Virus record (IMG/VR): IMGVR_UViG_3300028025_005339
Span: 1-25,944 of that record
Strand: one strand, 5' to 3'
DNA length: 25,944 nucleotides
Source of the DNA: a virus
Position numbers and translations under genes: made by a program. Below are positions 1-25,944 of this stretch, piece by piece (the first letter of the stretch is position 1; the number at the start of each line of letters is the position of its first letter). The notes under the pieces were generated by a model. That model made no database searches and was not told the origin of the DNA. It was given only the letters and a program-made list of their open reading frames with translations.

Positions 1-336
1 GGCGGTGGTACTAACACTGGTAGCGGTGGTGGTGCTGGTTCAGGAATCAATGGTGGTGCTGGTGCCTCTGGTGGTTCCGGTCAAGGTGGCGGTGGTGGCG
101 GAGGAGGAGCAGGTGGATTATCTGCTCCACTTCAAGGATCCGGCGGTGCTGGCGGTGCTGCCGGTTCTGGTGGCGCAACAGCAGGCTCAGCCGGGCAACC
201 TGGTGGTACACAGTACCCCGCACGGTTCGGCGGCGCTGTTGGCGGTAACGGCGGCAATAGTATTGGTGAAAATGCTAACGGTGGTCAATCAGGCGGTAAC
301 GGTGGTTTTCAGGGTGTAGTTATTGTAGAATATTGA
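1..336 (+). CDS. Glycine-rich tail fibre/adhesin, C-terminal part (5' end outside window)
   Basis: Frame 1 is open from the first base to TGA at 334-336 and gives about 111 residues made almost entirely of Gly, Ala, Ser and Asn, with one run of eight glycines. It ends in a short hydrophobic beta-like tail, GVVIVEY. Glycine-rich C-terminal domains of this kind form the polyglycine-helix receptor-binding tips of T4-type adhesins (gp38-like) and related phage tail fibres. That family assignment is from composition, not from a recognised domain. The +1 shifted frame reads as a Val/Leu-rich peptide with a start codon, but the glycine frame is clearly the real one: it has no stop, GGN codons dominate, and it runs straight to a stop 3 nt before the next gene. 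The start lies upstream, so length and domain structure are unknown. It probably belongs to the same tail-fibre cluster as the open fibre gene at the other end of the window. Confidence 0.8.
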   Translation, partial: GGGTNTGSGGGAGSGINGGAGASGGSGQGGGGGGGGAGGLSAPLQGSGGAGGAAGSGGATAGSAGQPGGTQYPARFGGAVGGNGGNSIGENANGGQSGGNGGFQGVVIVEY

Positions 337-339
337 TAT

Positions 340-795
340 ATGATAGTTTTAATTATGGGATTACCAGGGTCTGGTAAAACAACACTTGCTATTGAGCTCA
401 AAAAGATTACCGAGCAGCACGGATACACTGTTAGCTGGTATAATGCTGATATGATAAGAGAGCTTCATAATGATTGGGACTTCAGTGAACAGGGTAGAAT
501 GAGACAGGCAATGAGGATGAGGGATCTTTGTGTATCCAAGATGATGGAAGGTACAAAAGACCTCATCCTATGTGATTTTGTTGCACCAACAAACGTGGCT
601 CAGACTATTATTCCTGTCAATAGGTTAATATGGATGGACACTATAAAGAAAAGCAGATACAGTGACACTAATAAGATTTTTGAGCAACCACGTAGATATG
701 ATTTCCGTGTAAGAAAGAAAAACGCTAAACTATGGGCTCAAATCATTTTTGATAATATTATGGGTAGTTCGAATGACACAATCAAGATCAGTTGA
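340..795 (+). CDS. APS-kinase-like P-loop kinase
   Basis: This 151-aa P-loop protein carries a Walker A motif, GLPGSGKTT, at residues 7-15. The strand after it ends in NADMIR (35-40), the place where adenylylsulfate kinases (CysC) have their DGDNxR substrate motif. CDFVAPT (78-84) resembles the xSFISPY segment of the same family. APS kinase phosphorylates adenylyl sulfate to PAPS in sulfate assimilation, and CysC-like genes occur in other T4-type marine phages. The protein is shorter than cellular APS kinases (about 200 aa), so its substrate could be another nucleotide or sugar. It starts 3 nt after the adhesin stop with no clear Shine-Dalgarno, which suggests coupled translation. Its last 23 nt overlap the start of the following oxygenase gene. 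Family membership is well supported; the substrate is inferred. Confidence 0.75.
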   Translation: MIVLIMGLPGSGKTTLAIELKKITEQHGYTVSWYNADMIRELHNDWDFSEQGRMRQAMRMRDLCVSKMMEGTKDLILCDFVAPTNVAQTIIPVNRLIWMDTIKKSRYSDTNKIFEQPRRYDFRVRKKNAKLWAQIIFDNIMGSSNDTIKIS

Positions 796-1393
796 AATAT
801 TTAATTCTAAGGGTGCTCTTCATTTTAAAAGACTGATACCAAAAGAAGTATGTTACCACCTAACCCATCTCCTCTCTATCAAAGGGGCTTATGGGGTCGG
901 AGGTGACCCTCAAGTTCCTAATTCCAAGGGAGTTGGTCACGGTGAAATGGGTTGCGAGGTCATCCTTGAATCTGTGTGGCCTATTATTGAGGAAGCAGTT
1001 GGTGAAGATTTGTTTCCTACGTATTCATACGCTAGGCTATACGGTAATGGAGATAAATTAGAAGTTCACTCCGATAGACCATCCTGTGAGATCAGTGTTA
1101 CTATTCAACTTGGCCGCTCACATCACTACGCATGGCCTATTTTCATGGGAGGCCATAGATTTGACTTGGCTGAAGGTGACGGTGTAATTTACAAGGGATG
1201 TGACGTTCTTCATTGGAGAGACCAATGTAACGGTCCTCCAGATTATTATTCAGGTCAAGTATTCTGTCATTTTGTCAGGGCTAATGGTCCTCATGTTGAT
1301 CATGCTGGGGATAAAAGATGGCCTGTAAATGATAATAATGAGATCAGTCTTCCGTTTCATAGAAACAGAATGTTTAAAATGTATAACAAGTGA
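773..1393 (+). CDS. 2OG-Fe(II) oxygenase family protein
   Basis: The product is 206 aa if it starts at ATG 773. A TTG further upstream at 749 is possible, but it would add eight residues that look like out-of-frame kinase sequence. Residues 86-110 contain YARLYGNGDKLEVHSD, where H99 and D101 form the HxD iron-binding motif on the first cupin strand. H147 in DVLHWRD is the likely third iron ligand, preceded by the usual GDGVIYKG turn. A conventional Arg/Lys 2-oxoglutarate anchor is not obvious after H147, so cosubstrate binding is less certain. This family hydroxylates amino-acid side chains or nucleic-acid bases. T4-like marine phages carry several such genes and their targets are mostly unknown. 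It overlaps the upstream kinase by 23 nt and is followed 7 nt later by a second, unrelated-looking oxygenase. Confidence 0.7.
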   Translation: MTQSRSVEIFNSKGALHFKRLIPKEVCYHLTHLLSIKGAYGVGGDPQVPNSKGVGHGEMGCEVILESVWPIIEEAVGEDLFPTYSYARLYGNGDKLEVHSDRPSCEISVTIQLGRSHHYAWPIFMGGHRFDLAEGDGVIYKGCDVLHWRDQCNGPPDYYSGQVFCHFVRANGPHVDHAGDKRWPVNDNNEISLPFHRNRMFKMYNK

Positions 1394-1400
1394 GTATTGA

Positions 1401-2012
1401 ATGAATAATAATATGATATATCCAATAGCCCCTTTTAGTTCTCCTGGTAAATCAAACTACTGTTATTGGGAAGATTTTCTTACAGACCAGGATATTAATT
1501 ATATTCTTTCTCGTCCTGAGTGGTTTGACAACAAAGAAGCAGAGATAGGAAGTGGAACAGATGGTGTGGTAAATAAAGAAAAAAGAACTACTACTGTTTC
1601 TTGGATGGGTTGTGATGAAAAAAACCATGAAATCTGGCAAAAGATTACAAATGCAGTGTGGGCTGCTAACAGGCAGTTTTTTCAATTTGATTTAACTGGT
1701 TGTTATGAACAAGCTCAACTCGGAGCTTACTCAGATAAAGATAGCGGTCACTATGACTGGCACATTGATAGTGGATTAGAAACCGTAACAGTGCCGAGAA
1801 AACTAAGTATGGCTCTGCTACTAAGCGATCCATCGGAATTTGAAGGTGGTGAACTTCAGATGAAGTCTGAAAGCAACAACATTTTCAGTGCCGAACAAAA
1901 AAGAGGACGAGCATGGTTTTTTCCATCATGGACACTTCACAGGGTAACACCTGTCACAAAAGGACTCCGTAGATCCTTGGTTTTATGGGCAGGCGGTCCG
2001 GCTTTCAAATAA
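1401..2012 (+). CDS. PKHD-type 2OG-Fe(II) oxygenase (prolyl-4-hydroxylase fold)
   Basis: This 203-aa protein shows the full 2-oxoglutarate dioxygenase signature. HYDWHID gives H121 and D123 (HxD), TLHRVTPV gives H180, and LRRSLVLW supplies R191, the usual salt-bridge partner of 2-oxoglutarate. The stretch MALLLSDPSEFEGGEL (137-152) is typical of PiuC/PKHD-type hydroxylases, where a Gly-Gly-Glu turn precedes the second half of the double-stranded beta-helix. The family hydroxylates peptide side chains, and its targets in phages are unknown. The start at 1401 is chosen over the ATG at 1413 because a GAG-rich segment lies 7-12 nt upstream. The gene ends just before a perfect sigma70 promoter, so it probably closes the upstream transcription unit. 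Confidence 0.88.
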   Translation: MNNNMIYPIAPFSSPGKSNYCYWEDFLTDQDINYILSRPEWFDNKEAEIGSGTDGVVNKEKRTTTVSWMGCDEKNHEIWQKITNAVWAANRQFFQFDLTGCYEQAQLGAYSDKDSGHYDWHIDSGLETVTVPRKLSMALLLSDPSEFEGGELQMKSESNNIFSAEQKRGRAWFFPSWTLHRVTPVTKGLRRSLVLWAGGPAFK

Positions 2013-2018
2013 ATATTC

Positions 2019-2047
2019 TTGACAAACTAAATAATTTAATGTATAAT
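2019..2047 (+). promoter_or_regulatory. Consensus sigma70 promoter for the tmRNA
   Basis: A perfect -35 box TTGACA (2019-2024) and a perfect -10 box TATAAT (2042-2047) are separated by exactly 17 nt. Transcription would start near 2053-2055, at the 5' end of the tmRNA acceptor piece. The region holds no ORF, which makes a regulatory role likely. The spacer contains CTAAATAA, resembling the late-promoter-like motif seen elsewhere in this window. Confidence 0.85.
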
Positions 2048-2051
2048 GTGA

Positions 2052-2119
2052 AGTTATGGTTGTATGAAGCAACTAGAAATGTGTTCTGGACGGGGGTGCG
2101 ATTCCCCCCAGGTCCACCA
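2052..2119 (+). ncRNA. ssrA: tmRNA acceptor piece (3' half of the tRNA-like domain), permuted ssrA
   Basis: The segment contains the tmRNA-conserved GGACG (2088-2092) directly before a T arm: stem GGGGG 2092-2096, loop TGCGATT 2097-2103, stem CCCCC 2104-2108. It ends with the acceptor 3' strand CAGGTCC (2109-2115), discriminator A2116 and an encoded CCA (2117-2119). The acceptor strand pairs over all seven positions with GGGCCTG at 2285-2291, which lies downstream in the gene. The gene is therefore circularly permuted and would yield a two-piece tmRNA like those of Alphaproteobacteria. The third acceptor pair is G-U (G2287 with U2113), the G3-U70 element that specifies charging by alanyl-tRNA synthetase. 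The T loop has G where U55 is normally found. The 5' end is inferred from the promoter, and the P2 helix joining the two pieces was not resolved by eye. Confidence 0.9.
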
Positions 2120-2131
2120 TAAAGAAATTTG

Positions 2132-2296
2132 ATGAAACCAAAAAAAGTAAAACAGTATTTTGTTATAGTAGACAAAGATGACACAGTAAAAAGAGTGTGT
2201 TGGGCACCTTTACTTTGGGATATTCCTAACCTGGGATATCGTTTTACAGGATTTGACGGTGGTATTCCAAAGTTTCTTTATGTTGGGCCTGCATAG
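2132..2296 (+). CDS. 54-aa ORF inside the tmRNA intervening segment
   Basis: ATG at 2132 opens 54 codons to TAG at 2294-2296. The protein starts MKPKKVKQYFVIVDKDD and is rich in Trp, Gly and Pro (CWAPLLWDIPNLGY), a composition typical of a real small folded protein rather than random AT-rich sequence. It occupies nearly the whole segment between the acceptor CCA (2119) and the mature start of the coding piece (2285). Its last four codons overlap the acceptor stem of the coding piece. The ribosome-binding site is weak (AAAGAAA at 2121-2127). I recognise no family. Processing of the permuted precursor would excise the intervening RNA and trim this ORF, so translation and tmRNA maturation would compete. 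Coding status is inferred from open length and composition only. Confidence 0.5.
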   Translation: MKPKKVKQYFVIVDKDDTVKRVCWAPLLWDIPNLGYRFTGFDGGIPKFLYVGPA

Positions 2297-2460
2297 TTTC
2301 GACAGGGCAAATAGTACAGAAGTGGACAACTCACCAGAGTAGGTGTAAAAACTAAAACAAACGTAAATGCAAACGATAGCTCTTATGAGTACGCATTAGC
2401 AGCCTAAACACTGCTTAGGGTTTCGGTTGGTTTCCTCGTAACAGAATAACCAACCATTTT
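2285..2460 (+). ncRNA. ssrA: tmRNA coding piece (mRNA-like part with tag reading frame), permuted ssrA
   Basis: The mature 5' end is GGGCCTG (2285-2291), which pairs with the upstream acceptor piece, followed by the conserved tmRNA D-loop segment GTTTCGACAGGG. The tag reading frame begins at the resume codon GCA 2369 and ends at TAA 2405-2407, encoding ANDSSYEYALAA. The AND start and ALAA end are classic SsrA tag features recognised by ClpXP and Tsp-type proteases. The stop lies in CCTAA, which can pair with TTAGG at 2415-2419, as in other tmRNAs. Downstream, GGTTGGTT (2425-2432) pairs with AACCAACC (2448-2455), then T-rich sequence, which probably marks the end of the RNA. tmRNA rescues stalled ribosomes and tags their products. 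A phage copy could keep translation going as host mRNA is degraded. Confidence 0.92.
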
Positions 2461-2463
2461 ATT
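2425..2463 (+). terminator. Hairpin with T-rich tail at the end of the tmRNA
   Basis: An 8-bp stem, GGTTGGTT/AACCAACC, with a 15-nt loop is followed by ATTTTATT. It may be an intrinsic terminator or a structural element at the 3' end of the coding piece. The T tract is interrupted, so read-through into the outer-membrane protein gene is possible. Confidence 0.5.
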
Positions 2464-2480
2464 AACTTTAGGAGTTTATT

Positions 2481-3023
2481 TTGAAAAAATTGAGTTTATT
2501 TTTGGCCACTTTGGTCGTGAGTGCTTCAGCAATGGCAGGTGGTTATGCATCATTGGAATATTCCGATGAAAGCAATCGTTCAACAGGTGCAGAGAATATC
2601 AAACAAGGTTTAGTTATTGGTAACAAAGTTGACAGTGTTGACTATAGTATCAAAATGGAAAATAGCCAAACTGAAATTGGTAGTGGATCAATCACTCAAG
2701 CACTTGAAGTTCGTGCAAGAAAAAGCCTTGGTGCATTGTATGTTGGTGCTCGTTTAGGTGAGAGAATCACAAGTTCAACACACTTCAGTTACTACGCACT
2801 TGATTCTGGTGTTAAGTTCCCATTGTTTGCAGGATTGACTGGTGATGTTGGTGCTCGTTACCACAATGCGTTTGAATCTGGTAAATTGTATGAAACAACC
2901 CGTGGCCACGTTGCAGTAGGTTATGCACTTACTAAACAGGATGCAGTTGCAGTTCGTTGGAGCCGCTCATGGGGTGATGAAGAAAAAGACGCAGTACGTT
3001 TACAGTACACACGTAGCTTCTAA
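2481..3023 (+). CDS. Secreted outer-membrane beta-barrel protein
   Basis: The gene uses a TTG start at 2481, placed by a strong Shine-Dalgarno (AGGAG at 2470-2474, 6 nt spacing); no other start gives a signal peptide. The 180-aa product opens with a classic Sec signal, MKKLSLFLATLVVSASAMA, with probable cleavage after residue 19. The rest alternates polar and hydrophobic residues in short strands broken by Gly/Asp/Asn turns, as in small 8-stranded OMPs. It ends YTRSF with a C-terminal Phe and aromatic residue spacing that matches the BAM-recognised beta-signal. An OmpA/opacity-like small barrel is the best general description. In a phage, such a protein could alter the cell surface, for example to block superinfection, or change permeability; neither role is shown. 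The host is therefore a diderm bacterium. Confidence 0.8.
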   Translation: MKKLSLFLATLVVSASAMAGGYASLEYSDESNRSTGAENIKQGLVIGNKVDSVDYSIKMENSQTEIGSGSITQALEVRARKSLGALYVGARLGERITSSTHFSYYALDSGVKFPLFAGLTGDVGARYHNAFESGKLYETTRGHVAVGYALTKQDAVAVRWSRSWGDEEKDAVRLQYTRSF

Positions 3024-3038
3024 TTTGAGGGAAAATAT

Positions 3039-3476
3039 ATGAGTGAGAAAATTAAAGGTACACGTACCGAAGAAAACTTGAAAGCAGCTTTCTCAGGTGA
3101 ATCACAAGCCAACCGCAGATACTTGTATTTTGCAAACATGGCAGACGTAGCAGGAGACAATGATATTGCTGCTCTGTTCCGTAGTACAGCAGAAGGTGAA
3201 ACTGGACACGCACATGGTCACATGGAATATTTGATTGAAGGCGGTGCAGGTGATCCAGGTACAGGCATGAGTGCTAAAACTACTACAGAAGCTTTGGAAT
3301 CAGCGATTCACGGTGAAACACATGAATACACTGACATGTATCCGGGTATGGCAAAAACTGCCCGTGATGAAGGCTTTGAAGAAGTAGCAGATTGGTTTGA
3401 AACATTAGCAAAAGCTGAACGTAGTCATGCTAATCGTTTTACTAAAGCTTTGGCTGCACACAAAGAAGCACAGTAA
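3039..3476 (+). CDS. Short rubrerythrin (ferritin-like di-iron protein)
   Basis: The 145-aa product is a complete rubrerythrin four-helix domain. Ligands are visible in order: E21 ([11 protein letters not shown]), E54 and H57 (EGETGH), E93 and E96 (HGETHEY), E127 and H130 (AERSH). All di-iron ligands of classical rubrerythrin are present. The C-terminal rubredoxin FeS4 domain is absent, so this is the short sulerythrin/erythrin form. Rubrerythrins reduce hydrogen peroxide in the cytoplasm; without rubredoxin the electron donor must be another protein. A Shine-Dalgarno GAGGG lies 10-14 nt before the ATG. It follows the outer-membrane protein by 15 nt. An imperfect copy of the end of that gene reappears right after the rubrerythrin stop, suggesting that the rubrerythrin was inserted there. 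Confidence 0.92.
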
Positions 3477-3494
3477 CACGTAGTTTCTAATCTA

Positions 3495-3502
3495 CTAAAT
3501 AA
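3495..3502 (+). promoter_or_regulatory. Possible late-type promoter motif CTAAATAA before the pseudoknot
   Basis: CTAAATAA resembles the T4 late promoter box TATAAATA and the NATAAATA form reported in cyanophages. A start 6-7 nt downstream would put the RNA 5' end at the first strand of the pseudoknot at 3507. No -35 element is needed for gp55/gp33-type late promoters. The evidence is motif similarity and position only. Confidence 0.3.
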
Positions 3503-3506
3503 GTAT

Positions 3507-3540
3507 ATGGGTTCGGTGGGACCCATTCAAAAAACCACCG
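3507..3540 (+). other. H-type RNA pseudoknot in the leader of the GIY-YIG gene
   Basis: Stem 1 pairs ATGGGT (3507-3512) with ACCCAT (3521-3526). Stem 2 pairs CGGTGG (3514-3519) with CCACCG (3535-3540). The loops are T3513, G3520 and an 8-nt loop containing six adenines (3527-3534). All 12 base pairs are Watson-Crick. One nucleotide crossing a 6-bp stem 2, plus an A-rich third loop, is textbook H-type geometry, as in retroviral SRV-1 and T-even gene 32 leader pseudoknots. It sits about 60 nt upstream of the homing endonuclease start in a non-coding gap. The rest of the gap (3541-3587) is CA-rich with no other evident feature. Its function is unknown; it could control translation of the downstream gene, bind a protein or ligand, or stabilise an RNA end. 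Confidence 0.65.
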
Positions 3541-3598
3541 CCACACTTACACATTACACATCACACACTATTTTTTAATCAATCAATAGGAGATGTAG

Positions 3599-4138
3599 AT
3601 GTTAAATGAATATTTAATATATTGGATTCATAATGATTCGGAAACTGACATAAAAACACAAGGTTATGTCGGTATAACTAAAAATCTAAAAAGAAGAATA
3701 AGAGAACATTTACCTAAAATAAATTTTTTAGAAGGTAGAACAGTAGATATTTTTTTATACGGAGAAAAAGAATATTGTAAAGAAATTGAATATCAGTTAA
3801 GACCAAAAAAACATATTGGACTTAATATTGCAGCTGGAGGTGGGATTCCACCAGATGTGACAGGTATAAAAAGAAGTGATAAGACAAAACTTCTAATGTC
3901 TCAAAACAATGTTGGTATGAAAGGTAAAAAACATACCGATGAGACAAAAAGAAAAATGTCAGAAACACGAAAAGGTTTTGGTAAACCTCACACAGAGGAA
4001 ACCAAAAAGAAACTTTCAGAAATCGCAAGAAAAAGAAAGTTCAATCCCATGACAGGCAGAAAACACACAGAAGATGCCAAGTCAAAAATTTCCGAAGCTG
4101 CATTACGCAGACGGAAAAATACACAGACACAGGAGTAA
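3599..4138 (+). CDS. GIY-YIG homing endonuclease with NUMOD3 repeats
   Basis: This 179-aa protein has an N-terminal GIY-YIG nuclease module: YWI at 8-10 and YVG at 23-25 replace the two name motifs, followed by an Arg cluster (R32/R33), a candidate catalytic Glu (E62 or E64) and N76. Residues 88-172 hold four NUMOD3 DNA-binding repeats of the form G-x-x-H-T-x-E-T-K-x-K-x-S-E, the arrangement found in free-standing T4 Seg-type endonucleases. Such enzymes cut phage DNA lacking the gene, so that the gene is copied in during repair. Lysine and AAA/ATA codons are more frequent than in neighbours, consistent with mobile origin. A strong AGGAG (3588-3592) lies 6 nt before the ATG. It does not interrupt a recognisable gene. 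Confidence 0.88.
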   Translation: MLNEYLIYWIHNDSETDIKTQGYVGITKNLKRRIREHLPKINFLEGRTVDIFLYGEKEYCKEIEYQLRPKKHIGLNIAAGGGIPPDVTGIKRSDKTKLLMSQNNVGMKGKKHTDETKRKMSETRKGFGKPHTEETKKKLSEIARKRKFNPMTGRKHTEDAKSKISEAALRRRKNTQTQE

Positions 4139-4142
4139 TATA

Positions 4143-4424
4143 ATGCAAAATGTCATGTCCGGATATCAAATCCGTTTGGAACTCTTAAAAATGGCAAAAG
4201 AAATGCTAGAACAAGAGTTTTTCAATCAAAAAGAAACGGTTAACCTAAATTGGGAAGCAAAGGTAGAAGCTGCCAAAGCAACAGGTGAACCTACACCAAT
4301 CCATCCTGGATTTCCAACATACCCCTCAGAAAACGATATAATCAACAAGGCTCAGAACTTGAATGGTTTCGTTTCAAATCAACCAACAACTTCACCCATT
4401 AAAAGTAACAAGAAGTCTGTTTGA
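4143..4424 (+). CDS. Conserved-looking small protein of unknown function (93 aa)
   Basis: The start is ATG 4143, set by AGGAG at 4131-4135 just inside the end of the endonuclease gene. A longer upstream extension would lie in another frame of the endonuclease and is rejected. The N-terminal half (residues 1-45) is an amphipathic helix, YQIRLELLKMAKEMLEQEFF. The second half is Pro/Asn-rich with the segment HPGFPTYPSENDIINKA. T4-like cyanophages have small proteins with a similar helix, but I cannot name a function. It is followed by an intrinsic terminator, so it ends a transcription unit. Confidence 0.8.
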   Translation: MQNVMSGYQIRLELLKMAKEMLEQEFFNQKETVNLNWEAKVEAAKATGEPTPIHPGFPTYPSENDIINKAQNLNGFVSNQPTTSPIKSNKKSV

Positions 4425-4431
4425 GGGTTTA

Positions 4432-4452
4432 AGGGGGTCCTCCCCTTTTTTA
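4432..4452 (+). terminator. Rho-independent terminator
   Basis: The 6-bp stem AAGGGG/CCCCTT with a 5-nt loop runs into a T tract. It follows the 93-aa gene and precedes the lysis gene. Confidence 0.75.
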
Positions 4453-4470
4453 CACACACAAGGAGAATAG

Positions 4471-4959
4471 ATGAGTAAGTTACTACCATCAGTAATACTT
4501 TCAGTTTTAGTTTTTTTACCTTTAACGTCCCAACAACAAACATTCAAATACGAAAATGCCATATCACAAGATATTGGCAAACAAGTGCTTTGCATGGCCA
4601 AAAATCTCTACTATGAAGCCGCAGGTGAATCTTTTGAAGGTAAATTAGCAGTAGCACAAGTCACCATGAACCGTGCAAATAGTCCCAAATTCCCTTCAAC
4701 TGTCTGTGAAGTGGTCTACCAAAAAACAGGCAGTACATACCAATTCAGTTGGGTTGGTGAAAAAGTTAGTGAAATCAGAAACAAGTACGCATGGGAAGAA
4801 TGCCTGATTGTTGCAAAAAAGGCCTTGACAGAACGTAAATTACATGATACAATCTACAAGACACAAGCAATGTACTATCACAATACCTCGGTAAATCCGG
4901 CATGGAAATTGAAGTACGTTACAAAAATTGGTAACCATTTATTTTATACGAGAAACTGA
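4471..4959 (+). CDS. SleB-type cell-wall hydrolase with N-terminal signal (probable endolysin)
   Basis: The 162-aa product has a hydrophobic N-terminal segment (residues 5-20, LPSVILSVLVFLPLTS) that acts as a signal or signal-anchor, followed by a Hydrolase_2/SleB domain (residues 37-160). The signature NLYYEAAGESFEGKLAVAQVTMNR starts at 45 (given here in outline), with E49 as the likely catalytic acid and E53 conserved. QFSW (91-94), YYHN (135-138) and the closing GNHLFY (154-159) are also family features. SleB domains are lytic transglycosylases or amidase-like enzymes acting on peptidoglycan. With an export signal the enzyme would not strictly need a holin. A strong AAGGAG lies 6-10 nt before the ATG. 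Its stop overlaps the gp33 start by one base. Confidence 0.85.
   Translation: MSKLLPSVILSVLVFLPLTSQQQTFKYENAISQDIGKQVLCMAKNLYYEAAGESFEGKLAVAQVTMNRANSPKFPSTVCEVVYQKTGSTYQFSWVGEKVSEIRNKYAWEECLIVAKKALTERKLHDTIYKTQAMYYHNTSVNPAWKLKYVTKIGNHLFYTRN
4825..4853 (+). promoter_or_regulatory. Sigma70-type promoter inside the hydrolase gene, for gp33/gp59
   Basis: TTGACA (4825-4830), a 17-nt spacer and TACAAT (4848-4853, one mismatch from consensus). It lies about 100 nt upstream of gp33, within the 3' part of the hydrolase gene. The same architecture recurs at three other sites in this block. Confidence 0.55.
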
Positions 4960-5180
4960 TGCCTACAAAAAATGAGATTAGTGAATTTAGTGAAATGATA
5001 GGCAAACTATCATACACACTTGGTACTACACATATGGATGCCATTGTACACCATTGTGAAACTACAGGAATGGAAATTGATGTGGCATCTTCTCTAATAT
5101 CATTAGCACTAAAAGCCAAGATTAGAGAAGAAGCCGAAGATTTAAACTTAATGAAGAAAAGTTCTAAATTGCCACTATGA
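4959..5180 (+). CDS. 33: Late-transcription coactivator, T4 gp33-like
   Basis: This 73-aa protein is mainly helical. The core segment THMDAIVHHCETTGMEIDVA (residues 24-43) and the following LALKAKIREEAEDLNL match the pattern of T4-type gp33 proteins, as in cyanophages. gp33 binds the beta-flap of host RNA polymerase and, with gp55 and the sliding clamp, activates late promoters. T4 gp33 is 112 aa; marine relatives are shorter, as here. The C-terminus KLPL is hydrophobic, where T4 gp33 has its clamp-binding motif. It overlaps the upstream gene by 1 nt and gp59 by 4 nt (ATGA), so the genes are translationally coupled. Its presence implies T4-type late transcription. No gp55 is visible in the window. 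Confidence 0.75.
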   Translation: MPTKNEISEFSEMIGKLSYTLGTTHMDAIVHHCETTGMEIDVASSLISLALKAKIREEAEDLNLMKKSSKLPL

Positions 5181-5800
5181 GTTTTACTTTTGAGGAAGGG
5201 TCTGGATTCTCAGCCTTTGCTTTATTCAATGCAATCAAATTACATTTTACCTCTGATAGTTATGATTATTTTAAGTATGGCGGTAAAACCAATGTCTCAA
5301 AGGACACTTTTGCCAACCGAAAAGACAAGTATACATTCTATCGCCTTTCCAGAAAATACAGCCTACAAGAGTTGAGGGATTTCTATGTCTCTAATTTCCT
5401 AGTCAAGGATGTAAATTGGGTTGGTGATATTGCCAATGCCGAAGGTGAAGAAAACCACAAAAACTGGCAAAAAAGAAACCAGCGCTTGACATATGAGTTT
5501 GAACAAGATATAATCCGTATCTTAGAACAGGCAAATAACCCCGATGAATTGGTAATAGTGCCATCAGGTGGTTATCCGGCATTGTTACATGGCGCAATGC
5601 AGAACAGCATTTCTATTGAATCATTGGTGATATTGAATAGTATAATGAATTTCTTTCCAATGTGGTCCAAGAAGATATCAGACGATATTATATGGCCCAC
5701 ATATCAAAGGAAGTGTTTGAGGTACGAACCATTTCTTCAGTACGATAAAGAAAAGTTCAAAACCATTCTTAAAGAAAGTATCAAAGAATTATGTCAGTGA
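5177..5800 (+). CDS. 59: DNA helicase loader, T4 gp59-like
   Basis: The 207-aa product (T4 gp59 is 217 aa) shows the typical N-terminal segment: a helix with AFALFNAIKLHFTSDSYDYF (residues 13-32), then KYGG, an FxNRKDKYTFYRLSRK basic segment, and LRDFYVSNFLV. gp59 binds branched DNA and gp32 and loads the gp41 replicative helicase at forks and D-loops. The gene starts in an ATGA overlap with gp33. Its last 10 nt overlap the HAD gene. gp32, its partner, is encoded two genes downstream. A perfect sigma70 promoter lies inside the coding region at 5486-5514. Confidence 0.88.
   Translation: MSFTFEEGSGFSAFALFNAIKLHFTSDSYDYFKYGGKTNVSKDTFANRKDKYTFYRLSRKYSLQELRDFYVSNFLVKDVNWVGDIANAEGEENHKNWQKRNQRLTYEFEQDIIRILEQANNPDELVIVPSGGYPALLHGAMQNSISIESLVILNSIMNFFPMWSKKISDDIIWPTYQRKCLRYEPFLQYDKEKFKTILKESIKELCQ
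5486..5514 (+). promoter_or_regulatory. Consensus sigma70 promoter inside gp59
   Basis: A perfect TTGACA (5486-5491) and perfect TATAAT (5509-5514) are separated by 17 nt. It could transcribe the HAD nucleotidase gene starting at 5791 and continue into gp32. The hexamers fall on ordinary codons of gp59, so chance is possible, but this is one of several such promoters. Confidence 0.55.
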
Positions 5801-6291
5801 AAATTTCAAAAGTTTACTTAGATATGGATGGTGTGATTTGTGACTTTCACAAGAGATACACAGAACTATTTGGTACATTACCAGAACGTGATGACAAAAG
5901 TAAAACATTTTATAAAAACTTTGATACATTTATTGAAGTCAGAAGCTTTGCTACACTAGAGTTAATGCCAGGAGCTATTACACTTATTCGTTCATTAGAA
6001 AATCTCTATGAAGAATATGGCATTACAACCGAGATTCTTTCCTCTACTGCCTCGGAAAAAAGACATGAGGGTATCAAGGAACAAAAAGAAGAATGGTTAC
6101 TTAAACATGGTGTTACATTCAAGCAAAACTTTGTTCCAGGTAAACAACTGAAATATAAGTTTGCTTCTCCAACTTCACTGATTATTGATGATACTGTAAG
6201 TGTTATTGATGATTGGCGTAGAGCAGGTGGTCAAGCAATATGGCACAATAATGTGGCCGCCACCTTGGCAATGTTGAAGGTTTGGCTTTGA
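5791..6291 (+). CDS. HAD-superfamily 5'(3')-deoxyribonucleotidase-like phosphatase
   Basis: The 166-aa protein has HAD motif I as LDMDGVICDF (D11 nucleophile, D13 acid/base), motif II as ILSSTAS (around 82-88), a candidate motif III Lys in the KEEW-KHG region, and motif IV as IIDDTVSVIDDW (146-157). The small size and the DMDGVICDF form match the NT5C/5'-nucleotidase branch found in many T4-type phages. These enzymes dephosphorylate (deoxy)nucleoside monophosphates and may adjust nucleotide pools during replication. The gene lies in the replication block between gp59 and gp32 and starts inside the end of gp59. The promoter for gp32 overlaps its stop codon. Confidence 0.82.
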   Translation: MSVKISKVYLDMDGVICDFHKRYTELFGTLPERDDKSKTFYKNFDTFIEVRSFATLELMPGAITLIRSLENLYEEYGITTEILSSTASEKRHEGIKEQKEEWLLKHGVTFKQNFVPGKQLKYKFASPTSLIIDDTVSVIDDWRRAGGQAIWHNNVAATLAMLKVWL

Positions 6292-6316
6292 CAACGCCTA
6301 AATAAATGTATATAAT
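6288..6316 (+). promoter_or_regulatory. Consensus sigma70 promoter for gp32
   Basis: A perfect TTGACA (6288-6293, overlapping the HAD stop codon) and perfect TATAAT (6311-6316) have a 17-nt spacer. Transcription would start near 6323, giving a leader of about 54 nt before gp32. The spacer contains CTAAATAAA, similar to the tmRNA promoter spacer. I could not find a convincing pseudoknot in the gp32 leader, unlike T-even phages. Confidence 0.85.
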
Positions 6317-6376
6317 GTACACTGTGGACAATCCGTTTATAAATTTTATACTCCGTTATACTAGAAAGGTAATACA

Positions 6377-7255
6377 ATGGTAGATTTTTCAAAAATGAAA
6401 AAGAGTTCAGGTAATCTGGACAAACTCAAAACAGCCGTAGAAGCACTCAACGCTTCAACAGAAGGTGGCTCTGACAAAGAGAAATTCTGGCGTCCCGAAG
6501 TTGACAAAGCAGGGAATGGTATGGCAACAATCCGATTCTTACCAGCATCACCAGCCGATGGTGAAGATGGTTTGCCTTGGGTTAAAATCTTTGGTCATGG
6601 TTTTCAAGGACCAGGCGGTTGGCTAATTGACAACTGTTTGACTACTAAGAATCAACAATGTCCTGTGTGTGAACACAATTCTACTTTGTGGAATTCAGGC
6701 ATTGAAGCTAACAAAGAAATTGTACGCAAACAAAAGCGTAAATTGAATTATGTTGCTAACGTATACATTGTCAGCGATCCAAAACATCCTGAGAATGAAG
6801 GTAAAGTAATGTTGTTCAAATTCGGTAAGAAAATCTTTGACAAGATTACCGAAGCAATGAATCCTCAGTTTGCTGATGAACAAGCAATCAATCCATTTGA
6901 TTTGTGGAAAGGTGCTAACTTCAAGTTGAAGATTCGTAAAGTTGAGGGTTACCAAAACTATGACAAGTCTGAATTTGAATCTCCATCACCATTGTTGGAT
7001 GACGATGATGAACTTGAAAAGGTTTGGAAATCAGAACACGCTTTATCAGAATTGGTTGCTGATAAAGAATTCAAGACCTATGATGCTCTTAAAGACCGTC
7101 TGGAAAAGGTCCTAGGGTTGAATGGTGAGAAACCTATCACTAAGACAACCGTTGAACAGATGAAGGCAGCACCTAAGAAACCTGTGGCTGAACCTGATAT
7201 GGCAATGGCTGATGATGACGATATGGCATATTTTGCCAAGTTGGCACAAGATTAA
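6377..7255 (+). CDS. 32: Single-stranded DNA-binding protein, T4 gp32-like
   Basis: The 292-aa product (T4 gp32 is 301 aa) has the gp32 layout. The N-terminal basic segment KMKKSS (residues 6-11) serves the cooperative-binding role. A core OB-fold begins around FWRP (37) and ATIRFLP (50-56). The zinc motif is H74, C87, C95, C98: the H-x12-C spacing is the same as in T4, with C-x7-C-x2-C instead of C-x9-C-x2-C. The acidic C-terminal tail (DMAMADDDDMAYFAKLAQD, 274-292) is where gp32 contacts gp59, gp43 and other replisome proteins. It coats ssDNA and organises replication, recombination and repair. It has its own sigma70 promoter and a strong terminator, so it is a one-gene unit suited to high expression. 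Confidence 0.95.
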   Translation: MVDFSKMKKSSGNLDKLKTAVEALNASTEGGSDKEKFWRPEVDKAGNGMATIRFLPASPADGEDGLPWVKIFGHGFQGPGGWLIDNCLTTKNQQCPVCEHNSTLWNSGIEANKEIVRKQKRKLNYVANVYIVSDPKHPENEGKVMLFKFGKKIFDKITEAMNPQFADEQAINPFDLWKGANFKLKIRKVEGYQNYDKSEFESPSPLLDDDDELEKVWKSEHALSELVADKEFKTYDALKDRLEKVLGLNGEKPITKTTVEQMKAAPKKPVAEPDMAMADDDDMAYFAKLAQD

Positions 7256-7287
7256 ACAAAAGCTCCTTTCTCAGAACTTTGTTTAGA

Positions 7288-7309
7288 CCCCGCTTCGGCG
7301 GGGTTTTTT
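7288..7309 (+). terminator. Strong Rho-independent terminator after gp32
   Basis: The stem CCCCGC/GCGGGG is closed by a TTCG tetraloop and followed by six T. It separates the plus-strand replication block from the convergent minus-strand island, whose last stop codon is at 7315-7317. On the minus strand no T tract follows the hairpin, so it acts mainly on plus-strand transcripts. Confidence 0.95.
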
Positions 7310-7314
7310 ATTGG

Positions 7315-8685
7315 TTAAACTAATCTCAATGAATTGTATATCATTCGTTGGAATGTTTCTTCTTTGTTTCTCACTAAAGGCACTGGTACCTTTTGGCCTG
7401 TTGCTGATTTTTGGTTAACAACATTTGTTTTATCCTGTGTAGCCTGATTTTTCTCTGCCGATGTTGGTGTAGACAAATTCAGACTTACATTTTCTTGTAT
7501 TGCATTGTTAACAGAAGAAGATTTTGGTGGTTCTACAACAACAGGAGGTGAAGTAAAACGAGGCACATAGTTTTTCATACCTTCTTCAGTTGATGATGAG
7601 GTAGATGTTGTTCCAGGAGTAGATTCATTTACCAATGTTGCTGTTTCACCAGTATCAAGTCCCTTTACAACTTCTGCACTTCCTTTCACATCATTCGGAG
7701 CAGATTTTGCATTTCTTTCTTTAGCAGCTTGTATAACATCATCTGCAAGTTTATCAACTTCTTCTTTTGCTTTTATTTGATCCTCTGGTGGTAAACTGAA
7801 AAGTGTTTCAGCAGGATAAGCTTGTTCTAACAATAACTTAGATACTTCCTTTTTATCACCACGTTCAGCGGCTTTTTCTATTTGTTTATCTTGTAAATAT
7901 TTTGCAGCGGCCGCTACTGCTACACTTCCAGCAATTACTGTACCACCGGCTGCAACACCAGGAGCCATCAAAGTACCGACAGCCCATCTACCAGCACTTA
8001 ATAATCCCTTAACTAAAGGAACACCAACTTTTTTAGCAATTTCGACAATAGAAGTTTTTAATAAACCAATAATGTCAGCTAAACCTTTTAATTTGTCAAA
8101 AATATCTCTGATAAAATTCATTATTCCATCTAAGAAACCGCCGCCTTGTTTTTCTTTTGTTGCGGTTTCTCCATCAAAACCAATATTAGCCAATGCTTTC
8201 AGTAAATCTCTGTGGCGTTTTTCATCATCCAGTTTTACACTTTCTCTAAGGTTATTTTCCTTTTCTCTCAGTATCATATCCTTCTCGTGACTTTTCTGTA
8301 AGAAAGTAAGAATCTGATTCAGTACGACTTTCATTCCGCTGGTATCTTCACCTTCACCACGACCTGGTATTCCTGTGATTTTTTTTCTTCTTTCACCAAT
8401 TGGACTTGCTCTACCAGTAAAATACTCAACATCTTTTCTGGAACGACCAAATAATTTACCATATAAAGCAGGACCCAATCGTGAACCAAATGTTAAGAAT
8501 TTAACAATATTAAGTGGATCGAACTTCTCTTTGATGCCTTTAATTCTGGCCTGTGTTCTTAAGCCAACAGCACCTCCAATCGCACCACCAAGGCCTTTGC
8601 CACGAATAAGTTCATCAGCAATTAAGTCCTTAATAGAACGATTTCTAATTTGTCTGGCTTGTTGATAGTTTAGTTGATTGTCCAT
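7315..8685 (-). CDS. Large tail/virion structural protein with hydrophobic core segment (456 aa)
   Basis: The N-terminal third carries a segment, FDPLNIVKFLTFGSRLGPAL (55-74) and LFGRSRKDVEYFTG (78-91), that I associate with virion structural proteins of T4-like marine phages. Residues 128-165 are a charged coiled-coil-like helix. Residues 183-264 are strongly hydrophobic, with a membrane-like Ala/Gly/Val stretch at 238-262. The last 120 residues are Ser/Thr/Pro-rich and probably disordered. Hydrophobic patches within a long helical protein recall tape-measure proteins, which enter the host membrane during DNA injection. It is the last gene of the minus-strand island, 10 nt after the GH19-containing gene, with AAAGGT before its ATG. 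An exact T4 counterpart (gp29 or another) cannot be named from sequence alone. Confidence 0.75.
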   Translation of the reverse strand: MDNQLNYQQARQIRNRSIKDLIADELIRGKGLGGAIGGAVGLRTQARIKGIKEKFDPLNIVKFLTFGSRLGPALYGKLFGRSRKDVEYFTGRASPIGERRKKITGIPGRGEGEDTSGMKVVLNQILTFLQKSHEKDMILREKENNLRESVKLDDEKRHRDLLKALANIGFDGETATKEKQGGGFLDGIMNFIRDIFDKLKGLADIIGLLKTSIVEIAKKVGVPLVKGLLSAGRWAVGTLMAPGVAAGGTVIAGSVAVAAAAKYLQDKQIEKAAERGDKKEVSKLLLEQAYPAETLFSLPPEDQIKAKEEVDKLADDVIQAAKERNAKSAPNDVKGSAEVVKGLDTGETATLVNESTPGTTSTSSSTEEGMKNYVPRFTSPPVVVEPPKSSSVNNAIQENVSLNLSTPTSAEKNQATQDKTNVVNQKSATGQKVPVPLVRNKEETFQRMIYNSLRLV

Positions 8686-8695
8686 TTAATTACCT

Positions 8696-10456
8696 TTAAT
8701 TAAAAAGTTTTCTGAAGAATCCAGGTGTATCATCTTCAGTCTCGGTATTTTTTACAGGTGAATTATTTTGTTGATTTATAACTGTTGTATTCGTGCCGTT
8801 AGGAGAATTTTTATTTTTGTCATTTAACTGTTTTTTACCATCTTGGTTTTGCACAGATTCTTTATTTAATTGGTCGCCTGTATTATTCGAACTCATCTCA
8901 GCAGTAAGAGCTTTAGCTATTTTTGCTCGGTGTGCTGATTCCATTTCACCCGATTTTAATTGTTTATCTTGAAAACCTACAGCTTTATTGACCTTATTGA
9001 TATTTTCTAAATCATTAAGGTTTTTGATTCTATCTTTTTTGTACACTAAGAAAAACCAAGGAACGGATTTAGCCGCAATCAATGGGTTGTTTAATAAATC
9101 TGGATTTGAAACCAAATCTTCTTTTATATAATCACCTAAAGATTTGTATGCATCTTTTCCGGTAATTTGAATAAATCCTCTGCCTCTATACTTAAACCCA
9201 TCACCTTCGGCTGTGTTTCCCATTCGGCTACCATAAACAGAATTACCAATTTTTTCTGGATTTTTTTGTATATCTAAGGCAGTTTGATTTGGTAAATATC
9301 TTTTACTTTTTTCATCTTTTATTAATTTTCCACTAGCATCTTTGTTAGCAAATCGGTTGGGCCAAGTATTGGCTAAACCATCTGCGGAATAATTTAGATT
9401 TTCACTTTGTGGAATGAATTTAGATTCAGCTTCAACTTGAGCCAAAATATTTGCTTGAGCTGTTGTGGATACAATTCCTGCAGCTGTTAATGCTGCAATA
9501 ACTGCTATTTTTCCAGCAGGTGCGCCAATTGGAACTTTTGGAATAGCACTTGGACCGGGTTTTGGTTCAGCACTTGGTTTACTTGGTTGAGGTTTGTTTT
9601 GTTCCGCAGTTCTTTTTGCTTCTTCTGCTGCTTTCTTTGCGGCTGCTTCTTTTTCAGCTTTTATTTTTTCTGCTGTTTTTTTAGCTTCCTCATCTTTTAA
9701 TCTTTTGGCCGTGGATTTAGATTCTTCGTCTACTTTCTTTTTAGCGACTCTGGCTTCTTCAGCAGCTTTCTTTTGAGCAGCTGTGGCTTCTTCATCTACT
9801 TTCTTTTTAGCAGATGTGGCTTCTTCATCTGCTTTCTTTTTATTGGATCTAGCTTCTTCAGCAGCTTTCTTTTCGGCAGATTTGGTTGGCTGTGATGGTG
9901 GCTTAGTTTCTGTTTTCGGTGCCTGAGCAGGAGGTTGAGTAGGGCCTTTAGGTGGTGCTGGTGGCTGAGCAGTACCACCTCTACGTCCTTTAGGTGTACC
10001 TCTAGGTGCTCTAGGTGGTGATGGTGTTGTCGGTGGCGCTGGTGGTTGAGCACCACCTTTTGGTTCTTTGGGAACAGTATCTTCTTTTGCTTTGCGTTTT
10101 CTTGGTGTAACTGGTTTTTTCTTTCTTCTGCCAGTTAAAGCCTTGATGATTTCTTTGTTTCTTATGTCTTTTTTTAGTTCTTCAGATTCTAAAGTACTTT
10201 GTGCCAGTTCATGGTTGAGTCTTTTGTCCTCTTCCATAATCTTCATCATCTTGTAGATTTCACCTAAGACTTTGGCTGGTGGCATATTGTTTTTGTCAAC
10301 CAACTCAGAAGATGAATCACTATTCAGTAAACCACCAGTTTTGTAATTTAGATTCCATTTGGCAAACTTCTTTGCACCACCGAGCAACGACTTGCCAATA
10401 CCACCTAAGGACATTTTACTGACTGAATTTTTAGTTTTGTCTGATGGTTGTGCCAT
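8696..10456 (-). CDS. Tape-measure-like tail protein with GH19 muralytic domain (586 aa)
   Basis: The layout is: an N-terminal Gly/Lys segment and helix (1-105); a Pro/Lys-rich linker (110-195); a TolA-like Ala/Glu/Lys repeat coiled coil (196-288) built from KKAAEEA-type units; a second Pro-rich linker; a hydrophobic stretch (314-332); and a GH19 chitinase/lysozyme-like domain (about 325-520). The GH19 signature includes ILAQVEAESKF (E342/E344 as candidate catalytic acid), YSADGLANTWPNRF, and RGRGFIQITG (424-433). GH19 domains in phages cleave peptidoglycan glycan strands. The total length is close to T4 tape-measure gp29 (590 aa). The gene starts 1 nt after the -1 frame that extends gp26, the place where tape-measure genes sit in many tailed phages. 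A muralytic tail protein would assist cell-wall penetration. Tape-measure identity is inferred from position. Confidence 0.8.
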   Translation of the reverse strand: MAQPSDKTKNSVSKMSLGGIGKSLLGGAKKFAKWNLNYKTGGLLNSDSSSELVDKNNMPPAKVLGEIYKMMKIMEEDKRLNHELAQSTLESEELKKDIRNKEIIKALTGRRKKKPVTPRKRKAKEDTVPKEPKGGAQPPAPPTTPSPPRAPRGTPKGRRGGTAQPPAPPKGPTQPPAQAPKTETKPPSQPTKSAEKKAAEEARSNKKKADEEATSAKKKVDEEATAAQKKAAEEARVAKKKVDEESKSTAKRLKDEEAKKTAEKIKAEKEAAAKKAAEEAKRTAEQNKPQPSKPSAEPKPGPSAIPKVPIGAPAGKIAVIAALTAAGIVSTTAQANILAQVEAESKFIPQSENLNYSADGLANTWPNRFANKDASGKLIKDEKSKRYLPNQTALDIQKNPEKIGNSVYGSRMGNTAEGDGFKYRGRGFIQITGKDAYKSLGDYIKEDLVSNPDLLNNPLIAAKSVPWFFLVYKKDRIKNLNDLENINKVNKAVGFQDKQLKSGEMESAHRAKIAKALTAEMSSNNTGDQLNKESVQNQDGKKQLNDKNKNSPNGTNTTVINQQNNSPVKNTETEDDTPGFFRKLFN

Positions 10457-10457
10457 T

Positions 10458-10646
10458 TTATTTTCTTAGTTTTTCTTTTATCTTCTGGTTCTCTTCCTCA
10501 ATATATTGGACTAACATTGCAATGTATATGTCCCTTTCCCATGGCATCATGTTGTCTAATTCTGTCAGACTATACTTATGGTGCTGCATCAAAGAGAAAT
10601 TTGTCCTATAATGATTTCTCAGGTTATCATGGCGAAAGGTTATACG
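10458..10646 (-). CDS. -1 frame extension of gp26 (predicted frameshift product; also a 43-aa ORF from ATG 10589)
   Basis: After the slippery heptamer the -1 frame stays open for 62 codons to TAA at 10458-10460, past the gp26 stop at 10640-10642. The predicted protein includes NHYRTNFSLMQHHKYSLTEL and then DNMMPWERDIYIAMLVQYIE, and ends in a charged helix. The 20 codons before the only usable ATG (10589) already read like protein, and that ATG has no well-placed Shine-Dalgarno (AGGA is 14 nt away). Expression as a gp26 fusion of about 302 residues is therefore more likely than independent initiation. The MPWERD helix resembles the T-domain of tail-assembly chaperone fusions. The stop lies 1 nt before the start of the tape-measure-like gene. 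Confidence 0.7.
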   Translation of the reverse strand, partial: RITFRHDNLRNHYRTNFSLMQHHKYSLTELDNMMPWERDIYIAMLVQYIEEENQKIKEKLRK

Positions 10647-11365
10647 AAAAAACTTTCTAGGCCTTCCACATCAATCACATGATGAAAACCACACTTGCCA
10701 CAAGTCATTTCAAGTTTTTCTTTCATCTTTGGTAGATTGTTGAAGAATTTCTCAATCTTTTCAAATTGTACTTGATTCAAGTTTTCAACAAACTCAATCA
10801 TTTCTTCAATTGGTGTTTCTTTACCATAATAGAATTGCTCACCATCGTAGATGTATTCAATACTACGAGCCAACATATTAAAAGTAAGTTCTGTTTCATC
10901 TTCAATATCAGCAGAATCTTTAACAATGCCAAACACTGGATACTTCATTCTAATAGAAAGTTTATCATTCAATTCGATATCTGGAGAAATAGTTTCATCT
11001 ATCTGTACCTTGATATCCAACAGATTGATATTGTGTTCCATTGTATTGCCACACTCTTTATCATCAACCTGATTATTACAACGATATTTTGATTCAATTA
11101 CTTCACCTACAGATTTTGCTCTGAGGTTGATAAAGTAGAACTCAACGTCAATAATTGGCAAGTTATCAATATCAACATTTTCAGTCAAGGTACAATTATG
11201 TAAAATATCATAGATGGCACTATGTACAGAATCAGAATCACTGTTCTCCATGGCCATCAATAAGTTTCTTTGTTCTTTAACTAGAAACGGACGATATTTA
11301 AGTTTTTTCTTTGAAACTGGTAATTCAATTTCATATGTTGGCACATCAATTTTTGGTAAAGCCAT
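10640..11365 (-). CDS. 26: Baseplate hub/tail-assembly protein, T4 gp26-like
   Basis: The 241-aa product starts MALPKIDVPTYEIELP and continues KKLKYRPFLVKEQRNLLMAME, the hallmark N-terminus of the T4_baseplate (gp26/gp51) family. T4 gp26 is 208 aa. Four cysteines form a likely zinc ribbon: C96, C105, C222 and C225 (TCGKCGF). In T4, gp26 is needed for baseplate hub assembly. The codons before the stop are AGT TTT TTC GTA TAA, placing a T TTT TTC heptamer in frame, and the -1 frame continues for 62 codons. That makes this gene look like the shorter partner of a tail-assembly chaperone pair. A good TAAGGAG precedes the ATG. The next gene downstream is the tape-measure-like protein. Confidence 0.88.
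   Translation of the reverse strand: MALPKIDVPTYEIELPVSKKKLKYRPFLVKEQRNLLMAMENSDSDSVHSAIYDILHNCTLTENVDIDNLPIIDVEFYFINLRAKSVGEVIESKYRCNNQVDDKECGNTMEHNINLLDIKVQIDETISPDIELNDKLSIRMKYPVFGIVKDSADIEDETELTFNMLARSIEYIYDGEQFYYGKETPIEEMIEFVENLNQVQFEKIEKFFNNLPKMKEKLEMTCGKCGFHHVIDVEGLESFFV
10646..10652 (-). promoter_or_regulatory. -1 ribosomal frameshift slippery heptamer T TTT TTC
   Basis: On the minus strand the heptamer T TTT TTC fits X XXY YYZ in the gp26 reading phase, so tRNA-Phe can re-pair on TTT TTT after slipping. A Shine-Dalgarno-like GGAAGG lies 9 nt upstream, a spacing known to stimulate -1 frameshifting in E. coli dnaX. Phage P2 E/E' uses the related T TTT TTG. No strong downstream hairpin was seen, only a weak ATGAT/ATCAT stem. 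Confidence 0.7.
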
Positions 11366-11385
11366 AATAACTCCTTATAGTAAAA

Positions 11386-11922
11386 TCAAAATATAAAAGA
11401 TTGGTTTTGTTCCCATCTAGTATATGCAAATGTAACTACCAATTTATGGTAGCCGTCAGAACTCCAATCCAAGTCCATTTGATTCACGGACATTGGAAAT
11501 GCATTAATAACCCGCACAGAATAAGATAATTTATTTGATACATCATATTGATTAATTATCATATCACAACAATAATCGGATTTATAAGCAACATTGTTTG
11601 TCTGTGATGGATTGATGAGTTCAAGCCACGAATCAAATATCTCTTTCTGTGACATATCATCATCAACGATGAACGTCAGGTCCAAATCGGTATATGTGGT
11701 TATGTTTACAAACTTTTCAATTGGACCATATGTTTTCTGTTCAACTGTATCAAATGTTCTACCTGGAAGTTGTGCAGCTTCACAACGCAAAGACAGATTT
11801 CTATTGTATAGAAGCATCAACGGAAATCCAGCAGGTGGTAAAATGATAACATCAAACCTATTGTTTCTTGCAATATCTTTAGTAAAGCTTGATATAAAAT
11901 TACGTAAACTTGTTGCCGCCAT
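11386..11922 (-). CDS. Tail-tube-fold protein (gp19/gp54-like)
   Basis: The 178-aa protein has the sequence style of T4 tail-tube subunits. It opens with RNNRFDVIILPPAGF (19-33), then the strand LSLRCEAAQLPGRTF and the YGPIEKFVNITTYTDLDLTF segment (65-84) that pairs strands around the tube. The C-terminus, DGYHKLVVTFAYTRWE, is the last strand of the gp19 fold. T4 gp19 is 163 aa. The gene is not next to a tail-sheath gene here but among hub and head-completion genes, so it may be a tube initiator (gp54 role) or a second tube paralogue rather than the main tube protein. Its ATG follows the upstream stop directly, with AAGGAA as the ribosome-binding site. Confidence 0.72.
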   Translation of the reverse strand: MAATSLRNFISSFTKDIARNNRFDVIILPPAGFPLMLLYNRNLSLRCEAAQLPGRTFDTVEQKTYGPIEKFVNITTYTDLDLTFIVDDDMSQKEIFDSWLELINPSQTNNVAYKSDYCCDMIINQYDVSNKLSYSVRVINAFPMSVNQMDLDWSSDGYHKLVVTFAYTRWEQNQSFIF

Positions 11923-12561
11923 TTATGAATTCCTTATTTCTTCTACAGATTCTTTCCAAACCTTAGATGCTGATGCCTTTTTAAACTGTTGAACCGGTAA
12001 ATACATTGCCACATCCCACTCTTGGGGTTCAACGGCAAGTATCCTAGACCTTATATGAGAATACAAATATCGTTTGACACATGGCCTGAACTCTTTATAC
12101 TTTCTGGAGGCGTTCAGGATTTCATAAGATACCCGTAGACGCATAATCTCATTATCATCGTTCAGGACTGCTCGTGGCATCAATTTATTCATGAAATATA
12201 CCCTATACTTCAATGGTAGGTAATGTAAGTTCAACCCAAGAAAACCATCAGAATAACTTTCAATTGGTATCACAAGAGGGAACCTATCATAATAATCCAT
12301 ATCATTCTTGCCTTTTGGATCATATACAAAGAAATACATACCACCAATTTTAAATTTTTTGTTTACATTTGGTGTAGGTATAAGACCTTTTGGTACAAAC
12401 CTACTTTTTTCTTTGGCCATTGGTATAGAAATGGCCAATGGATTTCTAAGCAAAGCAATTTTTGTTGTCAACCATCTCAGTGACTCACGGCTCATCGTCT
12501 GCAATTCAGCAGCAGATTTTTCTTCAGTAAGTGTAGTAAGTGGAGAGGGTTTTGTAGCCAT
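11923..12561 (-). CDS. T4-type virion protein, possible DNA end protector (gp2-like)
   Basis: The 212-aa protein has a basic N-terminal helix (RESLRWLTTKIALLRNPLAI, 25-44). A conserved-looking core follows: FVPKGLIPTPNV, FKIGGMYFFVYDPKGK, DYYDRFPLVIPIES and FLGLNLHYLPLKYRVYFMN (about 55-125). It lies directly downstream of gp4; in T4 the gene neighbours of gp4 include gene 2, the DNA end protector, and gene 53. Since gp53 is found elsewhere in this window, gp2 is the most economical guess, but I cannot confirm it from motifs. The 11-nt gap to gp4 is almost entirely the motif CTAAATAAG, and there is no clear Shine-Dalgarno, so coupling to gp4 translation is likely. Confidence 0.6.
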   Translation of the reverse strand: MATKPSPLTTLTEEKSAAELQTMSRESLRWLTTKIALLRNPLAISIPMAKEKSRFVPKGLIPTPNVNKKFKIGGMYFFVYDPKGKNDMDYYDRFPLVIPIESYSDGFLGLNLHYLPLKYRVYFMNKLMPRAVLNDDNEIMRLRVSYEILNASRKYKEFRPCVKRYLYSHIRSRILAVEPQEWDVAMYLPVQQFKKASASKVWKESVEEIRNS

Positions 12562-12562
12562 G

Positions 12563-12572
12563 ACTTATTTAG
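12563..12572 (-). promoter_or_regulatory. CTAAATAAG motif in the gp4/next-gene gap
   Basis: On the minus strand CTAAATAAG fills the 11-nt gap between the gp4 stop and the next ATG. It is identical to the motif before the pseudoknot at 3495-3503. It resembles a T4-type late box, but it is too close to the ATG to leave a normal leader. Confidence 0.25.
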
Positions 12573-13007
12573 TTACAGGCCTAGGTGGTCCTCAGTGATG
12601 AGTTTGAATTCCCAATTACGGTCTAAACAATATTCAGTAGCAGCCTTCCATTTGGCCTGATTGACACCCCATGTAGTGACCTCAGTAATATATCTTTTGG
12701 TAACTCGCTTTTGTTGTTCTGGTTGTTTAGTTTGTTTCTTCGGTTTCACTTCCAACATCATGGTTTTTGTTACGCCATTCTTGTCTTTTACTTTGACAAC
12801 GAAATCTGGAAAGTATCTGTGCCATCTTCCGTCAACAGGAGATACATAAGGTATCACAACCTCTTCTGATGCCCAAGACACAATACTTGGATTTTTGTCG
12901 AGCCAATTCATCACTCTTGCTTCCCAACTTGAGCGATATATGATATTTTTGTGGTCCCCAACATATTTTTGGGGATTTGTGGGTCTAAATGTTCCTGAAT
13001 ATGCCAT
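12573..13007 (-). CDS. 4: Head completion protein with PD-(D/E)xK nuclease-like fold, T4 gp4-like
   Basis: The product is 144 aa from ATG 13007, against about 150 in T4. Residues further upstream in the frame form an artificial hydrophobic extension over the divergent promoter region and are rejected. MAYSGTFRPTNPQKYVGD is the typical N-terminus of T4-type gp4. Candidate nuclease residues lie in order: E29 (SSWEARVMNWLD), D68 (YFPDF), E86 and K88 (MLEVK), matching the TnsA-like restriction-endonuclease core. In T4, gp4 is needed to complete DNA-filled heads so that tails can attach; whether it cuts DNA is not established. It is the first gene of the minus-strand island and is divergent from the baseplate operon. 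Confidence 0.85.
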   Translation of the reverse strand: MAYSGTFRPTNPQKYVGDHKNIIYRSSWEARVMNWLDKNPSIVSWASEEVVIPYVSPVDGRWHRYFPDFVVKVKDKNGVTKTMMLEVKPKKQTKQPEQQKRVTKRYITEVTTWGVNQAKWKAATEYCLDRNWEFKLITEDHLGL

Positions 13008-13011
13008 AAAT
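13004..13011 (+). promoter_or_regulatory. T4-type late promoter motif CATAAATA for the baseplate operon
   Basis: CATAAATA matches the late box NATAAATA. A start near 13018 gives a 27-nt leader containing AAGGAA before gp48 at 13045. The motif overlaps the start codon of the divergent gp4 gene, so its first bases are read on both strands. Confidence 0.5.
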
Positions 13012-13044
13012 AATATATATAACGATTTTTCAACAAGGAAAATA

Positions 13045-14064
13045 ATGGCCAACGCAATAATACTAGACACCACAAAATCCAATGTATTGGATGCTATACA
13101 GACTACGCCGGTTTCTAGTGCAGGTAATAATGATGAAGCATTTGTTGGACCATTAGCAACATTAGACCAACTGAACCAATACCGTGGTTCTTACTATGTT
13201 TATCCAAGGGATTTAGGTTCTTCACAAAAATTACATTCAGTTGTATTTAAAGCATATGAGATAGATTCTAGTGATTTTACAGTTTCTGATGTGAAAGACG
13301 CTTTGGTGAGCAAAACAGGAGATTTTGCTACTGGGATTAGGCAGACTACTGAGGATGTTCTTAATAATCCTACTGAAAAAGCAGCTGAACTGTATGATAA
13401 GACTGTGAATGAAACTGAAAAATTTTTAAATAGTGATGGTCAGGCGATAAGAAACGCAGCAAAACCACCCATTAAAAAGGAAGTTACAGATATAATAACA
13501 CTGTACATGCCAGACAATGCTGAATTCAATTATGGTGCAAATTACAATCAAATAGGTTTGTTAGAAGCCGCAGCTTCAGTCCCAGTACTTGGAGCAATTC
13601 CAAATGCTATATTATCTACTTTAAATAATGCAGCTGCCAGAGTTTTATTAAACTCTATGGGTTATGTGTTTAATCCACAAGAACAAGTATTGTTTGAAGG
13701 CATTAACTTTAGAACATTTAGTATGTCATTTACACTTACACCATTTTCAGCTCCAGAAGCAAACGAAATTAAAAACATCATTAAAGCTTTTAGGAGAAAT
13801 GCAGCACCGACAATTGCATCTGGTGGTGCTGGGTTCTTTTTTATACCACCTTCAGTGTTTGATGTAACATTTATGTACGGTAATAGTGAAAATCCAAATA
13901 TAAACAAATTAAAAAGATGTGTATTAACTGATGTGAATGTCAATTATGCACCAAACGGAACATGGTCAACACACAATGACGGTTCTCCTGTACAAACAGG
14001 ATTGACATTGAGTTTCAAAGAAATAGAACTTGTCGATAGAAAAGACGTTGAAAGCGGTTACTAA
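13045..14064 (+). CDS. 48: Baseplate tail-tube cap protein, T4 gp48-like
   Basis: The start is ATG 13045, preceded by AAGGAA at 13035-13040. The upstream open frame overlaps gp4 antisense and is not coding. The 339-aa product (T4 gp48 is 364 aa) has an early YPRDLGSSQKLHSVVFKAYE segment, a helical insertion (about 85-145), and a C-terminal tube-like domain. That domain includes EGINFRTFSMSFTLTPFSAP (220-239), IPPSVFDVTFMYG, and VNYAPNGTWSTHNDGSPVQT (304-323), followed by LTLSFKEIELVDRKD. This order matches gp48/gp54, proteins that sit on the hub and start the tail tube. The related gp54 role cannot be excluded. It is the first gene of a long baseplate operon. Confidence 0.75.
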   Translation: MANAIILDTTKSNVLDAIQTTPVSSAGNNDEAFVGPLATLDQLNQYRGSYYVYPRDLGSSQKLHSVVFKAYEIDSSDFTVSDVKDALVSKTGDFATGIRQTTEDVLNNPTEKAAELYDKTVNETEKFLNSDGQAIRNAAKPPIKKEVTDIITLYMPDNAEFNYGANYNQIGLLEAAASVPVLGAIPNAILSTLNNAAARVLLNSMGYVFNPQEQVLFEGINFRTFSMSFTLTPFSAPEANEIKNIIKAFRRNAAPTIASGGAGFFFIPPSVFDVTFMYGNSENPNINKLKRCVLTDVNVNYAPNGTWSTHNDGSPVQTGLTLSFKEIELVDRKDVESGY

Positions 14065-14065
14065 A

Positions 14066-14659
14066 ATGAATTATTTTCAAACTTTGCCTAAATTAATTAT
14101 TAGTGAAAAACAAACATCACAAATCGTAACAAATTTATTGACAAGGGTTAATATTATTTCAACTTTGTTGCAAGATCCATTAATCTTTTATTCATATGAT
14201 ATAAAAGATTCTGATACACCAGAAATTATTGCACACAAATATTATGGTAGTGTAGATAGATTCTGGATGGTTTTAATTTCAAATGAAATTCTTGATCCAC
14301 AATGGGATTGGCCAATGACAAACAGAGTTTTTGATTCTTATATAAATGAAAAATATACACCTGCTGAACAAGATGAAGTACATCATTATCAAAAAACTAT
14401 AACAAACACAACTGTACCAGAAGGTATAATTACTTCAGAAACATTTACCATATCTGAAGAAGATTACAACGCTCTAGTTGAATCATCAAGAACATATTCC
14501 ACCATAACAGGTAATGTAAATATAAACATTTCTAAAAATGTCGTGGATAATTATACATATGAATTGAATTTGAATGAATCTAAACGAAAAATAAAGTTGC
14601 TTAATAAATCTTATGCAACCAAACTTGAAACAGAATTTAATAAATTAATGAATCCATAA
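14066..14659 (+). CDS. 53: Baseplate wedge protein, T4 gp53-like
   Basis: The start ATG 14066 directly follows the gp48 stop and gives 197 aa (T4 gp53 is 196). The segment YSYDIKDSDTPEIIAHKYYG (44-63) followed by RFWMVLISNEILDPQWDWP matches gp53, where a LysM-like fold carries the pattern of 'elA-x-x-YG-x-x-x-x-xW-x-LL-x-x-N-x-x-x-DP-x-x-x-W'. gp53 clamps neighbouring wedges together around the hub. The C-terminal part is more divergent and charged. No clear Shine-Dalgarno is seen, so coupling to gp48 is likely. Confidence 0.85.
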   Translation: MNYFQTLPKLIISEKQTSQIVTNLLTRVNIISTLLQDPLIFYSYDIKDSDTPEIIAHKYYGSVDRFWMVLISNEILDPQWDWPMTNRVFDSYINEKYTPAEQDEVHHYQKTITNTTVPEGIITSETFTISEEDYNALVESSRTYSTITGNVNINISKNVVDNYTYELNLNESKRKIKLLNKSYATKLETEFNKLMNP

Positions 14660-14660
14660 C

Positions 14661-15965
14661 ATGACAAATACCGATTCACCAAGTGGTAAATTTTATTATC
14701 CACAAGATGCTGCAATTGACAAACTCAGTATTACTACTAATAGTGGTAAAGAATTTGATTTAAAATACCTGATGGTTGATTTATCAATCTTTGAGGATAT
14801 CTACAGTTTCGTTATGTCTGGATATCTTATGGTTAAAGACGGTGTTGGTATCATAGAAAAAATGAATTTAACTGGAAATGAATTAATTACTGTGAGTTTT
14901 GGTAAAACAAGTAAAGATGGTGGCGACCCACTATATTTCAGACTATATTCAATTCCAAAAAGAAATCCTGTGGGTAACCTTTCAACAGAATATATAAAAT
15001 TACACTTTTGCTCAGAAGAATTAATAATATCTGAACAAACAAAAATTACAAAATCGTATAAGGGTCAAAATATATCTAGTATTATAAGTAACATTTTGAC
15101 CGATTATTTGAAAATACCACCATATAGACCACAATACATACAAGCAACAAAAGGTGTTTATGATTTTAATATACCATCAATAAAACCATTGGAAGCTATT
15201 AGCTGGTTGTCAAATTATGCAAGACCATCAGCAACTAGTAATGAGAAATTGGCTGATATGTTATTCTTTGAAACACAATCTGGTTTTAATTTTGCATCTA
15301 TATCTAAGTTGGCTTCCGGAAATATATCAAGAACTTACAAGTACCAACAACAAAATATTTCACCAGAAGGACCGGCAGAAGATATAATTTCAATATTAGA
15401 CTATGAATTTGTAAAAGCATTTGACACTTTGAATGAAATTAGTTCTGGTACATACGCAAACAAATTGTTATCTTTAGATCCAATAACAAGAACTGCCTGT
15501 ACAACTATTTTTAATTATGCCACAGATTACAAGAAAACTTTGAATCCTGATGATACATTTACTGATACGAGAAATCTAACACGTTCTCCCAATAGTGTTA
15601 TAAAAATGGCGATTGGTAATCAGAATCAAATGAAGAACTCATATATACCTCAAGGATCGGTTGCACCGGACATTTTCTTGGAAACTTTTGTGCCGAATAG
15701 AACAGCACAAATATCTTTGGCAAATTACACAGTAGTTAAAATTAAAATACCAGGCGATCCATTCATCACTGCTGGTAAAACAGTCCAATTTAATTTTCCG
15801 TCTTTATCATCTAAAAAGGGTTTGGATAAAAATTATTCAGGTAAATATTTGGTAACTGCTGTAAGACATTTGATACAATCACAAGGTATATACCAAACTG
15901 TATTGGAATTGGCTAAAGATAGTGATCCAAAGTATGAAACATTTTACAATAATCCATTGGGATAA
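14661..15965 (+). CDS. 27: Baseplate central hub protein, T4 gp27-like
   Basis: The 434-aa product (T4 gp27 is 391) starts 1 nt after gp53. The N-terminal part (12-130) contains paired beta domains such as YLMVDLSIFEDIYSFVMSGY. The middle (180-250) has the helical WLSNYARPS region with LADMLFFETQSGFNFASISKL. The C-terminal domain has ANYTVVKIKIPGDPFITAGK, VQFNFPS and YSGKYLVTAVRHLIQSQGIY (392-411), the usual end of gp27/gpD-type hub proteins. The hub trimer bridges the sixfold tube and the threefold spike. The next gene encodes the spike OB-fold that binds it. Confidence 0.82.
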   Translation: MTNTDSPSGKFYYPQDAAIDKLSITTNSGKEFDLKYLMVDLSIFEDIYSFVMSGYLMVKDGVGIIEKMNLTGNELITVSFGKTSKDGGDPLYFRLYSIPKRNPVGNLSTEYIKLHFCSEELIISEQTKITKSYKGQNISSIISNILTDYLKIPPYRPQYIQATKGVYDFNIPSIKPLEAISWLSNYARPSATSNEKLADMLFFETQSGFNFASISKLASGNISRTYKYQQQNISPEGPAEDIISILDYEFVKAFDTLNEISSGTYANKLLSLDPITRTACTTIFNYATDYKKTLNPDDTFTDTRNLTRSPNSVIKMAIGNQNQMKNSYIPQGSVAPDIFLETFVPNRTAQISLANYTVVKIKIPGDPFITAGKTVQFNFPSLSSKKGLDKNYSGKYLVTAVRHLIQSQGIYQTVLELAKDSDPKYETFYNNPLG

Positions 15966-15968
15966 TAT

Positions 15969-16301
15969 ATGATGAAAAATTTTATAGGTTTAGACGGATT
16001 CATTTGGTGGGTCGGAGTAATAGAAAACAGAATGGATCCATTGGGTCTTGGTCGATGTAAAGTTCGTATATATGGTTGGCACACCAATGATACGAGTGGT
16101 ACAGATCCTGCAAAAATTGCAATACCGGTTGATGATTTACCATGGGCGTTGCCTTTACTACCGTTAAATTCACGTAATACTTTCTCTGCACCAGAATTAG
16201 GTGATTGGGTTATGGGATTTTTTATGGATGGTGAATCAGGACAATTCCCAGTAATGATGGGTATTATGCCAGCTTTTGCACAACCACCAACAAATACTTG
16301 A
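15969..16301 (+). CDS. Spike OB-fold protein, equivalent to the N-terminal domain of T4 gp5
   Basis: This 110-aa protein matches only the OB-fold domain of T4 gp5. IWWVGVIENRMDPLGLGRCK (12-31) parallels the T4 segment with FVGVVEDRMDPLKLGR, and residues 51-61 give IPVDDLPWALP, close to T4 IPTEKLPWM. ELGDWVMGFFMDGESGQFPV (76-95) closes the barrel. In T4 the same polypeptide continues into a lysozyme domain and a beta-helix needle. Here it stops after the OB-fold, and the needle-type sequence is encoded two genes downstream. It presumably sits under the gp27 hub. Confidence 0.88.
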   Translation: MMKNFIGLDGFIWWVGVIENRMDPLGLGRCKVRIYGWHTNDTSGTDPAKIAIPVDDLPWALPLLPLNSRNTFSAPELGDWVMGFFMDGESGQFPVMMGIMPAFAQPPTNT

Positions 16302-16309
16302 GGTTATAA

Positions 16310-17209
16310 ATGGCATCTTCAGCAGAAACAACAGTAAATTTAGGTGAAATTGGTACAATTAATTTTAAAATTGTCGAGAATTCTCCACCAAATTCACCAT
16401 TTTCAAAATTATTAAATACAGCAGGTGTACAAACCACGCCTCAAATGGCCAGAGGTTATGTTAAAGGTTCAATCGTAGACTTTTTGAATGGTCAAACATC
16501 TCACGTTTGTGATTTTAAGTTTATTTTTCCAGATTTTGGTTCTATAATTGGTGACCTTGGTCTTTTAAGTCCAGTAGCAGCCATCAAAGATGCAATTAAA
16601 AATGCAAAATTGAAAGCAACAAACAGACTAAGGTCAATGATACAAATGATTATTACTGGTTTGAGAGCAGTATTAGATGGTGTTGTTCTTGCTTTGGGAT
16701 TTGACGCAACGGGAATCATTTCATTTAATTTCAGTTTATTGAAAAAAATTGTCAGACAAATCAATGCCGTAACCAAAAAAATTGCTATGGTAGTAGAATC
16801 TGTTTTGGAGTGGGTATTTCTTGCTCAACAAATTATTCAATTAGTAAATTGGGTTAAATCACTACCAGCCAAATTACAACAGATGTTAAAGGATTGTTTG
16901 ACACAATTCGGTAATTCTATAACACAAGTTGCAAAACAAATTCAATCTATACCAGACCAAATTTCAAATTTAACACAAACACAAATTACAAGTATTGCTA
17001 ATGAATTTTCAGCTGCTGCTCAATTGACTCTAGATACAGTAAAGTCTACAGAAACAAGTAGTTCTATTCCGGATGCAGTTGTGCAAGCTCTTTCTTCAGA
17101 CTCACAGGTTGATGCAATTAATCAATACATAAAAAATAATACACCATCAACAGATGCTTTGGCAGCAAATACGACAAGTGCTAAAATGGCCAACACTAAT
17201 GGACCTTAA
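16310..17209 (+). CDS. Helical protein between split spike genes, unknown function (299 aa)
   Basis: I recognise no family. Residues 1-85 contain beta-like segments, with FPDFGSIIGDLGLLS near 69-83. Residues 88-215 are long amphipathic helices rich in Leu, Ile and Val (for example LRSMIQMIITGLRAVLDGVV and VFLAQQIIQLVNWVKSLPAK). The last 85 residues are Gln/Ser/Thr-rich with a low-complexity Ala/Thr/Asn tail. It takes the place in the operon where T4 gp5 has its lysozyme domain, but no lysozyme catalytic motif is present. A structural role in the spike or hub is inferred from location only. Its start follows the OB-fold gene by 8 nt, with GAGGTT upstream. Confidence 0.85.
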   Translation: MASSAETTVNLGEIGTINFKIVENSPPNSPFSKLLNTAGVQTTPQMARGYVKGSIVDFLNGQTSHVCDFKFIFPDFGSIIGDLGLLSPVAAIKDAIKNAKLKATNRLRSMIQMIITGLRAVLDGVVLALGFDATGIISFNFSLLKKIVRQINAVTKKIAMVVESVLEWVFLAQQIIQLVNWVKSLPAKLQQMLKDCLTQFGNSITQVAKQIQSIPDQISNLTQTQITSIANEFSAAAQLTLDTVKSTETSSSIPDAVVQALSSDSQVDAINQYIKNNTPSTDALAANTTSAKMANTNGP

Positions 17210-17221
17210 AGGAATAATATA

Positions 17222-18118
17222 ATGGCAGAAGTACAAAAACCAGATTTTGTGACGGCGTGGACTGAACCAGAATCGGCTGCAAACACAGATTTTCAACCAG
17301 TATATCCATACAATAATGTTACGGCTACTAAAGGCGGTCATTCATTTGAGATGGATGACACACCAACCAGAGAGCGTATTCGTTTACAACACAAACTAGG
17401 TACTTTTGTGGAAATGCATCCTAATGGTGATGAGGTTCATAAAATTGTTCGGGATGGTTACACAATTATTGCCGGAGACCACAATATTTCTATTGGTGTT
17501 GATGATGGTAACCTTGCCAAAAAATTGAATATTACCGTTTATGGTGATGTTTATATGAATGTGAAAGGTGATAGAATCGAAGAAATTGATGGTAACTTTG
17601 AACAACATATTAAAGGTCACTATTCACAAACCGTCAATAAAACATCTACTATAACATCTTTTGGTGATATGGTAATTAATGCAGGTTCAACATTAAACGG
17701 AACATTAGAAGTAAACACACCAGATTCGGTTGTTTTTTCGGCTGACCTTGCTGTTGCTGGTGAAGTTACTTGTGATAAACTTACAGCGGCATCTAGGGTA
17801 GATGCTGGTTCTGGTATGAGTATTGGTGCAAGCGTTACTGCAACAGCAGCGGCCGCCGCAGGTTTTCCACCAGCTGGATTAGTCATACACAATGGTGGTG
17901 GTATTGGTGTTAATACAGGAATTGCAGTTCCATTTCAAATCAATTGTGTAGGTCCAATTAATTCCTTTACATCTATTTCATCACCATTAATGAATTCTGT
18001 GCTCAATGGTTCAGTTATTGCAAGTGACATTGTTAATAAATTATTAAGGTCTTTGCATATACATATAGCTCCTGATGGTCCAACAACAAATCCAACGAGT
18101 GGCGAAGTTAAAGTATGA
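17222..18118 (+). CDS. 5: Spike needle protein, equivalent to the C-terminal domain of T4 gp5
   Basis: The 298-aa product begins with a segment matching the T4 gp5 region just before its beta-helix. YPYNNVTATKGGHSFEMDDT (28-47) and PTRERIRLQHKLGTFVEMHP (48-67) parallel YPYVHTMETESGH and DDTPGQERYRLVHPTGTYEE of T4. Residues 68-150 have the short repeated strands of the triple-stranded beta-helix (ITVYGDVYMNVKGDRIEEID). The C-terminal part has further beta repeats and an Ala run (TATAAAAAGFPPAG), and ends with HIHIAPDG, a His-rich tip segment that could bind metal, as in other phage needles. AAAGGA precedes the ATG. Confidence 0.85.
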   Translation: MAEVQKPDFVTAWTEPESAANTDFQPVYPYNNVTATKGGHSFEMDDTPTRERIRLQHKLGTFVEMHPNGDEVHKIVRDGYTIIAGDHNISIGVDDGNLAKKLNITVYGDVYMNVKGDRIEEIDGNFEQHIKGHYSQTVNKTSTITSFGDMVINAGSTLNGTLEVNTPDSVVFSADLAVAGEVTCDKLTAASRVDAGSGMSIGASVTATAAAAAGFPPAGLVIHNGGGIGVNTGIAVPFQINCVGPINSFTSISSPLMNSVLNGSVIASDIVNKLLRSLHIHIAPDGPTTNPTSGEVKV

Positions 18119-18144
18119 ATGAAAATATAAGGAATTATTAAATT

Positions 18145-19020
18145 ATGGCTAGTATATTTGGAAGATTAGGTTTTGATTCAACGAATCCGGTGGCAGAGTC
18201 AATTGTAAAACCATTGGACGCTAATGTTATAGCACAAATGGCTATGATACCGCCTTGGTTGAATTCTTGGCAAACTAAAGATGTTGCGGAAGCAAATACA
18301 AGTGGATATTTTATAAACCCTGTGATAAACATAACACAAAATATTTACAATGCTGCAAATACTATGGTGGATATGGCAAATGGTTCTCCAATAAATGGAA
18401 CCACTATAACTATTACAAATTTGTTAGCAAATACAAAAAACAATGCAATAATTCTTAGTTATTCAAATACAGCAACGCAGGATGTTTCTGAATGTGATAA
18501 CTTTATCTATATTACTAATCGGTTATCAAACGTAGTAGGTATGGGAAGTGATGTTACTACGCCACACTATGATATAGCTATTGGATATGGTAAAATGATG
18601 AATTACATTACCAATCAATCGGATGGTATACAAAATAATGCACCTATGATAGGTGGTTTTACAAGTGTTTACGCAGCAAACATATTAAGTACTTTAGTTG
18701 CAAATACATCAAATCTTTTAATCATATTGCAAAACAGCATAACAACAACATCTTATGTAATTAGTGGAAACACTTATTATGACTACAATTCAACTATAAG
18801 TTTAACCGATGCGCAAAAATTAGACAATAGTATGTCTCAAATGTTAAGCACTATGGTTAGATGTAGAGTAAGTGATACAAATTTCTTCCAAAACTCTGGA
18901 TCAGTTTTTAATGACTATAACAAAGTGGCAATATTTAATGGCATGGGACAAACAGAAAACCAGTTAATTCAAATCATTGGTTCGCCTAAACTACTTTCAA
19001 GGTTAAATGCAAATACTTAA
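18145..19020 (+). CDS. Virion/baseplate protein of unknown function (291 aa)
   Basis: The 291-aa protein is rich in Asn, Thr, Ile and Ser. Its N-terminus is globular (MASIFGRLGFDSTNPVAESI), followed by IPPWLNSWQTKDVAEANTSG (35-54) and long helical stretches that include an Asn/Ile-rich region (NAANTMVDMANG, LLANTKNN). No family is recognised. Its position between the spike needle and gp25 in the baseplate operon points to a structural role. AAGGA lies 11 nt before the ATG. Its last codons overlap a possible 32-codon ORF. Confidence 0.85.
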   Translation: MASIFGRLGFDSTNPVAESIVKPLDANVIAQMAMIPPWLNSWQTKDVAEANTSGYFINPVINITQNIYNAANTMVDMANGSPINGTTITITNLLANTKNNAIILSYSNTATQDVSECDNFIYITNRLSNVVGMGSDVTTPHYDIAIGYGKMMNYITNQSDGIQNNAPMIGGFTSVYAANILSTLVANTSNLLIILQNSITTTSYVISGNTYYDYNSTISLTDAQKLDNSMSQMLSTMVRCRVSDTNFFQNSGSVFNDYNKVAIFNGMGQTENQLIQIIGSPKLLSRLNANT

Positions 19021-19105
19021 AATTCGAAATTTTGCGTTCCGGCCCAAGAATTTTCTCCGACAGCTTCAAAAGTCCAAAAAAGCGTTTTACTCCTACGATA
19101 AATAA
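19007..19105 (+). CDS. Candidate 32-aa basic micro-ORF upstream of gp25
   Basis: ATG 19007 follows a TAA in the same frame directly, has AAGG at 18999-19002, and runs to TAA 19103-19105, 3 nt before gp25. It spans the otherwise empty 88-nt gap. The peptide (MQILKIRNFAFRPKNFLRQL, then QKSKKAFYSYDK) is strongly basic and aromatic. No homologue is recognised. It could couple translation to gp25, which lacks a good Shine-Dalgarno. Confidence 0.35.
   Translation: MQILKIRNFAFRPKNFLRQLQKSKKAFYSYDK
19097..19104 (+). promoter_or_regulatory. Possible late promoter motif GATAAATA before gp25
   Basis: GATAAATA matches the late box, but it lies only 5 nt before the gp25 ATG. A transcript from it would be leaderless or nearly so. 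Confidence 0.25.
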
Positions 19106-19108
19106 AGA

Positions 19109-19501
19109 ATGGCAACCTCAACTAAACTATACTCAGACTTAGACTTCACTTTTACCAGAAAACCTGGTACGAATGATATTGCCCTTAGTTATGACGCACA
19201 AGCGGTTATTCGTTCTATTAGAAACTTAATTTTGACTAATCACTATGAAAGACTTTTTAATCCAGATTTAGGGTCAAACGTTAATGCAATTTTGTTTGAA
19301 TTGATTTCATCGGCTTCGGCGGAGTCATTGAAGTTTGAAATAAAAACGTTGATTGAAAATTATGAACCAAGAGCTATTGTAAGAGATGTGGTAGTCACAC
19401 CACTACCAGATAAAAACGCATACAGTCTTTATTTAAGTTTTTTCTTGGAAAATGCAACACTACCAACAACAATAACAATTCTTTTAGAGAGAACTAGATA
19501 A
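19109..19501 (+). CDS. 25: Baseplate wedge protein, T4 gp25-like
   Basis: The 130-aa product (T4 gp25 is 132 aa) has the gp25/lysozyme-like-sheath-initiator pattern: KLYSDLDFTF (6-15), the helix VIRSIRNLILTNHYERLFNP (33-52), DLGSNVNAILFEL, and NYEPRAIVRDVVVTPL (89-104) with the family-typical EPR motif (E91-R93). gp25 starts the contractile sheath from the baseplate core together with gp6 and gp7. The start codon has only AAAG close by, so coupling to the small upstream ORF is possible. The next gene begins 1 nt after its stop. Confidence 0.95.
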   Translation: MATSTKLYSDLDFTFTRKPGTNDIALSYDAQAVIRSIRNLILTNHYERLFNPDLGSNVNAILFELISSASAESLKFEIKTLIENYEPRAIVRDVVVTPLPDKNAYSLYLSFFLENATLPTTITILLERTR

Positions 19502-19502
19502 A

Positions 19503-21578
19503 ATGGCCGGTGCTAATTCAAATATTCAGATTACAGATTTGGATTTTAATAATATTAAAAACAATCTGAAAACTTTTTTACAATCACAAAATATTCTAAA
19601 AGATTATAACTATGATGGTTCGGCATTAAACATTCTTTTAGATGTTTTAGCATATAACACACATTATAATGCATATTATCTCAATATGGTTGCAAATGAG
19701 ATGTTCTTGGACACTGCATTACTTAGAAATTCTGTTGTTTCAAATGCAAAATTGTTAGGTTATACACCTAAATCCAGTATTGCACCTCAGGCTACAATAA
19801 ATCTGACATTGTTTCAGGTTACTGATCCGAATTTGACTTTACCTAAGTTCACAAACTTTCTGTCAGAAGGAATTGATGGAACAAACTATAATTTTGTAAC
19901 AACAGATGCAACAACAGTTTCGGTCTTTAATAACCAAGCAGTTTTTGCAAATACCATAATTAGACAAGGCACACCAGCATCTTCATCTTATTTGGTAAAC
20001 GAATCAAACAATCCAAAATTTATATACAAAATAAATGACATAAATGTTGACACTACAACTCTACAAGTATTGGTGCAACAGTCATCTTCAAACAGTTCTT
20101 ATGAAATTTATACACCAGCATCAGATTATTTGACACTCACAGGTGATTCACTTGTATACTTTTTACAAGAGGGATTGGATGGATTTTATGAAATATATTT
20201 CGGTGATGGTATTCTCGGTAAAAAATTAACTAATGGTAACATTGTAAAAACATCTTACATTGTAACTTCAGGTTCATTGTCTGCTGGAGCAAACAGTTTT
20301 GTATTGCTGGATCAGTTATCAGGTTTTTCTAATAATAGGATAACATCTATTACATCTGCATCACAAGGTTCAGGTAAAGAATCAATTTCATCTATCAAAT
20401 TTCAAGCACCTAAAAGTTATTCATCACAAGGTCGTGCGGTTACAAAAGAAGATTATATCACAGCAATTCAGCAAAACAAATTGGGTTATGCCTTTGATGC
20501 TGTGAGTGTTTGGGGTGGTCAAGAAAATGATCCGCCGGTTTACGGACAAGTTTTTGTTGCCTTGAAACCAACAGGTGGATACACTTTAACACCTACACAA
20601 AAACAAAGATTGATAACCGATGTTATAAAACCAATTTCGGTTTTGACTGTTCTACCAACAATTGTTGATCCTGATTACACTTATGTACAATTTAATGTAA
20701 ATGTTTATTATGATCCAAAGAAAACAAGTTCTACTGCAGCTCAAATTGAAAATCTAGTAAAGACAACAATTAACAATTATGCTCTGTCATCTTTAAATAC
20801 TTTTAATTCCACACTAAAGTTATCTGATTTCACGACAAGAATTAATGATTCTGACCAATCAATTATCACAAATGAAATTTCTATTCAGTTACAAAAGAAA
20901 TTTTATCCACAATTAGGTACAGCTTCAACATACAATTTGTTCTTTGGTGCTGAATTGAAAAAAGGTATGTTCCAAAGTGGTGTCAATAGTTCACCGTCTA
21001 TTAGTGTTTATGATACTAGTGCTCAACTTCAAAATGAAGTTTATATTGAAGAGGTGCCATCATCTGCCGGCGGCGTAGAAGAAATTTCTATTATCAATCC
21101 TGGTTTTGGTTACCAAAAAACACCAACAGTTACAATTTTGGGTGATGGTTCCGGTGCAACAGCTGAAGCAGTAATCAATTCAAAAGGCGTTATCACATCA
21201 ATTAATATAACAAATTCTGGCAACAATTATACAAGTGCAATTGCAACAATTACAAATGCTTCTGGTGATACAACAGGAACGTTAGGAGCTGCTGTTGTTT
21301 TACTTAAAGGTAGATACGGTACACTAAGAACTTATTATAATAATACACAAAACGTAAAAACAATTTTGAATACTAATGTAGGAATAATTGATTACAATTT
21401 AGGTATTGTGACATTAAATTCATTAGACCCCATAAATGTTAACAATGATTTGGGACAATTAACAGTATCATCAACACCAGTAACAACTATTATTTCTTCA
21501 ACCTATAATAGAATTATATCAGTTGATGAATACGATCCAAATTCAATCACTGTTAATGTTATTGCTAAAACAACATGA
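19503..21578 (+). CDS. 6: Baseplate wedge protein, T4 gp6-like, with an inserted beta-repeat module
   Basis: The 691-aa product (T4 gp6 is 660) shows the gp6/J-type N-terminus: SALNILLDVLAYNTHYNAYY (41-60), MVANEMFLDTALLRNSVVSN (62-81) and AKLLGYTPKS. The beta core contains SLVYFLQEGLDGFYEIYFGD, and the region with VTKEDYITAIQQNKLGYAFD (315-334) is followed by DAVSVWGGQENDPP, the wedge-type motif for the gp6 domain. Residues 524-588 hold a repeat module (INPGFGYQKTPTVTILGDGS, then GATAEAVI and a second NSGNNYTSAIATI copy) that also occurs in the next protein. gp6 forms the ring joining the wedges. It overlaps the next gene by 4 nt (ATGA). Confidence 0.92.
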   Translation: MAGANSNIQITDLDFNNIKNNLKTFLQSQNILKDYNYDGSALNILLDVLAYNTHYNAYYLNMVANEMFLDTALLRNSVVSNAKLLGYTPKSSIAPQATINLTLFQVTDPNLTLPKFTNFLSEGIDGTNYNFVTTDATTVSVFNNQAVFANTIIRQGTPASSSYLVNESNNPKFIYKINDINVDTTTLQVLVQQSSSNSSYEIYTPASDYLTLTGDSLVYFLQEGLDGFYEIYFGDGILGKKLTNGNIVKTSYIVTSGSLSAGANSFVLLDQLSGFSNNRITSITSASQGSGKESISSIKFQAPKSYSSQGRAVTKEDYITAIQQNKLGYAFDAVSVWGGQENDPPVYGQVFVALKPTGGYTLTPTQKQRLITDVIKPISVLTVLPTIVDPDYTYVQFNVNVYYDPKKTSSTAAQIENLVKTTINNYALSSLNTFNSTLKLSDFTTRINDSDQSIITNEISIQLQKKFYPQLGTASTYNLFFGAELKKGMFQSGVNSSPSISVYDTSAQLQNEVYIEEVPSSAGGVEEISIINPGFGYQKTPTVTILGDGSGATAEAVINSKGVITSINITNSGNNYTSAIATITNASGDTTGTLGAAVVLLKGRYGTLRTYYNNTQNVKTILNTNVGIIDYNLGIVTLNSLDPINVNNDLGQLTVSSTPVTTIISSTYNRIISVDEYDPNSITVNVIAKTT

Positions 21579-24370
21579 TAACCGATAACAAAACATCTTT
21601 ATTAGTACCGTATCAACTTCCGGAATTTGTTCGGGATGATCCTGACTATGCCAACTTTGAATTGTTTCTTAAGGCATATTATGAATGGATGGAAGAAACT
21701 GGTGGAGTAACAGAAGGATCCAAAAATCTTTTAAATTACAAAGACATTGACAGAACAACTAATGAATTTCTGGATTACTTTGTCAATGACTTTTTACCAT
21801 ATTTTCCAAAAGAAATATTAGTTGATAAAGAAAAAGCTTTAAAAGTAGCAAGACAATTATATCAATCTAAAGGAACATTATCATCATATAAATTTCTGTT
21901 TAGAATACTCTACGACTCTGATGTTGAGGTATTCTTTACGAAAGATGCTGTTCTCAAGGCCTCTGATGGTACTTGGTATGTTGCCAAGAGTTTGAAATTA
22001 AGTAGTTTAGATCCAAATCTATTGGAAATAAACAACCTTAGATTATTTGGTGAAACAACAAAATCAATTGCCACAGTAGAAACATCAATCATTGCTGGCA
22101 ATAAAACAGAAGTTTATATCTCTAATATTGAAAGATTGTTTCAATCAGGTGAATTTGTCCGTGTAGTTGACAATAACAATCAAACTGTTTTATTTGGTGG
22201 TCAACCACTCAGAGCAAAAATAGTTGGACAAATCAGTCAAGTTAGAATTGATCCAAATAATAGAGGATTGTTGTATGAAGTTGGTGATCCTGTTATTGTA
22301 TATGATGGTCTAAGTTCAAACACTGGTATTGGTGCCATTGCTGAAGTCGGTACAACAACCGCAGGGTCAATACAACGTATCAATGTAATTGATGGTGGAT
22401 ATGGTTATACTTCCAATTCAATTTTAAGAATAACAAATGCACCAGGAGCAAATGCTACTGTTGGTTCTTTGAATCCAGCAGCCAATTCTAGAGCAAATGT
22501 TGTTTTGGTTCCAATTAATGAAATAACTTTAGCACAATATACCACAATAGGTAATACACAGTACAGTTTCTTTTCTTCAAACCCAACTGCAAATGCTAAT
22601 ACAACATTAGCAAACTCATTTACATTCACAGCATTTTCAACATTTCCTATTTCTTCCGTTTTTGTAAATAATGGTGGCGGCGGTATAAGACAAGTGCCTG
22701 CTGTTACTGCTTTGTCGGTGTTCCCAACAGACGTATCGGGAAATACAGCATCTCTTACTAGTCTTGGTATGTTAGGACCAATTCAAATTGCCAATGGCGG
22801 TCGTGGTTATGTGGCAAATGATACCATAGTTATTTCTGGTGGAAGTGGTATTGGTGCCTATGCAAATGTAGCAACAGTTAATGCAACTGGGGCTATCACA
22901 AGTGTGGCATATGTTTTAAATACACAACGTCCATATCCTCCAGGTGGAATAGGTTACAAGAACACAAACTTACCAACACTATCAGTGGTGTCAGCTAATG
23001 CACAAGCATCTAATGCCAGTCTATTTGTTCCCGGTATTCTTGGTGACGGTGCCACATTCTCGGTTGTTGTGGATCGTGCTGGTTCTGTGACAACAATTAG
23101 AGTAACAGATTTTGGTGAAGATTATATTGCAACACCTAATGTTTCATTAAAAGTACAAGACATACTTGTTTCGAATGTTTCAATAACAAATCTTCCAATC
23201 AAAGGAGATTACATTTATCAAGGTGGTAGTGTCAATACTTCTTCTTATCTAGCAAGATACGATTCGATTACTTCCGTTACAACAGACGAAAATCCAGCAT
23301 TATCAAAGTATAATTTGAGGGTATTTAATTACAAATCAAATCCCAATACACAGTTACAATTAACCATTCAAGATAAGAACATCAATTTTGTGTTGGCAAA
23401 TACATCATTGAATGACCGTTATAACAGTTCTGGTTATAAAAATTATGGTGACGGAAATGCCAAAGGGTTTGCTCAGTTCTTAAATGGTTTGAACATCAGT
23501 CAAGGACAATACTTGAATACACAAGGACATCCAAGTTCTTTTGGTGTTTTACAGGATGAAAATTACAACAACTTTACATATCAAATTACAGTTGAAAAAG
23601 AAATTGAAAAGTACAGAGATGTATTGTTGAATTTATTACATCCAACTGGTATGAAAATTCTTGGTCGTTATGCACTGAAATCTAATAGTGATTTCTATTT
23701 CCATGGTCTTGAAGCACTAAATCAAGGTAAAACTTTAGGTGATTACACTGGTTATCCTGGTTCTTCTGTGTCCATGTCTGCTGATTTTACCAATCTAAGT
23801 AACAACATACTACAATTCAATGACTTGGCTGGTGTTGACATTACTGGATTTATTTTTGCTAATAGTACAATTGAAATCGAACCTGTAAATGGTCCGAATA
23901 TAATTTCTCAGATTGTTTCTGTTAACACCGCATCAAATACAGTAACACTATCAACAAATACATGGTTGACGTTTGGAAACGTAGCGTTCGTATCAACAAG
24001 CAACACCACAAACGCCATAAATATATTATCATTGACGGGTGCTTATGACATTGTTAATAATCGTCAGTATAGTAATACAACTTATCCATTAAAAGATATT
24101 GTATATGCTGGTGACAGAATATTGGTTGGAAGTAACACAAGTAATAGTAGAACTGTTTCTTCTGTTGATTATGTAAATGGTATAATTTATTTAACTTCAA
24201 ATGCCAACTTGACAAGTACAAACACAAGATTGTCGGTCAACAGAACATTGTCAGCACAAACAAGTGTAAGAATTTATGGACCACTTGGTCAACAATATAT
24301 ACCACAACTCATCACTGAAAGTGGTGACATATTAACAACAGAAGCCGATGAAATCATCCTATTGGGGTAA
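21575..24370 (+). CDS. Large baseplate wedge/virion protein in the gp7 position (931 aa)
   Basis: The N-terminal 140 residues (LVPYQLPEFVRDDPDYANFE, LFLKAYYEWMEE, YFVNDFLPYFPKE, YQSKGTLSSYKFLFRILYDS) form a distinctive helical domain typical of large baseplate proteins of T4-like marine phages, encoded directly after gp6, where T4 gp7 (1032 aa) would lie. The middle is beta-rich with three repeat modules near residues 266-297, 399-447 and 502-526 (for example INVIDGGYGYTSNSILRI). A C-terminal helical segment near 685-720 (EKEIEKYRDVLLNLLHPTGM) is followed by more beta structure. Assignment as the gp7 equivalent rests on order and size. It starts in an ATGA overlap with gp6. Confidence 0.7.
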   Translation: MITDNKTSLLVPYQLPEFVRDDPDYANFELFLKAYYEWMEETGGVTEGSKNLLNYKDIDRTTNEFLDYFVNDFLPYFPKEILVDKEKALKVARQLYQSKGTLSSYKFLFRILYDSDVEVFFTKDAVLKASDGTWYVAKSLKLSSLDPNLLEINNLRLFGETTKSIATVETSIIAGNKTEVYISNIERLFQSGEFVRVVDNNNQTVLFGGQPLRAKIVGQISQVRIDPNNRGLLYEVGDPVIVYDGLSSNTGIGAIAEVGTTTAGSIQRINVIDGGYGYTSNSILRITNAPGANATVGSLNPAANSRANVVLVPINEITLAQYTTIGNTQYSFFSSNPTANANTTLANSFTFTAFSTFPISSVFVNNGGGGIRQVPAVTALSVFPTDVSGNTASLTSLGMLGPIQIANGGRGYVANDTIVISGGSGIGAYANVATVNATGAITSVAYVLNTQRPYPPGGIGYKNTNLPTLSVVSANAQASNASLFVPGILGDGATFSVVVDRAGSVTTIRVTDFGEDYIATPNVSLKVQDILVSNVSITNLPIKGDYIYQGGSVNTSSYLARYDSITSVTTDENPALSKYNLRVFNYKSNPNTQLQLTIQDKNINFVLANTSLNDRYNSSGYKNYGDGNAKGFAQFLNGLNISQGQYLNTQGHPSSFGVLQDENYNNFTYQITVEKEIEKYRDVLLNLLHPTGMKILGRYALKSNSDFYFHGLEALNQGKTLGDYTGYPGSSVSMSADFTNLSNNILQFNDLAGVDITGFIFANSTIEIEPVNGPNIISQIVSVNTASNTVTLSTNTWLTFGNVAFVSTSNTTNAINILSLTGAYDIVNNRQYSNTTYPLKDIVYAGDRILVGSNTSNSRTVSSVDYVNGIIYLTSNANLTSTNTRLSVNRTLSAQTSVRIYGPLGQQYIPQLITESGDILTTEADEIILLG

Positions 24371-24373
24371 AGA

Positions 24374-25944
24374 ATGTCTACAGTAAAAATATCAGAGTTA
24401 TCATTAATCACACAACTGAATGCAAATACAAGTAACACCTTGTTTTTGGGAGTTGATTTACCAACAGGTGTAACAGGTAAGTTTACTGGTCGTACACTTG
24501 CTCGAGGATTGTATTCAAATGAGGTACTAAATGTTGGTAACAATGCCATCGTTTATCAGAATGTTATTGGTCAGTTTTCTGGTAACTCTGGAACATTTCT
24601 ACAAATAAACAATCAAAACTTTGATGCAAACGGTTCATCAGATTACGTGGCATCAACAAATGATTCTAACAATACAAACAACTTCATTGACATGGGTATT
24701 AATGGATCCACATTTTCTGATCCAGTTTATTCGTCAATGAAACCATATGATGGTTATGTTTATTCACATGGACCATCTCATGTAGATTATCGTGGTAACT
24801 TAGTCATCGGTACTGCTTCCTCATCAGCAAACATAGTATTGATTGCTGGTGGTACAACAAGTTCTAATATTATTGGTAGAATTGGTGCTAACGTATTTGA
24901 TTTTTTAAAGAACGTCAGAGTAACTGGCACAATAGCGCCGTCAGGTGGCATTATATTTGGTGATGGTACAACACAAACCACATCATCGGAAGGCACAGTT
25001 GGTTATGCCAACTCAGCATTTATACAAGCCAATGCTGCATTCCTGGTAGCGAATACACCAAAATCAATAGCAAATTCAGCAGCACTATACGCCAACGGTG
25101 CCTTTATTCAGGCAAATGCAGCATTCTTGGTAGCGAATACACCAGACGCTATCGCTAATTCTGCTGCTCTGTATGCCAATGGTGCTTTTACACAAGCCAA
25201 CGCAGCATTTATAACAGCAAATACACCTACTCATGTAGCAAATTCAGCATCACTTTATGCCAATGGTGCTTTTATTCAAGCAAATACACCATCATATACT
25301 GCCAACTCAGCAGCACTATATGCCAATGGTGCTTTCATACAAGCCAATGCTGCTTTCTTGGTGGCAAATACACCAGACGCTATTGCCAACTCAGCAGCCT
25401 TGTATGCCAATGCTGCTTTCATTCAAGCTAATGCTGCTTTCTTGGTAGCCAATACACCAGATGCTATTGCTAATTCAGCAGCCTTATATGCCAACGGTGC
25501 CTTTATACAAGCTAACGCTGCTTTCTTGATAGCAAATACACCTACTCATGTGGCTAATAGTGCTGCGTTATATGCGAACGGTGCCTTTGTACAAGCCAAT
25601 TCTGCATATGCAAAGGCAAATGCGGCACTAGCAAATACAACCGGCACATTTGCTGGTTCTTTGACAATCACTGGTAGTACGTTTGCTCAAGCGGTGAACA
25701 CCACAAACCTTCAAGTGGTTGGAACAGCAAACGTTTCTGGTACATTGAATGTACTTGGTGATGTTACAATGAATGCTAGAGTGTTTATATCGAATGCAAT
25801 TTCAACTTCAACTCAATCAGCAGTAACCATTTCAGCAACATCAAACACATCACTACCATCCAATGATGGTTACATGTTGCACATATCAGGTAAACCAAAT
25901 GTTCCAACCAGAATTGTTACTGATGCATATGGCACGGGAGCATA
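24374..25944 (+). CDS. Tail fibre protein with AN-heptad repeats (3' end outside window)
   Basis: ATG 24374 opens 523 codons with no stop before the window ends, 3 nt after the preceding gene. Residues 1-30 (MSTVKISELSLITQLNANTS, NTLFLGVDLP) are a typical fibre attachment domain of marine T4-like phages. A beta region with GGIIFGDGTTQTT follows. Residues 212-426 are a run of 7-residue repeats beginning with Ala-Asn, then more beta repeats (FAGSLTITGSTF, VVGTANVSGTLNVLGDVTMN). The C-terminal receptor-binding part lies outside the window. Fibre trimers of this kind form long rods. The product length is unknown. Confidence 0.9.
   Translation, partial: MSTVKISELSLITQLNANTSNTLFLGVDLPTGVTGKFTGRTLARGLYSNEVLNVGNNAIVYQNVIGQFSGNSGTFLQINNQNFDANGSSDYVASTNDSNNTNNFIDMGINGSTFSDPVYSSMKPYDGYVYSHGPSHVDYRGNLVIGTASSSANIVLIAGGTTSSNIIGRIGANVFDFLKNVRVTGTIAPSGGIIFGDGTTQTTSSEGTVGYANSAFIQANAAFLVANTPKSIANSAALYANGAFIQANAAFLVANTPDAIANSAALYANGAFTQANAAFITANTPTHVANSASLYANGAFIQANTPSYTANSAALYANGAFIQANAAFLVANTPDAIANSAALYANAAFIQANAAFLVANTPDAIANSAALYANGAFIQANAAFLIANTPTHVANSAALYANGAFVQANSAYAKANAALANTTGTFAGSLTITGSTFAQAVNTTNLQVVGTANVSGTLNVLGDVTMNARVFISNAISTSTQSAVTISATSNTSLPSNDGYMLHISGKPNVPTRIVTDAYGTGA
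25007..25651 (+). repeat. Tandem 84-nt (28-aa) repeats made of four AN-heptads
   Basis: The fibre gene repeats units of four heptads: ANSAALY, ANGAFIQ, ANAAFLV, ANTPDAI (with ANTPTHV and ANTPSYT variants). About seven units follow one another, including a shorter one (25238-25300) that lacks exactly one heptad. Third codon positions vary freely, so the array is maintained as protein. Confidence 0.9.

Follow-up and report, generated by a model that had tools for sequence, protein, structure and literature searches.

The window, which is the whole stretch of DNA that we analyzed, is a 25,944-base record of an uncultured virus carrying T4-type head, tail, and baseplate genes. On its minus strand, gene 26 (positions 10640 to 11365) encodes gp26, a protein of 241 amino acids (aa) predicted to be the short form of a tail assembly chaperone (TAC-N). 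As in G/GT-type pairs, gene 26 directly follows a gene for a tail-tube-like protein (positions 11386 to 11922, minus strand; 178 aa), which matched the PHROG 45 tail tube family (E = 8.5e-39) and the Pfam family Phage_TTP_2 (1.9e-6).

Read on the minus strand, gene 26 ends in GAA AGT TTT TTC GTA TAA. The heptamer T TTT TTC in this stretch (positions 10646 to 10652) is in X XXY YYZ phase and is the sole classic slippery heptamer in phase within gp26. A Shine-Dalgarno-like sequence, GGAAGG (positions 10662 to 10667, minus strand), is a putative stimulator and lies upstream of the heptamer with 9 nt between them; the zero-frame TAA that ends the short form lies at positions 10640 to 10642. In the −1 frame, reading begins with a CGT codon (10646) and continues through 62 open codons to a TAA (positions 10458 to 10460), which leaves 1 nt before the ATG of the next gene (10456). 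This −1 frame extension (positions 10458 to 10646, minus strand) corresponds to a gp51 domain (TAC-C), and the predicted frameshift product, gp26-gp51 (TAC-NC; positions 10458 to 11365), would be 302 aa long. Base composition alone gives a chance of ~0.006 for 62 open codons, and the comparative data described below are stronger evidence for the −1 frame than this figure. A preliminary description of the locus had reported the end of gp26, the heptamer, GGAAGG, the 62 codons, and the 1-nt gap, and all of its coordinates and counts proved accurate to the base.

The protein encoded by gene 26 matched PF12322 (T4_baseplate; E = 5.9e-59) and, searched alone, PHROG 150 (E = 1.9e-64). A 44-aa open reading frame (ORF) inside the −1 frame, also searched alone, matched PHROG 634, “baseplate hub assembly catalyst” (gp51), at E = 1.5e-19. 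When the 302-aa fusion was made in silico, residues 1 to 285 matched PHROG 150 at E = 3e-76 and residues 196 to 300 matched PHROG 634 at E = 9.3e-31. Because the scores of the fusion beat those of the separate pieces, the two profiles span the junction.

A profile search with the gp26 sequence against solved structures gave no match at E values up to 1. We also compared an AlphaFold2 model of the window gp26 (mean pLDDT, 85.5) with solved structures. In VIA-align, residues 1 to 95 had their best match in 3fgx (Z = 7.9); the N-terminal domain also matched YqbN (3klu; Z = 7.3, root mean square deviation [rmsd] 3.8, 86 residues aligned), which we take to be a chaperone homologue, and the model matched HK97 gp13, a tail assembly chaperone (2ob9; Z = 7.2, rmsd 3.6, 84 residues aligned), these Z scores of 7 to 8 (all below 8) lying under the level that excludes a merely common arrangement. 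The fourth and fifth entries of the VIA-align list scored 4.4 and 2.8. Foldseek alone gave no match to the model at E ≤ 0.001 and ranked the HK97 chaperone fifth to sixth. As modeled, the N-terminal fold of gp26 bears a tentative resemblance to that of the HK97 tail assembly chaperone.

Several other features were seen on the plus strand of the window. A permuted (two-piece) tmRNA at positions 2005 to 2498 matched Rfam RF04321 (126 bits) and beta_tmRNA RF01850 (97 bits), with a tag predicted by ARAGORN as VKTKTNVNANDSSYEYALAA; the best match within the tmRNA clan points to a possible betaproteobacterial host. Aquatic phages with two-piece tmRNAs are known, Melnitz (PMC9004378) being one. A 180-aa protein (positions 2481 to 3023) without a Pfam match has a signal-peptide-like start and reads like an outer-membrane beta-barrel. 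It is followed by a rubrerythrin gene (positions 3039 to 3476; PF02915, E = 1.1e-26), possibly an auxiliary gene for oxidative stress, and by a homing endonuclease gene (positions 3599 to 4138; PHROG 314, E = 2.6e-12) that looks GIY-YIG-like by eye.

The slip site and the −1 frame among relatives

We compared the locus across two sets of 80 relatives from viral contigs, one for the window protein and one for S-PM2 gp26, together with annotated phages. Of the 176 loci scored, 168 had TTTTTTC in the phase seen in the window, and these include P-SSM2 and S-PM2 as well as Vibrio, Aeromonas, and Stenotrophomonas phages; S-B68, KVP40, and Syn30 also have T TTT TTC at the slip site. The heptamer is thus kept across two clades whose gp26 proteins are ~40% identical. 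In every one of the 168 loci with TTTTTTC, the −1 frame was open for at least 25 codons, and complete extensions ran to 58 to 68 codons, the two shared F codons counted in. Variant sites were T TTT TTG in Rhizobium phage AF3 and T TTT TTT in phiN3 and in Melnitz, all of which keep tRNA re-pairing. In five Ackermannviridae-type or Vibrio phages (loci L090, L092, L094, L095, and L097), the site reads only ATT TTC or CTT TTC in place of a full heptamer, and the −1 relation is preserved, with a gp51-like −1 frame directly after gp26.

For a codon test, we thinned the loci to less than 90% nucleotide identity, which left 36 representatives from the window clade and 41 from the cyanophage side. At the slip site, 77/77 have TTT TTC for the FF pair, without a single synonymous change; the representatives are related to one another, and we claim no formal probability for this result. 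All other conserved F columns of gp26 vary synonymously in the same 77 representatives, and the FF pairs at other places in gp26 are most often TTC TTT (24/39 and 20/42). In the window-clade loci, a stop codon 16 to 43 nt upstream of the gp26 stop interrupts the −1 frame, and therefore an upstream overlapping gene cannot explain the conserved TTT TTC.

Between the slip site and the first shared Met, pN/pS in the −1 frame was 0.118 in the window clade (codons 3 to 21 from the slip) and 0.396 in the cyanophages; the same bases read in other frames gave 1.0 to 1.4. Ahead of codon 20 in the −1 frame, no start codon is shared by every member of the window clade, and the conserved peptide RITFRHDNLRNHYKTNFSL sits before any shared start codon. 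In this clade, purifying selection on the −1 stretch ahead of any shared start codon is strong. The preliminary description had proposed a test of whether the heptamer and the −1 frame are conserved with low dN/dS among relatives and had named stops in that frame, between the heptamer and ATG 10589, as evidence against a frameshift; both are conserved, and the frame was open for at least 25 codons at all of the loci with TTTTTTC.

Putative stimulatory elements and the probable origin of the frame change

Pairing with the anti-Shine-Dalgarno sequence showed a sharp minimum 7 to 9 nt upstream of the slip site in both clades (means of −6.3 and −6.6 kcal/mol), so that the Shine-Dalgarno-like element is conserved; in the window itself, the pairing is moderate (−5.5 kcal/mol). 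In the cyanophages, a hairpin begins about 5 to 9 nt downstream of the slip site (45-nt windows; mean z of −3.26, with 83% below −2), and its signal is sharply local, z being near zero further away. We observed a strong post-heptamer hairpin at the cyanophage-clade loci L001, L002, and L098 to L174. The stem differs between subgroups, and covariation is thin: one subgroup has a single pair with changes in both partners, and the other, whose stem hardly varies, has none. Because covariation is so slight, it is the local energy peak that supports the cyanophage hairpin. In P-SSM2-type cyanophages, the hairpin takes in the annotated gp51 ATG.

The window clade lacks this hairpin; RNAalifold detected no conserved RNA structure downstream of its slip site, and the mean z at slip+12 was +0.49; stimulation there would therefore rest on the Shine-Dalgarno-like element. 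A weak hairpin 27 nt downstream in this clade (mean z of −1.17) lies too far away for a usual stimulator, and we discarded it. We tentatively suggest, with slightly less than even confidence, that the same T TTT TTC cassette works with lineage-specific cis-stimulators, namely, the Shine-Dalgarno-like element alone in the window clade and that element plus an immediate downstream hairpin in the cyanophages (in some subgroups over the annotated gp51 start), with the Ackermannviridae-type phages keeping the −1 relation with only NTT TTC. If so, the family would form a natural series for the tuning of frameshift rate.

The invariant heptamer, the selected −1 frame, and the gp51 homology of the extension all support what the preliminary description had proposed, a short and a long chaperone arising through a −1 frameshift. 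Judged from sequence, it is very probable that a programmed −1 frameshift at the end of gene 26 yields a long tail assembly chaperone. Gene 26 would give the short chaperone (TAC-N), and a minority of ribosomes would slip back one base at T TTT TTC, pass the TAA, and translate a further 62 codons. The product would be the 302-aa long form (TAC-NC), its extra domain being the “gp51” of other genomes' annotation, and both forms would help to bring the tape measure together with the tail tube or hub during assembly, in the manner of lambda G/GT. The slipping, its rate, and the chaperone role are what we infer from these features, and the papers that we consulted on T4-like chaperones contain no direct detection of the frameshift product.

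According to a different explanation, gp51 is a separate small gene with its own start, reached through re-initiation or by way of its own Shine-Dalgarno sequence. In the window, this start would be ATG 10589 or TTG 10592, and in cyanophages it would be the ATG immediately behind the stop codon of gp26. Many public records, for example, those of P-SSM2, S-PM2, and KVP40, do list it as a separate coding sequence, and in 20/41 representatives from the cyanophages, codon 5 of the −1 frame, immediately beyond the gp26 stop, is an ATG. Because about half of these representatives have a post-stop ATG, independent initiation of gp51 is possible in the cyanophages. However, in the window clade the selected peptide RITFRHDNLRNHYKTNFSL would lie ahead of any such shared start, conserved coding sequence is present upstream of ATG 10589, and that ATG is not preceded by a good Shine-Dalgarno sequence. 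Moreover, the post-slip hairpin of the P-SSM2 type covers the annotated ATG, and a separate start would leave the invariant TTT TTC unexplained. We consider this explanation very unlikely.

A run of six T, as at this site, would also suit slippage of RNA polymerase, with the frame changed by transcript editing and not by the ribosome. Against this, the run is held at six and then C, and is not lengthened; the variants in AF3, phiN3, and Melnitz keep codon re-pairing; and the Shine-Dalgarno-like element and the cyanophage hairpin lie at distances typical of ribosomal frameshifting. Polymerase slippage thus has a very slim chance of being correct. Frame breaks can be errors, and the broken gp26 frame at locus L053 looks like an assembly error, but the reading of the break as an artefact or as a pseudogene left by a decayed fusion gene is refuted by the comparative data, which show this break, at an identical codon and with the −1 frame intact, in 168 loci as well as in complete genomes, S-PM2, P-SSM2, KVP40, and Aeh1 among them.

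Gene order and relation to known chaperone systems

The preliminary description had called the gene after the extension tape-measure-like. Its position, 1 nt after the extension, agrees with this, and its 586-aa product may be the tape measure; the product carries a GH19 lysozyme-like domain (PF00182, 2.7e-7; PHROG 181, 5.5e-37), and its counterpart, the first downstream ORF, varies in size from 431 to 709 aa among relatives. This gene (positions 8696 to 10456, minus strand) is followed by one for a 456-aa protein (positions 7315 to 8685, minus strand), whose match in most relatives is the second downstream ORF. Most window-clade loci have an ORF matching the 586-aa protein directly after the extension, and for some members of the clade the first ORF downstream is similar to the 456-aa protein; the GH19 part was not found in the first downstream ORF of many relatives. 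The 586-aa and 456-aa proteins matched no tape-measure family, their ORFs being long and length-variable, one with the GH19 domain, and in BLAST none of the downstream proteins of the window showed similarity to T4 gp29 or to other tape-measure candidates. By its position, the 586-aa ORF is a tape-measure candidate, and the 456-aa ORF may be a second one. In several relatives, the first downstream ORF also matches the 456-aa protein, which suggests a shared module (positions 7315 to 10456, minus strand).

Frameshifting is reportedly conserved in several T4-like groups, and T4 is said to use genes 26 and 51. In our searches, T4 gp51 (249 aa) matched PHROG 150 over positions 13 to 280 of 282, as well as PHROG 634, and T4 gp26 matched PHROG 150 only over positions 14 to 235. 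T4 gp51 therefore corresponds to the fusion and T4 gp26 to the short form only, so that T4 and 44RR carry both forms as separate genes, gp26 and gp51 being divergently oriented in both phages. Because there are two separate genes, no frameshift is needed. The 25.9-kb record fragment has one gp26 match and contains no further full-length gene of the gp26 type (gp51, about 250 aa).

Cyanophage gp51 was described by Sullivan et al. (2010; PMC3037559) as “truncated,” at about 20% of the usual length, and gp51 as “missing” in Aeh1; a frameshift explanation was not given. In Aeh1 (locus L091, after 3205), Aeromonas phage G2 (L087, after 3193), and Syn30 (L183, after 1507), we found that the −1 frame contains the gp51 extension, which lacks an annotation. 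Many annotations would be corrected on this basis, the “truncated” cyanophage gp51 most plausibly being the C-terminal domain of a protein made by frameshifting.

The preliminary description was not aware of a frameshift described for T4-type gp26, and on this point it was overtaken by earlier work. The PRFect paper (PMC10885494) cites Vladimirov, Gautam, and Davidson (2022, Virology 566:9-15) for T4-like phages with separate short and long chaperone genes, and the Adele paper (PMC12846349) credits the same study, in which the T4-like chaperones were identified, with reporting poly-T signals for −1 frameshifting in “TAC-N genes of T4-like phages.” Since, as cited in these two papers, it had already been reported for T4-like phages, the idea of a frameshifted chaperone is right but not new, and the clade difference in stimulators may already be in Vladimirov et al. 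(2022) as well. Compared with the T4-like chaperones of that study, the window is a fragment of an uncultured virus. The T4 gp26/gp51 pair is now linked to the general tail assembly chaperone system, a principle that had already been published.

We conclude that the window represents an uncultured T4-like lineage with a strongly conserved −1 frameshift that most likely makes the long chaperone. In most of the non-T4 relatives that we looked at, the gene order is tube, gp26, gp51, and a long ORF, and the order of tube-like gene, gp26, extension, and long ORF in the window fits the lambda and P2 pattern, so that the analogy with lambda G/GT and P2 E/E' drawn in the preliminary description stands. 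The likeness seen to the HK97 chaperone is one of fold only. In P2 and 186, E and E+E' depend on a T TTT TTG slip site, which is T TTT TTC in the window. Lambda G/GT, which lies between the tube and tape genes and slips on G GGA AAG, likewise makes a short and a long chaperone from one gene by a −1 slip.
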